Positions 1-64,000 of a stretch of DNA of 64,000 nucleotides are shown here, piece after piece. The first letter of the stretch is position 1. Every line of letters begins with the position of its first letter. The notes under the pieces are model-generated. The model was given only the letters and a program-made list of their open reading frames with translations. It ran no database searches and was not told the DNA's origin. The position numbers and the translations under genes are program-made. Origin of the DNA: Methanoculleus horonobensis (GTDB lineage: Archaea; Halobacteriota; Methanomicrobia; Methanomicrobiales; Methanoculleaceae); NCBI RefSeq assembly GCF_001602375.1, contig NZ_BCNY01000015.1, forward strand, positions 744,001-808,000. Direction: 5' to 3'.

Positions 1-353
1 TGAGTTCCTCGCAGTTGTAATCAATCATCGACGAATACATTTTAGATCGTTTCAGGTGCGTTCTCCCCGGAATCAGCGTAAAGAGGCGTAATGAGAGATC
101 CTGCTCGGGAAAATTTGCGTAGGTTAGCGGCGGAATCGATACCGCCATCGAAGAAGAGCGGGCACCGTTTTGACATCGTCTGACCATCTAAATGGATTAA
201 TTAATTGGATATATATGTTCCGGAACTTCTTTTGCCCCGGATCGTTCCGGGAACAGTTATCCGCTGTCCCGGGGTTGAACGGGCTCACCTCCTGACGAGG
301 AGCGATCCAGAAGATGGATATGAGATCCCCGCCCATCTTTCCCCTGAATTCTC
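1..353. other. Intergenic leader with two similar palindromes
   Basis: I see no convincing gene here. The stretch at 195-216 is AT-rich (TTAATTAATTGGATATATAT) and could hold a TATA element. It is followed by the perfect palindrome GTTCCGGAAC at 217-226 and the related GTTCCGGGAAC at 244-254. Their spacing, about 27 bases start to start, would suit a dimeric regulator acting on the downstream small membrane protein gene. That role is inferred only. Confidence 0.4.
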
Positions 354-545
354 ATGGGAAACGACACCGGCACACTGGCAATCACCATCTCCCTCCTCGG
401 CATCGCGTTCGTGCTACACTTCTCGGCAGCACCCTACTACTTCATCGGATCGGCGCCGACGGGGTTCGGCACCGGGACGCTCGGCCTGATGATCTGCGTC
501 CTCGGGGTGCTTCTCGGCGGGTTTGCCGCCGCAAAGAGGGAATGA
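354..545 (+). CDS. Small two-helix membrane protein
   Basis: The predicted 63-residue protein has two hydrophobic segments, at about residues 8-24 and 40-58, joined by a short Gly/Pro/Ser loop. It ends in a basic, charged tail (AAAKRE). Its third-position GC bias matches neighbouring real genes, and it does not overlap the minus-strand reductase gene that ends just downstream. No family is recognised. It is probably a small integral membrane protein of unknown role. No strong ribosome binding site is visible before the ATG, so the start is tentative. Confidence 0.5.
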   Translation: MGNDTGTLAITISLLGIAFVLHFSAAPYYFIGSAPTGFGTGTLGLMICVLGVLLGGFAAAKRE

Positions 546-556
546 GGGCCGACCCC

Positions 557-1222
557 TCACTTCTTCGCGGCGTAGACCAGATGCACCGTCCCCTGCTCCA
601 TCGGCACGGCCTTCTGGAGTTCGAGCGCCGTCTGTCCCCCTGCCCGGCCGAAGAGTTTCTTCTCTCCTTCACCGGCGATGACCTGATAGACGATCAGGCT
701 GATCTTATCCGCGATCCCCTCACGGATCAGGACGTCGTTTAACTCGGGACCGGAGTCCGAGACCACCCGCGTGATCCCGAACCGCTCCCCGAGTTCCCGG
801 AGAGCCGCCCTGAGGTCTACCCGCTCCGCGCCGCACCGGATGAACGGGTACTCCCGCTCGCGGAGGTAGTCGAGGTAGTCCACCGGAGTCGCCTCCGAGA
901 CGAGGACGACGACGTCTTTCGTGTGCTCCATGTTCCGGTAGAAGTGGAGCAGGTTCTTGAGTATGCCCCTGCTGTCGACGAGGACGAAGATGGGCCGGGG
1001 GTCGTCCGGCCGGACCCCGGGCCGGTGCCGGTCGGCCTCCGTCTCGGGCTCGTTGATATCCATGAAGAGCTCGATCCCGGTCTTTGCCGTGGCCGAACCC
1101 GCGAGGACCGCCCCAGCCTCGAAGGCCAGGAGCGCACCGTAGTGCAGCCCGAGATCGACCTCAAAGCCTCGTACCGCGTGATCGAGGCTCACGCTATTGT
1201 GGATGATGACTTCCGGACACAT
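557..1222 (-). CDS. RibD C-terminal / dihydrofolate-reductase-fold reductase
   Basis: The 221-residue protein opens with a beta strand and the phrase EVIIHNSVSLD, the hallmark start of the RibD C-terminal (DHFR-like) reductase family. The archaeal member ArfC reduces the diaminopyrimidine intermediate of riboflavin and F420 biosynthesis with NAD(P)H. The length fits archaeal stand-alone members. The central region (FVLVDSRGIL, residues ~90-105) and the conserved SDSGPELNDVLIREG (~165-179) fit the nucleotide-binding half. The residue after SLD is His where most relatives have Gly. It is divergently oriented to the HD-domain gene. The family is secure, but the substrate is not proven; a more generic DHFR-family reductase is possible. 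Confidence 0.75.
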   Translation of the reverse strand: MCPEVIIHNSVSLDHAVRGFEVDLGLHYGALLAFEAGAVLAGSATAKTGIELFMDINEPETEADRHRPGVRPDDPRPIFVLVDSRGILKNLLHFYRNMEHTKDVVVLVSEATPVDYLDYLREREYPFIRCGAERVDLRAALRELGERFGITRVVSDSGPELNDVLIREGIADKISLIVYQVIAGEGEKKLFGRAGGQTALELQKAVPMEQGTVHLVYAAKK

Positions 1223-1329
1223 GCAGGATGGATACGCGCGTTCGGGATATAGCCTGCGCAGGTTCGCACCCCCCGGCCGATACAGAAAGCCCTATCCCCT
1301 TTCCCGGCCGAGAACTCTTCACTGGTACC

Positions 1330-2565
1330 ATGGAGATCCCGCCCCACATCGCCGACCGGATGGCCCGGAGGATGGCCGACCGGGAATCGCTCCTCTCGCC
1401 CCGGGCGACCCGGAACGCCGATTACCTCAGGCGGTCCGGCCGCAAACCCGAGGACCCGATCATCCGGCCGCCGTTCTTCCGGGACGCCGACCGGATCGTC
1501 CACTCGAAGGCCTACTCGCGCTACATCGACAAGACCCAGGTCTTCTACCTCGTCGAGAACGACCACATCACCCACCGCGTCCTCCACGTCCAGCTCGTCT
1601 CGAAGATCGCAAGGACGATCGGGCGTGCCCTCAGCCTGAACGAGGATCTGATCGAGGCGATCGCCCTCGGCCACGACATCGGGCACGTGCCCTACGGCCA
1701 CCTCGGGGAGAAGTTCCTCGACGAGCTCTGCGCCGAGCACGGGCTCGGGGGGTTCCGGCACAACGTCCAGAGCGTCCGGTTCCTCGACGTCGTCGAGGAC
1801 TGCGACCTCACGCTTCAGGTGCTGGATGGGATCCTCTGCCACAACGGCGAGGTCCACGACCAGAGCCTCGTGGTCGAGGGCGAGGCCAACTGGGACTCGT
1901 TCGCGGAGAAACTGCAGAGGATCGAGAACGGGACCGACGCCCTCCCCCTCACCGCCGAGGGGTGCGTGGTGCGGATCGCCGACAGCATCTCCTACCTCGG
2001 CCGGGACCTTGCGGACGCCCTCGAGGTCGAGGTCATCGACGATGGGGCTCTGCAGGAGTTCCCCGAGAACTGCATGGCCCTCTTCGGCATCACCGGGAGA
2101 GGGAAGGAGGATTTTTCAGAGATCAACCGGAGGGTGCTCGACGTCCTCATCAAGGACATCGTCACGAATAGTTACGACGCCGACTGCATCGCCTTCTCGG
2201 CGGAGGCATCGGCGTGCGTTGCGGCCTTCAAAGAGTTCAACCTACATCACATCTACGGGAATAAAAAACTCCTGAAAAACGAAGAGAAGATCCGGTTCAT
2301 GTTCCGCTACCTCTTCGACCGCATCCTTGAGGATATCGGGAATGAGCGGAAAGACTCGTCGGCCTACGAAGACCTGATCGACGCGCCGTGGGCGTCCCGG
2401 CGGTACATCGATGCCGCTTCGCCGGCGGAGCTCGCGAGAGACTTCATCGCCGGGATGACGGACCGCTACTTCGAGCAGGTCTTCCGGCAGAGCATCCTTC
2501 CGGAGAGGGTCCGGTCGAGGTACCGGGTGGAAGGACCCTTGCCGGGAGAGCGGGACCGACCGTGA
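1330..2565 (+). CDS. HD-domain dGTP triphosphohydrolase-like protein
   Basis: The protein (411 residues from this ATG) belongs to the dGTPase branch of HD phosphohydrolases, which split dNTPs to nucleoside and triphosphate and act in dNTP pool control or phage defence. The N-terminus has the typical basic segment and an RDADRIVHSKAYSRYIDKTQV-like block. The metal-binding residues follow: His around 79-85 (HITHR) and the HD doublet at about 115-116 in GHDIGHVPYGHLGE. The residual C-terminal half is helical. An in-frame ATG lies upstream at 1228, but that 34-residue extension has no family similarity, so I prefer 1330. The exact nucleotide specificity cannot be read from the sequence. Confidence 0.8.
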   Translation: MEIPPHIADRMARRMADRESLLSPRATRNADYLRRSGRKPEDPIIRPPFFRDADRIVHSKAYSRYIDKTQVFYLVENDHITHRVLHVQLVSKIARTIGRALSLNEDLIEAIALGHDIGHVPYGHLGEKFLDELCAEHGLGGFRHNVQSVRFLDVVEDCDLTLQVLDGILCHNGEVHDQSLVVEGEANWDSFAEKLQRIENGTDALPLTAEGCVVRIADSISYLGRDLADALEVEVIDDGALQEFPENCMALFGITGRGKEDFSEINRRVLDVLIKDIVTNSYDADCIAFSAEASACVAAFKEFNLHHIYGNKKLLKNEEKIRFMFRYLFDRILEDIGNERKDSSAYEDLIDAPWASRRYIDAASPAELARDFIAGMTDRYFEQVFRQSILPERVRSRYRVEGPLPGERDRP

Positions 2566-2672
2566 GCGAAGGCCCCTGACCGCCCGATATCGGCCGGAAA
2601 TCCCGTTCTGGTCGATGGGTATAACCCGCTGGTTCCTATGAATTCATATCGCGTTACTCACTGACCCCCTCT

Positions 2673-3014
2673 ATGCACAGACCAATTCTCATTCTGGGCC
2701 TGGTCGCGGTTCTTGTTCTGGCAGCCGGTTGTATTGGGCTCGTCGGCCCCGACCCGAAGGTCGTGCAGGACTCCGCGACCCGGGACATCAGCCTCTCAAA
2801 AGGGCTCGTGTACAACGTGGACGCGGAGATCCGAAACGACGGAAGTGACGGAGACATCATCGTGACGGCGAGACTGATCGACGAGGAGAAAGGATTTACC
2901 CGCGACGAAATCTCGGTGCGGGTTTTCATCCCCGGAGGAGAGACAAAATGGGTCAGCCTCGTCCTGGATGGGGACGTCGGCAGGACGTACCGGCACAGTG
3001 TTGAGGTGCGGTAA
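2673..3014 (+). CDS. Small secreted lipoprotein
   Basis: The 113-residue protein starts with a signal peptide (RPILILGLVAVLVL) and a lipobox LAAGC, so Cys20 is probably the lipidated residue. The mature part has one small beta-rich domain containing VYNVDAEIRNDGSDGDIIV. This pattern resembles the single-domain FxLYD/CARDB-like lipoproteins found in Methanomicrobiales. It is expected at the outer face of the cell membrane. It stands alone between the HD-domain gene and the defence island. No enzymatic motif is visible and the function is unknown. Confidence 0.7.
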   Translation: MHRPILILGLVAVLVLAAGCIGLVGPDPKVVQDSATRDISLSKGLVYNVDAEIRNDGSDGDIIVTARLIDEEKGFTRDEISVRVFIPGGETKWVSLVLDGDVGRTYRHSVEVR

Positions 3015-3079
3015 CAGGAGGTGCTGGCGGAAGGGTTTTTCGCCCCTCTTAGCACACTGATTTCAGGATGATCTCGATG

Positions 3080-3754
3080 TTAATCTCCTACATCTGCAGC
3101 AGATAACTGCTTCTCTCTATAATATTTGCATTTTTCTCGTAATGGACACTCTAGATGCAATGGATTTCTTGACCTGCAGATCGCTGCTGAAAAATCAAGG
3201 ATCGCAAAGAGAAGTTTTCCCGGCTCGTCAACATCGAAGAGGGTATCTGCCAGATCCCGTACCTCCTTCTTCCTGCGGATCTCACCAGTGAGATGTAAGC
3301 CGAAAAATCTGTTTATGAATCGCGCTATATTTGCGTCCACAACACGGTGTGGTATCTTATAGCAGACTGTAAGAATTACACCGGAGACATATTCTCCCAC
3401 CCCAGGGATGGCCTGTAGCCTACTTTCGCTGTCCGGGAATATCCCCTGATAATGCTCGACAACATATTTTGCTGCTCCGATAAAGTGACCCGATCGCCAG
3501 TGCAGCCCAAGGTGCTCTGTAACTTCTCTTATATCTGAAGGATCCGCTTCCGCGAGAGAGTAGATATTGGGATACTTCTGTAGGAATTGGGTATAGACTG
3601 GAACAACCTGATCTGCCCGAGTTCTATGAAGCATGAATTCTACAATCATTATTCGGTAAGGATCCCGGGTGCGACGCCATGGATAGTCTCTGTAATGTTT
3701 TTCACCCCAACGAAAAAGAGCAGATTGTAGCACCTTCATCTCACCCGATCTCAT
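3080..3754 (-). CDS. Mig/MutY-like mismatch DNA glycosylase (HhH-GPD)
   Basis: The 224-residue protein has the full HhH-GPD fold: PWRRTRDPY and MLHRTRADQV early, the helix-hairpin-helix IPGVGEY at 116-122 and the catalytic Asp140 in VVDANI. Tyr122 occupies the position held by Lys in endonuclease III. The archaeal Mig thymine-DNA glycosylase also has Tyr there, so T:G repair is the best guess. The iron-sulfur motif reads C193-x6-H200-x2-C203-x5-C209, with His replacing the usual second Cys. It is the last gene of the defence run, 48 bp behind the AIPR gene and on the same strand as the cytosine methyltransferase. A Vsr-like role, repairing deaminated 5-methylcytosine, is therefore plausible. 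MutY-type A:G activity is the alternative. Confidence 0.8.
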   Translation of the reverse strand: MRSGEMKVLQSALFRWGEKHYRDYPWRRTRDPYRIMIVEFMLHRTRADQVVPVYTQFLQKYPNIYSLAEADPSDIREVTEHLGLHWRSGHFIGAAKYVVEHYQGIFPDSESRLQAIPGVGEYVSGVILTVCYKIPHRVVDANIARFINRFFGLHLTGEIRRKKEVRDLADTLFDVDEPGKLLFAILDFSAAICRSRNPLHLECPLREKCKYYREKQLSAADVGD

Positions 3755-3802
3755 AGATTACCCACCACTGCCAGATCGCATGCGGTCCATGAAAAAGTGG
3801 TA

Positions 3803-5917
3803 CTATGACTCTACCCCGTCTTTCCGGCCACTCTCTGCCAAGACCTGCAATATCGTTTTTGCCTGCAGGACCTGTTCTTTCTTAGGTTTCATCCCTCTCC
3901 CGGACATCTTCTGCATCCTCCTGAGAAGAGCGATATCCTCGTGAGAGAAACTCTCTGTCCCGGCAGCATCCCGGATGATTTTCAGCCACTTCTGGGGAGT
4001 CAGCTTTCTGATAAATTGTTCATAATCGATAGACTCCCCCAACAGTGCCGGCCCGTGCCCGGTTGCCGCCTCATTTGCTTGATCTGTACCGGAAGTCCCT
4101 GTCTCCTCAGTCCTGCAGCGGGTCCTGGCGTCACGCGCTCTTATGGTTTCTTTGTCGACCAGCTCAGACTTTAAAGCATCCGGGAGGGAGACGTTCTCCT
4201 TCAGCAGCGATTCCCAGCACTCCTCCTTCTTGCACCACTCAGTGATGTTCTTCCCTCCGGGAGGAGTCGTGATGTGTGCCTGCACTATCCGGGACAGAGC
4301 AGTAATGGCATTTTCAAGAGCCGGCGAGAGCCTCTGCTCCTTCCAGATCCGCTCTAGGTTAATGCGCTGATCTGTGAGTTTCGACAGAAGGGCAACTGTG
4401 TAAGTGACGATATTCGCCTTGTATCCACCATATTTCAGACCGTGGACGATCTTATCCGTGCGTCTGAAAAGAATTGCCTGTGCGATCAGGAGCCGGAAGT
4501 ATTCGGCATCCGGAACAAACTCGCCCCGCTCCCTGTATTGGATAATGAAATCGCGGTAATTCTTCTCCGCACCGAGACTGACGATATGAGGCAACTGGTC
4601 CCAGGACTGTTCAAACTTTGCAAGATCTGTCTTGGTGAAACGCTGTCCGGTCGGGTTCTGCTCCCCAAATACCCTCCTCTGTTTTGGAGTGATTTTTCGT
4701 GCCTTATCATCCTGGTACTGCCCCCGGGCACGCTCATAATACCAGCGGGTTTCCAGCTGACTCCCTCTTTTCGCCGGAGCCCACATCTGACGGGATAACT
4801 TCTGAAGGGTAACATGGAAGGGATCGTTGGAGGTAAAGTCAGCGGTGTTTATTTTATTCTGGCTGTTGGCACATTCAGAGATCTTCGGAACAATATAATC
4901 GATATCCTCCGGATTTTTCAAGACGGTCAGTTTCACCTGAACGTAGACTCCTGATACATCCTTTTTGTCCTTTGTACGGGTGTGGTAGATCGATGCAGTT
5001 GTCTGCCCTCCATTCACGATCTGAAAATCCCGGATACGACGGATTCCCGGCACCCCGCTATCTGTATCCACCAGCTCGACACTTTCGGCAGTTGCAGATA
5101 TTCCGTTATTGTATGCCAGGAACATATGCGGCTGGTTGAGAACTGTATCGCGGATCCCCTTGTTGACGTTTCCTCTCATCTGCAGGTAGGCGCGGACATT
5201 TCGCTCAAGAAGTCGGGGACCAAACTTCCCATAGAGATCTGCCAGAATGTCCGCTGGCATGATGCAGAGATATGAGGTGTATACCGGGTTCTCCTCTGGC
5301 ATAGGGAGGCATAGGAGTGGTTTTCCGAAATCGCTGGCCAGATCAATCTCGATTGGTTCAAGTCGGTTCTCCGAACTTACCAGCCGATGCAGCCGCTGCA
5401 TGTCCCAGACATGGCTGGAGATCCGGTATGAGCCGCATTCCTCATCCTCGATAGCGTCGATGCCGGCAATGCCATCGGTCAGGACAAACAGCCGGACGTG
5501 GGTGAGCCTGTTCCGGAGCTGGTATATGCGGTCGGCCAGGTCAAAAGCTGGCGAGGACTCCTCCAGATTCGCGTAATCACGCCGGATTGCCCTATCAAAG
5601 AATGTTCTGAGTCGTTTCAGCTGCTGCTGGAGATCCCCTTTCGCAACGCGGACAGGTGGACATTCACCGGTATAATGCGAAACAAACAGATCAAGGTTCT
5701 CATTATCATTGAAAAAAGCATATCCGTTAACTTTGATACCTCGCGCCTGATGGGTGCAGATCTCGCGGTCATCGATCTCTCCTGCATCGGCAAGGTATTC
5801 CATCATCAGATTTGTAAACTGCTCTTCCGAAAACGCCTCGGCATCCGTATCCCGGGAACCCGCTATGATATCCTGACAAAACTTCTCTGCAAACTGATTG
5901 AGTTCTGTATCACTCAT
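3803..5917 (-). CDS. AIPR-family abortive infection protein (Mza-type defence)
   Basis: This protein of about 704 residues carries the AIPR (abortive infection phage resistance) signature. The block FQIVNGGQTTASI lies near residue 300, and the later ECANSQNKINTADFTSNDPFH lies about 60 residues downstream. Family members recur beside Z1 helicases, DUF4420 nucleases and GHKL ATPases in predicted restriction-like systems; their biochemical role is not settled. The start at 5917 is preferred over the ATG at 5932 because GGGTGCAGAA lies directly before it. The gene overlaps the end of the DUF4420 gene by 8 bp. Codon use is less GC-rich than in housekeeping genes nearby, in keeping with horizontal acquisition of the whole island. 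Confidence 0.85.
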   Translation of the reverse strand: MSDTELNQFAEKFCQDIIAGSRDTDAEAFSEEQFTNLMMEYLADAGEIDDREICTHQARGIKVNGYAFFNDNENLDLFVSHYTGECPPVRVAKGDLQQQLKRLRTFFDRAIRRDYANLEESSPAFDLADRIYQLRNRLTHVRLFVLTDGIAGIDAIEDEECGSYRISSHVWDMQRLHRLVSSENRLEPIEIDLASDFGKPLLCLPMPEENPVYTSYLCIMPADILADLYGKFGPRLLERNVRAYLQMRGNVNKGIRDTVLNQPHMFLAYNNGISATAESVELVDTDSGVPGIRRIRDFQIVNGGQTTASIYHTRTKDKKDVSGVYVQVKLTVLKNPEDIDYIVPKISECANSQNKINTADFTSNDPFHVTLQKLSRQMWAPAKRGSQLETRWYYERARGQYQDDKARKITPKQRRVFGEQNPTGQRFTKTDLAKFEQSWDQLPHIVSLGAEKNYRDFIIQYRERGEFVPDAEYFRLLIAQAILFRRTDKIVHGLKYGGYKANIVTYTVALLSKLTDQRINLERIWKEQRLSPALENAITALSRIVQAHITTPPGGKNITEWCKKEECWESLLKENVSLPDALKSELVDKETIRARDARTRCRTEETGTSGTDQANEAATGHGPALLGESIDYEQFIRKLTPQKWLKIIRDAAGTESFSHEDIALLRRMQKMSGRGMKPKKEQVLQAKTILQVLAESGRKDGVES

Positions 5918-6935
5918 TTCTGCACCCTGCAATTTTTATCCGGAATGTCTCATCATCCACGACAAAGGCAGCACAGGCAGAGAGACTCACTGAGTACTGA
6001 ACGTCCCCCACCCCGTTAACAAGAGCCCGTTCGGTTATCCGGGGGAAACCTTCTCTGATATGGAAGATCTGCCCGGTGCGGTCTGTGTAGCCCGTATCCT
6101 CGTACCTGTCCCGGTGCTCATCCAGATAGCCTGCCTGAATCAGAAGATCCTCAAAAAGTGTGGTAGTAGTGGGGTCCCCGGACAGCTCATTACGGATACC
6201 ATCAATAATCGCCGGTAGGGTCCCATCACCGTCACGCACTTCTCTGAGTGAAAGGTGATACAGGTATAACGCATCCAGACCGGTGTCATCCAGCTGCTGT
6301 TCACTTGCGATCGGCACTTTCTGATGCTGCTTGGCGATGCTGGTCTTCACCTCGATGGCAATGCCGGAGATCTGGAAGTCCTGCTGGGCTTTGCGCGGTC
6401 CGGTCCATGCTGGAACGGCCTGCCCGGCCCCGACAGCGGGTATGAGGTAATCCTGGAGGAACCTGAGCTCACCATACAGACCCCTTTGTGCAGCAGGGCT
6501 CAGCCCTTCCGGTCCGTACCGGTCGAGGAACTGCTGCCACATCTCCAGCCGCTGAAGAAGAGCCTTTAACATCGCCTTCTCCGAAGACTCGCGGGAACAG
6601 GAGGATACAACATCTTCCGTGAGTCGGGAGAAAATATCCTGATACCGGCGGTCGTTCAGAACCAGCTGGATTGTCGCATGGTGGCTCCTGTCTTCTGACA
6701 GGACGGTCTGCCGTATCTCAAAACCTTTCGAACGCGGGAGTGACCACTGGTTGATTACGCTTTCACGTCTGATCCGGATCAGGAGCATCCGGCTGTTATC
6801 CGGCACCTGCACACCAAGGAGGAAGTCAAATGCCGAATCCTGAAGTACTCGCAGCGTGAGAATATCCTCCCGGGTTGTGCCTCCGGCACGCTGCTCCAGA
6901 TCGGCCCAGATCCGATCAAAGTCCTCAGCTGCCAA
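5910..6935 (-). CDS. DUF4420 PD-(D/E)XK nuclease-like protein
   Basis: The 341-residue protein matches the DUF4420 family, which is predicted to have a PD-(D/E)XK nuclease fold. The catalytic-type residues are visible in order: Glu156 in GELRFL, Asp186 in QQDFQ, then Glu195 and Lys197 in IAIEVKTS. It overlaps the Z1 gene by 11 bp upstream and the AIPR gene downstream, so these genes are almost certainly translated together. It probably supplies the DNA-cleaving activity of the island, with the Z1 protein as motor. That assignment is inferred from family knowledge and gene order. Confidence 0.8.
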   Translation of the reverse strand: MAAEDFDRIWADLEQRAGGTTREDILTLRVLQDSAFDFLLGVQVPDNSRMLLIRIRRESVINQWSLPRSKGFEIRQTVLSEDRSHHATIQLVLNDRRYQDIFSRLTEDVVSSCSRESSEKAMLKALLQRLEMWQQFLDRYGPEGLSPAAQRGLYGELRFLQDYLIPAVGAGQAVPAWTGPRKAQQDFQISGIAIEVKTSIAKQHQKVPIASEQQLDDTGLDALYLYHLSLREVRDGDGTLPAIIDGIRNELSGDPTTTTLFEDLLIQAGYLDEHRDRYEDTGYTDRTGQIFHIREGFPRITERALVNGVGDVQYSVSLSACAAFVVDDETFRIKIAGCRNE

Positions 6936-9717
6936 ACTCCTGCTCCCAGTAGATATTATTCACCTTATACTCTATCTTTACATCCTTCGGGCTGTCAGGA
7001 ATGCTGAATGCAAGCCCCATAACCGGTACTTCGACCTTTGGTGGTTCAGGGTCAAGCGGATAAATAAGAAGCAGCCCCCGCTGGGGAGACCGGATCTTCC
7101 GGATATATGGGCCGCTCGGATCTGTCAGGTTTGTCGGGTTTGCCGGATCCCCATCTTTCTTTGGGCGAATTTTCCGGTCAGGGTCAGCCTGCATCATCTG
7201 GAGAGCTTCATGGTGTTGTTCCGGGGTAAGATCAATAAATTCATGCTTGGGATCGATAATGTGCCCCTTGGTCAGCGCGTACTTCGAATCTGATGGACTT
7301 GGATCTTTACGCTTGGTGAGGCCAATCTCATGGCCACCAAGGGACAGAGTCCGGGTTGCCGTACTATTGTGGATCAGGGCAACCGTCCAGTGCGTAAGTT
7401 CACCATGGGACGACCGTTTTTGAATGTAATCTTTCAGGAGTCCCGGATTTGCCTTTCTGCAAGCTTCATGTATAATATACTCATTCAGCATCCCAAGGAC
7501 AGCGGGGGTTGGCACATTTTCCCAGCGAAGATGCCTTTTGGTTGAATCAGAGGGGGAGGGACTGCCCAGACTTCGGATAAACTGATCGATCGCATTCAGA
7601 TTATTTCTGAGAGTAACTGGATCTCTGTGGAAGAATACCGTTTCAATAAGGGAATTACCGTAAGATACGTTCATTACCGTCCCGTTCCGCATTTTATTAG
7701 CAGCGGTGATCAGCAGCCCGTCAGGATGTGTCCGGACACGGAGGCCGTAATCGGACGGAGTGCCGTTCAGGGTTGCCATATAGTCGAATTCACTCCGCAA
7801 CTCCTCGGACGCGAGATTGATATGCTGATACCATTCGACCAGATCCCGGGATGTGTAGAGCCGGCAGAGATCGATATAGCCCGGGCGGAAACCAAACCAC
7901 CGCCCCATCTGCATCAGTGTGTCGTACATCTTTGATGCCCGGAGGTAGTAACTGACGCTGAGCCCTTCCAGCGTCAGCCCCCGGGAAAGTTTGTCCCCGC
8001 CGATTGCAATAGCGCTCAGCCCGTCAGGATACTCGTTATAATCTAGGGCATCCTTTGCCGTCCCGTTGATCAGTTTGACCTGGATCCGGGCTGCAGCATC
8101 ATACAGATATGACTGCACCTCATGCCATGTCACTTCGGTTATCAGTGGATCGCTAATCTGCTGCAGAACAGAACATGTCGTCGGAACATAGTCCGAATCC
8201 CAGAGATCCTTCATCTCCCCATAGATCCCCTCCGGGGACAGAGGATCAGTATATTCCAGCTGACGGCGCAACCGATTCAGTTCATCGTTGACCCGTCTCC
8301 CGACCTCTTTCTGAACATTAGTGTACCGGGTTACGTGGACCAGCATTGAGTTATGATTTTTCTGTTCACCGCGGGCTCTCCGGACAGCACATGAGAGGAT
8401 GAAGGATTTTAACGCCTTCTTCAGGGATTCCGGGAGCTTCCCGGGGATGTGATCCTTTCCATGATCATCGGGGATGAACTTCCGGTAGTCATCGATTTTC
8501 CTGATTATCTGAAGATCGCTCCGGCTTTCCGCATCGTTCTCCCCGTTCCGGGAGAACCCGAAGATCTGCGACGGACCGATGTAATTTGGTGGTGGCGGGA
8601 GGTTTATGATGAAATCCCGAGGAAAGAGATCTTCACCGTGGGTCGTGGTCTCCCCCTCCGGGTAGATGAAAATATTGGCAAACGGTGTCGCGGTGTAACC
8701 CACATATGCACTCTTCTCAAAATGGCTCAGGAGAGCGCGTATTTTACCATTTATCGCACTGACGTCGTAATCATCAAGCGGAAGTCCGTTTTCGTCCCGT
8801 GGAATAGTTGTTGTGTTCACCGATGCATTATCCGCTTCATCATCGATGACGAGAAGGGGAATACCGTGTACAATTTTCTTCAGGGTATGGGAGTTTTCGT
8901 GCCCTCTGATATTAACAGCCCAGTTGATAAGATTTGCAAGAACAGATTTGTTCTTCTTGACGACAAGCAGAATGGGATCACTGCCCCCGAGCATTACCCC
9001 GGCCTGGGACGCGATTTTCCGGTTGAAGTCACCCTTATCTGCACTGCTGGTCAGAGAGTGAACTGTGATGAATTCCTCTCCTGGCAGCCTTCCGACACCA
9101 ATCCGGAGATTTTGATGGTCAAAAGCACGATTCAGCTGAGTATCAAATCCGAGGAACCCTTGGTCAAGACGCAGTTGGGTCTGGCTTCGCAGACTCTTGT
9201 GCATACCGGCAAGAACAATAATAAGTCTGTATCCTGCATCGGCCGCTTTACAGATAAGCCCTGTATAATTTGCGGTCTTTCCTGACTGGACGTGCCCGAC
9301 CACCATCCCACGGCGATCCCATGCTCCCTCCCGCTGCGGTTCTTCAAGCCGCTCAAGCACCCGATCGGTGAGATCGTCGAGAGTCATGATGCTCTGCTCG
9401 GAGAATCCTTTCTCCTCCATCAGATAGCGTTCGTACCGCTTCCAGAACTTCCATTCAATCTGGCTTTTTCTGTATGGTAGCCAGACGGTGTGATTCTTCT
9501 TTTCTTCCAGTATAGTTGCCGTGCCCCGCCAGACCTCACACCGGGACTCAATATCTCTGATCAGCCGATCTCTGTCCACAGAGTCCTGTTTCCCTTCTGC
9601 ATGAAGCATCGCAAGGACAAGGTCTGCCTTCTTCTGAATGATTTCCGGGGTAGGACACGGTTCCCCTTTCAGCATAACAAGAACGAGCGAAACCGCCTCA
9701 TCATACGCATCTGCCAT
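6925..9717 (-). CDS. Z1-domain superfamily II helicase-like ATPase
   Basis: This 930-residue protein has a clear superfamily II helicase core. Walker A is GHVQSGKT at 141-148, Walker B is DDEAD at 292-296, and motif III is TATPF at 342-346. The C-terminal motifs GGDKLSRGLT (573-582) and QMGRWFGFRPGY (603-614) are typical of the Z1 domain family. Z1 proteins are fixed partners of GHKL ATPases, DUF4420 nucleases and AIPR proteins in defence loci. The start ATG shares one base with the stop of the upstream GHKL gene, which shows tight coupling. It probably moves along or remodels DNA for the associated nuclease. Confidence 0.88.
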   Translation of the reverse strand: MADAYDEAVSLVLVMLKGEPCPTPEIIQKKADLVLAMLHAEGKQDSVDRDRLIRDIESRCEVWRGTATILEEKKNHTVWLPYRKSQIEWKFWKRYERYLMEEKGFSEQSIMTLDDLTDRVLERLEEPQREGAWDRRGMVVGHVQSGKTANYTGLICKAADAGYRLIIVLAGMHKSLRSQTQLRLDQGFLGFDTQLNRAFDHQNLRIGVGRLPGEEFITVHSLTSSADKGDFNRKIASQAGVMLGGSDPILLVVKKNKSVLANLINWAVNIRGHENSHTLKKIVHGIPLLVIDDEADNASVNTTTIPRDENGLPLDDYDVSAINGKIRALLSHFEKSAYVGYTATPFANIFIYPEGETTTHGEDLFPRDFIINLPPPPNYIGPSQIFGFSRNGENDAESRSDLQIIRKIDDYRKFIPDDHGKDHIPGKLPESLKKALKSFILSCAVRRARGEQKNHNSMLVHVTRYTNVQKEVGRRVNDELNRLRRQLEYTDPLSPEGIYGEMKDLWDSDYVPTTCSVLQQISDPLITEVTWHEVQSYLYDAAARIQVKLINGTAKDALDYNEYPDGLSAIAIGGDKLSRGLTLEGLSVSYYLRASKMYDTLMQMGRWFGFRPGYIDLCRLYTSRDLVEWYQHINLASEELRSEFDYMATLNGTPSDYGLRVRTHPDGLLITAANKMRNGTVMNVSYGNSLIETVFFHRDPVTLRNNLNAIDQFIRSLGSPSPSDSTKRHLRWENVPTPAVLGMLNEYIIHEACRKANPGLLKDYIQKRSSHGELTHWTVALIHNSTATRTLSLGGHEIGLTKRKDPSPSDSKYALTKGHIIDPKHEFIDLTPEQHHEALQMMQADPDRKIRPKKDGDPANPTNLTDPSGPYIRKIRSPQRGLLLIYPLDPEPPKVEVPVMGLAFSIPDSPKDVKIEYKVNNIYWEQEFGS

Positions 9718-11222
9718 TATCTTTCCTCCAGTGATTCGAAAAATGCTGATATATACTCAGGATAATCGCAGAAGGGTTCCATCCGAGCAAGCCTTTTCTC
9801 CGCCTCGGCAGCAGGGACTCCGGAATGTCTCATGGATAACCAGATCTCATTCATTACAGCACGAAGCTCCTCTGACGGACAGCCTTCGAAGGGACGGCGA
9901 AGTTTGTCAGGATTTTCTGTATTGTTTACGATAATTGTCGGGATCGGGACAGTTTCTTCAATCAGTTTCAGCATTGCCTCGATATTTTTCCTGTTATCAG
10001 CAGAGTTGGCGAGGGTGGCGGCAACAAGGGGGTGACTGCGGTTGACAGTGTAGAAGTATGTACCCTCCCTGACATTCGTATTCCACGGAAATACAAAATC
10101 CTCAGCAGCCTGACGCTCAATCACCTTTCCCCGGTGTCGGTACACCGCCGTGGCACGTTCGATCGTCAAACGGGCAATACGTTTGAAGTCTTCGCGGAGG
10201 TGAGCAGGAGGGCGGGCAACGGATTTTCTGACATCAATCTTCCAGTCTTCGTCCATTGTATTGGGGATATCCACGATTATCCGGGCAAGTTTTGTATGCG
10301 CTTCCTTCCGGAATCCGAGGCCGAGCCAGTCCCCGGCAACAATGAGGCGGTTATTACGATAGATGTAAAATCCCTGGCGGGCGTTCCAGCCCCCTGGTCC
10401 GCCTGCGGCCTCATATATCCGGTCGCTCAACTTTGATCGGTAAGGAAGAACAAACGGGCGGACAGTGATTTTTTTTCCTGAATGATTGAGAGGTTCTTCG
10501 GGAAGGAGCTGTGTTGCGGGGTGATTCCTGAGAAACGGATCCCACGGTGAAAGCGGGTGGTTATTGATAAAGATTTTCAGAAAATTCGGGCTCTCAAGGA
10601 ATCGGTGAAATACCATGCCAAGATGACTTTTGACCGTATCAATGTACTCATAAAAGAGGTTCTCACGCCGTGAATCATCCTTCTCAGCCCCTCGGACCAG
10701 ACGATCTATCTGCTCCCATAAAACGATTGTACCACTTTTCCCGGTTTCGAGGGCCGAGAAGATACTGTTACTATCCCGTGGATCCACCTTCTTTAATCGC
10801 CACTCGCCGCACTGGTTTACATAATCGAGATCCCAGATCCGGATAGCCGGTTCGTGTCCAGCGGCTTTCGATCCGACGGAGAGCTTCCGGCACTGTGAAA
10901 ATGATGCGGTCTTCAGACCCAGTCCGAACCGGCCCAGATCGGCCGGGTCGCGGTCTTCCAACGGATTCCTGCTCCCCGGCCGCATAGCGGTAACCAGCCC
11001 GTCCTCGGCCATCCCACAGCCGTCGTCCATAATGGCAATGGTGGACTGCTCTCCATGCCATGAAAACTGAATGTGGATGTTGCGGGCACCTGCGGTAATA
11101 CTGTTATCGACGATATCAGCGATCGATGCCTCAAGGCTGTAACCGAATGACCGTAACGATTCAATCAGCGCGCCAGGATCTGGGTTTACTACATCAAATG
11201 CGTCTGATATGGTGGAATTCAT
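9717..11222 (-). CDS. GHKL ATPase, MutL/MORC-like (Mza-type defence)
   Basis: The 501-residue protein has a GHKL ATP-binding domain at its N-terminus. The N-box lies at 31-44 (EASIADIVDNSITA) with the metal-binding Asn40. The G1 box DDGCG is at 66-70 and the G2 lid GRFGLGLKT at 97-105. A second domain with FYIYRNNRLIV (around 285-295) matches the S5-like transducer of MutL/Hsp90-type ATPases. Bacterial relatives in restriction-like loci have been proposed as ancestors of eukaryotic MORC proteins. The gene sits between the methyltransferase and the Z1 helicase. It may act as an ATP-gated clamp that reports foreign DNA, which is inference. Confidence 0.85.
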   Translation of the reverse strand: MNSTISDAFDVVNPDPGALIESLRSFGYSLEASIADIVDNSITAGARNIHIQFSWHGEQSTIAIMDDGCGMAEDGLVTAMRPGSRNPLEDRDPADLGRFGLGLKTASFSQCRKLSVGSKAAGHEPAIRIWDLDYVNQCGEWRLKKVDPRDSNSIFSALETGKSGTIVLWEQIDRLVRGAEKDDSRRENLFYEYIDTVKSHLGMVFHRFLESPNFLKIFINNHPLSPWDPFLRNHPATQLLPEEPLNHSGKKITVRPFVLPYRSKLSDRIYEAAGGPGGWNARQGFYIYRNNRLIVAGDWLGLGFRKEAHTKLARIIVDIPNTMDEDWKIDVRKSVARPPAHLREDFKRIARLTIERATAVYRHRGKVIERQAAEDFVFPWNTNVREGTYFYTVNRSHPLVAATLANSADNRKNIEAMLKLIEETVPIPTIIVNNTENPDKLRRPFEGCPSEELRAVMNEIWLSMRHSGVPAAEAEKRLARMEPFCDYPEYISAFFESLEER

Positions 11223-11315
11223 GCTAAGTCATTTCCTGGTGGCGCTGATCCGGAAAGGACAGCTCCCGTAATCGGAAATGACATGCAATGAAGATTAAAT
11301 CTTTTGATCCTGATT

Positions 11316-12578
11316 TCAGACTTTGTCGAGCAGGATCTTGATTTCCCGTGCGATCCCCCTGGCCATCAGCGGAGGGACTGCGTTTCCAACCTGGACATAC
11401 TGTGCCGTTCTCGGGCCTTCGAAGAGATAATTGTCAGGGAATGATTGGAGGCGAGCAGCTTCTCGCACCGTAAGGGAGCGTGCCTGCCTGATGTCCGGAT
11501 GGATAAAATAGTGCCCGTCTTTAGAAAGATGAGCAACGACCGCATGGGAAAGCCCATCCCCGTCGACCACTTTGAACCGATCCCGGAACGAGGACCGGTT
11601 TTTATGCGTCTTCAGGTTCTCCGGCAGATCATCATAATGTAGACGTTTGCCTTCTTTCCACATCTGTATCGCAATTCGGTAGATCTCGCGGTCTCTATCG
11701 ATGTGTGTCCGGGCAACATGATGTCGGACAGATTTCTGACCATTGCGAATCTCGTACTTCCGAAGGTATTTACACGGACACCCGAGTTTGTAACTCTGGG
11801 GGCCATCAGTACCCGCTCCGGGTTCGAGCTCAGGAAGATCTTTCAGCACGTTCCATACGTGATACGGGGGTTCATCGCATCCAAATACCGGATACTCAAA
11901 ATCATATTCTTTCTTCCATCCTATGAAGATGATCCGCTTCCGGTTCTGCAGGACACCGAAATCCCGTGCATTCAGTATCTGCGGTTTGGCATTGGTGTAA
12001 TATCCGAGACGATCGATCCTCCGGAGGAAGTCCGAATAAATTTCACCGTTTCTGGCGCTGATGAGGCCTGGGACGTTTTCAAACACAAATATCTCCGGCT
12101 CAAATTCGTTGATGAATCGAAGGTAATGGAGATACAGGTGATTTCGCGGATCGTTCCGCATACTTTCCGGGTCCCTGCCTCTCCCAATCAGGGAGTATGC
12201 CTGACAGGGCGGGCCTCCGATGATCACATCCACATCATCACGGCCAATTTCAGCAAGTCTGCCATAGACCTTTTTTACAATTGAATCCTCGGTCACGCGC
12301 GAAAGTTCACAGTTGATGACTCCGGAATCCGGGATGTCAAGCGATTTACACTCGTCAAGAAATTCATCCCGGGTCGTCTTCTGGTTATAGTAACGATCAT
12401 AGATCTCCTGATGCCCTTTCGCGTGGAGTGCATGATATAGAGTCCGGGTTTCAAGCGTCCGGGCGGCGTGGGTGTTCATTTCGATATGCGAAACGATGTT
12501 GAAGTCATTCCGGAAGAAGCCCTCGGTGAGTCCGCCTGCGCCCGCGAACATATCCAGCACTACATACCGAGATGCCAT
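11316..12578 (-). CDS. C5-cytosine DNA methyltransferase (Dcm type)
   Basis: The roughly 420-residue protein has all main C5-methyltransferase motifs in order: motif I FAGAGGLTEGF at 10-20, the catalytic Cys125 in GGPPCQAYS, the ENV motif FENVPGL near 166-172, and the C-terminal motif VQVGNAVPP. The variable target-recognition region lies at about 230-370; its recognition sequence cannot be predicted by eye. Translation probably starts at MASRYV (12578), because motif I normally begins within a dozen residues of the start. It is the first gene of the defence run. It would mark host DNA for protection, and its product's deamination would create the T:G mismatches addressed by the glycosylase downstream. 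Confidence 0.9.
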   Translation of the reverse strand: MASRYVVLDMFAGAGGLTEGFFRNDFNIVSHIEMNTHAARTLETRTLYHALHAKGHQEIYDRYYNQKTTRDEFLDECKSLDIPDSGVINCELSRVTEDSIVKKVYGRLAEIGRDDVDVIIGGPPCQAYSLIGRGRDPESMRNDPRNHLYLHYLRFINEFEPEIFVFENVPGLISARNGEIYSDFLRRIDRLGYYTNAKPQILNARDFGVLQNRKRIIFIGWKKEYDFEYPVFGCDEPPYHVWNVLKDLPELEPGAGTDGPQSYKLGCPCKYLRKYEIRNGQKSVRHHVARTHIDRDREIYRIAIQMWKEGKRLHYDDLPENLKTHKNRSSFRDRFKVVDGDGLSHAVVAHLSKDGHYFIHPDIRQARSLTVREAARLQSFPDNYLFEGPRTAQYVQVGNAVPPLMARGIAREIKILLDKV

Positions 12579-12740
12579 TGGAACTCTCACCCTATACTCC
12601 TAACCGACCTTATGCTCCGAACCAAACTGAGATTTAGCCTGACAGGTAGTTTTGCCTGGATAAGTGATTAGAGTTTTCATTTTGCATTAAATCCCTGCCG
12701 TGCGGGGTGAAAGTAGAGATCTTGCCATAAACGGCTATAA

Positions 12741-13034
12741 ATGCCCAAATGCACCATCAGCGAGACCCTCTTCCACTGGCAGTCCCAGAGCACCACGTCC
12801 GCGTCGTCACCGACCGGCCGGCGCTACATCGAGCACGAACGGCAGGAGAACCGGGTCCTCCTCTTCGTCCGGGAATACAACAAGGTCGACGGCATCACGC
12901 AACCGTATCTCTCCCTCGGAGCCGTCCGCTACGTCTCCCACGAGGGGAGCCGGCCCATGAGCATCACCTGGAAACTCGACCACCCGATGCCCGCGGGCTT
13001 CTTCCTGAAAGCGAACAAGATGGTGGTCGGCTAG
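12741..13034 (+). pseudogene. DUF3427 C-terminal remnant of a defence helicase
   Basis: The 97-codon frame encodes only the C-terminal part of a DUF3427 domain. ETLFHWQSQSTTS, RYIEH, LLFVRE and a final PMSITWKLDHPMP are recognisable. In intact proteins this domain follows a DEAD-type helicase and nuclease core of several hundred residues, which is absent here. A stop codon lies immediately before the ATG. The piece is therefore probably a dead relic of a second defence gene, placed head-to-head with the methyltransferase gene at the island edge. Expression of the fragment cannot be excluded. Confidence 0.75.
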
Positions 13035-13081
13035 CCCCGTCGAAACCTACTTCGTGGAGAACCGTCAGATCATGAAGGAAT

Positions 13082-13948
13082 GAACTGCTGCCGGCACAGA
13101 AGGAGCGTGCTGCCATTCTGACGAACCCACGCTGCCCGGCCGTCCTGGTTCACGGCTGGCGGAGCCATCCCGGCATCTGGAACCGCCTTGCCCCCGCGCT
13201 CTCGGACGCCGCGGTGCCCTTCTGGAACTTCGACCACACCGCGATGCAGGGCGCCGGAACGGAGACGATCGCCCTTGCTCTCCAGGACTACATCCACACG
13301 AAAAGGGAGGAGACCGGCTACGTTGGCCCGGTCGATGTCGTCTGCCACTCGATGGGGACGTGCATCGCCCGCTACCTCCTCGAAGTTCTCGACGGCGATG
13401 CACGGGAGGAGGACGTCCGGCAGCTCGTCGGGATCGGCCCCCCGAACAACGGCTCGGCCATGGCCGAACTCTTCAACGACCCCGAGCAGGGCTCCGAAGT
13501 GATCCGGCGGCTTATCGGGGTCTTCGTGCCGGAGGACTACGACCCCGGGGAGGACACCATCGTCCAGGAGTTCCGCCCCCGGAGCAGGACGATTGCGGCT
13601 CTCCGCCGCGCCGGAACCCGCGACGACATCGCCTACCGGATCGTCCTCGGCGCGAACCTCACCGCGACCCCGGCGTTCTTCCCGGCGTTCGGCGGGAGAA
13701 CCTGGGAGTTCGCCCCGGATGGCGGGTGGCGGACGACGTATGCCGGCGACGGCATCGTTCCCCACTCCGACTCGCACCTCCCGGGTGCACTGGTGGACGT
13801 CCTCCCTGGAGACCCGGCGAACCTCGCCCGAAACCCGGAGCTCTACTGCCACACCATGCTGCCGAGAAACCCCGAGGTTGTCGCCCGCGTCAGGGACTAC
13901 CTTACTCTCGCTGCAGGGCCTGGCGTGCAGACTCCGCCCAGGCATTGA
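13082..13948 (+). CDS. Alpha/beta-hydrolase (lipase-like), start unresolved
   Basis: The frame encodes a lipase-like alpha/beta hydrolase. The oxyanion-hole motif VLVHGW (about 13132-13149) is followed by the nucleophile elbow VDVVCHSMG with Ser as nucleophile, and a later GDGIVPHSDSH segment likely supplies Asp/His. The first ATG, GTG or TTG in frame is at 13214, downstream of the VLVHGW motif, so a start there would remove an essential part. The frame is open only back to 13076, after a TGA. A short ATG frame at 13072 stops at once. Either a rare start codon is used or the 5' end is damaged. The end overlaps the opposing small gene by 47 bp. Confidence 0.65.
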   Translation, partial: ELLPAQKERAAILTNPRCPAVLVHGWRSHPGIWNRLAPALSDAAVPFWNFDHTAMQGAGTETIALALQDYIHTKREETGYVGPVDVVCHSMGTCIARYLLEVLDGDAREEDVRQLVGIGPPNNGSAMAELFNDPEQGSEVIRRLIGVFVPEDYDPGEDTIVQEFRPRSRTIAALRRAGTRDDIAYRIVLGANLTATPAFFPAFGGRTWEFAPDGGWRTTYAGDGIVPHSDSHLPGALVDVLPGDPANLARNPELYCHTMLPRNPEVVARVRDYLTLAAGPGVQTPPRH

Positions 13949-14192
13949 TCGCCCGTTCGAGATCCTCGCCGGCCTTCCGTGCCGCTTGCTGGATATGGTC
14001 GTGTCCTTCGGGCGTCCCGAAGAGGTGCTGGCCTGTACTCACCACGTTGGTGACCGCCTTCCGGACCGACTCCGATGCCTCCTGCACCCGCTCCTCGATG
14101 GTAGGGACGGCCGATTCCGGTTCCTCCTCCGGTTCGGGGGCGGGGTCGACAACCCACCGCCCCTTTTCAAAGCGACCTTCAGTCTCGCTCAT
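13902..14192 (-). CDS. Small acidic helical protein
   Basis: The 96-residue product begins MSETEGRFEKGRWVV, has an acidic Pro/Glu-rich stretch (residues ~17-30), then a long amphipathic helical region to the end (IEERVQEASESVRKAV and QQAARKAGEDLERAINAW). There is no signal peptide or membrane segment. The helical part resembles small stress-type coiled-coil proteins, but no family can be named. It is convergent with, and overlaps, the lipase-like gene. Its composition and start context suggest a real gene. Confidence 0.55.
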   Translation of the reverse strand: MSETEGRFEKGRWVVDPAPEPEEEPESAVPTIEERVQEASESVRKAVTNVVSTGQHLFGTPEGHDHIQQAARKAGEDLERAINAWAESARQALQRE

Positions 14193-14262
14193 ATGCGTGG
14201 ATGTAGGTTAGCCCTGGATAAAAACCTGGCTTTCTGCACCGCCGTGCTTCCCAGCCGGGGGG

Positions 14263-14874
14263 ATGCGCAGGTTCATTTACCCGGAGGACTACAATGGGTG
14301 TGATATGGTCTGGGTTGCCGCCGTCGAGGCATGCGGGCGAGTTCTCTCACCGGACACCTGCCGGTTCCGGGTTGTACGGGCCGTTGCGCTTGTGCTCCTC
14401 CTCCTCCTGATCGTTCCGCTCATCCTCGGCTCCGCCTTCGGCGTCTCCCCCGCGGCCGTCCTGGCCCTCATCGGATCGACCCTCCTCCTCCAGGCGGCCG
14501 CGGCCATCGTCGGCCTCTCGCTCGGGCTGCACCCGGCGGCCGTCCTTCTCTTCCTGACGTCGGTGGCCGCTGCCGTCCTGGTCGGCATCCTCGAGGTCTG
14601 CGACCTCTTCGCCGGGCGTTCCCGGATGATCCAGGGGCTTTTATCGAAGATCGACACGAAGACCGGGAGTATCGATTACCTGAAACGCTACGGCGCCCTG
14701 ATGTTGATTCCGGTCATCTGGATCCCCGGGATCGCTCTCTATGGAACCCCGGTCGTCGCGTGGATCTTCCAGTACCCGCGGGCGGTCTCCCTCCTCTGCA
14801 TGCTCGCCGGGTGGATGATCGCGATCCTCGCGGTCATGGCGGCGGCGATGGGGCTCGTCCGCCTGGCCTTCTGA
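14263..14874 (+). CDS. COG2426-like small membrane protein (putative exporter)
   Basis: The protein of up to 203 residues has about five hydrophobic segments between residues 40 and 200. The portion YLKRYGALMLIPVIWIPGIA followed by WMIAILAV resembles the COG2426 family, annotated as putative small multidrug export proteins. The start is uncertain: the ATG at 14263 adds a polar leader, and GTG/ATG codons near 14299-14305 would also fit. No transport substrate can be inferred. It stands alone, upstream of the cysteine synthesis genes and on the same strand. Confidence 0.55.
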   Translation: MRRFIYPEDYNGCDMVWVAAVEACGRVLSPDTCRFRVVRAVALVLLLLLIVPLILGSAFGVSPAAVLALIGSTLLLQAAAAIVGLSLGLHPAAVLLFLTSVAAAVLVGILEVCDLFAGRSRMIQGLLSKIDTKTGSIDYLKRYGALMLIPVIWIPGIALYGTPVVAWIFQYPRAVSLLCMLAGWMIAILAVMAAAMGLVRLAF

Positions 14875-14920
14875 GCGGGCCAGGGGGGTAAGGGTTTTAT
14901 CGCCGGTATGCCGATGGGGA

Positions 14921-14953
14921 GCAGGGCGCCTCACCGGGGTGAGGTCCCCCTGC
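14921..14953 (+). promoter_or_regulatory. Two-tier inverted repeat upstream of cysK
   Basis: An outer stem GCAGGG/CCCTGC (14921-14926 with 14948-14953) encloses a perfect inner stem CCTCACC/GGTGAGG (14929-14935 with 14938-14944). It ends 28 bases before the cysK start codon. It could fold in the leader RNA or be a DNA operator for the cysteine genes. No known riboswitch consensus was recognised. Confidence 0.4.
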
Positions 14954-14981
14954 CGGCGCAAAATGACGGGGATGTGAAGAG

Positions 14982-15908
14982 ATGGGGCGGGTGTATCGGG
15001 ATATAACATGGACGGTCGGCAACACTCCGCTCGTCAGGCTGAACCGGATCACGGAGGGCGCTCCGTCCACCGTGGTTGCCAAACTCGAGTCGTTCAACCC
15101 GATGGGGAGCGTGAAGGACCGGATTGCCGTCGCGATGATCGAGGCCGCCGAACGGGACGGAACGATCCGGGAAGGGACGGTGATCGTCGAGCCCACCAGC
15201 GGGAACACCGGGATCGGGCTCGCGTCGGTCTGCGCCGCCCGGGGATATCGGCTCAGGCTCGTGATGCCCGAGACGATGAGCGTCGAGCGGCAGAAGACGC
15301 TCCGCGCCCTCGGGGCCGATCTGATCCTGACACCGGGCGCCGGGGGGATGGCCGGGGCGGTCCGCCGGGCGGCCGAGATCGCCGCAGAAGACCCGGGCGC
15401 CTTTTTCATCCCCCAGCAGTTCGAGAACCCGGCCAACCCCGCCATACACCGGATGACGACCGCCGAGGAGATCTGGCGCGACACCGACGGAGAGGCGGAT
15501 GTCCTGGTCGCGGGTGTCGGAACCGGCGGGACGATCACGGGGATCGCGGAGGCGTTGAAAGCCCGGAAGCCCTCCTTTAAGGCAATCGCCGTCGAACCCG
15601 CCGAGTCCCCGGTCATCTCCGGGGGGAAGCCCGGGCCGCACCGGATCCAGGGGATCGGGGCCGGGTTCGTGCCGCGGATCTACCGGCCGGACCTGATCGA
15701 CGAGGTCGTCCGGGTCACATCGGAGGAGGCGTTCGCCATGACACGCAGGCTTGCCCGCGAGGAGGGCGTCCTCGCCGGGATATCGTCCGGTGCGGCGGCA
15801 CACGCTGCCTGCGAGGTCGCACACCGGCCGGAGTTCGAGGGGAAACTGATCGTCGTGATCCTCCCGGATACCGGCGAGCGTTACCTCTCCACCGGCCTCT
15901 TCGACTGA
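14982..15908 (+). CDS. cysK: Cysteine synthase (O-acetylserine sulfhydrylase)
   Basis: The 308-residue protein is a fold-type II PLP enzyme that makes cysteine from O-acetylserine and sulfide in the cytosol. The PLP lysine is Lys45 in [11 protein letters not shown]. The substrate loop PTSGNTG lies near 71-77 and the phosphate-binding loop [10 protein letters not shown] near 178-187. The length matches CysK. It is followed 14 bp later by a serine acetyltransferase fusion that makes its substrate, so the pair forms a complete serine-to-cysteine operon. Such a pathway is not universal among methanogens, many of which use Sep-tRNA, so bacterial origin is possible. Confidence 0.93.
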
Positions 15909-15922
15909 ACAGAGGTGTAAGG

Positions 15923-16870
15923 TTGGGGATCAGGGAGGATATCCGGACAGTCTTTGCAAAAGACCCGGCGGCCCGGTCGGCGATCGAAGTGATCTGCTGC
16001 TACCCCGGCCTCCACGCGATCTGGGCGCACCGGATCGCGCACGCCTTCTATCGCCGCAGGCTCTACTTCCCGGCCCGGTTCGTCTCCCATATCTCGCGAG
16101 CGTTGACTGGAATCGAGATCCACCCCGGTGCGAAGATCGGCCGCCGGGTCTTCATCGACCACGGCTCGGGCGTCGTGATCGGGGAGACGGCGGAGGTCGG
16201 CGACGACGTCCTGATCTATATGGGCGTGGTGCTCGGCGGCACCGCGCTCGAGCAGACGAAACGGCACCCGACCATCGAGGACGGTGTCATCATCGGGTCG
16301 GGGGCGAGCGTTCTCGGCCCCATCACCGTCGGGCGCGGAGCGAAGATCGGGGCGGGTTCGGTCGTCGTCCACCCCGTCCCCGCCGGTGCGACGGTCGTGG
16401 GCGTGCCCGGCAGGCTCGCCGGCCCGAAGTGCCAGAAGGGCCAGGAGAGACTCGACCGTGGCGACCTCCCCGATCCGATGCTCCGGGTGGTCAGCCGCAT
16501 GCTTGATAGGCAGAACCGGATCGAGGAGCGGCTCCGGGCGATGGAGCGGTCGGGACTGGTCGGCGGTAAACGGCAGGAGGAGATCGCGCTCGAGGAGAGT
16601 ATCCGGGCGGCGCTTAAAGAGGTGATCGACCCGGAGGTCGGGATCGACGTTGTCGATCTCGGCCTGATCAAGGGGATCACCGTCCGGGACTCCTCGGTGC
16701 TCGTGGAGATGGTCCTGACCACCGCCACCTGCCCGCTCGTCGACTACCTTACCGACCGGATCCGGCGCCGGGTGCTCGACGTGAGCGGCGTCCGGGACGT
16801 CGAGATCCGGGTGTTCGACGAGCCATGGGACTGGGACCGGTTCTTCAGCCAGAGGGATGTTCTCAGGTGA
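15923..16870 (+). CDS. cysE: Serine O-acetyltransferase fused to a MIP18/DUF59 domain
   Basis: The 315-residue protein begins with a serine O-acetyltransferase of the left-handed beta-helix type. Residues ~60-180 carry hexapeptide repeats with the active-site signature [12 protein letters not shown] and [11 protein letters not shown] charged linker (~185-220) leads to a second domain, ~222-305, with [20 protein letters not shown] and [11 protein letters not shown]. This is the MIP18/DUF59 family used in iron-sulfur cluster assembly, including its conserved Cys near 269. The start is a TTG preceded by GAGGTG. The fusion links cysteine supply to Fe-S assembly. I see no frameshift, so it reads as a genuine single protein. 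Confidence 0.9.
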
Positions 16871-16985
16871 TCCTGATGTCCGGATACCCCTGCCGGAGAG
16901 AGGTCCGGGACCGCTATGGTCTCACTGGAGAGAACGGTTCCTGACCACCGGCGTGCCCGGAGGCGGCACGGAGGCTCGTGATCCG

Positions 16986-17171
16986 TCAACCGCCCCCGCC
17001 TGAGGCCGCAGGGTTCCCCGTCCGCAATGATACCGGCGGACGGTGCCTGCCCCCGCTTTGCCCTGCAAAAGCCTTCAAGGCACAGAGCATGAGGGAGGCC
17101 CGGAGCGTCTCGTGCGGGTACTTGATGACCTCGGCAATGCTCCGACCCTCGTGTGTCAGGGCCGCGTCGTT
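16986..17171 (-). pseudogene. Possible gene remnant on the minus strand
   Basis: The gap between the cysE fusion and the next gene is about 350 bp. Read on the minus strand, it contains an open stretch from 17171 whose first part looks coding: LTHEGRSIAEVIKYPHETL then RASLMLCALKAFAG, with high third-position GC. The frame has no ATG, GTG or TTG before this segment and is bounded by a TGA at 17172-17174. The rest of the frame loses protein-like composition. It is probably a fragment of a decayed gene. The family is not recognised. Confidence 0.35.
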
Positions 17172-17218
17172 TCAGGGGCGAACCTTTTTTCCTGCCGCAC
17201 GCCAGAGATCCGGTAACC

Positions 17219-18010
17219 ATGAACAGCGACCTGAAGGCGGCCGTCCTCGAGCGGTGCCGGAAGATGGAGATCCCGCTCGTCGGGGTCGCGAGCACGGAGC
17301 GGTGGGAGAACCCCCCGTTCCGGCCCTGGATGCCGGAGGAGTTCTACCCGCAGTCGATCTTCCCCGAGGCCCGATCGGTGATCGTCATCGGTCTTCCTGT
17401 CCACCTCCCGGTGCTTGAGACCTCACCCTCCATCTACTACCATGAACTCTACAAAACCGTCAACGCCCTGCTCGACCAGTACACCTACCGGCTCGCCTCC
17501 TACCTCAACGACTGCGGCTACCCGTCGGTCTTCGTCCCCCGCGACGGTTACGGGAGCATCGAGGTGCTCCAGAAGAACCCCATCGCCTTCTTCTCGCACC
17601 GCCACGCAGCGCTCCTCGCGGGGCTCGGGACGTTCGGCGTGAACAACACCCTCCTCACGCCGGATTACGGCCCCCGGATCAGGTTCGGCTCGGTTCTCAC
17701 CGCCGCGGACCTCCCGCCCGATCCGCTGCTCACGGAGAACCTCTGCACCCGGTGCATGCTCTGCGTCGAGGCCTGCCCCGTAGGCGCGCTCGACGAGCGG
17801 GACTACCCCGAGGGCCTCACCGACAAGGCGGCCTGCGCGGAGGACAGCGCCGAACTCGCCCGGCGCCACATCTCTCCCTGCGGGATCTGCATCAAAGTCT
17901 GCCCGATCGGGGATGACCGACGTCACTACGGGCACAGTACCGCTGCAGGTGACGGGGATCCGCGCTACCGGCGCGCCAGGGAACACGTGCAGAGATGCGG
18001 CGGGCTGTAA
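17219..18010 (+). CDS. Epoxyqueuosine-reductase-like 2[4Fe-4S] protein
   Basis: The 263-residue protein has an N-terminal QueG-like domain (FYPQSIFPEARSVIVIGLPV near 40-60, LLAGLGTFGVNN near 138-150) and a ferredoxin domain. The latter has two cluster motifs, CTRCMLCVEACP (~178-189) and CGICIKVCPIG (~222-232). True QueG proteins use cobalamin to reduce epoxyqueuosine in tRNA and are usually longer, with a HEAT-like tail that is missing here. In archaea, which make archaeosine, such short paralogues have no established substrate. I start at the ATG at 17219 because the upstream extension is arginine/proline-rich. It stands alone and is convergent with the next gene. Confidence 0.8.
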   Translation: MNSDLKAAVLERCRKMEIPLVGVASTERWENPPFRPWMPEEFYPQSIFPEARSVIVIGLPVHLPVLETSPSIYYHELYKTVNALLDQYTYRLASYLNDCGYPSVFVPRDGYGSIEVLQKNPIAFFSHRHAALLAGLGTFGVNNTLLTPDYGPRIRFGSVLTAADLPPDPLLTENLCTRCMLCVEACPVGALDERDYPEGLTDKAACAEDSAELARRHISPCGICIKVCPIGDDRRHYGHSTAAGDGDPRYRRAREHVQRCGGL

Positions 18011-18026
18011 ACCCGCCAAAAAAAGA

Positions 18027-18716
18027 TTATTCTCTTCTTACTCTGCCCATCAACTGATCCATGAGTTCCGGCGCCCGGTCGCGCATGCCGAACCCGACGA
18101 TGATGGCGATCGCCGCGCCGATGCCGATCCCGACTCCCCAGGCTATCGGGACGACGAAGACGTAGATGATCGAGAGGTCGAGCATGAGCTGCTGGAGCGC
18201 GAGGATGGCGACGACGAAGTAGAGGAAGGCTCGTAACAGCATCGCGATCAGTCCGAAGCCCTGGATGCTCTGCGTCTCCCCCATGTTCTGGAGTAGGTCC
18301 AACAGCCAGTCGATCAGGATGAACCCGGCGACCAGGATGATGAGGAACGCGACGACGTTCGGGATGTAGGCTACGATGGCCGCGACCGCTGCTGTCAGGG
18401 CCGGGATCTGCAGGACGCTGACCGCCGTGAGGATTGCGATGAGGTAGATGAACCAGCGGACGATGAGGTCGAAGAGGCGGCTTATGTTCATCGTGGAACG
18501 TTCGATCTGCTGGCCGACCGACGTCTTCCGGAGCGCGTCGTCGACGCCGATCCGGTCGAGAACTCCGGCAACGACCCTCCCAAGGATGCGTCCGAGGATC
18601 CAGCCGATGATCAGGATGACGATCGCTGCAATGAGGTTTGGCAAAAACAGAATGACGTTACGGGCCAGTTCTTGAACCGGCTCTAACACCTGAGCCGAAA
18701 GGTCTCCATTTGTCAC
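18027..18716 (-). CDS. MscS-related membrane protein (TM-helix repeat type)
   Basis: The 229-residue protein has about five membrane segments, the first at ~25-50 (LIAAIVILIIGWILGRILGR) and the last at ~185-215. The glycine-rich first helix and the following VAGVLDRIGVDDALRKTSVG match the conserved TM-helix repeat of MscS-related proteins such as CmpX. It lacks the cytoplasmic beta domain of true MscS channels, so it is probably a small osmotic or membrane-stress protein rather than a full channel. It stands alone. The region upstream of its start carries two copies of the dispersed palindromic repeat. Confidence 0.75.
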   Translation of the reverse strand: MTNGDLSAQVLEPVQELARNVILFLPNLIAAIVILIIGWILGRILGRVVAGVLDRIGVDDALRKTSVGQQIERSTMNISRLFDLIVRWFIYLIAILTAVSVLQIPALTAAVAAIVAYIPNVVAFLIILVAGFILIDWLLDLLQNMGETQSIQGFGLIAMLLRAFLYFVVAILALQQLMLDLSIIYVFVVPIAWGVGIGIGAAIAIIVGFGMRDRAPELMDQLMGRVRRE

Positions 18717-18820
18717 GGTATATCACCGGGAGAAGGATCTAGGAGGTACTATATATACCTTAATGCCCCGGCCACCCGGGGAGCGCGGGGAGACCGTAGC
18801 CAGGGGAGTGCGACGGGCGT

Positions 18821-18869
18821 GAGCACCGCCAGGTGCGAGCACCCGGAGTTTGAGCACCGATAGGTGCAA
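18821..18869 (+). repeat. Dispersed palindromic repeat, two core copies
   Basis: Two hairpin cores lie side by side: GAGCACCGCCAGGTGCGAG from 18821, and TGAGCACCGATAGGTGCA at 18851-18868, the latter preceded by GGAGTT. The same core occurs near 31.7, 34.6 and 52.1-52.7 kb. The flanking segment GTGCGACGGGCGT resembles the CGAC-type lead of other copies. The copies sit in the 186-bp gap between the RND exporter and the MscS-related gene, within 150 bp of the latter's start. Confidence 0.8.
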
Positions 18870-18902
18870 GCGCCTTCTCAGAAAGGGGGGGTGACGGAGA
18901 GG

Positions 18903-21161
18903 TTACTCCTGAGCCCCGGCCGCTGCTATCGCCCGGGATCGCCCGGTGAAGCGGTACATCAGCGCGAGGATCGCCGGCATGACGACGATTGCGCCCACGA
19001 GCGAGAACCCGACCGATATGACCGTCACGATCCCGAAGTTGCTGATGATGTTGAACGTCGAGAACGTGAGCGCCGAGAACCCGAAGACCGTCGTCAGCCC
19101 CGATACCGTGATGGCCGTCCCGATCTTCTGCACGGCGGTCTGAATTGCATCGAGGAACTCCATGCCCCGGGCGAGTTCCTCCTCACACCGCTCCATGATC
19201 AGGATGGTGTACTCGGACGCGACGCCGATCGTCATCGAACCGAGGACGGCGGTCAGCGGTGTATATTCGAGGCCGAGGAGGTACATGATCGCGCCGTTCC
19301 AGCCCACGATGAAGACGATCGGAATGACCGGCGAGACGGCGCCGAACTTCCGGTAGACGAGAATCAGGAAGCCGAGGATGAAGGCGAACCCGAGCAGGGT
19401 CATATACACCCTGGACTCGCTGATGTCGTCCATGACGGCGGCAAACATCTCCATCTGGCCGGTGATCTTCACCGTCACGCCGGCCGGCGGGTTGTTCCAC
19501 GCGACGTCGCTCTGTACCCTCTCGACGAGGCCGCGGGCGACGCTCATCTCCATATCAACCGTCGAAAACTCGAGCACCGCTTCCAGATTCCCGTTGAGGT
19601 AGCGTTTCAGGGTCGATTCCGGGATCCGGGCAATGACGTTGTCGACCTCCCTCTCGGTCGAGGGGAGTACCCCGTTGTTGTACTCGCGGACCAGGGTCGC
19701 GATGCTCGTGACGCCCGTGATCTTGTCATTATGCTCCTGCTCGTAGACCCCGAACCGATCTATCCAGGCGAGCGTCTCCGGAGAGAGTACGTCGTCCGCG
19801 AGCACGATGACGGGGATGGTGCTCGTCGAACCCATGACCCGGGTGAGTTTTTCGAGGGAAAGAAGGGCGGGCATATCGCCGGGGACGAAGGTCTTCTCGT
19901 CCGCGCTGACGGGGACGCTCTGGTCGAGGTAGAACCCTCCTGCCGCCACAACCGCAAAGAGCATGATGACGGGGATCGGGTATTTTGCGACGGTGTAGGC
20001 GAGCCGCCCGAGAAGACGGTCGTATCGCTCGATGGTGGATTCTCCCTTCGCCGGTTCGGTTCCGGCGGCTGCGGCCTCCTTCCTCGGCCGATAACGGGTG
20101 ACGATCGCAAAGACCGGGACGATGATCAGCGCCGCGATGTAGCAGGAGACGACCCCGATGGTGCAGACCATCCCGAAATCGGCCACCATCGGTACCGGCG
20201 CAAAGAACATCGCGATGAACCCGAGCGCCGTCGCCGACATCGCGATCAGGATCGACGGCCCCATCTGGGTAACGGTGGCCCATACGGCCTCTGCAGTCGG
20301 TTTGCTCTGAATCTCCTCGTCGAACCGTGCGTGGAGCTGGATCGCGTAATCGATCCCGATCCCGATGAGTACCGGGAACGCCCCGACCACCACCATGCTG
20401 ATGGGAATGCCGAAGAGACCCATGAACCCGAAGGTCATGATCAGCCCCACGGCCACGATCCCGACCGGGAGAAGGCGGTAGCGAACGTGGGAGAAGAGGA
20501 GCATCACCGCGAGAACCATCAAGATCATGGCCACCAGGATCAGCATGCCCGTCTCGGATCCCATCGCCTCGCCCATCTCCAGCGAGAACGCAGGGTTGCC
20601 GGATACCGTGACCGTGAGCCCTGCTGGGGGCTCCGATATGGCGATGATGGACTTGATGCTCCCGACAACCTGTTGCTGCGCCTCCATGGAGACCCCCGGT
20701 TCGAGGTTGATGACGCTGATCGTCATCAGGTCAGAGGGCAGCATCCTCTCGACCATCTCGGGTGGAGCCTGGCCGATGATCGCATCGATCTCAGCCTTGG
20801 ACGACGGGAGGGTGCCGTCGTTCGCCTGTTTCAGGAGGTCGACGACGCCGGAGACGGAATCTACGTAGCGTTCGTTCCTGAGGTCTTCCTGGAGATGGTC
20901 GATGTACCCGAGAATCTCCGGACTCCGGACGCTGTCCGTCTCGTAGATGAGCATGATCGCGTCGGAGCCGTAGGTTTCGGCGTAGTGGGCGAGGAGCGCG
21001 CCGCGGGGGGTGCTCTTGTCCAGGTAGGCGTCGTCACCGGTCTCCATCGAGACCATCGAGAGCCCGAAGCACGCCAGGATGAATATGGCGGCGGCGACCC
21101 CGACGACGGTCCAGGTACGGTTGTTGATCGCGGCGGCAAGCCACTCGTAGGGGTTCTTCAT
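18903..21161 (-). CDS. RND superfamily exporter (HAE3/MMPL type)
   Basis: The 752-residue protein shows the duplicated RND layout: one helix near residue 15-35, a large extracytoplasmic loop, five clustered helices at ~190-345, a single helix near 390, a second loop, and a final five-helix cluster at ~580-735. Conserved intramembrane motifs are GIGIDYAIQLHARFDEE in the first half and IGVASEYTILIMERCEEE in the second. The family exports hydrophobic or amphiphilic compounds with proton exchange; in archaea it is the HAE3 subgroup and the substrate is unknown. Its ATG overlaps the stop of the upstream small gene by 4 bp, so the two are coupled. Confidence 0.88.
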   Translation of the reverse strand: MKNPYEWLAAAINNRTWTVVGVAAAIFILACFGLSMVSMETGDDAYLDKSTPRGALLAHYAETYGSDAIMLIYETDSVRSPEILGYIDHLQEDLRNERYVDSVSGVVDLLKQANDGTLPSSKAEIDAIIGQAPPEMVERMLPSDLMTISVINLEPGVSMEAQQQVVGSIKSIIAISEPPAGLTVTVSGNPAFSLEMGEAMGSETGMLILVAMILMVLAVMLLFSHVRYRLLPVGIVAVGLIMTFGFMGLFGIPISMVVVGAFPVLIGIGIDYAIQLHARFDEEIQSKPTAEAVWATVTQMGPSILIAMSATALGFIAMFFAPVPMVADFGMVCTIGVVSCYIAALIIVPVFAIVTRYRPRKEAAAAGTEPAKGESTIERYDRLLGRLAYTVAKYPIPVIMLFAVVAAGGFYLDQSVPVSADEKTFVPGDMPALLSLEKLTRVMGSTSTIPVIVLADDVLSPETLAWIDRFGVYEQEHNDKITGVTSIATLVREYNNGVLPSTEREVDNVIARIPESTLKRYLNGNLEAVLEFSTVDMEMSVARGLVERVQSDVAWNNPPAGVTVKITGQMEMFAAVMDDISESRVYMTLLGFAFILGFLILVYRKFGAVSPVIPIVFIVGWNGAIMYLLGLEYTPLTAVLGSMTIGVASEYTILIMERCEEELARGMEFLDAIQTAVQKIGTAITVSGLTTVFGFSALTFSTFNIISNFGIVTVISVGFSLVGAIVVMPAILALMYRFTGRSRAIAAAGAQE

Positions 21162-21577
21162 ACGTGCTCCTCCGCCGCCTTCTCCCCGTACTCCCCGATG
21201 ATCGCAATGGTCACCGCGTGAGCAATCTCGCCATCGCTCCTGCCGGCGGGCTCGATCCCGTAATCTTTTGCCATGTCCCGGAGTCTTGCGGGGTTGAGGA
21301 TCCGGTAGCCGTGGCCGCCCTCCCCGGATGTAACCATTGTCATGAGGACGGACGAGAGCAGGGACGCTGCGGACTCTTCATCCATGGCGAGACGGTGCAA
21401 CAGGGCTACAGCCCGCCGGCAGTCCGGCGGGGGGATGAATCCCGCCTCGATCCAGACCTGGTCGGTCTCCTCGATACGCGGCTCTTTGCAGGATTTTTTG
21501 CGATAAACCGGTCTTCTGCACGGTGATTCCCGGGAACCCCGGCAGGATCCGGTATTACAGGTGGTTGCGCAGTTCAC
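21158..21577 (-). CDS. Small cysteine-rich protein resembling the CODH N-terminal domain
   Basis: The predicted 139-residue protein has a cysteine-rich start (Cys at 3, 7, 12, 20 and 30) followed by a helical domain. The latter part, YRILNPARLRDMAKDYGIE followed by GRSDGEIAHAV, resembles the helical region near residues 100-150 of Ni-CO dehydrogenase CooS (form YxIKDxxKL...GI...GxxxxEIA). Nothing of the catalytic C-cluster domains is present, so it cannot be a CODH. The resemblance was judged by eye and is tentative. Its stop overlaps the start of the RND exporter gene (ATGA), so it may be an accessory or sensor for that exporter. The true start could be an internal codon such as MDEESA. Confidence 0.45.
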   Translation of the reverse strand: MNCATTCNTGSCRGSRESPCRRPVYRKKSCKEPRIEETDQVWIEAGFIPPPDCRRAVALLHRLAMDEESAASLLSSVLMTMVTSGEGGHGYRILNPARLRDMAKDYGIEPAGRSDGEIAHAVTIAIIGEYGEKAAEEHV

Positions 21578-22319
21578 GTCTCTCCTCGTGATAAGTGACT
21601 CTCTTGCTGGAGGTAGTGTTTTTAAGGGACAGGATATGAACCTGCTGCAACTCCGGCGGGGACAGGTTCTGCGATCTGCATGTCTACACCGGTATCGGCG
21701 ACGGCGGGAACCTGAACGAAGTTCTCCACCTCATCTCCACTTACAAAGAGGTACGAAATGTCATCTTCAAGGAGGCCATTTTCTCCGGGAACGGGGCGCT
21801 CCCGGGCCTCAACGCCGGAGGCAGAGAGAACTTTTGATTGCGGCGAGGCGCCGTGGCTGCTACGAGTATCCCCAAAAGATCATGCGCCAGCGGTTCGCGT
21901 TCGCGGGAAAACCGGGCACCAGCAAGGCCGCTGCGATCGAGTACCTGCGAAAGGCAGAGGCTGCCCGTTGCCCGGGAGACGGGTGGTTCGGGCGACGGCT
22001 CAGCCACACCCGGCCCCCGCTCGTCCGTTGCCGCTGGATACGCTCCAGGGCCTGCCGGCGATGGTTCTCCCGGTTTTCGGAGGGAAGATACATGCGAGCA
22101 TCTGTTCTGGTGGTATCGCTCTTCTATGCTGCTCCCGTTCGTCCTTGCGGAACGGCCTTCTTCCGAAGGTGAGTATGCCCGGCCGGGCGCCCCGGCACGT
22201 TCTGCAGGGCCCGAATCACAGACGGTGTGACTCCGGTTTCTGGCAGGAGGCTGCTCCGGTGAAGGGCAGCCTTGCGAGGAGAGTCGAACCCTCTCTCGCC
22301 GGTATATCCGTATCTCGTC
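21578..22319. other. Gene-poor spacer with coding-like fragments
   Basis: This 740-bp stretch has no complete convincing gene. On the plus strand, 21640-21837 encodes a start-less, protein-like piece containing FCDLHVYTGIGDGGNLNEVL and ending in LPGLNAGGRENF before a TGA. Its family is not recognised. At 22092-22172 a 26-codon ATG frame preceded by GGAGGGAAG encodes a signal-like sequence (MRASVLVVSLFYAAPV). The remainder is high-GC and without clear reading bias. The simplest reading is decayed genes. Confidence 0.4.
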
Positions 22320-22342
22320 GCAACTCATAAGTGTGTTGCAAC
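22320..22342 (+). promoter_or_regulatory. Candidate operator of the TrmB-family gene
   Basis: The interrupted inverted repeat GCAACTCATAAGTGTGTTGC at 22320-22339 matches in 7 of 8 arm positions. It continues into the perfect palindrome GTTGCAAC at 22335-22342. A TATA-like GGTATATCC lies about 20 bp upstream (near 22301). The site ends 14 bp before the ATG of the regulator, and GGAGGTG lies between them. Autoregulation is the likely meaning. Confidence 0.5.
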
Positions 22343-22356
22343 CAAACGGAGGTGCA

Positions 22357-23109
22357 ATGGTTGCGGAAATAGTGCCCGGGCTCCGGGCTCTCGGGATGAA
22401 CGAATACGAGGCAAGCGTCTACTCCACGCTCGTCGGGCTGCAGAAGGCGACCGCACGGGACATTCACGAGGCAAGCGGAGTCCCCCGGGGACGGATCTAT
22501 GAGATCTTAAATGACCTTGCCCGCCGGGGTTTCATCGCGGTTGAAGAGGGATCCCCCACCTCCTACTACGTGCTCGAGATCGACGTGGTCTTCGACCGGC
22601 TCAAAGAGGACTACATCCGCGCCCTCGACGAGACCCGCGAGGCGCTCAAGAGCCTCTCGGTCAAACCGCGTCTCCCGCCCGACTCGTTCTTCATCCTCAG
22701 GAGCGGCTGGGCAATCGAGAACCATCTCTCCTCGCTCTTCCGCCGGGTAAAGAAGAGCATGGTGATCCTCTGCTACGATCCGGAATTCCTCCGGAAACAC
22801 TATGCGGCCATCAAGCCGCTCGAGCGCAAGATAAACCTCTTCGTGGTCGTGCGGGAGAAGGGGGATTATGCCGGCATCAGCCTCCCTATATACGAGGCCA
22901 GGGGAACCGTGCTCGAGCTCCTTGAAACTCCGGCGGTGAACGAGTCCGTAATGGGCCAGAGAAGAGATGAGTGCGCGCTATTGGTCGACGGTCGTGACTT
23001 CTTCGTCATCGCCACGGTGGGGTCCGGGCGGCACGCGGTGATCGGATCGGATATGCCGATCATCGGTTACATGCAGAAGACGATCGTCGAGCGGCTCACC
23101 GGGGCGTGA
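22357..23109 (+). CDS. TrmB-family transcriptional regulator
   Basis: The 250-residue protein has an N-terminal winged helix (LGMNEYEASVYSTLV, then ATARDIHEASGVPRGRIYEILNDLARRGFI), which is the TrmB DNA-binding signature. A coiled linker (~80-100) and a C-terminal effector domain of the phospholipase D-like type follow. TrmB proteins typically respond to sugars, but this effector part has no readable ligand site. The ATG at 22357 is chosen because a strong GGAGGTG lies 4 bp before it; an in-frame TTG at 22333 is unlikely. An inverted repeat directly upstream is a candidate self-binding site. Confidence 0.85.
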   Translation: MVAEIVPGLRALGMNEYEASVYSTLVGLQKATARDIHEASGVPRGRIYEILNDLARRGFIAVEEGSPTSYYVLEIDVVFDRLKEDYIRALDETREALKSLSVKPRLPPDSFFILRSGWAIENHLSSLFRRVKKSMVILCYDPEFLRKHYAAIKPLERKINLFVVVREKGDYAGISLPIYEARGTVLELLETPAVNESVMGQRRDECALLVDGRDFFVIATVGSGRHAVIGSDMPIIGYMQKTIVERLTGA

Positions 23110-23163
23110 GGGGCACGAGCGGTGACCTGCCCGGATAACGTTCGGTAACCGCATGCATCGCCT

Positions 23164-23535
23164 TCACGGTGGCTTCTCGTTCTGCCTGTCGGGGACGCGG
23201 ACTACCTTTAGCCGTTCGCGAAGTGCCGGTATGTCGGAACGTGCCGTTTCCCAGACGATCTCAAGGCTGACGCCGAAGTAGTGATGAATAAGTTTGTCCC
23301 GCATTCCAGCGATGAAGCGTCACGGGACTTCAGGATATTGTTCTTTGAACGGTCCCGGGAGGTTCTTAACCGCCTCTCCGAGGATCTCCAGGTTTCTTGT
23401 GACTGCGTCCTGTGTCTTTGTGTCGGCGAGAAACTCACCGTAGGTCATGCCTGTGGTATACCGGAAGATGCGTTCGACAGCCTCGGTGATGTCGCTGCAG
23501 AGGAGGCGGATCTCCGAGCGTTCAGGCATACGCAA
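23164..23535 (-). pseudogene. HepT-like toxin gene with an internal UGA stop
   Basis: The 124-codon frame encodes a HepT (DUF86) protein: RLLCSDITEAVERI, then DAVTRNLEILGEAVKNLP, then RFIAGMRDKLIHHYFGV. A TGA at 23320-23322 interrupts it at codon 72, exactly where HepT proteins have the Trp of the P-W-R-x-I-x-G-M-R-D motif. The catalytic R-x4-H-Y sequence lies beyond the stop, so the truncated product would be inactive. A single TGG-to-TGA change explains it. It overlaps the mntA-like gene by 14 bp, as expected for a MntA/HepT pair. Selenocysteine decoding is improbable in this lineage. Confidence 0.85.
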
Positions 23536-23815
23536 CCTCGGCGGCTACCCGCTCACGGATAAGTGGCTTAAGGGCGTCAGGCGTCACCAGGTCAACGGGA
23601 GCGCCGAGATGGAGCGATAAATACTCCTCGAGTTCGACGAAGGTGAAGAACCCAACCGGTCGGGAGAACTCGACGAGGATGTCGATATCGCTTGTCTCGG
23701 TCTGCTCACCGCGTGCGACCGAGCCGAAGATACCGATCCGGCTGACCGAGAACCGCGTGGAGAGTTCATCCCTGAGCCGTTGCAGAATCGCGAAGATCTC
23801 TTCCCGGGACCGCAT
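23522..23815 (-). CDS. MntA-like minimal nucleotidyltransferase (antitoxin)
   Basis: The 97-residue protein has the minimal nucleotidyltransferase signature: IGIFGSVARGEQ followed by SDIDILVEF, which holds the two metal-binding Asp residues, and a third acidic position in the GAPVDLVTPDAL strand. In intact MntA/HepT modules this protein AMPylates and silences the HepT RNase. Here its partner gene carries a nonsense mutation. This may explain persistence of an otherwise unpaired antitoxin. Confidence 0.85.
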   Translation of the reverse strand: MRSREEIFAILQRLRDELSTRFSVSRIGIFGSVARGEQTETSDIDILVEFSRPVGFFTFVELEEYLSLHLGAPVDLVTPDALKPLIRERVAAEVAYA

Positions 23816-23890
23816 GGTTACTGGTATTCTGTCAGGGAGGCATTAATGAGTTGCTGCAAGAGGGGAGGGCGGCCGGCCGCCGCCGCCCCC

Positions 23891-25195
23891 TTACGCGCTC
23901 TCCGGGTTCACGACCCGCCCTGCAAAGAGAATCGTGCCGGAACCCTCCTCGACGATGAGGAAGACAAACGGGTGGTCCGCCCGGAAGACGGGCGTTGTGT
24001 CCCCGCCGGGCGCGCTCTTTATGTTCATGACGACGCCGGTCGCCGCCGCGGCCTCGGTGCCCTCCTCGTTCACGTCGACGAATACCTTGTGGACGACCTC
24101 GCTGATGAAGAGCATGTCAGTGCCGTCCATCCCCGAGAAGTCGGCATCGCCGGAGAACGCCGTCGGCATCCCCATCGCGGCGAGCGCCTGTGGGAGGCTG
24201 TACGTCGTCTCAAGCGTGAACTTCGGGAAGACGACCCTGACGCGCCGGTCGGCGAGCGTTTTCCGGAGTTCGGCGAGTGTCCCCGCATCCAGCGCCTCCT
24301 CTGCCGCCGTCAGGTTGTCATCCCGCGGGAGGAGGACGAGCATCGAGAGTTCGGTTCCGTTCCCGTGCGCATACGGCATCCTGAGCGCCTGGAGGGTCTT
24401 GGTCTCGGCATATCCGTAGATTGCATCCTCGTCTGTCCGGTGCATCATCGGTACCCGCACCGTCTCGCCCGGAGCGACCTTGAACTCCTCATCGGTCGTC
24501 TCGGCTGGGTCGAACTGCTTGACCCAGGTGCCCTTGAAGTAGATCGCGTTCGTGATCACGAGCCGGGTCATCGGGTTGACCGAGCCGGGCGGGAGGAGGT
24601 CGCGGATCTTATTCTCGGTCTTCTCCTCTACCCAGCGGTTGATCGTCTCGCGGGACGCTTCGGTATCGCCGATGAAGTCGAGGTTCGTCACGTTTGCCGA
24701 GTACCGCCGGGCGGCCGTATCGACGTATCCCGGGAGGAACGGGTATGTCTCCTCCGCCCAGAGGGCGTTTGCGGTGCGGAGGGTGTAGGTCTCGTCCCCG
24801 TCGTTCAGGACGGCGTCGAGCCCGGCAAACCCTGCCCGCCGGAGGGTCTCGTTCTGTGGCAGGTGGAGCACCGACCCGATCTCGTCGGCGGTCGTGCCCC
24901 GGGCGCCCTCGTAGGTGATCGCGAGGGCCGAGGAGATGCTGTAGGGCGAGAAGAAGATGTTCTTGCCCGCATTCCCCGGGTCGCTCGCGAGGTGCCGGTA
25001 GAGGTCGGCCGCGAACCGGTTGTTCCCCGCCGAGACGTTGCCTGTGCCTTCCGCAACCGGCCCCGGCGTCTCCTGCCCGGCGGGAGGGGCCGACTGCCCG
25101 GACGTGGTTTGCGGCGTATCGGTGCACCCGGCAACGATGCAGCCGATCACGATGAGGCCTGCGAGAAGCAGCAGGCCGCTGATCCTTCTGTTCAT
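23891..25195 (-). CDS. Serpin-family protease inhibitor, secreted lipoprotein
   Basis: The 434-residue protein starts with a signal sequence and lipobox (IVAGC), so it is probably anchored outside the membrane. A Pro/Thr/Gly-rich spacer is followed by a full serpin domain from about residue 55: NIFFSPYSISSALAI, TRLVITNAIYFKGTW and the C-terminal HPFVFLIVE. The hinge of the reactive loop is EEGTEAAAATGVV, the small-residue pattern of inhibitory serpins. The P1 residue lies in the following NIKSAPGGDTTP stretch and cannot be fixed by eye. The start at 25195 is chosen because the signal peptide begins there. Serpins in methanogens are probably acquired genes; the target protease is unknown. Confidence 0.9.
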   Translation of the reverse strand: MNRRISGLLLLAGLIVIGCIVAGCTDTPQTTSGQSAPPAGQETPGPVAEGTGNVSAGNNRFAADLYRHLASDPGNAGKNIFFSPYSISSALAITYEGARGTTADEIGSVLHLPQNETLRRAGFAGLDAVLNDGDETYTLRTANALWAEETYPFLPGYVDTAARRYSANVTNLDFIGDTEASRETINRWVEEKTENKIRDLLPPGSVNPMTRLVITNAIYFKGTWVKQFDPAETTDEEFKVAPGETVRVPMMHRTDEDAIYGYAETKTLQALRMPYAHGNGTELSMLVLLPRDDNLTAAEEALDAGTLAELRKTLADRRVRVVFPKFTLETTYSLPQALAAMGMPTAFSGDADFSGMDGTDMLFISEVVHKVFVDVNEEGTEAAAATGVVMNIKSAPGGDTTPVFRADHPFVFLIVEEGSGTILFAGRVVNPESA

Positions 25196-25265
25196 GCTGT
25201 GTGATATGGCACACCGGATAATTATGCCTGGCGTTAACGACGAACGTCTTCGAAGTCTTGCCCCC

Positions 25266-27179
25266 TCAGACGGGCATCTTCTGGACGCGCCCCCCTTCGA
25301 GTTCCGCACGGTGCTCCGGTGTCCCTATGGGTGCGTGTCCCGGAATCGGTTTTCCTTCGGCGTAGGCAAGGTAGAGAGCGCTGTTGACAAGGCCGATATG
25401 CGTGAATGCCTGGGGGAAGTTGCCGAGGAACTCTCCCGTCGCCGGGTCGAACTGCTCGGGGTAGAGGCCCACGTGGTTCGCGCGGTCTACCATCCTCTGA
25501 AAGAGCGGTTGCGCCTCCCCGACCCGGCCCGAGAGTGCGAGGCAGTCGATGAGCCAGAACGTGCAGAGGCCGAACGCGCCTTCTTCCCCGGGAATGCCGT
25601 CGTCCACCCGGTAGCGGTAGACAAGACCGTTCTCCATCAGCCCCTCCATCGTCGCGTCGATCGTCCCCTGGACCCGCTCATCATCAAAGGGGAGGAACTC
25701 GAGCAGCCCGATACGGAGGTTCGCGGCATCCAGATCCTTCGACCCATACGACTGGACGAACGCGCCCACCTCCGCATCGTAGCCCTGTTCGAGGATCTGC
25801 CGTTTTATTGCCGTAGCGCCTCGCGCCCACCGCTTTTTGTCCCCCTGGAGACCGTATCGGTCGACGAGGTGAACCGCCCGGTCGAGGGCCACCCAGAGCA
25901 TCACCTTCGAGTAGACATAGTGGCGCTCCTCGCCCCGGATCTCCCAGATCCCGTGGTCGGGTTCTTTCCGGAGGGAGCATGCCTCGTCCGCGACCCTGGA
26001 GAGGAACGCCATCTCCTTCTCCGGGAGTTCGTACCCCCGCCGGAGGAGCTCGTACGCGGTGTTGAGGAGTTCCCCGTAGATCTCGAGCTGGAGCTGTTTG
26101 GCGGCGCCGTTCCCGATCCTGACCGGGCGCGAACCCCGGTAGCCCTCGAGGTGGGGAAGTTCCTCTTCATCGAGGTCGGTCCACCCGTGGATGCTGTACA
26201 TGAGATGGAGCCCCGGCCCTTCTTCGGCATGTATCTCCGAAACTCGCTCCATCCAGGCGAGGAGATCGATCGCCTCCTCGTCATGCCCGAGAGCGATGAG
26301 CGCCTGCGCCGTCATGGCCGAGTCGCGGATCCAGGAGAACCGGTAGTCCCAGTTCCGCACGCCCCCGATATCCTCGGGGAGCGACGTCGTCGGCGCGGCG
26401 GTGATCGCTCCCGTCGCGGCGTTCGTCAGCAGTTTGAGGACGAGTTCCGATCTGACGAGCAGGGGGAGCAGGCCGTCCGCCCATTCTTCGTTGTGGAGGG
26501 GCTCGCTCCCGTGAGCCCACGCCTGCCAGACCTCTCCTGTCTTCTCTACGATGGCCTCCGCCTGCTCCGGCACGTAGGTCAGGTCTTCGGTTCCCCACCG
26601 TGCGATCAGGACGCGCCGTTCTCCTGCCCGCATTGGGAACGCCGCCAGGAGGGTATGGCCGTCCGCCTCCTCGGCCACCTCGCCCTCTTGTGTGCCGAAG
26701 AGAGTCATGTCGTCCCTTCCGTCGGTTGCCATCCAGCCGTTTGGGACACGCTCGATCTCGGTCGTCCCCCGGGCATAATCGAACCGGGGCGACCACTCCA
26801 CCGCCACCTCCACGGCGCCCTCCTCGCAGTCGAGGATACGGTAGAGCTCGGGCGGGGCGAACGACCCCCCGCGTCCCCTGATGCTCCCAAACAGCGGCAT
26901 CAGGTCGGTCACCACGAGCGTCCCCGCTTCATTGGAGAACCTGGTCACGAGGATGTTGGTGTCCTCGATGTACTGCTGTCTCCCCCGTTCTACCTCCGGG
27001 ACGGAGACCCGAAACCTGCCGCCGAGCCGGGCGTCGAGCAGTGCGGCAAAGACGCTTGTCCGGTCGAGGTAGGGGTAGCAGCACCAGTCGATAGAGCCGT
27101 CCGTTCCGACGAGCGCCGCCGTCCGGAGGTTCCCGATGACGGCGTAGTCGGCGATGGGTTTGTAGCCTTCGTCCCGCAT
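25266..27179 (-). CDS. Glycoside hydrolase family 15 (glucoamylase/trehalase-like)
   Basis: The 637-residue protein begins with the trehalase-like N-terminal domain (IADYAVIGNLRTAALVGTDG, SIDWCCYP) and continues with the GH15 (alpha/alpha)6 barrel. RNWDYRFSWIRDSAM is the substrate-site segment. The Glu in HAEEGPG and the Glu in GEEGAFGLCTFWLID are placed like the two catalytic acids. No signal peptide is seen, so it acts in the cytosol, on trehalose, maltodextrin or glycogen-type glucans. It ends 4 bp after the LLM oxidoreductase gene, and a serpin gene follows on the same strand. GH15 versus trehalase specificity cannot be decided here. Confidence 0.88.
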   Translation of the reverse strand: MRDEGYKPIADYAVIGNLRTAALVGTDGSIDWCCYPYLDRTSVFAALLDARLGGRFRVSVPEVERGRQQYIEDTNILVTRFSNEAGTLVVTDLMPLFGSIRGRGGSFAPPELYRILDCEEGAVEVAVEWSPRFDYARGTTEIERVPNGWMATDGRDDMTLFGTQEGEVAEEADGHTLLAAFPMRAGERRVLIARWGTEDLTYVPEQAEAIVEKTGEVWQAWAHGSEPLHNEEWADGLLPLLVRSELVLKLLTNAATGAITAAPTTSLPEDIGGVRNWDYRFSWIRDSAMTAQALIALGHDEEAIDLLAWMERVSEIHAEEGPGLHLMYSIHGWTDLDEEELPHLEGYRGSRPVRIGNGAAKQLQLEIYGELLNTAYELLRRGYELPEKEMAFLSRVADEACSLRKEPDHGIWEIRGEERHYVYSKVMLWVALDRAVHLVDRYGLQGDKKRWARGATAIKRQILEQGYDAEVGAFVQSYGSKDLDAANLRIGLLEFLPFDDERVQGTIDATMEGLMENGLVYRYRVDDGIPGEEGAFGLCTFWLIDCLALSGRVGEAQPLFQRMVDRANHVGLYPEQFDPATGEFLGNFPQAFTHIGLVNSALYLAYAEGKPIPGHAPIGTPEHRAELEGGRVQKMPV

Positions 27180-27183
27180 ACGG

Positions 27184-28158
27184 TCACCCGGTCAGCGCGG
27201 GGAGAACCTCGCGCCCGAAGTCCTCGATGAACTCGACCTGGCCCCGGTTCACGTTGTGGAGGAAAAGGTGCGAAAAACCGAGATCGATGTCGTCGTTGAG
27301 CCACCGGAGATGCTCCTCCAGGTCGGCCGAGACACGGATCTTTCCAAAGACCTTTGCAGGTTCGGCGAACTCCCCCATCGCCTCGAACTCTCCCGGCTCC
27401 CGGAGGGTCTCGAGCACCGTCGCCGGAAAGACGTTCGCCCGCCACTGATCCCATGCGCCGGTTCGCGCCTCGTCGTCGTCCCGCGCGTAGGAGAGATCTA
27501 CCTTGAGGTGCATCGGTTTTCCCTCCCCTCCCCCGCGGCGGAACGCCCCGGCGACCTCTGCGAGTTCGCGTTTCGGCATCGCGACGGTGATGAGGCCGTC
27601 CGCCCATCCGCCGACCCATTCCGCGGTCGCAGGCGTCAGGGCCGCGCCGACGAGAAGCGGCGGTTCGGGCGGCCGGGTGTAGAGGCGTGCCGAGACAGTT
27701 CTGACCGGGACGTCGGCCGTGACCGTCTCCCCCGCCCAGAGCCTTCTGATGATGGTGGCGGACGCGAGAAGCCGGTCGTTTCGCTCCTGCTTCTCCGGCC
27801 AGACCTCGCCCGCGATGCTCTCGTTGAGGGCCTGGCCGCTCCCGACGGCTACCCAGAACCGGCCGGGGAACATCTCGGCGAGCGTCGCCGCCGCCTGGGC
27901 AATGATTGCCGGGTGGTAGCGGTAGCCCGGGGCACAGACCACCCCTGCCGGAAGGGCGGTCGCCTGGAGCGCCGCGCCGAGCCATGACCAGGCAAACCCG
28001 CTCTCCCCCTGGGCGGGAGTCCAGGGGTTGAAGTGGTCGGAGGAGAGGATGCCGCGAAATCCGGCTGTCTCAGCACGTTTCGCAAGATCCAGCAGCAACC
28101 CGGGAGGAAACTGCTCGTGCGATGCGTGATATCCTACCGTCACCGTTGATTCTGCCAT
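27184..28158 (-). CDS. LLM-class flavin/F420-dependent oxidoreductase
   Basis: The 324-residue protein has the luciferase-like TIM barrel: TVGYHASHEQFPPG at the start, FRGILSSDHFNPWTPAQG, and VAVGSGQALNE. It resembles the F420-dependent glucose-6-phosphate dehydrogenase branch (MER-like fold), whose members transfer hydride to F420 or FMN. Translation starts at MAEST; the longer frame adds an Arg-rich leader. It lies 4 bp before the GH15 gene on the same strand, so a joint sugar-oxidation role is possible, but substrate and cofactor are inferred. Confidence 0.8.
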   Translation of the reverse strand: MAESTVTVGYHASHEQFPPGLLLDLAKRAETAGFRGILSSDHFNPWTPAQGESGFAWSWLGAALQATALPAGVVCAPGYRYHPAIIAQAAATLAEMFPGRFWVAVGSGQALNESIAGEVWPEKQERNDRLLASATIIRRLWAGETVTADVPVRTVSARLYTRPPEPPLLVGAALTPATAEWVGGWADGLITVAMPKRELAEVAGAFRRGGGEGKPMHLKVDLSYARDDDEARTGAWDQWRANVFPATVLETLREPGEFEAMGEFAEPAKVFGKIRVSADLEEHLRWLNDDIDLGFSHLFLHNVNRGQVEFIEDFGREVLPALTG

Positions 28159-28371
28159 TGATGCCGCCTCCGTGCCGGTTCTTCCCGCGAACCGGTGGGC
28201 AGACTGGAGGTGAGGATACTTAAAACGTACCTGCCGCCCGCACCTCCGGCGACAGATTCTCATGTCCGATCGATAACGCTTCCGTTCGGGCCGATGCGAT
28301 GGCCGGGATATACCCGTTCGTCTTCCGAATCAGGAGCAGCCGTCACCTCTCCTACCCGGGGCGCGGGGGGT

Positions 28372-29766
28372 TCAGGCCGGTCCCAGGAACTCGATGTAGA
28401 TATAGTAGGCCGAGAAGGCCGCAAAGAATACGCCCACGGCAAACGTCAGGATGGTGACGAAGAAGGACGGGCGGAACTCGACCGGGAGCATCCGCCGGTT
28501 CAGGTAGATCGTCATGAAGGCGACCACCGGGATCTGGATCGCCTCGATGATCCCTGCGATGGCAAGAGCGGTCACCGGTTCGAGCCGCACGATAACCAGG
28601 ATGAGCGGCAGGATCCCCATCAGCCCGAGCAGGTAGACGTAGCGGTAGAACCGCATCGAGACCCATCGCCCGGCCGCCTTCACCTGCCGGGCGATGAAGA
28701 TCGACCCCTGGCCGAGCATCCTGGTCCAGCCGTCGAGGTTGGCGACGAGGGTGCTCCAGAAGGCGAAGAACGCGGCAAGGATCATCAACCAGGCGCCCGG
28801 TGGCCCCCAGACGTCCCCGAGGAGCACCGAGAGGACCGCCGTCACCTCGGGCCCTTCGGGGAGAAGGCCCTCCGGCCGGAGGAGTTCGGTTCCCAGGATG
28901 AGGAGCGCGACGAGCAGGAGGAGGACGATGCCCGCAGCGACGGTCGTGGATATGGTCATGAGCCGGAGCCAGCCCCGCATGTAGTCCTTCTCGCCCCGGG
29001 AGAGGTGCGCGATCTCCGGCAGGCCTTCCTCCTCGATGACCCGCTCCTCCCCGCCTTGCCTGTGGACGGTGTAATAGGCGGAGCCGTACCCCCGGGCGGT
29101 GAGCCAGTAGGAGTACCAGACGAGACCCGCAGCCCCGGACATCACGAACCCGAGCCACGGGAGGAGTTCGGCGAACTCGACGTCGGGGGGAAGGGTCGGC
29201 GCGAGGCCGGCGGCGAGCGGCACGATGCCGGGGAAGACGATACCGGCGGTGGTCACCAGGGCGACGATGATCGCGAGTGCCATCACGATGGATGTCCGTT
29301 CAACACCCTGGTATCTGCCGAAGAAGACGAGGAGGATGGAGACCAGGAGGACTATGGCCGCCCATACCGTGAAACTCCCGGGAAGGGCGATGATGATCGC
29401 GGAACTCGCGGCCCCCGCCATCCCGGTGATGGTCGTGACCGCAACCAGGAGCTGGGGGATCACGATGACCCAGACGCCCCAGTTCGCCGGCCCGGGGAGG
29501 TTCTTGATCCCCTGCAGGAGCGAGCCTCCCGTCACGACCGCGTAACGCCCGATCTCGATCGAGAGCACCGTCTTTAAAAATATCGCAAGGATGAGCGCCC
29601 AGAGGACGGAGTAGCCGTAGAGGGAGGCGATTCTCGGGGTGAAGAGGAGCTCTCCGGTCGCGATGGCGGAGATCATCCAGATGATCGCGGGCCCCATCCA
29701 TGCAAGGGCCTCCCGTCCTCTGGGGGCCGGGGGGACAATGGTCCGGTCTTCGTCTGCCATGGGCAT
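28372..29766 (-). CDS. Nramp-superfamily transporter lacking canonical metal motifs
   Basis: The roughly 464-residue protein has about eleven membrane helices and aligns by eye with Nramp divalent-metal transporters: GPAIIWMISAIATGELLFTP, then YGYSVLWALILAIFLK and VVTGGSLLQG. The first-helix DPGN motif that binds the metal is replaced by ATGE. The sixth-helix M-P-H motif is also absent (GLVWYSYW). It therefore belongs to the Nramp-like group with altered specificity, and plain Mn/Fe uptake should not be assumed. Start candidates are the ATGs at 29766 and 29760; neither has a strong ribosome site. Confidence 0.75.
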   Translation of the reverse strand: MPMADEDRTIVPPAPRGREALAWMGPAIIWMISAIATGELLFTPRIASLYGYSVLWALILAIFLKTVLSIEIGRYAVVTGGSLLQGIKNLPGPANWGVWVIVIPQLLVAVTTITGMAGAASSAIIIALPGSFTVWAAIVLLVSILLVFFGRYQGVERTSIVMALAIIVALVTTAGIVFPGIVPLAAGLAPTLPPDVEFAELLPWLGFVMSGAAGLVWYSYWLTARGYGSAYYTVHRQGGEERVIEEEGLPEIAHLSRGEKDYMRGWLRLMTISTTVAAGIVLLLLVALLILGTELLRPEGLLPEGPEVTAVLSVLLGDVWGPPGAWLMILAAFFAFWSTLVANLDGWTRMLGQGSIFIARQVKAAGRWVSMRFYRYVYLLGLMGILPLILVIVRLEPVTALAIAGIIEAIQIPVVAFMTIYLNRRMLPVEFRPSFFVTILTFAVGVFFAAFSAYYIYIEFLGPA

Positions 29767-29856
29767 TCTGCCCTGCAGGGTCCGGGCATACATAAGTCTT
29801 GCCGCGGTGACCTGACCCGCGGAGGCCGGGCCCGGTGGGAAAAAGTGGGGTTGTTC

Positions 29857-29979
29857 TCAGGCGGCGGCTGCGGGCTGTCCCGGAGAAGTGCCGTCGGAGA
29901 GCCGCTTGATGAAGAGCCGGGCCCAGATGTATGCAACGATACCGCCGGCGACCTGCCAGCACCTGGGTAGCTGCGGCAT
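29857..29979 (-). CDS. Possible 40-residue membrane-associated peptide
   Basis: A short minus-strand frame begins MPQLPRCWQVAGGIVAYIWA and has a basic patch (RLFIKR) and an Ala/Pro-rich tail. The arrangement of one weak hydrophobic helix followed by positive residues is protein-like, but the support is thin. It could be a fragment of a longer gene or chance. Confidence 0.3.
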   Translation of the reverse strand: MPQLPRCWQVAGGIVAYIWARLFIKRLSDGTSPGQPAAAA

Positions 29980-30030
29980 ATCCGGGACAGGTCGGCGACT
30001 GATGTATACCGGGGCGATCCGGCTACGTGA

Positions 30031-30309
30031 TCACTGCTGCCCGAGATTCTGATACGCCCACTCTACAGCCTCAATGAACTCCCGATACCCTGTTTCATCT
30101 ATCAGGGCGCGGAGTGGAATCCTGGGGAGAGGGGGATGTCCATCACCAGGTACCTGAACACCGGGGATCGCGTTGAGCATACGGAAGAACTCTCGAAGCG
30201 TCTTTTCGTCGGTGAACGAGCCCCTGCAGATCAGCCTCATACTCGTAGAGCGTCTCCTCATTGGTACCAGAGTGTCGTCTTCTGAGACGAGATAAACAGG
30301 ATCGCTCAT
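30031..30309 (-). CDS. Hypothetical protein, 92 residues
   Basis: The product has no signal peptide or membrane segment. An N-terminal beta-rich part (VYLVSEDDTLVPM, MRLICRGSF) is followed by a helical C-terminus (LREFFRMLNAI, YREFIEAVEWAYQNLG). The composition is protein-like, and the gene sits in a cluster of small minus-strand genes with HicAB. I do not recognise the family. A small toxin or antitoxin-type role would fit its location but nothing in the sequence proves it. Confidence 0.5.
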   Translation of the reverse strand: MSDPVYLVSEDDTLVPMRRRSTSMRLICRGSFTDEKTLREFFRMLNAIPGVQVPGDGHPPLPRIPLRALIDETGYREFIEAVEWAYQNLGQQ

Positions 30310-30483
30310 GTATCTCCCTTCTAGGTGGACGTATCTCTGGGCTGCTCTGGTTATTGCTGAACTGAGTGTTGCAGGGCTATTGCGTGTGCCTGTCCGCCCT
30401 GTAGAATAGCGTTAGTGCTTGATACCTGAAGGTGCCGAATTGTTTGAGAGGAGAGACCCCTTCCCATCCCTCAAAAAGAGTTA

Positions 30484-30738
30484 TCACACCATCTGCTCGC
30501 GGGCAACGCCCTTTCCCGCAAGAATGTCCCGTAAATGCTCTCGGCCGCTCGGCTCCGGGATCTCCCGCCCTTCTTCCCGGGCGGTTTCGAGCCAGAGGTC
30601 GATAGCCACCTTTACTTCGCGGAGTGCCTCCTCTTCGGTCTCGCCGAACGCGGAGCAGCCGGGAAGCTCCGGGACGACGGCGATGAACCCCTCGTCCTCG
30701 TCGCTGAAGAAGATCTCAATCGCGTATTTATGCGGCAT
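30484..30738 (-). CDS. hicB: HicB-family antitoxin
   Basis: The 84-residue protein has the HicB N-terminal domain: YAIEIFFSDEDEGFIAVVPELPGCSAFGET, a degenerate RNase-H-like fold. EALREVKVAIDLWLETA follows. This part binds and blocks the HicA mRNA-cleaving toxin. The tail (PEPSGREHL) is short and lacks a clear ribbon-helix-helix or HTH DNA-binding domain, so autoregulation may be weak. The ATG at 30738 overlaps the hicA end by 11 bp; upstream residues in the frame come from the overlapping toxin gene. Confidence 0.88.
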   Translation of the reverse strand: MPHKYAIEIFFSDEDEGFIAVVPELPGCSAFGETEEEALREVKVAIDLWLETAREEGREIPEPSGREHLRDILAGKGVAREQMV

Positions 30739-30985
30739 CTTCGCCCTCCAACAGAGTATAGTGCTCAATGATCTTAAGAAGTTGTCTTACCTGGTACGGC
30801 TTTGCTTTACCCTTCACGTTCTGGAAGTTGAGGATCTCAGGAATCCCGTCGCGCATGTAAACAATGTGACTGCCTTTCCCGCCCTTCCGGTGAAACCCAA
30901 AGGTCTCCGCCGCACGGCAGAGGTCTTCGAACCGCACGTTCTTCGGGTTGTGCTTCAGATGCTCGTAGATTTCACGCCGGTTCAT
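30728..30985 (-). CDS. hicA: HicA-family mRNA interferase toxin
   Basis: The 85-residue protein is a HicA toxin with a double-stranded-RNA-binding-like fold. The key sequence FHRKGGKGSHIVYMRDG contains the catalytic His after GKGS. HicA toxins are normally 60-85 residues and precede hicB in a translationally coupled pair, as seen here. The start at MNRREIYEHL (30985) is preferred; it overlaps the stop of a small upstream frame by 4 bp, which points to a three-gene transcript. Confidence 0.88.
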   Translation of the reverse strand: MNRREIYEHLKHNPKNVRFEDLCRAAETFGFHRKGGKGSHIVYMRDGIPEILNFQNVKGKAKPYQVRQLLKIIEHYTLLEGEDAA

Positions 30986-31167
30986 GCGGAGCACCCTTGC
31001 AGTTCACCTCGCCTGATCTTCTCCTCGATCAACTCGTTCTGCAGCATCCGCACGAGCTCCAGGTTCTTGAGCACGCCCTTGCTTATCGCCTCCTGCGTAT
31101 CCACCCCGTCGCAGCGGTGGAGTTTGTCTGGTATATGGGTGAACTCGAAGACCTCGCGGTCGCGCAA
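30982..31167 (-). CDS. Small unrecognised protein upstream of hicAB
   Basis: From a TTG at 31167 the frame encodes 61 residues (FEFTHIPDKLHRCDGVDTQE, then VLKNLELVRMLQNELIEEKIRRGEL). The frame is open back to about 31200 with protein-like residues (ETHRYNQTLL), so the N-terminus may be longer, or the gene may be a truncated relic. Its stop overlaps the hicA start by 4 bp, showing coupling. No family is recognised. A helical, charged protein of this size could be a third element of the toxin module. Confidence 0.45.
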   Translation of the reverse strand: MRDREVFEFTHIPDKLHRCDGVDTQEAISKGVLKNLELVRMLQNELIEEKIRRGELQGCSA

Positions 31168-31288
31168 GAGCGTCTGGTTGTAGCGATGAGTCTCTCTGCC
31201 TCATGTGTAAGCAATTAGAGAGCGGTTATATGAACCCGCGCCGTGGTCAGGGTGAAAGTGAACAAGTACATCTAGCAGCACCCCTGGC

Positions 31289-31396
31289 ATGGTGTATGAC
31301 AATTTTACGGCGCAATACCCGGGATCGGAGAATCCTGCCGATGTTCGACAGTCTTTGAAGGCTATTTGGAGGGCCTGGATGGATAGGCGTTCTTGA
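31289..31396 (+). CDS. Possible 35-residue peptide
   Basis: A short plus-strand frame encodes MVYDNFTAQYPGSENPADVR and ends in IWRAWMDRRS. No ribosome site or homologous family is visible. The rest of 31205-31482 shows nothing else. Listed only because its composition is more protein-like than chance frames nearby. Confidence 0.2.
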   Translation: MVYDNFTAQYPGSENPADVRQSLKAIWRAWMDRRS

Positions 31397-31482
31397 GGAA
31401 TAGCCGATTCAAACTAATCCAGGCAGCAGATGCTTATATCTCCTGCAGAAATCACGGTAAGCAGTTGTGAGGGAAATAAGAA

Positions 31483-31555
31483 GGCCAGGGCCGAGATTCG
31501 AACCCGGGTCGAGGGATCCACAGTCCCTTAGGATAACCGACTACCCCACCCTGGC
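31483..31555 (-). tRNA. tRNA-His (GTG)
   Basis: On the minus strand the acceptor stem GCCAGGG pairs with CCCTGGC. The anticodon arm GGGAC-TGTGGAT places GTG as anticodon, and the T arm contains GGTTCGAATC. The discriminator is C73, as in prokaryotic tRNA-His. The base before the first G is T, so the extra G at -1 is not encoded. CCA is not encoded. Confidence 0.95.
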
Positions 31556-31670
31556 AAGGTACTCATTATAGTTGGTAGTCGGATTTGATTAAGGTATCTC
31601 TTCACTGTGCCGGCATCAGACGCCGTCTCGGGGGTCACGGACACACGGCTGGCCAGAGGGCGGGAGCGTT

Positions 31671-31815
31671 GAGCACCCTCAGGTGAGAGTAGCGACGTTC
31701 CGCCGGGAACAAAGCTCGAGCACCCCCGGGTGCGAGCGTCCGGAGCATGAGAAGACCGAAGATCTTCGGGGAACGACAGATGGAACATCCAGAGTTTGAG
31801 CGCCGAAGGTGTGAA
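31671..31815 (+). repeat. Dispersed palindromic repeat, three copies
   Basis: Three copies lie in the gap between tRNA-His and aIF5B. Cores are GAGCACCCTCAGGTGAGAG (31671-31689), GAGCACCCCCGGGTGCGAG (31718-31736) and the degenerate GAGCGCCGAAGGTGTGAA (31798-31815). The second is preceded by CGACGTTCC-GCC-GGGAAC from 31693, the same two-palindrome layout seen at 52.2 kb. The remaining gap to 31997 holds a TATA-like CAGTATATACC near 31973 before the aIF5B start. Confidence 0.8.
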
Positions 31816-31997
31816 TCGGCGAGGTGAATTATTAATAGACGCCATGTTCTATAACGTACCAGTGTTCCGGGCGCCGAGCGACGCCCCGGGGGTAGGGGAA
31901 TCACCCCGACTCTGGTGTGATTCAGGAAAAGCGACCAATATCTCGGGATTTTTTCGGGTTTATTCGTCCATACAGTATATACCGGAAGGTGATTATC

Positions 31998-33779
31998 ATG
32001 GCAAAGGAATCAACGATCAGGACCCCCATCGTCTGCGTGATGGGCCACGTAGATCACGGCAAGACATCGCTCCTTGACCGGATCCGGGGCTCGTCCGTGG
32101 TATCTACCGAAGAAGGCGCGATTACACAGCATATCGGCGCCACACTTGTTCCCATCGATGCAGTCACCCGCATGGGCGGGGCCCTGAGCAAGATCAGCGT
32201 CAATGTCCCGGGCCTCCTCTTCATCGACACCCCCGGGCACCACGCCTTCACCACCCTTCGTGCGCGCGGCGGGGCGCTTGCCGACATGGCGATCGTCGTG
32301 GTGGACATCAACGAGGGCTTCCGCCCACAGACGATCGAGGCGCTCCAGATCCTGCGCAACTACAAGACGCCGTTCGTCATCGCGGCAAACAAGGTCGACC
32401 GCATCCACGGCTGGCGCGTCCAGGAGAATCAGCCGTTCTTGAAGACGTTTGCGCAGCAGAACGAGCGCGTCCAGGGTATGGTCGAGACGAAGGTGTATGA
32501 ACTCGTCGGCAAACTCTCCGACCTCGGGTTCAACTCCGAGCGGTTCGACCGGGTCTCGGACTTCGCGCGAAACATCTGCATCGTCCCGACGAGCGCCATC
32601 ACCGGGGAAGGCCTTCCCGACATCCTCATGGTTCTGATCGGGCTTGCCCAGCGCTACATGACCGAGAGCCTCAAGGTCAGCGCCGAAGGTCCCGGCGCCG
32701 GCACCGTGCTCGAGGTGAAGGAGGAGCGGGGGCTCGGGATGACGCTTGATCTGATCCTCTACGACGGCACCCTCAAGGTCGGGGACGAGATCGTCGTCGC
32801 GGGGAACGACCAGATCATCGAGACGAAAGTGCGCTCCCTCTTAAAGCCCCGCCCGATGAGCGAGATCCTGATCGAGGAGCGGTTCGAGCGCGTCAAGTCC
32901 ATCACCGCCGCAGCGGGTATCAAGGTCGCCGCCCCGAAACTCGACGGGGTCATCGCGGGCTCCCCTCTCCGCGTCGTCCGCGGCGGCAACCGGGACGAGG
33001 TGATTGAGCGCGTTCGCCACGAGGTTCAGGACATCGAGGTGAACCTCTCCGATGTCGGCGTCATCATCCGGGCGGACACCATCGGTGCCCTCGAAGCGCT
33101 CTCGAAGGAACTCGAAAGTCACCAGATCCAGGTGATGCGGGCGACCGTGGGGCCGGTCACCCGCCATGACGTCATCGAGGCGGGAACGATCAAAGACCCC
33201 CTCTACAGCGCGCTCATCGCCTTCAACACCCCCGTCCTGCCGGACGCAGTCGACGCCCTTGCGGATTCGGCGATGTCCCACGTCAGCATATTCGAGGGCG
33301 GGGTCATCTACCAGCTCATCGACGACTACGTCGAGTGGAGCGACGAGAAGAAGCAGGAGTTCGAACGGCAGAAGTTCGAGAAGGTGATCATGCCCGCCAA
33401 GATCCGGATCCTCCCGAACTGCGTCTTCCGGCAGAGCAACCCGGCGGTGGTCGGTGTTCGGATCCTCGGCGGGAAACTCCAGAGCGGGGTCGATCTCGCC
33501 CTCCCGAACGGCAAAAAGGTCGGTCGCATCAAGCAGATCCAGGCGAAGAACGAGTCGGTTCAGGAGGCCGAGGCGGGCAAGGAGGTGGCGATCTCGATCG
33601 AAGGGCCGACGGTCGGCCGCCAGATCAACGTCGACGACGACCTCTACGTGGATATCCCGGAGCGGCACGTGAAGGTGATCGAGCGGGAGATGTTCGATCA
33701 CTTAAGCCCGAGTCTGCGCGAGACCCTGGAGGAGTTCACCACCCTTAAGCGCCGGGAAGACCCCTTCTGGGGGAAGTGA
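31998..33779 (+). CDS. infB: Translation initiation factor aIF5B
   Basis: The 593-residue protein is archaeal IF5B, the GTPase that promotes ribosomal subunit joining. The G1 loop is GHVDHGKT (16-23), followed by DTPGHHAF and NKVD in the G domain, then the beta-barrel and C-terminal helical domains. The length matches archaeal IF5B, which lacks the long eukaryotic N-terminal extension. The ATG at 31998 is supported by GGAAGGTGAT just upstream; an upstream in-frame ATG at 31917 adds non-conserved residues. It is followed by the S6e gene, a common archaeal order. Confidence 0.96.
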   Translation: MAKESTIRTPIVCVMGHVDHGKTSLLDRIRGSSVVSTEEGAITQHIGATLVPIDAVTRMGGALSKISVNVPGLLFIDTPGHHAFTTLRARGGALADMAIVVVDINEGFRPQTIEALQILRNYKTPFVIAANKVDRIHGWRVQENQPFLKTFAQQNERVQGMVETKVYELVGKLSDLGFNSERFDRVSDFARNICIVPTSAITGEGLPDILMVLIGLAQRYMTESLKVSAEGPGAGTVLEVKEERGLGMTLDLILYDGTLKVGDEIVVAGNDQIIETKVRSLLKPRPMSEILIEERFERVKSITAAAGIKVAAPKLDGVIAGSPLRVVRGGNRDEVIERVRHEVQDIEVNLSDVGVIIRADTIGALEALSKELESHQIQVMRATVGPVTRHDVIEAGTIKDPLYSALIAFNTPVLPDAVDALADSAMSHVSIFEGGVIYQLIDDYVEWSDEKKQEFERQKFEKVIMPAKIRILPNCVFRQSNPAVVGVRILGGKLQSGVDLALPNGKKVGRIKQIQAKNESVQEAEAGKEVAISIEGPTVGRQINVDDDLYVDIPERHVKVIEREMFDHLSPSLRETLEEFTTLKRREDPFWGK

Positions 33780-33837
33780 CCCGTTCGGGGAACGTGCGGG
33801 TCTCTCCCGCTCGCCCCCCTCCAACCCTGCAGAGGTA

Positions 33838-33850
33838 GTCTTTTAATACC
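33838..33850 (+). promoter_or_regulatory. Putative TATA box of the S6e gene
   Basis: The sequence AGTCTTTTAATACC lies about 45 bp before the S6e start codon. Its TTTTAATA core is AT-rich within a GC-rich gap and fits an archaeal TATA element. A GGAG ribosome site follows near 33881. Confidence 0.45.
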
Positions 33851-33892
33851 ATATTCTCAAATTGTATAGGTACCTTCGAAGGAGTCGTCAAC

Positions 33893-34291
33893 ATGGCAGA
33901 TTTCAAAATCATCCTATCAGACCCGGAGACCGGGCGTTCATATAAGATCGATGCGACCGGCCCCACCGCCGGAGCATTCATCGGCAAGCGCATCAGCGAC
34001 GAGATCAACGGGGACATCCTCGGCTTTGCGGGCTACACGATCCGGATCACCGGCGCTACGGACAAGACCGGTATTCCCTCACGCCGCGACCTTCCCGGCC
34101 CATCCCGGAGAAGGCTCCTCCTCTCCAAGGGTGTCGGGTTCCACCCGGCCATGGACGGGGAACGCCGCAGGAAGTCGGTGCGGGGCAACGAGATCAGCGC
34201 TGACACCGTCCAGATCAACGCCGCCGTGAAGCAGAGCGGTGCAAAGCCCCTGGCAGAATACTTCAGCCAGCCCGAGGCGGCGGCTGAATAA
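33893..34291 (+). CDS. rps6e: Ribosomal protein S6e
   Basis: The 132-residue protein matches archaeal S6e: FKIILSDPETGRSYKIDATG at the start, FIGKRISDEINGDILGFAGY, and DKTGIPSRRDLPGPSRRRLL. It is a small-subunit component with the usual archaeal length, lacking the long phosphorylated eukaryotic tail. It lies directly downstream of aIF5B but has its own TATA-like element and ribosome site, so it can be transcribed alone. Confidence 0.96.
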   Translation: MADFKIILSDPETGRSYKIDATGPTAGAFIGKRISDEINGDILGFAGYTIRITGATDKTGIPSRRDLPGPSRRRLLLSKGVGFHPAMDGERRRKSVRGNEISADTVQINAAVKQSGAKPLAEYFSQPEAAAE

Positions 34292-34544
34292 ATCCGCCCC
34301 CGATCTTTTCTAAAACGCTATTTTCCCGGGTCGATCCGCCCGTATTTCCTGTCGTTCTACCGGCCGCGCCAGGGTTCGCTGAGCGTCGCCGTGAGTCGTG
34401 GCGTCCCCTTGCCGGCCTCGTCCGGTCGGCCCCGCACCTCCACTCACAGAGGCGGCAGGAGTTGAGGTCTTCCAAACCGGTTCCTGACGCAGGCATGCAC
34501 GATTGCCTTTGGGACGGCGGTATGCCACCTCCGGTACAACTATT

Positions 34545-34593
34545 CGCGAGGCGAAGCTCCGCAGGAACAGAGCTTGAGCACCGAAGGTGCGAA
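34545..34593 (+). repeat. Dispersed palindromic repeat, single copy
   Basis: The copy reads GCGAAGCTCCGCAGGAAC, then AGAGCTTGAGCACCGAAGG and TGCGAA, with the core at 34576-34593. It occupies part of the 320-bp gap after S6e and ends about 20 bp before the TrmO start region. Nothing else is evident between 34292 and 34544. Confidence 0.8.
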
Positions 34594-34612
34594 CGGGTGC
34601 CAACGTATGGGC

Positions 34613-35164
34613 ATGGACATGACATCGCCCGAATCCGGCGGCATGGTCCTGCGCCCCGTGGGTTTTGTCCGGAGCAGCGTGCAGGAACCCTTCCTCGTCT
34701 CCGGGAGAGACGGCATCGCGATGCGGGAAGGGCCGGACGCGAGCAGGGATCACGTCAGGAGCGTGAAAGAGGCAGTATCGGAGATCGTCATCGAAGAGAA
34801 CCGCATCGCGCTGCTTGACGGCATCGAGGAGTACTCCCACGTCACGGTGCTGTACTGGGGGCACAAGGTGCCGGAAGAGGACCGGTCAGTCGACCGCGTG
34901 CACCCGATGGGCAGAACGGATATCCCGAAGACCGGGATCTTCTCGACCTGTAGCCCTGCCCGTCCCAACCCCGTGCTCGCGACCGTTGTCGGGTTGCACT
35001 CACGGCGGGGGAACGTTCTCGAGGTCACCGGGCTCGACGCCGTCGACGGCAGTCCCATCATCGATATCAAGCCCTATGTCCCGGCCCAGTACCCGAACGG
35101 CGATGTGCGGATCCCCGCGTGGATGGAGCGGCTCATGAACGAAGTGGGCGAGCGCCGGGCGTGA
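34613..35164 (+). CDS. TrmO-type tRNA t6A N6-methyltransferase (TsaA family)
   Basis: The 183-residue protein has the TsaA/TrmO beta-barrel. RPVGFVRS opens the domain, SHVTVLYWGHK and HPMGRTD follow, and the SAM-site block GIFSTCSPARPNPV is complete. Bacterial TrmO methylates t6A37 of tRNA-Thr. Several ATGs lie close together (34607, 34613, 34619, 34643); the true start is uncertain, and the family-conserved part begins at 34643. The codons before 34600 come from a palindromic repeat, so a longer N-terminus is unlikely to be native. Confidence 0.85.
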   Translation: MDMTSPESGGMVLRPVGFVRSSVQEPFLVSGRDGIAMREGPDASRDHVRSVKEAVSEIVIEENRIALLDGIEEYSHVTVLYWGHKVPEEDRSVDRVHPMGRTDIPKTGIFSTCSPARPNPVLATVVGLHSRRGNVLEVTGLDAVDGSPIIDIKPYVPAQYPNGDVRIPAWMERLMNEVGERRA

Positions 35165-35196
35165 ATCTTTCCTCAAGATGCGTGAAAAAAAGTATG

Positions 35197-35664
35197 TTAT
35201 CGCGACTTCGCGATCGATCTCTCCAGGGCAGGCAGTTTGTCGTCGAACGCCACCCCGTATCTCTTCGCGAGGATGATCACTGCCGCCTCCACCCGGATGT
35301 TCCCGTCGAAGTTGTCGGTGACGATCCGGTGGAGTTCGGCGACGACCTCCTGGGGCGGCTTCTCCGTCGCGGCGGCGATCCGCCCGATCAGTTCCTCATA
35401 AGGGCTCTCCTCCGCTGCGAGGACGTCGGAGGTGGGCTTGAACCCGAGCGGTATCGAGACTTCGGCGAGATCGAAGAGCGGCCGGATGGATCCTCCGTCC
35501 ACCTCGATGAGTCCCTCAGCCTTCGCCCGCTCCAGGAGCTGGTTTGCCTGCTCCTTGTTCATCCACTTCCGGTCGATGGCGATGTAGAAGACGAACTCGC
35601 TCTTCTGCAGCCGATCTTTACGCATGTGCTTGAACGGCGCGGCAACCGCAATCCTGACACTCAC
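35197..35664 (-). CDS. DUF2240 archaeal conserved protein
   Basis: The 155-residue protein matches the archaeal DUF2240 family: VAAPFKHMRKDRLQKSEFVF followed by a winged-helix-like MNKEQANQLLERAKAEGLIE. A C-terminal helical part (VVAELHRIVTDNF) closes it. A role in nucleic-acid binding is possible, but the function is unknown. The GTG start at 35664 overlaps the stop of the upstream gene (GTGA), so the two are coupled. Confidence 0.75.
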   Translation of the reverse strand: MSVRIAVAAPFKHMRKDRLQKSEFVFYIAIDRKWMNKEQANQLLERAKAEGLIEVDGGSIRPLFDLAEVSIPLGFKPTSDVLAAEESPYEELIGRIAAATEKPPQEVVAELHRIVTDNFDGNIRVEAAVIILAKRYGVAFDDKLPALERSIAKSR

Positions 35665-36086
35665 TCGCAGGCACCCTTGAGCATCGTTCGCAGGTCCATC
35701 GCGTCCAGGTCCCCGAGCCGTCCCTCCTTCGCGATGTAGCACTCCGTCACCGCACCTTTGTCGACGATCCGGAGGAAGAAGATGTTCTCCGAGACCGGGA
35801 GCCGCTTTTCAGGGGTGAGCAGCGTCCTCTGCAGGTCGACCCGGAAGTCCGCCACCTCCGTGACCTTCTCGGCGAGCGGCGCGAGGTCGTTCAGGTCGAG
35901 AAACTGCGTCCGCCCGTCTGCGATCTGGACGAGCATCCGCTCCTTGACGAGCCCGTCGACACCCCGTGCGGTGGTATGGGAGTCATGCATCCGGGCTATA
36001 CAGGCAAGCACTTCCCGGAACGGCCGGTTGAGCTCGAAGTCGAGGTCGATGGATTGAGGGAACCGATGGTATATCCTGCGCATCAC
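35661..36086 (-). CDS. Conserved hypothetical protein coupled to DUF2240
   Basis: The 141-residue product has no signal or membrane segment. It begins with YHRFPQSIDLDFELNRPFRE and contains two mixed alpha/beta halves, including RTQFLDLNDLAPLAEKV and ENIFFLRIVDKGAVTECYIA. I do not recognise the family. The 4-bp overlap with the DUF2240 gene suggests they work together. Confidence 0.6.
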   Translation of the reverse strand: MMRRIYHRFPQSIDLDFELNRPFREVLACIARMHDSHTTARGVDGLVKERMLVQIADGRTQFLDLNDLAPLAEKVTEVADFRVDLQRTLLTPEKRLPVSENIFFLRIVDKGAVTECYIAKEGRLGDLDAMDLRTMLKGACE

Positions 36087-36169
36087 TAGAACTGAGGTCT
36101 GCGGAAGGTAAAAAGAATGTGATCGCTAGAGACGCAAACGTTTTCTGCACATCTCCCCCTCCTCCCCCC

Positions 36170-37609
36170 ATGGCCAACCACCTCACGCTCCTGCAGATGA
36201 ACGACTCGCACGGGTACCTGGAGCCGCACCAGGAACTCTTCTATGCCGCCGGGCCGCCGGTGTACCGGACGGCAGGCGGGTATGCCCGGATTGCCACGCT
36301 TCTTCAAGATGCGCGTGATGAGCGGCCGGGAACTGTGCTCGCGTTCGACTGCGGCGACACCATCCATGGGACCTACCCCGCCGTCCAATCAGAGGGCGAA
36401 GCGCTCGTCCCGATCCTGAACGCTCTCGCCTTCGACGGCATGACCGCCCACTGGGAGTTCGCCTACGGCCCGGAGCAGTTCCGGAACGTGGCGGGGAGAC
36501 TCGACTACCCCGTCCTCGCCGACAACTGCTACGACGACGCGACCGGCGACCTGGTCTTTCCCGCGTACACGGTCTCTGAGACCGACGACCTCGCGGTAGG
36601 CGTCATCGGCATCGCCGCAACCATCGTCGACAAGGTGATGCCGGACTCATTCTCGAAAGGAATCCATTTCTCGCTCGGCAGCGCCGAACTCCCGGGGCAC
36701 ATCGCCCACCTCCGCGAAGAGGAGGGGGTGGATCTCGTCGTGGTGATCTCGCACCTCGGGTTTCCGCAGGAGGTGCGACTCGCCCGCGAGACGGATGGGA
36801 TCGACGTCCTCCTCTCGGGGCACACCCACAACCGTCTCTTCGAACCGGCGGTCGTGAACGACACCGTCATCATCCAGTCGGGTTGCCACGGCTCCTTCCT
36901 CGGGCGGCTCGACCTTACGGTCGAGAACCGGCGGGTGAAGGGGTTCGACCACGATCTCATCGTCGTCGGCGAGGAGGTCTGGCCTCACCCGGAGGTCGAG
37001 GAGATGGTCGAGGGGGTCATGGAGCCCCACCGCGAGTACCTCTCCCGGGTCGTCGGGGAGACCCGGACGGGTCTTAACCGGAACACGGTTCTTGAGGCCA
37101 CGATGGACAACCTCCTCCTGCAGGCGCTCATCGACGTCACGGGCGCGGAGATGGCGTTCTCGAACGGGTGGCGCTACGGCGCCCCGGTGCCGCCGGGCGA
37201 GGTCACGATGAACGATCTCTGGGACATCATACCGGTGAACCCCCCGGTCTCGACGGTCGAGGTCACCGGCCGGGAGCTCAGGGCGATGATGGAGGAGAAC
37301 CTGGAACGGACTTTTTCGCGCGATCCCTACCAGCAGATGGGCGGCTACGTGAAGCGGTGCATGGGAGTCAATATTTACTGCAAGCTGGAGAATCCGCCTG
37401 GCCTGCGGATCCAGGAGTTCTTTGCCGGCGGCAGAAGGCTCGACCCGAACGCCGTCTACCGTGCGGCGTTCGTCACCGGCCAGGGCGTGCCGCCGAAGTA
37501 CGGGCGGAACCGGGAGAACCTTGAAATTCATGCAATCGAGGCGCTCGAACGCTACCTGGCAAAAGGCCCCGTCAGCGCCGAACTCCGCGGGAGCGTGACG
37601 GCGATATGA
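36170..37609 (+). CDS. 5'-nucleotidase/metallophosphatase family protein
   Basis: The 479-residue protein has a calcineurin-like phosphatase domain (residues ~1-250) with the metal motifs NDSHGYLEPH, AFDCGDTIHG, VVVISHLG and LSGHTHN. A 5'-nucleotidase C-terminal domain follows, including AFSNGWRYGAPVPPGEVTMNDL and PFNPPVS-like IPVNPPVSTVEVTGREL. In place of the usual Asn-His after the CGD block it reads AHWEFAYG where N-H-E-F-D-x-G is typical; Asn is replaced by Ala. There is no signal peptide, so a cytosolic role in nucleotide or phosphoester hydrolysis is likely. Its stop overlaps the DsrE-like start by 4 bp. Confidence 0.85.
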   Translation: MANHLTLLQMNDSHGYLEPHQELFYAAGPPVYRTAGGYARIATLLQDARDERPGTVLAFDCGDTIHGTYPAVQSEGEALVPILNALAFDGMTAHWEFAYGPEQFRNVAGRLDYPVLADNCYDDATGDLVFPAYTVSETDDLAVGVIGIAATIVDKVMPDSFSKGIHFSLGSAELPGHIAHLREEEGVDLVVVISHLGFPQEVRLARETDGIDVLLSGHTHNRLFEPAVVNDTVIIQSGCHGSFLGRLDLTVENRRVKGFDHDLIVVGEEVWPHPEVEEMVEGVMEPHREYLSRVVGETRTGLNRNTVLEATMDNLLLQALIDVTGAEMAFSNGWRYGAPVPPGEVTMNDLWDIIPVNPPVSTVEVTGRELRAMMEENLERTFSRDPYQQMGGYVKRCMGVNIYCKLENPPGLRIQEFFAGGRRLDPNAVYRAAFVTGQGVPPKYGRNRENLEIHAIEALERYLAKGPVSAELRGSVTAI

Positions 37610-37944
37610 GCCCCTCCGTTCGGGTCGTCATCCACCTCGACGAGCGCGAGAAGGCGGCCCTTGTGCTGCGGAACACAAAGAACCTCGTTGAAGATCTTGC
37701 CGGTGTCGAGGTGGAGGTGGTCGCGCACGCCGACGGGGCGGAGGAGCTCCGCACCGGAAGCCCGCAGGCGGCGCTGATGGCGCAACTTGCGGATCGGGGT
37801 GTCCGGTTCGTCGTCTGCGAGAACACCCTTCGTTCCCGGAACCTGTCGGAGAAAGACTTCCCCGGTTACGTTGGAACCGTCCCGTCCGCGATCGTAGAAC
37901 TGGTCGTCAGACAGGCAGAAGGCTGGCAGTATCTTCGGCCGTAA
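37606..37944 (+). CDS. DsrE-family small protein
   Basis: The 112-residue protein matches the DsrE/DsrF-like fold: VRVVIHLDEREKAALVLRNT at the start, a central LAGVEVEVVAHADGAEEL, and GVRFVVCENTLRSRNL. The single Cys in VVCENT is in the position often used in sulfur-relay members. It is coupled to the nucleotidase gene. A sulfur-transfer function is possible, but many paralogues have unknown roles. Confidence 0.8.
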   Translation: MSPSVRVVIHLDEREKAALVLRNTKNLVEDLAGVEVEVVAHADGAEELRTGSPQAALMAQLADRGVRFVVCENTLRSRNLSEKDFPGYVGTVPSAIVELVVRQAEGWQYLRP

Positions 37945-37959
37945 AAAAGGATGGGTATC

Positions 37960-38337
37960 TTATACGAGCAGGACGGCGTTGACGACACCGTCCTGGCTCG
38001 GTCTGCTGACGATCCGCGCGCGCCCCATCTCGGTCTTGATGACGGCGCCCTTCGTCAGGAGTTTCCGCCGGACGTAGTTCGGGTTGGCGCTGTTCGCCTC
38101 GACCGCCTCGATCTTCGCCTTCTTGGTCTCGCCGGTTGTGGGGTTCGAGACCGTTGCGTAGTCTACCCGGAGTGCCCGAACCTTCTGGTTGCCACCATAG
38201 GTACGGATAATTCTCCTGCGCTCTTCACCGATATGCGTCTCTGCCGGAGCTCTTCCGATCTCCGATCTCTTCTTGCCCTGGGAGGTGTGGTAGCGTCCGC
38301 CCGACGGCTTCCGTACTGATCTTCCTTGCCACTGCAT
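37960..38337 (-). CDS. rps8e: Ribosomal protein S8e
   Basis: The 125-residue protein begins MQWQGRSVRKPSGGRYHTS, the S8e signature, and continues with KVRALRVDYATVSNPTTGE and NPNYVRRKLLTKGAVI. It is an archaeal/eukaryal small-subunit protein. The start at 38337 matches the family N-terminus. It is convergent with the DsrE-like gene and follows hypB on the same strand after about 100 bp. Confidence 0.96.
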   Translation of the reverse strand: MQWQGRSVRKPSGGRYHTSQGKKRSEIGRAPAETHIGEERRRIIRTYGGNQKVRALRVDYATVSNPTTGETKKAKIEAVEANSANPNYVRRKLLTKGAVIKTEMGRARIVSRPSQDGVVNAVLLV

Positions 38338-38441
38338 GTGACCACCGATATACTCTGCTGAGGACGCAATACCCATCGGGGGTAGCAATCTCTCGTTAAA
38401 GTGCTATAACTATTCGGGACCAGGATATTTAACTCTGCTGA

Positions 38442-39107
38442 TCACGCGAGGATCGCGTCCAGCAACGCCTCGAGCCCTTCTCCGGTCTTCATGTTCGTCC
38501 GGAAGATCTTCATCTCCGGGTTGTAGCGGCGCATATCCGCCTCCATCCGGTCGAGGTTGGCGCCGACGAACCCGGCGAGGTCGACCTTGTTGATGACGCC
38601 GATGTTGCTGCTCCGAAACATCATCGGGTGCTTGTTCACCACGTCGTCTCCTTCTGTCGAGCTGACGACGACGATCCTCTTCTCGGCGCCCAGCCGGAAG
38701 TCGGTCGGGCAGACCATGTTGCCGACGTTCTCGATGAAGAGAACGTCGATCTCGTCGAGCGGGAGATGATCGATGGCGTGCTCCACCAGGTGGGCGTCGA
38801 GATGGCACTCCTTCCCGGTGTTCGCGTTGTAGGCCGGAACGTCGAGAGCGACGATCCGCTTGAAGTCGTCGTCGCCGTAGACGTCCCCGGCGATGGCGCC
38901 GGCGCGGAGGCCCCGCTTCCGGATAAGCGGCACCAGCCGCTCGATCGTGGCGGTCTTCCCCGACCCGATGGCGCCGAGAAGATCGAACGCCCGGATGCCG
39001 TGGTCTTTGAGGTGGGCTGCGTTGGCATCTGCAAGGCGGTTGTTGACATCGTAGATGTCCTTCTCCACGTGGACGTCGATGTGATGCATGGTATGTACTG
39101 TGATCAT
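38442..39107 (-). CDS. hypB: Hydrogenase nickel incorporation GTPase HypB
   Basis: The roughly 221-residue protein is HypB, the SIMIBI GTPase that delivers nickel to NiFe hydrogenases with HypA. It has P-loop GAIGSGKT at 45-52, ECHLDAHLVEHAI with the metal-binding Cys-His pair, FIENVGNMVCPTDF, and the base-specificity motif INKVDL. It lacks a His-rich nickel-storage N-terminus, as is usual in methanogens. Two starts are possible, ATG 39107 and ATG 39089 (MHHIDVHVEKD); the second matches most relatives. It is divergent from srp19 with only a 35-bp gap. Confidence 0.93.
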   Translation of the reverse strand: MITVHTMHHIDVHVEKDIYDVNNRLADANAAHLKDHGIRAFDLLGAIGSGKTATIERLVPLIRKRGLRAGAIAGDVYGDDDFKRIVALDVPAYNANTGKECHLDAHLVEHAIDHLPLDEIDVLFIENVGNMVCPTDFRLGAEKRIVVVSSTEGDDVVNKHPMMFRSSNIGVINKVDLAGFVGANLDRMEADMRRYNPEMKIFRTNMKTGEGLEALLDAILA

Positions 39108-39142
39108 GATCTGTTTATAGATTAACCACCAGATCATACACT

Positions 39143-39415
39143 ATGAGCGCTGAACGCATCCTGTACCCCTGTTACTTCGACGCCACGCTCGAGCGGCGGG
39201 AGGGGCGCCGCGTTGCTAAAAATATCGGCGTGAAGTCCCCGGACATCCCTGCCGTCGAGGCAGTCCTGCGGAAGATGAAGGTTCCGCACCGGGTTGAGGA
39301 GCACCACCATCCCGCCCGGTGGGCCGAGCACGAAGGCCGGGTCGTGGTGGAATGGGAGGGGAGCAAGGAAGACCTGATCCGGAAGGTTGCAAGCGGTCTT
39401 GCCGCCCGGAAGTGA
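39143..39415 (+). CDS. srp19: Signal recognition particle protein SRP19
   Basis: The 90-residue protein matches archaeal SRP19, which binds the 7S RNA and primes SRP54 binding. ILYPCYFDATLERREGRRV is the family start, followed by KSPDIPAVEAVLRKMKV. The length is normal. The 7S RNA gene is not in the window. The PHP-domain gene follows 5 bp later. Confidence 0.95.
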   Translation: MSAERILYPCYFDATLERREGRRVAKNIGVKSPDIPAVEAVLRKMKVPHRVEEHHHPARWAEHEGRVVVEWEGSKEDLIRKVASGLAARK

Positions 39416-39420
39416 CTGCG

Positions 39421-40065
39421 ATGTATGATCTGCACACCCATACCATCCTCTCCGACGGCGAACTCCTCCCGACCGAGCTGGTTCGCCGGGCCGCCGTGCT
39501 CGGCTACGAGACGCTCGCGATCACCGACCACGCGGACGCCTCGAACCTCCGGCACCTGGTGGGGGCGGTAGAGGGCGTCCGTGAGTCTGCGCGGTGCTAC
39601 GGCGTGAACCTGCTCGTCGGGGTGGAACTCACTCATGTCCCACCGTCCCTGATAGGGGCGTTTGCACGCGATGCGAAGAAGTTCGGCGCCGATATCGTCG
39701 TGGTGCACGGCGAGACGGTGGTGGAACCGGTCGCCCCGGGAACCAACCGCGCGGCATGCACGTGTGAGTACGTGGACGTGCTCGGCCACCCCGGACTCAT
39801 AGCGATCGAGGATGCGCGGATGGCCGCGGAGCACGGGGTGGCGCTCGAGATCACCTCGCGAGGGGGGCATAACCGCACCAACGGCCACGTGGTCCGGGTG
39901 GCGCGGGAGGCCGGGTGCCGGCTCGTGGTCGATTCCGATACGCATGCTCCGTCCGATCTGCTCTCAAAGGATGCACGGTGGGCGGTCGCGCTCGGCGCGG
40001 GGCTGACGGAGGCGGAATCCCGGGAGGCGCTTTCCCGGGATATTAATCGGCTTCTTCAGAAGTGA
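39421..40065 (+). CDS. PHP-domain phosphatase (histidinol-phosphatase-like)
   Basis: The 214-residue protein has a PHP domain with its metal-binding motifs: MYDLHTHTILSDGEL, AITDHADASN, GVELTHVPP, IVVVHGETV, VLGHPGLI and a final DSDTHAPSDL. PHP enzymes hydrolyse phosphoesters with a tri-metal centre; the archaeal short type is usually annotated as a histidinol phosphatase-like protein. The ATG at 39421 is used because the conserved first strand starts there. The gene forms an operon with srp19. Its real substrate is not determined. Confidence 0.85.
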   Translation: MYDLHTHTILSDGELLPTELVRRAAVLGYETLAITDHADASNLRHLVGAVEGVRESARCYGVNLLVGVELTHVPPSLIGAFARDAKKFGADIVVVHGETVVEPVAPGTNRAACTCEYVDVLGHPGLIAIEDARMAAEHGVALEITSRGGHNRTNGHVVRVAREAGCRLVVDSDTHAPSDLLSKDARWAVALGAGLTEAESREALSRDINRLLQK

Positions 40066-40092
40066 GATGTGGTATTTATAATTTAGCAAAAG

Positions 40093-40124
40093 CTTTTTAT
40101 ACTCTAGTGGTTAATATATATATG
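40093..40124 (+). promoter_or_regulatory. AT-rich promoter region of gar1-tfb
   Basis: Within the most AT-rich short stretch of the area are CTTTTTATA (from 40094) and TTAATATATATATG (40111-40124). Both fit archaeal TATA elements, 45-75 bp before the gar1 start. Two elements could mean two start points for this gar1-tfb operon. Confidence 0.5.
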
Positions 40125-40167
40125 TTACTAAATACGCCCGGGTATAGTACCCCCTAGAGGTTGCAGT

Positions 40168-40392
40168 TTGCGGTTAATCGGTCGTTCTGTAAGTGTTTGC
40201 GGCAATCGCTTGTTAATCTTGCGATGTGATGCTGCTCAGTTGCCCCGCCTCTACGGCGAGGCAGTGGATCGCCGGTTAAAACCCGTAGGGAAGGTCGTTG
40301 ACATATTTGGGAATATATCATCGCCTTATGCCGTAGTCCTCTGCTACAACGGCTGCTCCGTGCAGGTTGGCGAGAAGATCTTTGCGAGATAG
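40168..40392 (+). CDS. gar1: H/ACA ribonucleoprotein subunit Gar1
   Basis: The 74-residue protein matches archaeal Gar1: VGKVVDIFGNISSPYAVV is the core beta-barrel motif. Gar1 binds Cbf5 and supports pseudouridylation guided by H/ACA RNAs. The start is a TTG at 40168 with GAGG at 40156-40159 at proper distance; no ATG precedes the conserved part. It is 11 bp ahead of the TFB gene, a conserved archaeal gene pair. Confidence 0.9.
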   Translation: MRLIGRSVSVCGNRLLILRCDAAQLPRLYGEAVDRRLKPVGKVVDIFGNISSPYAVVLCYNGCSVQVGEKIFAR

Positions 40393-40403
40393 GTGTATAA
40401 TCG

Positions 40404-41417
40404 ATGGCTGAAGTAGAAAAACTAAAACAGCTGCAGTTGCAGCGTGAGGCCCTGAAGAAGAGAGGGGAGCAGAAGGTCAAGGAGACGGAGAAGAAGCGCA
40501 CCGAAGAGAGCGTCCAGTCCGTCTGCCCCGAGTGCGGCAGTCGCCAGCTCGTCCACGACTACGAGCGCGCGGAACTCGTATGCCAGAACTGCGGTCTCGT
40601 CCTCGATGAGGAGTTCATCGACCGCGGCCCCGAGTGGCGTGCATTCGACCACGACCAGCGCATGAAGCGCTCCCGTGTCGGCGCACCGATGACGTTCACG
40701 ATCCACGACAAGGGTCTCTCGACGATGATCGACTGGCGGAACCGTGACTCCTACGGCCGCGCGATCTCGAGCAAGAACCGCGCCCAGCTCTACCGGCTCC
40801 GGAAGTGGCAGCGGCGTATCCGTGTCTCGAACGCGACCGAGCGGAACCTGGCGTTCGCGCTCTCGGAACTGGACCGGATGGCCTCCGCGCTCGGTCTGCC
40901 CCGGAACGTGCGCGAGACCGCCGCGGTCGTCTACCGCGACGCGGTGGACAAGAACCTGATCCGCGGCCGGAGTATCGAGGGTGTCGCGGCGGCGGCGCTG
41001 TATGCGGCATGCCGCCAGTGCAGCGTCCCGAGGACGCTCGACGAGATCGCCGAGGTATCCCGTGTATCCCGTAAGGAGATCGGCCGCACCTACCGGTTCA
41101 TCTCCCGCGAGCTCGGGTTAAAGCTCCTGCCGACGTCCCCGATCGACTACGTACCGCGCTTCTGCTCGGGCCTGAACCTGAAGGGTGAGGTCCAGAGCCG
41201 GGCGGTCGAGATCCTCCGGCAGGCCGGAGAGCGCGAACTTACGAGCGGCAGAGGCCCGACGGGCGTTGCTGCGGCCGCCATTTACATCTCGTCGATCCTC
41301 GGCGGAGAGCGGCGCACCCAGCGCGAAGTCGCCGAGGTTGCGGGCGTGACCGAGGTCACGATCAGGAACAGATATAAGGAACTGGCAGAAAAATTAGATA
41401 TCGAGATCATACTCTGA
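40404..41417 (+). CDS. tfb: Transcription factor B (TFB)
   Basis: The 337-residue protein is the archaeal TFIIB homologue that recruits RNA polymerase to TBP-bound promoters. After a Lys/Glu-rich lead (1-35) come the zinc ribbon C41-x2-C44...C60-x2-C63, the B-finger/reader segment with [15 protein letters not shown], and two cyclin repeats. The C-terminal helix-turn-helix ([20 protein letters not shown]) would read the BRE. An AGGTG site precedes the ATG. The gene ends 12 bp before tRNA-Ala. Confidence 0.96.
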
Positions 41418-41429
41418 TCTCATATCTTC

Positions 41430-41501
41430 GGGCTCGTAGATCAGGGGTAGATCGCTACGTTCGCAACGTAGAGGCCGCGGGTTCAAATCCCGCCGGGTCC
41501 A
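41430..41501 (+). tRNA. tRNA-Ala (CGC)
   Basis: The acceptor stem GGGCTCG pairs with CGGGTCC and contains the G3-U70 pair that identifies alanine tRNA. The anticodon arm CTACG-TTCGCAA-CGTAG gives anticodon CGC, and the T arm is GCGGGTTCAAATCCCGC. The discriminator is A73, and CCA is not encoded. Its 3' part, from 41471, is copied in a downstream tandem array. Confidence 0.95.
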
Positions 41502-41860
41502 TCCGTTCTTTATTATTATTTTCGCGAGATGCATCTGTCCATAGGCGACCGCAGGTCGCCGGGGGTGTCGAGAGGGGCGCGGCCCCTTCGGTTGGGACAG
41601 AGAGGCCGCGGGTTCAAATCCCGCCGGGTCCATCCGTTCTTTATTATTATTTTCGCGAGATGCATCTGTCCATAGGCGACCGCAGGTCGCCGGGGGTGTC
41701 GAGAGGGGCGCGGCCCCTTCGGTTGGGACAGAGAGGCCGCGGGTTCAAATCCCGCCGGGTCCATCCGTTCTTTATTATTATTTTCGCGAGATGCATCTGT
41801 CCATAGGCGACCGCAGGTCGCCGGGGGTTTCGAAAGGGGCGTAGCCCCTTTGCGCCCGGG
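41471..41860 (+). repeat. 131-bp tandem repeat carrying the tRNA-Ala 3' end
   Basis: The unit starts with GAGGCCGCGGGTTCAAATCC at 41471, 41602 and 41733, so the period is exactly 131 bp. The first two units look identical by eye, and the third diverges after about 41826 (GGGGTTTCGAAAGGGGC). Each unit holds the last 31 bases of tRNA-Ala, an ATTATTATTTT run, the hairpin GGCGACC-GCA-GGTCGCC and a GGGGC-GCG-GCCCC hairpin. The truncated tRNA copies lack the D and anticodon arms and cannot be functional tRNAs. The array fills the whole gap between tRNA-Ala and the cotH gene. Confidence 0.92.
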
Positions 41861-41871
41861 ACGCTCCTCGC

Positions 41872-43653
41872 CTATCCCCAGGTGAAGTTCCTCCCCGGCT
41901 CCTCCCCCTGATCCGGCAGCACCAGTTCGAACCGGGTCGTTCCCCGCAGCGAGACGTCTGCAGACACTTTGTTCGAGTACGGGTTGACGTAGGTATCGAG
42001 CGCCGTCCGGTTGCCGGTCTCGTCCTCGAGAACCATCTCTAAGTCCCACTGCGAGTAGTTGTCGTCCCTCACCGCCGCGTCGCCGACGAACCAGTTCTCT
42101 GCCGGGAAACAGCACGACTCGACGTCGTTACGGTAGTAGAGGGTCAGTTCGCCGCTGACGTCAGCGTCGCCCGCATCGAACTCCCAGCGCCGGTCGATGC
42201 CGGGATTCTCCGGCGTCCCGTTCACCGTAGCGGTGATCGTGCCCGGCCCCCTCACCTCCGAGACCTCGAAGGTTGCAATCACCCATCCGTTGGGGTCGGT
42301 GAAGTAGACGGTACTCTCCCCCGGCTCCGCCGGTACCGCGGCGGAGGCGGTATAGGGCTCCCCGGAGCCGGGCGAGATCGCCCTCTCGATGAACCGGTAA
42401 CGGAGCCGCACAAAGTCCAGCATCGCTTCGGTGTGGTATCTCAGGTAGCCGAGATCGCCGTGGTGGTTCTGCGGGTGCAGCGCGAACGCGTCCTCCGCGG
42501 GCGTGACATTCAGCCTGTCCCCAATCGTCTCTGTGTGGAGAGCGAGCTGCCCGGCATAGTAGTCTTCGGTGAAGACCTCGTCCATCAGGAACGTCATGCG
42601 GAGGTTGAGCCGCTCACGGAGCGCGGGGGTCTCGAGGAACTTCTCCACCAAGTCGTTGTTCCAGTTACTTGCTATCGCCGACTCATACCCGAAATAGTCG
42701 TTGACTGTATCGCCTCTCCGGGTGTGCGAACCGAACGTCAGATCTTTGTCCCAGGGGATGACCACCCACCCCGCATCCGGATTGTCGGTGTCCAGGTAGA
42801 GCCAGTAGTCGTCGCTGAACGCGTCGACGTCACCGATGAGGTAATGAATAGCCAGCCAGTCGATGAAGTTCTCCTCGTCAAAACGCTCGATGAAACCTTC
42901 TTCGAACTCCGGGCCGGCAGGAGTCCGGTAGACCCAGGCGATGAGGTCACGGAACGCTCCCCAGTCCGGTTCGCCCCGGCTGTCCATGGTCTCTGCGAGA
43001 AACGCCTCCGGGTCGTCCTGCTCGTCGATGGGATACCCGAAGACCGAGAGGCGATTGATCTCCGGCACGAGATAGTAATGGCCCCGGAAGTCGTCGGCGA
43101 CCAGTGTCCCTGCGGGGTTCAGGCCGTTGCTTGCGAGCAGATCGCCGTCGACCCGCTCCACGTGGATGTACAGGCCTTCATAGACGCCGTTGATGTACAG
43201 GTCGAAGTACTTCGTCCTCGGTGCCGGCTGCCCGAGAGCGTGGAAGAGATCCATCGACAGCCTCTCCCGCATCATCGTGGGATCGGTGTAGGTGGCTTTC
43301 AGGTTCATATCGGTGCTGCCGAAGATGAACTCCTGTGATTCGTCAAACCGGATGTTGAACGATTTCTTCGGCAACTCTCGTGAAGAAGTGCCCCGGAACC
43401 GCACTCCCTCCAGTTCGATATCCTCGCCGTCGGGAGAGAGCCGCACGTAACCGTCCAGCCGTTCATCGGATGCATCTCCGCGGGTATACAACTCGACGAG
43501 ATCCTTCCAGCCCATGAAGAGGTACAGGTCCTGCACGCCGGAATCCGGGCTGCTCACGTTCTCCTGTCCCGCTGCCGGGGGTATGACGGAGGCTGCCAGA
43601 GACAGCACGATGAGCATGCTGGTCGCAGCCCGGGTAGTAGATTCCATCGTCAT
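41872..43653 (-). CDS. Secreted CotH-family kinase-like protein
   Basis: The 593-residue protein has an N-terminal signal peptide (MLIVLSLAASVIPPAAGQ) and a CotH domain: VRFRGTSSRELPKKSFNIRF, LKATYTDPTMMRERLSMDLF, GVYEGLYIHVERVD, and WVVIPWDKDLTFG. CotH proteins are atypical protein kinases first known from spore coats, and occur in some archaea as extracellular proteins. A C-terminal beta-sandwich (~440-593) with several Asn-X-Thr sites follows. No anchor is visible at the end, so the protein may be released or bound to the surface layer. The substrate is unknown. Confidence 0.85.
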   Translation of the reverse strand: MTMESTTRAATSMLIVLSLAASVIPPAAGQENVSSPDSGVQDLYLFMGWKDLVELYTRGDASDERLDGYVRLSPDGEDIELEGVRFRGTSSRELPKKSFNIRFDESQEFIFGSTDMNLKATYTDPTMMRERLSMDLFHALGQPAPRTKYFDLYINGVYEGLYIHVERVDGDLLASNGLNPAGTLVADDFRGHYYLVPEINRLSVFGYPIDEQDDPEAFLAETMDSRGEPDWGAFRDLIAWVYRTPAGPEFEEGFIERFDEENFIDWLAIHYLIGDVDAFSDDYWLYLDTDNPDAGWVVIPWDKDLTFGSHTRRGDTVNDYFGYESAIASNWNNDLVEKFLETPALRERLNLRMTFLMDEVFTEDYYAGQLALHTETIGDRLNVTPAEDAFALHPQNHHGDLGYLRYHTEAMLDFVRLRYRFIERAISPGSGEPYTASAAVPAEPGESTVYFTDPNGWVIATFEVSEVRGPGTITATVNGTPENPGIDRRWEFDAGDADVSGELTLYYRNDVESCCFPAENWFVGDAAVRDDNYSQWDLEMVLEDETGNRTALDTYVNPYSNKVSADVSLRGTTRFELVLPDQGEEPGRNFTWG

Positions 43654-43813
43654 GGCGGGCAGTCATGCCGTCAGATGGCATTAAGGTTCCCCGGTGGGGG
43701 AGCGAGCGAAGCAGCACCGGGTACGCGATCACCCATGCCGACAGCCATGGCAGATGGGGCCGTCACGCTGTTCCTCAATGCCACCCGAGGTGAACGTCTA
43801 TGTAAAAACTGCA

Positions 43814-43842
43814 GGGAGAACGGGGATATTCCCCGTTCTCCC
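43814..43842 (-). terminator. Hairpin terminator after the beta-propeller gene
   Basis: A perfect 13-bp stem GGGAGAACGGGGA / TCCCCGTTCTCCC with a 3-base loop lies 3 bp beyond the gene's end. On the minus strand it is followed by TGCAGTTTTTACA. Stem plus T-run is the pattern of an intrinsic terminator, though archaea mostly need only the T-run. Confidence 0.6.
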
Positions 43843-43845
43843 GTC

Positions 43846-45015
43846 TCACCGCCGCCGGAGACGACCCGCGGCGCCCGCGGCAGCGACGGCGAGGAGCCCG
43901 ATGAGCGCACCCGCCCCGCCGGCCTCGGTCGGGGCCGTCGTGGCGCTCTCCGTCTCTTCCGCCGCCGTCACCGGTTCGTCGGCCGTCCGGAAGATGAAGG
44001 CCCGCTCACCCGCGCCCGCTGCGAGGTAGTCTCCTTTTTCCGAGAGGGCGACCGCACTGACGGGGGCGCCGGCGTCGAACGTCCAGCGCGGGTTGCCGTT
44101 GCCGTTCCAGAGGTACACGGTTCCGCCCGCGTTCCCGGCCGCGACGGCCTCCCCCCGCCGGGAGACGTCCACGGCGGGGACGTTGCTTGCCGTCCGGTTC
44201 TTCCAGATGAGGGCGTCGTTCGGCCGGTAGCACTCCACGTCGCCACCCTCCTTGCCGACGACCACGAACTTCCCGTCACCCGAGAGCGCGAGCGCGAGGA
44301 TCGGCGCTCCGGTGGGGAGCGCCCAGGGGAGGCCCCCTGACCGGCCGTAAACCTGGAGGGCGCGATCCCGGGCCCCGGCGGCGACGACCGACCCGTCGCG
44401 GGAGGCGTCAACCGCGGTGACGGCATCCCGGGCGAGGCCCTCCCAGACCAGGTTCCCGTCCCTGTTCATGAAGAGGATGGCGCCGTTGCTGCTCCCGGTG
44501 ACGATGAATTTGCCGTCGCTGGTGAACGCGACGGACGTTGCGTGCGGCGGGGTCTCCCCGGAACGGGCCCCCGGCTGCATGGCACGGTTCCACTCCTCCT
44601 TCCCGAGGTTGGTGAAGAGGATGATGCGATCGCCCGCCACCGCGAGCGACCGCCCGTCACCCGCGAAAGCAAGGTCGCGAACGGATCCTGCGACGCTCTT
44701 GGTCCAGTAGCGGCCGCCGTTACCGTCGAAGAGGAGCACGTCGCCCCCCCCGGTTCCGGCGGCAATGTAGTCCCCGGCGACGGCAACCGCGGTCACCGCA
44801 TCCGGAGCACTCGCGTTCCAGAGAACGGTGCCGTCCCGGTGCAGGCAGACGATCCCCCCGTCGCCCGTCCCCGCGACCATATACCTCCCGTCGGCGGTTA
44901 TCGCAACGTCGTTGACGATGCCTCCCGTCGATACGCCGTGGTAGGAGGTCTCCGCCCCGGCCGCTGCCGGAATCAGGGCAACGAGCAGGGCGATGATCAG
45001 TGCAGTTCTTTTCAT
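43846..45015 (-). CDS. Secreted WD40/PQQ-type beta-propeller with C-terminal anchor
   Basis: The 389-residue protein has a signal peptide (LIIALLVALIPAAAGA) and about seven repeats of the form GDGKFVVVGKEGG or RDGSVVAAGARD with a Trp near each end (YWTKSVAG, LVWEGLA, LIWKNRTA). This is a beta-propeller. The end has a Thr/Glu-rich spacer, a Gly-rich TEAGGAGALIGLL helix and RLRRR. That layout matches archaeal C-terminal sorting signals processed by an archaeosortase, although the exact PGF motif is absent. It is probably displayed on the cell surface. Ligand unknown. Confidence 0.8.
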   Translation of the reverse strand: MKRTALIIALLVALIPAAAGAETSYHGVSTGGIVNDVAITADGRYMVAGTGDGGIVCLHRDGTVLWNASAPDAVTAVAVAGDYIAAGTGGGDVLLFDGNGGRYWTKSVAGSVRDLAFAGDGRSLAVAGDRIILFTNLGKEEWNRAMQPGARSGETPPHATSVAFTSDGKFIVTGSSNGAILFMNRDGNLVWEGLARDAVTAVDASRDGSVVAAGARDRALQVYGRSGGLPWALPTGAPILALALSGDGKFVVVGKEGGDVECYRPNDALIWKNRTASNVPAVDVSRRGEAVAAGNAGGTVYLWNGNGNPRWTFDAGAPVSAVALSEKGDYLAAGAGERAFIFRTADEPVTAAEETESATTAPTEAGGAGALIGLLAVAAAGAAGRLRRR

Positions 45016-45150
45016 GGTTTATCCCTGCCCGGGAAAGGATTCCCGGAATACACCTACTTTCTCGGGTGGGTTCTTAAACCATTCCGGTATCGGGTTCTGC
45101 CGCGGAAGTTTGAATACCCACGGCGCGCAATCTCCCGTCAGGTGAATTAT

Positions 45151-45621
45151 ATGGATACCAGGGCGGACGAGGCGGTCTCCCGCTTCATGCAAGGCTACAA
45201 CTGTGCACAGGCGGTCAGTTCGGTCTTTGCGAAAGATGCCGGGGTTCCCGAAGAGGTCGTCCTCGGGATAGCCACGGGGTTCGGCGCCGGGGTGGCGCGT
45301 ACCGATGGCATGTGCGGAGCGGTCTCGGGGGCGGTCATCGCCATCGGGCTCCTGTTCGGGAGCACCGGCCCCGAAGAGAAAGAGGCGAAAGACCTGACCT
45401 ATGACATCACCCGGGAGTTCGTCACCCGTTTTGTCGAGAAGAACGGCACCGTCTCCTGCACCGGGCTTCTCGGGTGCGATCTCTCGACCGGCGAAGGGTT
45501 TGCCCGGGCACGCGAAGAGAACCTCACCCGGACGATCTGCCCCCGCTGTGTCAGAGATGCGGTCGAGATCCTAGAAGAGGTTCTCGCGCCCGTCACTTCC
45601 GGGCAATCCACCACGCGGTGA
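45151..45621 (+). CDS. C_GCAxxG_C_C family redox protein
   Basis: The 156-residue protein carries the family pattern: YNCAQAV, then GMCGAVSGAV, then CTGLLGCDLS and a final CPRCVRDAVE, giving conserved Cys near 17, 55, 107, 112 and 132-135. Members are thought to be membrane-associated or cytosolic redox proteins with a bound cluster or metal; their reaction is not established. The ATG at 45151 follows GGTGAATTAT. The 3' end overlaps the convergent acyltransferase gene by 29 bp. Confidence 0.85.
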   Translation: MDTRADEAVSRFMQGYNCAQAVSSVFAKDAGVPEEVVLGIATGFGAGVARTDGMCGAVSGAVIAIGLLFGSTGPEEKEAKDLTYDITREFVTRFVEKNGTVSCTGLLGCDLSTGEGFARAREENLTRTICPRCVRDAVEILEEVLAPVTSGQSTTR

Positions 45622-46699
45622 GGGACTCCGGCAGGGACGGGAGCCTGAGTCTCCGCCGCAGGTCGTCGGCACCGAGGCTCTTTGCTGCGAGAGCCCGCTT
45701 CTCGACGAGGTGCCAGGAGAGGAACGCGAGAGCAAACGTCACGGCGAACGAGAGCCCGAAGAGCGCCGGGAGAAGGAGCGCGTTTGCCGTGACCTGGATA
45801 AGTGCCTGCTGAACCGGGTAGTGGTAGATGTAGACGCCGTAGGAGAAGTCTCCTGCTCTCCCGAAGGTGCTCAAGTACGGGATCGGCAGGTGCGCGGCGT
45901 AGATGGTGAGGTAGGGGATGGCGATCACCCCGGCGACGGTCAGGTAGGGCGTCATGGCCGAGAACCCGAGCAGCAGGAGCAGCCCCCCGGCGATGACCGG
46001 CCGGTAGGCGATGCGATGGCGGTGGAGGTAGAGGAACGCCCCGATGAGGAAGTAGAGGGTGAATCTGACCTTCGCCATCCGGGGATCGTCGAACCAGTAC
46101 ATCCAGACCAGGATGTTTACGGCGGCGAGGGCGGCGATGGCGCCCCATCGGTGCAGGAACCCGGCGATCCCGAGGGCCGCGACGACCCCGTACATGAAAA
46201 CCTCGACGGGTATCGTCCAGAGCGACCCGTTGACGTAAGTCCACGGATTGCCCTGGAAGAGGCCTATCACCGATCCGTCTTCAAAATAGGGGGCGGTAAA
46301 GAACGCTGCCGGGGAGAAGAGGGCGGCGAAGTAATCCCCCGGGGGAAGCGACGTCATCAGCGGGCCGATGACGAAGAGCGTGACGAAGATCGCGACGACG
46401 AGGGCTGGAATCACCCGGAGGAGTCGTTTCCAGGCAAACTGGAGCGGCGATGCGGTCGACTCCCAGCTCATAGCGATCAGGTAGCCGCTGGTGACGAGGA
46501 GAGCGGCGAGCCCTCCCTGTGCCACGAGTGTGACCGGGTCGTACATCCCTATCCCGACGTAGCCGAGCCTGAGGGCGTAGGCGTGCGCGAAGACGATCAT
46601 CGCCGCCGCCGCGAATCGCAGGAAGTCGAAGTTGTTCGAGAACCGGCCCCCTGGAATGCTCCCACCTTCGGTGACCGCCCCCGGGTGCTCTCTTTTCAT
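45593..46699 (-). CDS. Acyltransferase family 3 membrane protein (OafA-like)
   Basis: The 368-residue protein has about ten membrane helices. The family start FDFLRFAAAAMIVFAHAYAL contains the conserved Arg and His of acyltransferase 3 enzymes, and the end FSYGVYIYHYPVQQALI is typical. Such proteins O-acetylate or succinylate extracellular glycans. I start at MKREHPG (46699). The promoter region is shared with a divergent YhfC gene and contains a perfect 14-bp palindrome. Confidence 0.88.
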   Translation of the reverse strand: MKREHPGAVTEGGSIPGGRFSNNFDFLRFAAAAMIVFAHAYALRLGYVGIGMYDPVTLVAQGGLAALLVTSGYLIAMSWESTASPLQFAWKRLLRVIPALVVAIFVTLFVIGPLMTSLPPGDYFAALFSPAAFFTAPYFEDGSVIGLFQGNPWTYVNGSLWTIPVEVFMYGVVAALGIAGFLHRWGAIAALAAVNILVWMYWFDDPRMAKVRFTLYFLIGAFLYLHRHRIAYRPVIAGGLLLLLGFSAMTPYLTVAGVIAIPYLTIYAAHLPIPYLSTFGRAGDFSYGVYIYHYPVQQALIQVTANALLLPALFGLSFAVTFALAFLSWHLVEKRALAAKSLGADDLRRRLRLPSLPESLTAWWIARK

Positions 46700-46718
46700 G
46701 GCTATCGGGATCCTTTCC

Positions 46719-46760
46719 TCACTGTACAGTGACAATCGTTAAATATTTAGTCAAAATATT
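46719..46760. promoter_or_regulatory. Palindromic operator and AT-rich promoter between divergent genes
   Basis: TCACTGTACAGTGA at 46719-46732 is a perfect 14-bp palindrome, 19 bp from the acyltransferase start. The AT-rich inverted repeat AATATTT-n5-AAATATT at 46742-46760 lies next to it and ends 7 bp before the YhfC start. The pair could let one regulator control both genes. Confidence 0.5.
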
Positions 46761-46767
46761 CTCTCCA

Positions 46768-47553
46768 ATGGATCCGCTCGTCGTCGCCACGTTCGCTGTC
46801 GTTATCCTTCTCGAGATCGCCATCCCGCTCGCGCTCGGCTACTGGATCGTGAGAAGGTTCGGGGTCCCGTGGCGAATCTTCGCCCTCGGCGCCCTCTTCT
46901 TCATCGCCGTGCAGATCGTCCACGCGCCGCTTGTCCTCGTGACGCAGAACCCACTCTACTTCGCGCTGCTGCCGTCCGGGGTAACCGTGGCCCTTGCCGG
47001 CCTCGCCGTCTACCTCGGTCTCATGGCGGGGCTATTCGAGGAGGTCGGGCGCTACCTCGTCTACCGCTACTACTTCCGGCGGCGGGAGATCCCCCTCACC
47101 CGGGAGACCGGTCTCCAGTTCGGGGTCGGGTGGGGCGGCGTCGAGAGCATCTTCGTCGCGCTCCTGGTGCTCACGAGCATGGTCTCCTACATCCTTCTCA
47201 TCGGCGACGGTGGAGCGATCCCCCTGCCCGACGATCCCGCCGTCCAGGCGGAGATAGACGCTCTCCGGGCGCTCACGCCGCTCGATATCCTCCCCGGTCT
47301 CGCCGAGCGGATGATGACGATCACCCTGCACATCGCCTGGTCGCTGATGGTGCTCGCCGCCGTCGTCTACGGGAGAAAAACGCTCCTCGCCCTTGCCGTC
47401 ATCTGGCACGCCGCCGTGGATGCCGCTGCCGTCTACCTCGCGCAGACGCAGGGGATCCTGGTGACCGAGGCGGTGGTATTCGTCTCTGCGGTGCTCGCTC
47501 TCGCGTATATCCTCTGGGAGTGGCGAAGGATGGGGGTAAGGGCGGCAGCCTAG
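46768..47553 (+). CDS. YhfC-type intramembrane metalloprotease-like protein
   Basis: The 261-residue membrane protein has about seven helices. The motif GLFEEVGRYLVYRYYFRR (~93-110) matches the E-E-x-x-R signature of YhfC/CPBP-type proteins, with downstream His residues in ITLHIAWSL and IWHAAVDAAA. Relatives are proposed intramembrane proteases acting in protein processing or immunity; direct proof for YhfC is lacking. The start at 46768 gives the first helix directly. It overlaps the convergent thiL end by 4 bp. Confidence 0.82.
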   Translation: MDPLVVATFAVVILLEIAIPLALGYWIVRRFGVPWRIFALGALFFIAVQIVHAPLVLVTQNPLYFALLPSGVTVALAGLAVYLGLMAGLFEEVGRYLVYRYYFRRREIPLTRETGLQFGVGWGGVESIFVALLVLTSMVSYILLIGDGGAIPLPDDPAVQAEIDALRALTPLDILPGLAERMMTITLHIAWSLMVLAAVVYGRKTLLALAVIWHAAVDAAAVYLAQTQGILVTEAVVFVSAVLALAYILWEWRRMGVRAAA

Positions 47554-48416
47554 CCCTGCCACTTGTGCAGGTATCCCCGGCGTTCGAGCGGTTTTCCGTC
47601 CGTGAGAACGACCCGCTCCGGTATGACCTCGCCGATGACGTGCGCAGTAACCCCCGGAACCGGAAGGATGCCGGGAGGAGCGGTAAAGAGGAGTTCGAAG
47701 TCTCCCCCGCCGTAGAGCGCGAGGTCCCGCCCTTCCCTCTCCGGGACGCCTGCCGGGAGCGGGAGGCGGGCGGTATCGATCGAGAAACCGCAGTCGTTCA
47801 CGGAAAGAAGGTCATGAAGCGAGAGTGCAAGGCCGTCGGAGATGTCCATCATCGCCGAGACCCCGGCACGGCCGAGCGCCTGCCCCTCCTTCACGCGGGG
47901 CTGCGGTTCGAGGAGTTCCCTCATGTGCCGATCATGGCCGTTCAGGGCTGCCTGCGCTTCCCCGAGCGATCCTGTGACCGCAACGACGTCGCCCGGCCGC
48001 GCTCCCCGCCTCCGGACGAGGTGCTCCGGGGCGACGAGCCCGAGCCCCGTGCTCACGATCGTCAGTTCCCGGTGGGCGTCGAGATCGCCGCCCACGAGTT
48101 CGGCGCCGAACGCGGTGCAGCAGTCCCGGGCGCCCTCCATGATCCCGGAGAGGCGTTCCGGACGGTCGAGGCCGACCGCGAGGAGCACCTCGCCCGGCGC
48201 CGCGCCCATGCTCGCGACATCCGAGAGCGTCACCGCCGTCGCCATCCACCCAATCTGCCAGTCGGTCATCCCGGCCGGGAAATCGGTCGTCTCGTGGAGC
48301 ATATCGGTGCTTGCGACCATGAGACGGTCGCCGCAGGGGATGACGGCACAGTCGTCCTCGAGCCGCTCCGGGTCGATGATCGTTCCGATCAGCCGGTGCA
48401 GGCTCCGTTCATCCAC
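47550..48416 (-). CDS. thiL: Thiamine-monophosphate kinase
   Basis: The 288-residue protein is ThiL, which phosphorylates thiamine monophosphate to the coenzyme. It shows EDDCAVIPCGDRLMVASTDML, MGAAPGEVLLAVGL, GGDLDAHRELTIVSTGLG and SAMMDISDGLALSLHDL, all conserved Mg- and ATP-binding regions of the PurM-like fold. The GTG start at 48416 overlaps the DUF460 gene end by 8 bp. It is the third gene of a coupled run with rio2 and the DUF460 gene. Confidence 0.93.
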   Translation of the reverse strand: MDERSLHRLIGTIIDPERLEDDCAVIPCGDRLMVASTDMLHETTDFPAGMTDWQIGWMATAVTLSDVASMGAAPGEVLLAVGLDRPERLSGIMEGARDCCTAFGAELVGGDLDAHRELTIVSTGLGLVAPEHLVRRRGARPGDVVAVTGSLGEAQAALNGHDRHMRELLEPQPRVKEGQALGRAGVSAMMDISDGLALSLHDLLSVNDCGFSIDTARLPLPAGVPEREGRDLALYGGGDFELLFTAPPGILPVPGVTAHVIGEVIPERVVLTDGKPLERRGYLHKWQG

Positions 48417-50361
48417 CGCGGCGCACCTCCTTCTCCCGCTCGCTCCGGTACTCCTTGAAGAGGTACTCGACCCGTTCGGCCTCCTGCTCGCGCCGGAACT
48501 CCTTCTGCTCCTCCTTCCACTCCGCGGTCGCCTCATCGAGGGTACCGGTCAGCGCTGCGCCGGTTCTGCCGCGAATATCCGGCCCGACAGCCTCCGCGGG
48601 GAGGAGGGGGAGATCGATCTCGCGGGCGACCCGGATCAGGTGCGGGTCGGGCGGCTCACCGCCGACGACCAGCGCCCGCACCCCTGTTCCCGCGAGGTCC
48701 TTCACCACACCGCGGCCCCAGCCGTGAGTCCGCGGGACGTAGAGGACGTCCCCTTCGGCGATGCCGATCTCCTCCTGGAGAGCCCGCACCGCTTCACGGG
48801 TGAGGGAGTCGAGCACCTTGAGCGGGGTGTAGTCCTCCGAGACCTCGAGGTTCGCGACCTTCTGCATCCGTTCCAGGCGTTTCTTCAGCCGCCGGGATCG
48901 CCGCCGCTCGCCCCGGAGCTGCTCGCGCAGGCTCTCTATGGCCGCGTCCTTCGCCGCCATTTCCGCGTCCAGACGAATCTTGCGCTCGGTCGCGGAGCGT
49001 GCCCGGCGCACGTCCTGACGCAGCCGCTCCAGATCCCGATCGCGTTCCCGGAGTTCCTCCTGCAGTTCCTGGACGTAACTGCGGAGCCTTTTCACCATCC
49101 CGTCGAGCGCCATCACCCGCTCGTCCTCGACCGGCCGCTCCGGCTCGGCCTCCACCGCTGGTGCCTCCTCCTTCTTTGCCGCCGGAACCCCCTGCAGGTC
49201 TGCAAGGACGGTGTCGAGCGGCTGGCCCCGGAGTACCCGCGCCCGGACCTCGTCGAGGTCGAACCCCGGCCCCACTCTCTTTGCGATGTTCCGAAACTTG
49301 TTCTGAAGACTCCGGTAGGCGTCCAGCGCCGCCGAGAGTGCGTCGCGCTCGTGGTCGTTCGTGTAGGAGAACGGGGCGGTCAGGTCGTATTTCGCCTCCA
49401 CCGAGAGCGACTGCTTCGGGGTGTAGGGAATGGCGTTGAACGCCCGCCGGATCTTCTCGACCGAGTAGGGCATCTGCTGGACATCGGAGGCGACGATGAG
49501 TGGTTTTCCCGCACGGTAGAGTTCTTCGACGATATCGGACATCGTCATCTGCCGCGAGCTCGATAGAAGAACCAGATTGCCGTCGAGGTTCACGGCCGCG
49601 ATGCCGGTGGTCGTCCCCGGGTCGAGCCCGACGATCAGGTAGCGGGGGCGGCCGGAGAGGGGTTCGAACCGTATCCGGTCGAGCTGCCTTCCTGCCACCC
49701 GCACCTGGACGTCGGCGCCGCGGGAGGAGTGGACCGGAACCATCTCCCGGGGAGCCTTGACCCGGAAGGCGACCCTTGAGTAACCGCCGAAGGCCTTCGT
49801 CTCTTTCTTCTCGTAGTCGAGTCCGGCGCCCCGGAGCCGCCCCTCGATCTCCCGGGCCTTCTGCATCACGCCGCCGTGGATCTTTCTCGCGTAACGGTTC
49901 TGGCTCCACCCGCCCCGGCCCGGCGAGCGGTGCCTGCTCACCACGATATCGGTGGTGTTCTCGAACGCGATCACCTCGACGCCCGCCCCGAGCGCGGCCA
50001 CCCGGGCGGTGGTCCGTGCCTCGGCGTAGGGGTCGAACTTGTTGAAACTGATGTTGTAGCGTGCCGCGACCTTCCCGAGGCTCTCTGTGCGCTCGCCGCC
50101 GGTCACCTGGACGAGTTTTGTGGTGGGTGGGAGCGACTGGAGGAATGCGTGGAGTTCGCGCTGGTCGGCGGCGATCTCCTGGAGGCTGTCCACCGCGAGG
50201 ATATCGGGCTCTTCGGCGGCAAGGAGGCGCTGGAGCCGGAACCCGGTCACCTCCTCGACGCCCTGGACATCGCCGTCCTCCACCCGGGCGAGGGCGTAGA
50301 CCGGCCGGCGGGTACGGGAACGAACCGAGCCTTTGATGATGTCGATCCCGAAAACCTTCAC
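48409..50361 (-). CDS. DUF460 archaeal protein, RNase-H-like with coiled coil
   Basis: The roughly 650-residue protein has a DUF460 domain at the N-terminus (KVFGIDIIKGSVRS; later RYLIVGLDPGTTTGIAAVNLDG, residues ~245-265, an RNase-H-like ribokinase strand). A long coiled coil follows (~425-535, MVKRLRSYVQELQEELRERD) and then a C-terminal domain. The family is archaea-specific and usually annotated as unknown; nucleic-acid processing is likely from its fold. The GTG at 50361 is chosen because GTGA overlaps the rio2 stop. The run rio2-DUF460 is tightly coupled, which suggests a role in ribosome or RNA maturation. Confidence 0.85.
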   Translation of the reverse strand: MKVFGIDIIKGSVRSRTRRPVYALARVEDGDVQGVEEVTGFRLQRLLAAEEPDILAVDSLQEIAADQRELHAFLQSLPPTTKLVQVTGGERTESLGKVAARYNISFNKFDPYAEARTTARVAALGAGVEVIAFENTTDIVVSRHRSPGRGGWSQNRYARKIHGGVMQKAREIEGRLRGAGLDYEKKETKAFGGYSRVAFRVKAPREMVPVHSSRGADVQVRVAGRQLDRIRFEPLSGRPRYLIVGLDPGTTTGIAAVNLDGNLVLLSSSRQMTMSDIVEELYRAGKPLIVASDVQQMPYSVEKIRRAFNAIPYTPKQSLSVEAKYDLTAPFSYTNDHERDALSAALDAYRSLQNKFRNIAKRVGPGFDLDEVRARVLRGQPLDTVLADLQGVPAAKKEEAPAVEAEPERPVEDERVMALDGMVKRLRSYVQELQEELRERDRDLERLRQDVRRARSATERKIRLDAEMAAKDAAIESLREQLRGERRRSRRLKKRLERMQKVANLEVSEDYTPLKVLDSLTREAVRALQEEIGIAEGDVLYVPRTHGWGRGVVKDLAGTGVRALVVGGEPPDPHLIRVAREIDLPLLPAEAVGPDIRGRTGAALTGTLDEATAEWKEEQKEFRREQEAERVEYLFKEYRSEREKEVRRGG

Positions 50362-51215
50362 CCCACCACCCTGGCCAGTGCTTCGTCGAAGGCGTATTCG
50401 ATGCCGTATTTTCGTTTGAAGTACTGGAGGATGTTCTCGATGTCGCGGTTGAGGATCTCGCCGGCGTTCGGGTGAGCGGTCTCCACCCACTGCGGCCAGT
50501 CGATCAGCCAGCACTGTCCCTCGTCGACCATGACGTTGAACTCGCTCAGGTCGCCATGGACGATCCCGAGGCGGTAGGCTTCATGGATGTTCTCGAGGAT
50601 CTCGTCGAGAACCGGCCGGGGCTCTTCGAGGGTCGCCCGGGAGAGGTTGACGCCTGGAATGAACGACATCGCCACGACGTGCCGGTTCTGGTCGATCGGG
50701 AGCGGCACCGAGACGGCAGGATGGAGGGCCTTTAGAGCGTCGTACTCCATCTTCGCCGAGTTGCTCGAAGCGAAGATCCAGGGGCAGTGCCCGGTCTCCG
50801 GCATGTAGCCGCGCTTTACGCGGGCGGACTGGAACGATCGCTGTCCGACCCGGTGGAACTTGAGCACCACGACGCCGAGGCCCATCGCCTCGTAGACCTC
50901 CGACTCCTTCCCGACCCCGATCTGCGTCCCGAGCGCCTGGATGGTGCCCCGGCGGGTGAGGGAATGGAGGGCCAGGCTGTCGTAGCCGTTGAAGACGAGC
51001 GCGTACCCCTCATAAGGGGTCTTCTCGTACCGGACCATATCCATGGCCATCAGCCTGCCCAGGCGGTAGGAGAGCTCGGACTCCGAGAACCTGGTGGCCG
51101 ACTTGAGCACCTCGAGCGGCACCCACTGGTACCGGCGCATGAGACGTTCGAGGGCGAGCAGGATCCGGAGTTCGTAGGCGTGCAGGGATCGCACATATTC
51201 TGCAGGAACAGGCAT
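50358..51215 (-). CDS. rio2: Rio2-type atypical serine/threonine kinase
   Basis: The 285-residue protein has the Rio2 layout: a winged helix (residues 10-75) and a small kinase domain. The flexible nucleotide loop is GVGKESEVYEA (~100-110), the catalytic loop HGDLSEFN (220-227) holds Asp222 and Asn227, and the metal-binding Asp239 lies in LIDWPQ. Rio2 acts in maturation of the small ribosomal subunit. It is divergent from the tRNA thiolation gene with a 49-bp gap. Confidence 0.94.
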   Translation of the reverse strand: MPVPAEYVRSLHAYELRILLALERLMRRYQWVPLEVLKSATRFSESELSYRLGRLMAMDMVRYEKTPYEGYALVFNGYDSLALHSLTRRGTIQALGTQIGVGKESEVYEAMGLGVVVLKFHRVGQRSFQSARVKRGYMPETGHCPWIFASSNSAKMEYDALKALHPAVSVPLPIDQNRHVVAMSFIPGVNLSRATLEEPRPVLDEILENIHEAYRLGIVHGDLSEFNVMVDEGQCWLIDWPQWVETAHPNAGEILNRDIENILQYFKRKYGIEYAFDEALARVVG

Positions 51216-51264
51216 CTTCTACACCATTTATGTGGCCCGGTGATAAAAGGATGATCGAGAAAGT

Positions 51265-52299
51265 ATGAAGTGCAGCAAATGCCGCCGCGACGCGATTCTT
51301 TTCCAGCGATACTCGGGGCTGCACCTCTGCGAGCAGCACTTCAACCGGGATTTCGAGGCGAAGGCGAAGCGGGCGATCCGGGAGCACCGCTGGATCGAGT
51401 CGGGCGATACGGTGGCGGTGGCGCTCTCGGGGGGCAAGGACTCGAGCGCTGTCCTCTTCTTCCTCCACCGGCTCCTCGGCGAGCGCCGGGACGTCCGGCT
51501 GATGGCGATCACGGTGGACGAGGGGATATCCGGCTACCGCGATCCGGCCCAGGCCCGGACGATCGCCGAGAGCATGGGCGTCCCCTGGGTGACGGCAACG
51601 TTTGCCGACGAATACGGGATCACGCTCGATGAGATCGTGGGCCGGAAGGGCACGGGGCTCTCCTGCTCCTACTGCGGGGTGCTCCGGCGGGCGCTGATGA
51701 ACCGGATTGCCCGGGAACACGGCGTCACGAAGTTTGCCTACGGGTTCAACCTGGACGACGAGGCGCAGTCGGTGCTGATGAACGCTCTCCGGGGGGATGC
51801 CGACCGGCTCACCCGCCCCGTGCGGGAGACGGAGGGGATGGTTCCGCGGATCAAGCCGTTCATGTACATCCCGGAGCGGGAGGTGGCGTTGTATGCCTTC
51901 CTCCACGTCGAGGGGTTCGACCTTGCGGGCTGCCCCTACGCGGGCGACGCTCTCCGGGGCGACGTCCGGGGCATCCTCGACGACTACACCTACCGCCACC
52001 CGGCGACGAAGTACTCCCTCGTGAACCTCGGCGAGGCCCTCCGGGGGACGGAGAGACCCGAGGGGGAGAAGATGGGGTTCGGGGTTTGCGAGAGGTGTGG
52101 TGAGCGACTGCCGGAACGGCAGGAGCTTGAGCACCGGGAGGTGCGAGATGCGACTGCCGGAACGGCGGGAGCACGAGCACCGAAGAACGACGTTCCTTCA
52201 GGAACGGAGTTTGAGCACCGGAGGTGCGAAGGTGCGAAGCCGTGCGGGAAGATCTGCCGGACGTGCCAGGTGCTTGATGAGGTTCGGAAAGGTGGTTGA
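51265..52299 (+). CDS. TtuA/Ncs6-family tRNA thiolation enzyme with a repeat insertion
   Basis: The 344-residue protein belongs to the PP-loop tRNA 2-thiolation family (TIGR00269 type). An N-terminal zinc finger C3-x2-C6...CEQH is followed by the P-loop SGGKDSS and the CxxC of GLSCSYCG that holds the Fe-S cluster. The C-terminal zinc finger begins with C275-x2-C278 and ends with C331-x2-C334. The 52 residues between the two CxxC pairs are far more than the usual 8-10. The extra part is encoded by three palindromic repeat units (52105-52231) that keep the frame. If the loop is tolerated, the enzyme can still act; loss of function is also possible. Confidence 0.88.
   Translation: MKCSKCRRDAILFQRYSGLHLCEQHFNRDFEAKAKRAIREHRWIESGDTVAVALSGGKDSSAVLFFLHRLLGERRDVRLMAITVDEGISGYRDPAQARTIAESMGVPWVTATFADEYGITLDEIVGRKGTGLSCSYCGVLRRALMNRIAREHGVTKFAYGFNLDDEAQSVLMNALRGDADRLTRPVRETEGMVPRIKPFMYIPEREVALYAFLHVEGFDLAGCPYAGDALRGDVRGILDDYTYRHPATKYSLVNLGEALRGTERPEGEKMGFGVCERCGERLPERQELEHREVRDATAGTAGARAPKNDVPSGTEFEHRRCEGAKPCGKICRTCQVLDEVRKGG
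52105..52231 (+). repeat. Three tandem palindromic repeat units inside a coding sequence
   Basis: Units begin with CGAC at 52105, 52151 and 52188 and are about 46, 37 and 44 bp long. The first palindrome of each is CTGCCG-GAA-CGGCAG (52108-52122), CTGCCGGAACGGCGG (52153-52167) and CGTTCC-TTCA-GGAACG (52191-52206). The second is GAGCACCGGGAGGTGCGAG (52129-52147), a degenerate GAGCACCGAAGAA, and GAGCACCGGAGGTGCGAA (52213-52230). The reading frame of the host gene runs through all three. Confidence 0.9.
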
Positions 52300-52399
52300 C
52301 AGAGACTGGATGCACTCATTTATGGTATGGAGCGGAACAGTCCAGACGATGAAACCGCCTGGTACGGTGGACCGTGGGGCTATCGCCATTGGGGGAGTG

Positions 52400-52442
52400 C
52401 GACTGGCTGAAGGGCAGGAGCACGAGCACCGTTAGGTGCGAG
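52400..52442 (+). repeat. Dispersed palindromic repeat, plus orientation
   Basis: The copy reads CGACTGGCTGAAGGGCAGG, then AGCACGAGCACCGTTAGGTG and CGAG. It has the CGAC lead and the full hairpin core GAGCACC-GTTA-GGTGCGAG at 52424-52442. It lies about 100 bp after the tRNA thiolation gene. Confidence 0.85.
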
Positions 52443-52535
52443 GGGCTGACGGGGAGGGGGGCGAGCCCCCCTCCCCTGTCTCTACCCTGTAAGGCTCTAC
52501 CTTTGACCCCCACCGCCCGCGCTTCGCGCTCCTCA

Positions 52536-52580
52536 TTCGCACCTGCGGTGCTTCAACTCCGCTCCTAGCGGAGCGTCGTT
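52536..52580 (-). repeat. Dispersed palindromic repeat, minus orientation
   Basis: On the minus strand it reads CGACGCTCCGCTAGGAGC, then GGAGTTGAAGCACCGCAGG and TGCGAA. The first palindrome is GCTCCGCTAGGAGC-like and the second GCACCGCAGGTGC. It is the only copy seen in the opposite orientation. Confidence 0.85.
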
Positions 52581-52680
52581 CCGCCCCCTCATGGGGGCGG
52601 GCAGTGCGTGGCGATAGGCGATGTCCCATGGGGACATCGCTGGAGAAGACGGAAGATATTGGACTAGCGGCTGGCCGAAG

Positions 52681-52728
52681 GTGCGACATACCGAAGAAAC
52701 GGAGTTTGAGCACCATTGGGTGCGGGGG
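52681..52728 (+). repeat. Dispersed palindromic repeat, plus orientation
   Basis: The copy reads GTGCGACATACCGAAGAAAC, then GGAGTTTGAGCACCATTGG and GTGCGGG. The hairpin core is GAGCACCATTGGGTGC at 52708-52723. Another partial core lies just before it (GCGGCTGGCCGAAGG at 52669-52683). Confidence 0.8.
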
Positions 52729-52865
52729 CAGGAGCAGGAGAAAACCAAATGTCTTGAACCGACGGCTGGTTGAAGATGCACAAGCCAGTGGAAATTCGTG
52801 TATAGATTACATAACGTGGCAAAAAAACTGGATTTTAGTGCCGGCTGAGACTCTGCCCTCGGCCT

Positions 52866-53588
52866 CTACCGCATCGCGAGACATCCGCCGGTCACTTCGG
52901 CGAAGATCTCCATGAACTGCTCGGGATGGTTTAAGAACGCCACCGATCGCGGCCGTCCGACGAGATCGTAGAGCCCGGTCTCTTTCTCGATCCCGAGTTC
53001 CGGAACCTCCACCGGGTTGCAGTAGCGCACCGGGGATGCGTCGGGGTAGCGGGGGTTCTTCACCAGCGCTCCGCCCTCCATCTCGTAGTATGCGGCTCCC
53101 TTCAGGTCTGCGTAGGGGCCGTAGTTGCTCGAAAACTCCGACGAGACGAGGTTCGCCATCACGAGATCCTCACTGCCGGGGTTGATCGTCACGTGGCCGT
53201 AACCCGGCGGGATCAGGATCTTGTCGCCGGTGGTGGCCTCGATCATCACCACATCGTCGGCATCGCGGGTCTGGAGGAGATAGTGCCCCGTCCCCTCGAG
53301 CACCTCGTAGATCTCCGGGTAGAGTTCTCCTGCCGGGTTCTCGGTATGGTAGTGGCCCTTCGTCTTGACGTACTCCCCGCAGAGTGTCCGGGAAGGGATA
53401 ACGGTGATATCGTAGCGAACGTGGTGCTGCCGGAGCCACTCCCGGTCGCTCTCGCCTTTCGCGAGATCCCGGTACATAAAATAGAGGGGCTGATCGGAGG
53501 TGCAGCCGGGATCTGCGAGAACATCCCGCATCTCCTCGATTGTCCGTACCTGCGGCTCCGGTTTAGATCCGTCCCAGTACCCGTTCAT
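52866..53588 (-). CDS. pgi: Cupin-type glucose-6-phosphate isomerase
   Basis: The 240-residue protein is the archaeal cupin phosphoglucose isomerase, unrelated to the bacterial enzyme. It interconverts glucose- and fructose-6-phosphate in gluconeogenesis. The metal ligands fit His79, His81 and Glu88 in KTKGHYHTENPAGELYPEIYE and His132 in PPGYGHVTINPG. The ATG overlaps the stop of the upstream surface-protein gene by 4 bp, so they share a transcript. That transcript faces a TrmB-family (sugar-type) regulator. Confidence 0.94.
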   Translation of the reverse strand: MNGYWDGSKPEPQVRTIEEMRDVLADPGCTSDQPLYFMYRDLAKGESDREWLRQHHVRYDITVIPSRTLCGEYVKTKGHYHTENPAGELYPEIYEVLEGTGHYLLQTRDADDVVMIEATTGDKILIPPGYGHVTINPGSEDLVMANLVSSEFSSNYGPYADLKGAAYYEMEGGALVKNPRYPDASPVRYCNPVEVPELGIEKETGLYDLVGRPRSVAFLNHPEQFMEIFAEVTGGCLAMR

Positions 53589-54865
53589 CTCTGTTTCTTA
53601 CGGTACACGAATATATAATACCCTGCTCCGATGATGACGGCCAGAACGGCGATGAGGAAGACCGGATTGGTGAAGAGCGTGCCCGGCCTCTGCTCAAGCG
53701 CGACCCGAACCTTCATGGTGTCCGATATCTTGCTGTTGTCGAGGTCGTCGCGGTAGCGGATCTCGGAGTCGATCCCGTACTCCTTCTCGGTGCCGGCACC
53801 GTCGACGTTCACCTCGAACCGTGCCGTCGCGGTCTCGCCCGGGGCGAGGTCGCCGAGGAAGGCGGTGTCGTCGCTGCTGGTGAAGGGGTCGACTGCGCTG
53901 ATCCGGGCCTGTGCGTTGTAGACTGTTGCCGCCCCGGAGTTCCTGTACACGACTTCAAGGATGCTCTTCTGACCCAGGTAGAGGGTCGACGGAGGCGAGA
54001 CGACCTCGAAGGCGATCTTGCCGCCTACGGGAAGGCCGAACGTCGCCGGGCGGGAGGTGACTGTCTTGCCCTCGTAGTCCTCGTAGGTGACCGCGACGTC
54101 CAGCGGGTAGGACTTAGGCTCGGCGGTGTCGGCGACCGAGACCTTGAACTTCACGTCGACCGTCTCGCCCGGGTCGAAGGTTCCGATGTAGGAGTTGCCG
54201 TCGGTGGGGATGAGCGGGCTCGCACCGCTTCTCGTGACCATCGCGACCGCCTTGTTCGCCGTGTCGTGGCCGATGTTCTTCAGGGTCATGTAGACGTAGC
54301 CCTCCGTGCCGACGTTCAGCGACTCGGAGTGGACGTCAAGGATCTCGACCTGGAGGTCGGGCGTGACCCGCACAGTGAGCGGCAGGGTCACGGTCTTCTT
54401 CAGGTAGTTGTTGCGGAGGAGGTCGCCATAATCTTCCGCATCCTGCAGGTAGGTGTAGGTCACCTCGAGCGGCAGCACGTAGTTGCCCGGCTCCGCGGAG
54501 TCCGCGATCTTCACATCGAACGTTGCGGTTGCGGAGGCTCCGCCCGCAATGTCGCTCAGGAACTGGGGATCCGTCTTGACGGTGAACGGTGTATCGGTGC
54601 TCTCGAGTGCTACGGTGACCAGTTTTGCGGTGTTCGGCTGGTCATCGGCGGGAATCGCCGGGGTGGCGATCTTGACGGTATTCAGGCCGCTGTTGGATAT
54701 GATAACCGCAATCTGGGTCTCGGCACCCGGTGCAAACTGGTTGGTGCCGGAAATCGTTGCCGACAGATCAGGGCTTCCATAGAGATACTTGACGCCTTGC
54801 GCAGCCCCCGGCGCAGCCAGGAGTGCCAACAGGAGCATCAGTACGGGTAAGTATTGCCAACGCAT
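53585..54865 (-). CDS. COG1361-type surface protein with CARDB-like repeats
   Basis: The 426-residue protein has a signal peptide (VLMLLLALLAAPGAAQG) and three Ig-like domains with repeated lines such as FDVKIADSAEPGNYVLPLEV, FKVSVADTAEPKSYPLDV and FEVNVDGAGTEKEYGID. This is the COG1361/CARDB pattern of archaeal S-layer-associated proteins. A single C-terminal helix (FLIAVLAVIIGAGYYIFVY) and KKQR anchor it in the membrane with the domains outside. It is the first gene of an operon with PGI, behind a perfect inverted repeat. Confidence 0.88.
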   Translation of the reverse strand: MRWQYLPVLMLLLALLAAPGAAQGVKYLYGSPDLSATISGTNQFAPGAETQIAVIISNSGLNTVKIATPAIPADDQPNTAKLVTVALESTDTPFTVKTDPQFLSDIAGGASATATFDVKIADSAEPGNYVLPLEVTYTYLQDAEDYGDLLRNNYLKKTVTLPLTVRVTPDLQVEILDVHSESLNVGTEGYVYMTLKNIGHDTANKAVAMVTRSGASPLIPTDGNSYIGTFDPGETVDVKFKVSVADTAEPKSYPLDVAVTYEDYEGKTVTSRPATFGLPVGGKIAFEVVSPPSTLYLGQKSILEVVYRNSGAATVYNAQARISAVDPFTSSDDTAFLGDLAPGETATARFEVNVDGAGTEKEYGIDSEIRYRDDLDNSKISDTMKVRVALEQRPGTLFTNPVFLIAVLAVIIGAGYYIFVYRKKQR

Positions 54866-54875
54866 CTCTTCACCT

Positions 54876-54897
54876 TGTTGTTATAGTAGCAACAACA
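54876..54897. promoter_or_regulatory. Perfect inverted repeat between divergent operons (TrmB operator candidate)
   Basis: TGTTGTT-n8-AACAACA at 54876-54897 has two perfect 7-bp arms. It is centred 22 bp from the surface-protein start and 43 bp from the regulator start. The arms contain the GTTG/CAAC step also found before the first TrmB-family gene at 22320-22342. Control of both directions by the adjacent regulator is likely. Confidence 0.6.
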
Positions 54898-54929
54898 TTT
54901 ATTGCTGAACCGTATATATACATGATGGA

Positions 54930-55721
54930 ATGAAGGCTCCCCGGGACGTTCCAACCCCCCTCCTCGAATCCCTCAAATCACTGGGACTTACAAAGTATGA
55001 AGCCCTTGTATATATCGGGCTTCTCAGAACGGTGGGCGCGACCGCAACGGAAGTTCACGAGATCTCCGGCGTGCCGCGCGCATCCGTCTACCCGGTCCTC
55101 GACCGGCTCGTCCAGAAGGAGCTGGTCAGCGTCTCGCACACGACACCCAAACGCTTCGACGCCGTTGCCCCCGACCAGGGCGTCGAGAACCTGATGCGCC
55201 GGATCGAGAGCGACGCAGAGAGCGCCCGGGAGGCCCTCGACGTCTTTTACCGGGAGAAGGAACTGGAAGGCCCGGGCGGCCACGAACTGGTCTGGACGAT
55301 CTACGGCGAGGAGAATATCCGGACTCGTCTCGCAGAAATGTTTCGGAGTGCGGAGCGGAGCGTGGAGTTGCTCGCGACGGAGGATCTCATCCGGCAGAAA
55401 GTGCTGCCACTGCTCGATCCCGTTCCGGACTCCGTGCCGGTCGAGATCGTCACCGACCGCTGGGCCGGCGAGCGGCCTTCCCGGTTCCATCTTCATATTC
55501 TCCCTCTCGCCACGCTCTGCAAGACCCCGATCCTTGCGGAGAAACTGCTGCCGTACGATAGGTCCGGCGTCTTTTTAGTGGACGACACACGGGCGCTGCT
55601 CTGGATGGAAGGGGCCGACGGTCAGCCCTCCGCCCTCTATTCGGAGTCCGCGGGGCTCGCCCTCTTCGTGCGGCGGCACATCGCCACCGTCATGGAATGG
55701 GCAAAGGCTGCGGTTCAGTAA
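54930..55721 (+). CDS. TrmB-family transcriptional regulator
   Basis: The 263-residue protein has the TrmB winged helix LGLTKYEALVYIGLLRTVGA, then VHEISGVPRASVYPVLDRLVQKELV, a coiled linker (~85-105), and a PLD-like effector domain (SVELLATEDLIRQKVLPLL). It resembles the protein at 22.4 kb, including the RGRIY/RASVY recognition helix. It is divergent from the surface protein-PGI operon and shares an inverted repeat with it. It probably senses a sugar or an intermediate, which is inference. It overlaps the convergent NrpR-domain gene by 7 bp. Confidence 0.85.
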   Translation: MKAPRDVPTPLLESLKSLGLTKYEALVYIGLLRTVGATATEVHEISGVPRASVYPVLDRLVQKELVSVSHTTPKRFDAVAPDQGVENLMRRIESDAESAREALDVFYREKELEGPGGHELVWTIYGEENIRTRLAEMFRSAERSVELLATEDLIRQKVLPLLDPVPDSVPVEIVTDRWAGERPSRFHLHILPLATLCKTPILAEKLLPYDRSGVFLVDDTRALLWMEGADGQPSALYSESAGLALFVRRHIATVMEWAKAAVQ

Positions 55722-56461
55722 TCGTCCAGGTAGCCCATTGCCTGGACATCGATCAACCCTTTGAGCGCCCGGGTCACGACCGGACGCCCGGTCTCCCTGA
55801 CGGCCGCCATCGCGTTCGTGCCCCCGACCATCGCCACGCCTATGTACTGCGGGCTCACCGGGACACCGAGCAGGGGGACGTTCGGGGCGCCGACGTCGAG
55901 GATGCCGGAGAACCCTATGGCCGCAAGTTCGTCGAGCACCTCACCCAGGAGTTGCTCGGCCTCCATGTGGCACTCTCTGATGTTTGCGAGGATGTTGCCC
56001 TTCCCGTGGTTCATGACGTCGAGGATCGACGTTGCCTCCTGGGAGATGAGAACTTCGAGAGGGTCGAGCGTGGTGTCGCGGTAGAGGATCATGCTCGTGA
56101 ACCGCTGCGCAACCCTCCCGTCGACCTCGACGATCCCGCCCCCGATCGGGCTCGCCGGGATGCCGCGCTGGAGGAGAAGAGCGTCGAGCGTGATGCTGCA
56201 CATCGTGCAGATGGCGTGCCGACCATCCGGCACGGTGTAGCCGCCGACCTGCTCCCCCGGCCCGGCGACCAGGAGCCGGTCGCTGATGGTGATGCCCCGT
56301 TTGTGCGCCTCTTTCATGACGGAGAGCGTGAACTCGAGGTCGCGGCTCTCGATGAGCGAGAGGTTGTAGATGATCTTCCCCGTGTCGTCCTCCGGGCGGT
56401 AGGTCACCTTGAGCGCGTACTCCTCGATGCGGTGGTTGGTGAACTTCAGGGGAGCATGCAT
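55715..56461 (-). CDS. NrpR regulatory-domain protein (DUF128), no DNA-binding domain
   Basis: The 248-residue protein consists of one NrpR regulatory domain: KIIYNLSLIESRDLEFTLSV, VGGYTVPDGRHAICTMCS, and the block VGAPNVPLLGVPVSPQYIGVAMVGG. In NrpR, such domains bind 2-oxoglutarate and control repression of nitrogen genes through a winged helix. No winged helix is present here, so it cannot bind DNA alone. It may partner with another NrpR subunit (two-protein NrpR systems are known) or sense a metabolite for another process. Confidence 0.85.
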   Translation of the reverse strand: MHAPLKFTNHRIEEYALKVTYRPEDDTGKIIYNLSLIESRDLEFTLSVMKEAHKRGITISDRLLVAGPGEQVGGYTVPDGRHAICTMCSITLDALLLQRGIPASPIGGGIVEVDGRVAQRFTSMILYRDTTLDPLEVLISQEATSILDVMNHGKGNILANIRECHMEAEQLLGEVLDELAAIGFSGILDVGAPNVPLLGVPVSPQYIGVAMVGGTNAMAAVRETGRPVVTRALKGLIDVQAMGYLDDY

Positions 56462-56679
56462 TATCAGATCTCTTGCATTGCAGGAGAAAAAGTGTTGCCT
56501 TCGGATTCAACGGATTCGGCCGGCAGAAGCGCGGGGCGGCACCGGCCTTCTGCCGCCTTTCGTTCACCCGGCGTTACGCATTTTGAATCTTCCCCGTCAA
56601 ACGCCCTGCTCCACTGCTGCCCGCGGCCGCCCTCTCGAAGGGAAAACTTGTTCTATCTCCCTGTGGTATTGTTAGATGA

Positions 56680-57645
56680 ATGGAGAGTGGGACTCGGGAA
56701 AAAGCCCGGAACGTGCTGAAGCGGATCCTTGCCGCGGCCTCCTACGACGTTGAGGAGGTCGGCGACCCGCTGGATCTCTCCGCGATCGGGAACGAGGATG
56801 CCCTGGTGGTGCTCTGCTCGGACGATCCGGAGACGATTGAGAGCTTCGATTCGATGATCTATCGCCTGCGCACCGGTGAAGACGACTGGGTCTGCAGGAA
56901 ATTGCTCTTCACCCTCGATTCGGCGGTGCAGACGGAGGACTGCATCCGGTGGGGGCCGGACGAGTTCGTCCGCTACGCAGGCAGGGCTGCGCTCGCGGAG
57001 GTGCTCGGACAGAACCTGATCCTGGATCTTCCCCGGCCGGTCCGGGCTGCCCGCCGGGGGCAGATCGAGGCCTCTCCTGCCGCGGTGAAGGAAGAGCCGC
57101 TGGATGGGCCGGAGTTGCCCCACCTCCCGGTGCAGGTCTCCGAGCAGCGTGCCTGCGGCATCGCCGGAATACACGGGACGGCGAAGTGCCGGTTCATCCC
57201 GTACTGGAACTACCGCTACGTGAGCACCGGCGAGCGCGAGGTGAAAGATCGACTGGTCTCTTTCGACGCCGAGGGTGCCGGGGCGGTCAACGCCATCAAC
57301 GGCCTGAAGATGGAGATCAACCCCGACGAGATCGAGCGGGGCCCGGTTCCGTTCGGATCAGAGATCGTCTCCACCCGGCTCGTGCGGGAGGACGTGGAGG
57401 AGCAACTGGTGCGGGACGTCATCGACCGTCTCACCCAGAGGGTGCGGTTCCGCTACGAGAAGGGCGATGCCATCTTCTACGAGGAGAAGACCCTCAAACC
57501 CGACCGGAACAACATCACCATCGACATCGAGGCCGTCTATGTGCCGGTCTGGCAGGTGCGGGGCGGGAGCAAGATCGTCGAGGTCAACGGGTTCACCGGC
57601 GAGGTTCTCTCGATGCCGATGGACGAAGGCGTCGAACTGCTGTAG
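56680..57645 (+). CDS. Conserved hypothetical archaeal protein, 321 residues
   Basis: The product is soluble, with no signal or membrane segment. The first ~120 residues are helical and contain ALVVLCSDDPETIESFDSM. The C-terminal part has CRFIPYWNYRYVSTGE and FRYEKGDAIFYEEKTLKPDR, then VYVPVWQVRGGSKIVEVNGF, a beta-rich fold that resembles zinc-ribbon-linked putative membrane-associated domains but is not assigned. Its stop lies 9 bp before the FAD oxidoreductase start, so they probably share a transcript. Function unknown. Confidence 0.65.
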   Translation: MESGTREKARNVLKRILAAASYDVEEVGDPLDLSAIGNEDALVVLCSDDPETIESFDSMIYRLRTGEDDWVCRKLLFTLDSAVQTEDCIRWGPDEFVRYAGRAALAEVLGQNLILDLPRPVRAARRGQIEASPAAVKEEPLDGPELPHLPVQVSEQRACGIAGIHGTAKCRFIPYWNYRYVSTGEREVKDRLVSFDAEGAGAVNAINGLKMEINPDEIERGPVPFGSEIVSTRLVREDVEEQLVRDVIDRLTQRVRFRYEKGDAIFYEEKTLKPDRNNITIDIEAVYVPVWQVRGGSKIVEVNGFTGEVLSMPMDEGVELL

Positions 57646-57654
57646 GTGAAGATC

Positions 57655-58980
57655 ATGATCGTCGTCATCGGCGGCGGGCCCGCGGGGAGGCTCGGGGCGA
57701 TCCACCTCGCGCAGGCGGGAAAGGAGGTCAGGCTTGTCGAGCGGCGCAGTATCGGGGGGCAGTGCCTCCATGAGCGGTGCATGACGATCTGTGCCTTGAA
57801 CGACGTTGCGCGGCTGATCGAGTCTGCCAGAACCCAGAAGGATCTCGGGATCCTCGACTCGGTGCCGACCGTCTCATACCCGGCGATCCGGAAGCGAATA
57901 TGCGAAGTCCAGGATAAACTCTCCTCGGTTCTCGATGCGGAGACCCGGCGGGCGGGAGTCGAGATCGTCTACGGAGCCGTTGGCCTGCTGGAGGGGAGCC
58001 GGGTCTTCATCGACGACGAAGAAGTCCGGGCGGACGCGGTTCTCGCGGCCACCGGTTCGCGGCCGGCAATCCCCGAGATCCCCGGCACCGATCTTACCGG
58101 TGTCTATACCTACCGGACGCTCCCCACCATGCCCGATATCCCCCGCCGCATGGCCGTCATCGGCGGCGGAGTGGTGGCGGCGGAGTTCGCCCATATCTTC
58201 CACGCCTTCGGGGTCGAGGTCGAGATGATCGCCCGGCACGGGCTGCTCCGGGATCTCGACGAGAAGATGCGTTCCGCTGCGCTGCGCGACCTTGCCGGGG
58301 TCGGCATCCGTGAAGAGACCCCGGTTATGAGTATCGAAGGCGGCGGACGAGTCCGCTCGGTTCTCCTCGCCGACGGCGAGGAGGTTGAGGCCGATGCCGT
58401 GCTGCTTGCAACAGGGCTCGTCCCCCATTCGGAGATGCTCCAGGGACTCGATAAGCGCCCGGACGGTGCCGTCATCGTCGACGCGAAGATGCGCACGAGC
58501 GTTCCGGGTGTCTACGCCGCAGGCGACGTCATCGGCCCGCCCTATCTCACCCCCGCGGCCCGGAGGGAGGGTGTGGTGGCGGCCGAGAACATCCTCGGCC
58601 GCGAGACCGTCATGAACTACGAAGGCATTCCCCAGGCGATGAGCCTCCGCTACGATTACGCCTCCGCCGCGATCGCCGCCGGGGACGAAGGCGTCACCCT
58701 CTCGGCCCCCGCGCCCGCGGGCCCCGGTTCGTTCTGGGATGTCGCAGGGGGTTGGGCGGGGCTTGCCCAGGTTCGGGTCGATCCCGCGACCGGCCGGCTG
58801 ATCGGGGCGGCCGCCGCCGTCCCCGGGGCGTCGCTCCTCCTCTCTTATATCGGTTACCTGATGAAACAGGGCATCACCGTCGACGACTTCGACGAGATCG
58901 TCGAGGTTCATCCCTCGACCGACGGCGTCTACGGGCTCGCCCGCTACGCTTCCGGGATGCTCAAGAAGAAAGATGAATGA
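57655..58980 (+). CDS. FAD-dependent disulfide oxidoreductase (dihydrolipoamide dehydrogenase-like)
   Basis: The 441-residue protein has the class I pyridine nucleotide-disulfide reductase layout: FAD motif GGGPAG at 6-11, redox-active C37-x4-C42 in GGQCLHERC, NAD(P) motif AVIGGGVVAAEFAH, and FAD motif GVYAAGDVIG. The C-terminal dimer domain is present, but the His-Glu pair that acts as base in lipoamide dehydrogenase is altered (VHPSTDGVYG in place of HPTxxE). The ATG at 57655 is supported by AGGTGAAGATC upstream; the GTG at 57646 is less likely. With no lipoyl enzymes nearby, its substrate may be another disulfide, persulfide or quinone. Confidence 0.85.
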   Translation: MIVVIGGGPAGRLGAIHLAQAGKEVRLVERRSIGGQCLHERCMTICALNDVARLIESARTQKDLGILDSVPTVSYPAIRKRICEVQDKLSSVLDAETRRAGVEIVYGAVGLLEGSRVFIDDEEVRADAVLAATGSRPAIPEIPGTDLTGVYTYRTLPTMPDIPRRMAVIGGGVVAAEFAHIFHAFGVEVEMIARHGLLRDLDEKMRSAALRDLAGVGIREETPVMSIEGGGRVRSVLLADGEEVEADAVLLATGLVPHSEMLQGLDKRPDGAVIVDAKMRTSVPGVYAAGDVIGPPYLTPAARREGVVAAENILGRETVMNYEGIPQAMSLRYDYASAAIAAGDEGVTLSAPAPAGPGSFWDVAGGWAGLAQVRVDPATGRLIGAAAAVPGASLLLSYIGYLMKQGITVDDFDEIVEVHPSTDGVYGLARYASGMLKKKDE

Positions 58981-58995
58981 TGCATTCCGGCGGCT

Positions 58996-60618
58996 CTAGA
59001 GCTGCCGGAACATCTGCCCGAACTTCGGGATGAAATCTTTTTTGCGGGACATGACGCCCTCGAGCCGAACCGGCTGGTCCCGGAGATCCAGTTTGGCGAT
59101 GCAGGCCTCGTCACCGGCGGCGAAGAGGTCGCTTGCGTTGCAAAAGACGTTCGTAAAGAGGGCGAAGAAGCAGTCGACCCCCATCGTCGTCCGGAGATGG
59201 TCGATCTCCGCGCGGATCTCGCCGGCGTGGGTCTCTGCGAATTCAAACGACGACGTCATCACCTGCGAGACCATGATGCTCTTCCCGAAGAGGTTGTAGC
59301 GCTTCATGTCCCGGGTGAGGAGCTCTTCCTTTGGGAGAGCGTCGAGATCCATGCCCTTCCGGATCAGTTCCGGCCCGTACTCGGCCGGGTCGACCCCGGC
59401 GATCTCCGCGAGGTAGTCGGCCGCCCGGATATCCGCCGGAGTGGTCGTCGAGAGTTTCATCACCATCGTATCCGAGAGGATCCCCGAGAGAAGGAGCCCG
59501 GCGGTCGACGGCGTGGGCTCCACGCAGGCCTCGATGAACTTGTTCGCCACGATCGTCGAGGTCGACCCCACGGGGTCGTTGAGGAACCGCACCGGTTTTA
59601 AGGTCGAGATCGCGCCGAGACGGTGGTGATCGATGATCTCCAGGATATCCGCCTGCTCGATCCCGTCCACGGCCTGGGAGTACTCGTTGTGGTCGAGGAG
59701 GATCACCGACTTCTGAACCTCCTGCATCAGCGTCGTCCGGGATACGAGCCCGATATGCCTTCCCTCTTCCCCGACGACACAGGCCGTCCTGAACTTGGAG
59801 TTCGAGACGACCCCTTTCGCATACTCAAGCGAGTCCTCCATACGGACGGTGGGGACGTCGGTCTCCATGATCATGCTCGCGGGGAGGGAGAGGCTGATCA
59901 TCTTGCCGACGCTGAACGCGTCGAGTGTCGTCGAGAGCACCGAGGCGCCCCTCGCCCGCGCGGCGTCGATCACCCGCTCGCCCACCGGCGCTCCTTCGGC
60001 GATGATGAGCGCGGCGACCCCGGCCGATATCAGGGCGAGCTGGGCCGGCTCGTTGTCCCCGACGATCGCGATATCGTCGGGTGTCATCCGCGAGAGGGTG
60101 ACGTGCAGGGCGTCGATGACGGTGTAGACCCGGCCCTCCCCGAGCGTCTCGCGCGCCGGCACGACCGTCCGGGCGTCCAGGATGCGGGCGAGGGTCTCGA
60201 GCGGCATCGGGATGAGGGAGAGTTGCTCCCGGGGGTTCTTCCGGACATAGGTCCGGGCGAGGCCGTACTCGCTGACGAGGCCGACCAGGCTCTCGTTCAC
60301 GTCCGTGATCGGCATGTTTCGCATGTCGTAGGTGTCCATCAGGGCGGCGACGTCGATCGTCGGGACGTCCTGACGGACGCTCCGGGTGTCGAGCGGTATG
60401 TCCGATACGGTGGGTTCGACGCTCGCTACGTAGACCGGGGCCTCGACGCCGAACGTCTCGAGCGCAGACCTCGCCTCGGGGCTCACCTCCCCGCACCGGG
60501 CGGGGATGTACTTTCCCGGCTCGGCGCGGTTGCGGAGTTCGGCGTAGCCGATGACGCTGCAGATGCTGTCGGTGTCGGGCTGTTTGTGGCCGATGATGAT
60601 GATCTTGTTCTGTCCCAT
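58996..60618 (-). CDS. Family II inorganic pyrophosphatase with CBS and DRTGG domains
   Basis: The 540-residue protein is a CBS-containing Mn/Co-dependent pyrophosphatase. The DHH motifs are GHKQPDTDSICS near the start, ILLDHNEYSQAVDG and EIIDHHRLGAI; a DHHA2 domain closes it with GILSDTMVM and SRKKDFIPKFGQM. Between them lie two CBS motifs (VAALMDTYDMRNMPITD; CVVGEEGRHIGLVSR) around a DRTGG domain. In bacterial relatives CBS/DRTGG bind adenine nucleotides and tune activity. The ATG at 60618 matches the family N-terminus (MGQNKIIIIGHK). Confidence 0.92.
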   Translation of the reverse strand: MGQNKIIIIGHKQPDTDSICSVIGYAELRNRAEPGKYIPARCGEVSPEARSALETFGVEAPVYVASVEPTVSDIPLDTRSVRQDVPTIDVAALMDTYDMRNMPITDVNESLVGLVSEYGLARTYVRKNPREQLSLIPMPLETLARILDARTVVPARETLGEGRVYTVIDALHVTLSRMTPDDIAIVGDNEPAQLALISAGVAALIIAEGAPVGERVIDAARARGASVLSTTLDAFSVGKMISLSLPASMIMETDVPTVRMEDSLEYAKGVVSNSKFRTACVVGEEGRHIGLVSRTTLMQEVQKSVILLDHNEYSQAVDGIEQADILEIIDHHRLGAISTLKPVRFLNDPVGSTSTIVANKFIEACVEPTPSTAGLLLSGILSDTMVMKLSTTTPADIRAADYLAEIAGVDPAEYGPELIRKGMDLDALPKEELLTRDMKRYNLFGKSIMVSQVMTSSFEFAETHAGEIRAEIDHLRTTMGVDCFFALFTNVFCNASDLFAAGDEACIAKLDLRDQPVRLEGVMSRKKDFIPKFGQMFRQL

Positions 60619-60748
60619 AGTTTCCTCGGAACCCCGGCGGGGCAACGGTTGTCTCCAGAGGTATCACCCTCTGCCGTCAAAGGTTTTATCCCGGCCATGG
60701 GGTGGTGCGGGGGTAACGTTGAAGTAGAGGCTCTCTCCATTCTTCCGT

Positions 60749-61882
60749 GTGGAATCCGGTCGTCCCCTCCTCATCCTGTTCGCCCTTGTATGCGTTCTTG
60801 TCTTTCCGGCCGCGGGAGCGCAGGGTGACATGACGGTGACGTCCGTTTCTGTCGAACCGGAAGTCCTGATGCCGGGCGATACGGGGTTTGTGACGGTTGC
60901 CGTGCAGAACACCGGCCGGTTCACCCTCCCGCTCGGCGGCGCCCGCCTCTACGAGGACGGCGTCGTCCCGACAGGCGAGCCCTACCCCTCCGTCGGGAGT
61001 CTCGGGGCCGGCCTCAACCGAACGTTCACCTTCGCCGTCCGGACGGACGCCTCGAACGGGATATATTACCCACGGTTCTCTCTCGATCTCCGGGAGAATG
61101 GAACCCTCAGCCACCCGGTTCCGGTCCGGGTCGACGACACGCCGCTCAATGCATCGGTCTTCGAGAGACCGGATGCCTTCGCTGAGTCCCGGACGGCCGC
61201 CGTCGCCGTCCAGGTCGGAAACCCGCGCTCGAACGCCGCCTCCGGCGTCCAGGTGATCACCCGGGGCGCGAACTTCTCCGTCACGCCGGAGAGCGCGTTC
61301 GTCGGCACCCTGAAACCCGGTGCGTCGGGGACCGTCGCCTTCAACCTGACCCCGGCTGCCGAGACGAACGTCACGTTCCAGGTGGTCTGGCGCAACGGCG
61401 TCAACACCCATACCGCCGATCTCGTGCTGCCGGTCACGTTCGGCGAGGACAAACGGCAGGCGGACCCCGTCATCACCAACGTCGAGGTCGCCGTGGAGGG
61501 AGAGAACTACCGCGCGACGGGCGACGTCATGAACGCGGGGCTCGAGCCTGCCCGATCGGTCATCATCTCCCCGGGCGCGCCCGCGGCGCCGGTCGATCCC
61601 TTCCGGGTCTACGTCGTCGGGACGCTCGATCCCGACGACATCTCGACGTTCGAGGTGACGTTCAGGGCCGGTGCAAACGCGACCGAGATCCCGCTCGTCA
61701 TCGAGTACCGGGACGACGACGGTAACCCCTACTCCGTCGAGCGGCCGATCTCGCTCGAGAACCGCACGGGAGAGGAGGCTGCCGATGCCGGACTACCCGC
61801 TCCGGCCGTTGCCGCCGTGGCGCTGCTCGTCGTCGCTGCCGGCCTGGCGGCCCTCTGGTACGTCCGGAGGCGGCAGCGGTGA
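60749..61882 (+). CDS. Secreted CARDB-like protein coupled to an ABC exporter
   Basis: The 377-residue protein has a signal peptide (LLILFALVCVLVFPAAGAQG), Ig-like domains (TVTSVSVEPEVLMPGDTGFV, VAVQVGNPRSNAASGVQV, STFEVTFRAGANATEIPLVI) and many Asn-X-Ser/Thr sites. A C-terminal helix (AAVALLVVAAGLAALWYV) with RRRQR ends it. It is probably membrane-anchored with an outer face. The GTG start is the only suitable codon. Its stop overlaps the ABC ATPase start (GTGA), showing it is part of that transporter's operon; it may be an outer adaptor in place of the bacterial MacA. Confidence 0.82.
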   Translation: MESGRPLLILFALVCVLVFPAAGAQGDMTVTSVSVEPEVLMPGDTGFVTVAVQNTGRFTLPLGGARLYEDGVVPTGEPYPSVGSLGAGLNRTFTFAVRTDASNGIYYPRFSLDLRENGTLSHPVPVRVDDTPLNASVFERPDAFAESRTAAVAVQVGNPRSNAASGVQVITRGANFSVTPESAFVGTLKPGASGTVAFNLTPAAETNVTFQVVWRNGVNTHTADLVLPVTFGEDKRQADPVITNVEVAVEGENYRATGDVMNAGLEPARSVIISPGAPAAPVDPFRVYVVGTLDPDDISTFEVTFRAGANATEIPLVIEYRDDDGNPYSVERPISLENRTGEEAADAGLPAPAVAAVALLVVAAGLAALWYVRRRQR

Positions 61883-62553
61883 GCGGCGAACCGATCCTCC
61901 GGTTCGAGGAGGTCAGCAAGATCTATCCCCTCCCGGCAGGCGACGTCGTGGCGCTCGACCGCGTCACCCTCACTGTCGATCCGGGGGAGTTCATCGCCGT
62001 GATGGGGCCTTCGGGCTCCGGGAAGTCGACACTCCTGAACCTGATGGGCTGCCTCGACGTCCCGACCACCGGGAAGATCTACCTCTCCGGGCAGGAGATC
62101 TCTCAGATGAGCGACGACGACCTCACCCGGCTCCGGCGCGACCGCATCGGGTTCGTCTTCCAGCAGTTCAACCTGATTCCCCTCCTCTCGGCGGTCGAGA
62201 ACGTCGAGTTTCCCATCGTTCTCACCACCGACCGGGAGGAGAGTCGGCGCCGGGCGATCGAGGTCATGCGGGCGATGCACCTCAACGACGCCCTCTTCAC
62301 CCACAGGCCGGGCGAACTCTCGGGCGGCGAGCAGCAGCGGGTCGCGATCGCCCGGGCGCTCGTGAACGACCCCGATCTCCTCCTCTGCGACGAACCGACC
62401 GGGAACCTGGACACGAAGACAGGGACGGCGATCATGGAGATCCTCGCGGAGGAGAACCGGGAGGGCAAGACGGTCGTCATGGTCACCCACGATCCGGGAG
62501 TCGCCGCGTACGCCCGCCGCACGATCCGGATCGTGGACGGGAGGCTGGCGTAG
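61879..62553 (+). CDS. MacB/LolD-type ABC transporter ATPase
   Basis: The 224-residue protein has all ABC motifs: Walker A GPSGSGKST (43-51), Q-loop VFQQFNLI, signature LSGGEQQR, Walker B LLLCDEPTGN and the H-loop MVTHD. The sequence and size fit the MacB/LolD branch that powers FtsX-like permeases. The GTG start overlaps the upstream gene, and the stop shares a base with the permease start (TAGTG). Confidence 0.94.
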   Translation: MSGEPILRFEEVSKIYPLPAGDVVALDRVTLTVDPGEFIAVMGPSGSGKSTLLNLMGCLDVPTTGKIYLSGQEISQMSDDDLTRLRRDRIGFVFQQFNLIPLLSAVENVEFPIVLTTDREESRRRAIEVMRAMHLNDALFTHRPGELSGGEQQRVAIARALVNDPDLLLCDEPTGNLDTKTGTAIMEILAEENREGKTVVMVTHDPGVAAYARRTIRIVDGRLA

Positions 62554-63752
62554 TGTTCTTCTCGTTCGCGGCGAGGAACCTCAAGCGGCACTGGGCACGC
62601 TCAGGCCTCTCGATCATCGGGATCGTCATCGGGGTCGTCGCCATCGCTTCGATGGGGGTCATGGGCAACAGCATCAACCTCCTCGCCGCGAACATCATCA
62701 CCGACGTCGGGGACACCGTCGTGGTCACGCCGCACACCGCGATCGGCGGAACCTTCGCCGGAGACCCGCGGACGGCCGTGGACGCCGCCATCCCCGCCCG
62801 CGAGGTCGAGGAGATCCGGCGGGCGGCAAACCCGCACCGGACGATCCCGGTGCTCCAGGGAGCCGACGAGGTCGAGTTCGGCCGCGGCGAGAGCGGGTAT
62901 GCCCAGATCATCGGGCTCGCATCGGACGATATCCCCGTCCTGCTCGAACTCGCGGAGGGGCAGCACCTCCGGCAGAACCAGGCGGGCGCGCTCGTCGGGA
63001 TCCACCTGGCCCGGGAGTACGGTATAGCCCCGGGTTCGAGGATCGTGATCGGGGGCGAGGACGTCCGGGTGGCGGGCGTGCTTGCGGAGCGGGGGATGGG
63101 GTTCGATATCAACCCGGACTATGCGATCGTCGTCTCCGAAGGCTGGTACGAGAGCCACTTCGGGGCGAAGGACTCCTATCCGCTGGTCATCGTCCGGGTG
63201 GGTGATGTCGACGAGATCGACGCCGTAAAGGATGCTATCGAGAGCCGGATCAACCGGCGCGAGGAGGTGGTCGACGTAGCCGACTCGCGCGAGATGCTCG
63301 GGCAGTACGAGGAGATCTATGGTCAGATAACGCTGTTTCTCCTCGGTATCGGCGGGATTGCACTCGTCGTCGCCGCCGTCAATATCCTGAATGTTATGTA
63401 CATCTCGGTGACCGAGCGCATCCGTGAGATCGGCGTCATGCGGAGCATCGGGGCGTTGCGCGGGGAGATCCTCCGGATGTTTCTGTATGAAGCGGTGATC
63501 CTCGGGCTCATCGGAAGCGTCGTCGGCGGTCTTCTGAGCACCGCCTTTGGGTACCTCATCAGCGTCGCCGCGATCGAGGTCGCCACGGCCGGGACGACCT
63601 TCGGCGAGAACTTCACGGTCTTCGACCAGAGCGCGATCGGGTTCATCGTCTTCGGGATGGCGTTCGGCATCGCAACCAGTATCGCCGCCGGGTTCTACCC
63701 GGCGTGGATTGCCTCGCACCTCGCCCCGGTCGATGCGATGAGGCAGAGATGA
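62553..63752 (+). CDS. MacB/FtsX-type ABC permease
   Basis: The 399-residue protein has the MacB layout: a first helix (LSIIGIVIGVVAIASMG, ~17-40), a large extracytoplasmic MacB-core domain (~45-270), and three C-terminal helices (~285-310, 335-360, 370-392). IREIGVMRSIGALRGEIL is the conserved cytoplasmic loop that contacts the ATPase. The GTG start at 62553 is coupled to the ATPase gene. MacB-type pumps export peptides or lipids by mechanotransmission; the substrate is unknown. Confidence 0.9.
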   Translation: MFFSFAARNLKRHWARSGLSIIGIVIGVVAIASMGVMGNSINLLAANIITDVGDTVVVTPHTAIGGTFAGDPRTAVDAAIPAREVEEIRRAANPHRTIPVLQGADEVEFGRGESGYAQIIGLASDDIPVLLELAEGQHLRQNQAGALVGIHLAREYGIAPGSRIVIGGEDVRVAGVLAERGMGFDINPDYAIVVSEGWYESHFGAKDSYPLVIVRVGDVDEIDAVKDAIESRINRREEVVDVADSREMLGQYEEIYGQITLFLLGIGGIALVVAAVNILNVMYISVTERIREIGVMRSIGALRGEILRMFLYEAVILGLIGSVVGGLLSTAFGYLISVAAIEVATAGTTFGENFTVFDQSAIGFIVFGMAFGIATSIAAGFYPAWIASHLAPVDAMRQR

Positions 63753-63768
63753 AGAGGAGCGGCCGGGC

Positions 63769-64000
63769 ATGATCTTCATCGAGCTCGCGGTCAGGAATCT
63801 CAGGCGGCACAAAGTCCGTTCGGTTCTCGCAACGGTCGGCATCATCATCGGTGTCGTCGCCATCGCCTCCCTCGGCATCATGGGCAGCAGTCTCTCGACG
63901 CTTGTCGGGGGCATGGTCTCGGACGTGAGCGACACCGTTCTCGTCACCCCCCACCTCGCGGCATCGAGCGGCGACCCGTTCGATCCCCGAAACACCCTTG
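63769..64000 (+). CDS. Second MacB/FtsX-type permease (runs off the window)
   Basis: Only the first ~77 residues are present. They start MIFIELAVRNLRRHKVRSVL and contain the first helix TVGIIIGVVAIASLGIMG, closely similar to the preceding permease. A second permease beside the first suggests a heterodimeric transporter or a recent duplication. The gene begins 16 bp after the previous stop. Confidence 0.88.
   Translation, partial: MIFIELAVRNLRRHKVRSVLATVGIIIGVVAIASLGIMGSSLSTLVGGMVSDVSDTVLVTPHLAASSGDPFDPRNTL

Follow-up and report, generated by a model that had tools for sequence, protein, structure and literature searches.

The iron-sulfur cluster motif of DNA glycosylases is given as four cysteines in a 2024 review (PMC11138216), and a gene of Methanoculleus horonobensis raises the question of what it means when one of the four is a histidine. 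The gene lies in a stretch of 64,000 nucleotides, here called the window, at 3080..3754 on the minus strand. It is the last gene of a cassette and encodes a Mig-like HhH-GPD glycosylase of the thymine-DNA glycosylase type; the frame has 224 amino acids and ends in AAICRSRNPLHLECPLREKCKYY, and the C-terminus of the 224-residue protein reads CRSRNPLHLECPLREKCKYY followed by a short tail. The cluster motif is C193-x6-H200-x2-C203-x5-C209 (3128..3178, minus strand), with the codons TGC for C193 (3176-3178), CAT for H200 (3155..3157), TGT for C203 (3146-3148) and TGC for C209 (3128-3130). The initial annotation had described the motif in this form, at this place and with this numbering, and the translation, the codons and the alignments with PDB chains bear it out. 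In the phmmer alignments the motif is ungapped and H200 stands opposite the second Cys of the C-x6-C-x2-C-x5-C motif of solved MutY structures; it occupies the ligand-2 position, which is residue 199 in E. coli MutY. Since ligand 2 is a His, we class the cluster as a variant and not as canonical, which would take four Cys. The 17-residue cluster model PF10576 spans exactly residues 193-209 and reaches 14.8 bits, below its cut-off of 20.5; for the EndoIII of the same genome, also His-bearing, it yields 27.7 bits, above the cut-off. Motif rules that require four Cys miss genuine members. Taking all the evidence together, we consider it probable that the gene encodes a Mig-like thymine-DNA glycosylase of an MZA-type C5 methyltransferase cassette that carries a natural His-ligated [4Fe-4S] cluster.

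The histidine is a conserved feature of the protein: All six other Methanomicrobiales orthologues found, which are 59-87% identical to the window protein, share the His and the three Cys, and H200 is thus invariant in seven orthologues (window included), always together with C193, C203 and C209. The alignment of relatives had been proposed by the initial annotation, and neither of the outcomes that it had named as speaking against the change was seen: the codon is CAT and not one for Cys, and the close relatives all keep the other three Cys. In seven other proteins, the six Methanomicrobiales orthologues and one from a Cloacimonadota MAG, the codon is CAT in six and CAC in one. Because at least two bases separate CAT from TGC or TGT, a single base miscall is ruled out. 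The gene is under purifying selection, with dN 0.068 and dS 0.52 to the nearest orthologue and dN 0.097 and dS 0.75 to the next (NG86). We therefore reject a sequencing error or a pseudogene, given the presence of the His in independent genomes, the two base changes that separate it from Cys, and the selection on the gene. A compensating residue elsewhere in the protein was also considered and rejected, since in a comparison of 9 His with 21 Cys rows only column 200 gives a perfect split; columns 1, 10, 14, 48, 88, 191 and 212 differ partially between the two groups, which may just reflect ancestry.

These orthologues come from two sets, a scan of genome_contigs with 25 loci and a class search with seven genes of at least 59% identity including the window gene; four genes are shared. 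The Cloacimonadota protein (L037, on a contig of 4,980 bases) has the His motif as well. It is a lone case in its phylum, in which a search at 1e-25 matched only the genome of L037 among 124, and the contig may conceivably be mis-binned. The other 20 loci of the scan (L038-L057) have four Cys, among them the relatives L038, L039 and L041 with about 57% identity to the window protein. A further search, over 216 genomes of the phylum, brought in two more His proteins, in G239 and, with C-x5-H spacing, in G232, besides several with four Cys. All plasmid and phage matches to the glycosylase are below 60% identical, and those inspected at ligand 2 (L058, L059 and L060) have four Cys; in viral contigs, none of 92 stretches matching the pattern is a relative of the glycosylase.

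Across 46 rows of the thymine-glycosylase type, the ligand-2 column holds Cys in 32, His in 11, and Gly or Ser with a Cys two residues earlier in 3. Every row thus offers a ligand, which is what cluster binding at this position would predict, and H200 is very probably still a cluster ligand, as far as can be judged from the sequences. A loss of the cluster we regard as unlikely, the three Cys being invariant in the seven orthologues. A Cys displaced in this way is seen in L010, L011 and L014, which lie beside C5 methyltransferases and read C-x4-C-x4-C-x5-C. On a tree of the 46 rows built without the cluster columns, the fewest ligand-2 changes are 6 (states Cys, His and other). The seven Methanomicrobiales rows form a clade (support 99/91), and a tree with either L210 or L037 singly joined to this His clade is acceptable (p 0.53 and 0.48); the main His group may therefore have a single origin. 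Of the remaining His proteins, L217 groups with a four-Cys protein (support 100/99) and L191 stands apart in a part of the tree that is not resolved. We read the alignment and tree as pointing to three to five origins of the His in thymine glycosylases. As a separate observation, the MutY-like locus L002 of the same genome (G000:C4:97612-98181) has no Fe-S motif, nor do the MutY-like loci L218, L219, L221-L224, L226, L228 and L229; a solved clusterless MutYX exists (8uuc).

The same substitution is found in a second enzyme of this organism: The EndoIII of the window genome (L003/L061) reads CTAKNPKHEVCVVAGLC, with His at ligand 2. The two proteins are alike in having a natural C-x6-H-x2-C-x5-C motif in one and the same genome, but the EndoIII is of a different subfamily, with Lys at the catalytic position and the sequence GVGRKTAN, and its His arose separately from that of the thymine glycosylase. 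The four Cys that the initial annotation ascribed to MutY, EndoIII and Mig proteins are thus no general rule, although the solved natural proteins inspected here do have them. The change at ligand 2 that it had called unusual is real and conserved, but it is not unique to the window protein: EndoIII and further thymine-glycosylase-like proteins of the phylum show it again. A class-wide EndoIII search at 1e-35 was positive in 211 of 232 genomes. Among 90 loci inspected, 30 of them the top-scoring ones and 60 chosen from across the genera, ligand 2 is His in 33, Cys in 57 and never anything else. The His loci come from the genera g1, g3 and g4 of the window's family (32 loci) and from G011; in G045, another genus of this family, the EndoIII has Cys. 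A tree of 91 EndoIII rows requires at least 3 ligand-2 changes; 20 of its rows were chosen for their His, so that proportions on it are meaningless, and several of its deep joins were flagged as unsafe. The pattern CxAxxPxHxxCx5C occurs at 45 places in 41 of 392 genomes of the phylum, and 37 of the 42 places examined are glycosylase ORFs of several families, including EndoIII-like paralogues and two thymine-glycosylase types. One family (loci L181-L184 in G248, G239, G266 and G257) has two different EndoIII-like paralogues, both with His at ligand 2. In the bacterial phylum of G543, 9 of 296 genomes contain a match to the His pattern, and no glycosylase is encoded at any of these nine places; for the four-Cys pattern the figure is 45 of 61 genomes, counted as pattern matches only.

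Do the two enzymes change together? A His EndoIII is present in 7 of 10 genomes with a His thymine glycosylase and in 0 of 11 with a Cys thymine glycosylase. Counted by genus, the figures are 4/7 versus 0/10 (p 0.015), and by hand-made family lineages 4/7 versus 0/7 (p 0.07). This table was drawn up post hoc and excludes G541 and G258, in which no EndoIII was found, as well as G090, G089 and G001, which have the displaced Cys and an EndoIII with Cys. The co-occurrence is suggestive but weak at the level of lineages. Methanoculleus sediminis S3Fa appears to have both a His thymine glycosylase (L036) and a His EndoIII (L064, G056), and G232 has an additional EndoIII-like paralogue with four Cys (L259). 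A concerted shift of the HhH glycosylases of several Halobacteriota lineages to His-ligated [4Fe-4S] clusters is an idea that we hold to be rather improbable. If true, it would point to a cell-wide cause rather than to drift in one protein; the intracellular potential, iron-sulfur assembly, or the need for a higher-potential or pH-sensing cluster would be candidates.

His-ligated clusters are expected to have a higher, pH-dependent potential, and the His at ligand 2, which is tolerated and has evolved recurrently, would probably raise the potential of the glycosylase cluster and make it dependent on pH. The rival explanation that survives best, and to which we give only slightly less than an even chance, holds that the His is neutral: it coordinates iron at the most replaceable of the ligands, and any change in redox behaviour or DNA binding does not matter to the cell. 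This is consistent with the displacement of the very same ligand in L010, L011 and L014, with the similar methyltransferase cassettes that His and Cys forms occupy, and with the fact that the two forms are perfectly separated at column 200 alone. However, a Cys that is replaced in place has always given way to His, several times over; the His, once gained in EndoIII, was kept across a whole genus; and His forms of the two enzymes tend to co-occur, if weakly. It has long been asked whether the [4Fe-4S] cluster of DNA glycosylases serves structure only or also takes part in redox chemistry or sensing, and the natural His-ligated forms are evolved enzymes, presumably with altered potential, that can be compared with four-Cys relatives such as L038, L039 and L041.

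Much less probable is a His that does not bind at all. The three Cys would then carry either a [3Fe-4S] cluster or one of the [4Fe-4S] type whose labile iron could sense iron or oxidants. The three Cys are indeed invariant and the fourth ligand is not a Cys. Yet a free position should vary, whereas only His is found in the seven orthologues, and ligand 2 is in general only Cys, His or a displaced Cys. On the preferred reading, the C-terminal loop would hold the cluster through three Cys and one His, with H200 as ligand 2, and the cluster would keep its structural role of shaping the DNA-contacting loop. In human MUTYH, a chain of hydrogen bonds runs from the catalytic Asp236 through Asn238 and Arg241 to the cluster ligand Cys290, and a network like it is conserved in EndoIII and MIG, according to PMC12000561. 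In the window protein D140, N142, R145 and C193 have the same spacing and are invariant across 25 aligned rows; in our reading of the alignment they correspond to the MUTYH chain, by which the cluster may be tied to the active site. Since the chain ends at C193 and not at ligand 2, the His replaces a ligand that has no part in this connection. The initial annotation had thought a change of redox behaviour or DNA binding possible; with the other cluster-binding and catalytic residues intact, nothing points to a gross change of function.

Which base does the enzyme remove? The protein belongs to the HhH-GPD superfamily: PF00730 matches with 34.8 bits (cut-off 26.2), and the LQAIPGVGEY hairpin, D140 as the catalytic Asp and a matching fold are present. 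E39, Y122 and D140 share alignment columns with identical residues of Mig (L059), and at the column of Tyr122 EndoIII has Lys; the protein thus has the Tyr in place of the EndoIII Lys, the Asp and the Glu that mark Mig-type thymine-DNA glycosylases. An AlphaFold2 model of the protein chain without its cluster, built from 25 aligned sequences (mean pLDDT 93.4), has as its best VIA-align match the thymine-DNA glycosylase 1kea (Z 27.4, rmsd 1.6, 213 residues, 32% identity), with human MUTYH (3n5n, Z 27.0) as runner-up inside the tie margin of 1. Ranked by Foldseek E-value, the hits are headed by MutY chains, with 1kea in 17th place, and in phmmer against the PDB, MutY chains outscore 1kea. The predicted structure is thus only compatible with a thymine glycosylase, and because MutY chains lead in phmmer and Foldseek, we base the assignment on the active-site residues and the gene context. 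We see little chance that the protein is instead a MutY-like adenine glycosylase. The top phmmer scores in the PDB would favour it, as would the best NCBIfam match, mutY (TIGR01084), whose 153.4 bits fall short of the cut-off of 286.5; but the chain ends at residue 224 with no C-terminal 8-oxoG domain, Tyr122 is as in Mig at the site of the EndoIII Lys, 1kea is the top VIA-align match, and the gene is linked to a C5 methyltransferase. The likely job of a thymine glycosylase in this place would be to remove T from the T:G mismatches left by deaminated 5-methylcytosine.

The gene context consists of six genes on the minus strand: a C5-cytosine-specific DNA methyltransferase (11316..12590; Pfam DNA_methylase 7.6e-60, TIGR00675 dcm above its cut-off), a MzaB-like HATPase, that is a MutL-type ATPase (9717..11222; 477 bits, cut-off 850), a MzaC-like Z1-domain protein (6925..9717; 849.3 bits, cut-off 1500), a MzaD-like PD-(D/E)XK protein with DUF4420 (5910..6935; 187.4 bits, cut-off 420), a MzaE-like AIPR protein (3803..5932; 433.6 bits, cut-off 1050) and, last, the glycosylase. 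The four Mza-like genes, identified by Pfam (AIPR for MzaE) and PADLOC, overlap one another, and the glycosylase starts 48 bases past the end of MzaE. As the MzaB-E matches, all four present, fall below the NCBIfam equivalog cut-offs quoted, we call the system MZA-like rather than MZA; its gene content appears defence-like. The full cassette with the glycosylase recurs in L033, L034, L035, G084 (L199) and G239 (L261); the glycosylase is on the opposite strand of the cassette in G239, and together with the methyltransferase in G084. With the cassette of the window these make six, and in all six the glycosylase has the His; several of them are close kin. Other members of the family lie in different cassettes, again with a C5 methyltransferase: a methyltransferase match was found in the fetched stretch of 22 of the 25 genome_contigs loci, and at the three others (L045, L046 and L054) the contig reaches less than 4.4 kb upstream. 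This arrangement suits the expected repair enzyme for deaminated 5-methylcytosine, and the link between methyltransferase and glycosylase suits other roles as well. After deamination of the 5-methylcytosines that the neighbouring methyltransferase would make, the glycosylase would probably excise T (and U) paired with G, much as Vsr does, or Mig on plasmid pFV1.

Two further arrangements were seen. At L038:457-6097, and similarly in L037, L041 and L042, a recurring cassette runs from a C5 methyltransferase to a thymine glycosylase and has between them a protein of roughly 700-735 amino acids (with two HATPase matches in L038) and one of 400-550 amino acids that has no Pfam match in L037 and L038; this is perhaps another methyltransferase-linked defence system. 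On the Thermus thermophilus plasmid pTthSNM7-6d (L060:3879-5709), there is a four-Cys frame resembling a thymine glycosylase; it overlaps a DNA cytosine methyltransferase gene at that gene's end, and the table shown lists no annotated gene for it.

How does the locus compare with known systems? Like the MZA anti-phage system, the window has consecutive genes resembling MzaB, MzaC, MzaD and MzaE that follow a C5 methyltransferase gene, but it adds a thymine glycosylase as a sixth gene. The His has a counterpart in 1kqj, 'Crystal Structure of a Mutant of MutY Catalytic Domain', which we take to be the structure from the MutY paper of Messick et al. (2002) and which reads CTRSKPKHSLCPLQNGC, with the His at chain residue 199. 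This E. coli protein has the same fold (VIA-align Z 25.4) and the same C-x6-H-x2-C-x5-C motif, the His exactly at ligand 2; but its His is a laboratory change in an adenine glycosylase, whereas that of the window is natural and conserved. Going by its title, the work of Messick et al. (2002) concerns a histidinyl-coordinated [4Fe-4S] cluster of MutY (cited in PMC3584444 and PMC12000561). In the open-access papers searched we found no natural His ligand in a DNA glycosylase, and passages of PMC9266487, PMC11840932, PMC10993402 and PMC4348247 say nothing on one. The natural form is thus nature's version of a change made earlier in the laboratory: the variant is real, conserved and recurrent, its cluster type is a known one, and the gene that carries it is probably one for 5-methylcytosine repair. 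Cys3His is also a common zinc-binding set. A structural zinc knuckle in place of the iron-sulfur cluster is nonetheless the least probable reading of the site, and a very improbable one, since the spacing and fold are those of [4Fe-4S] glycosylases, the immediate relatives have four Cys, and the 2002 MutY paper, going by its title, describes a [4Fe-4S] cluster with His coordination. Another close counterpart is the thymine-DNA glycosylase Mig.MthI of the Methanothermobacter plasmid pFV1 (1kea), which resembles the window protein in its fold, its E/Y/D active-site residues and its single-domain size, and whose gene also lies near a C5-cytosine methyltransferase; Mig differs in having four Cys, CAPRKPKCEKCGMSKLC, at 32% identity, and in adjoining a separate restriction enzyme of the NgoPII family.
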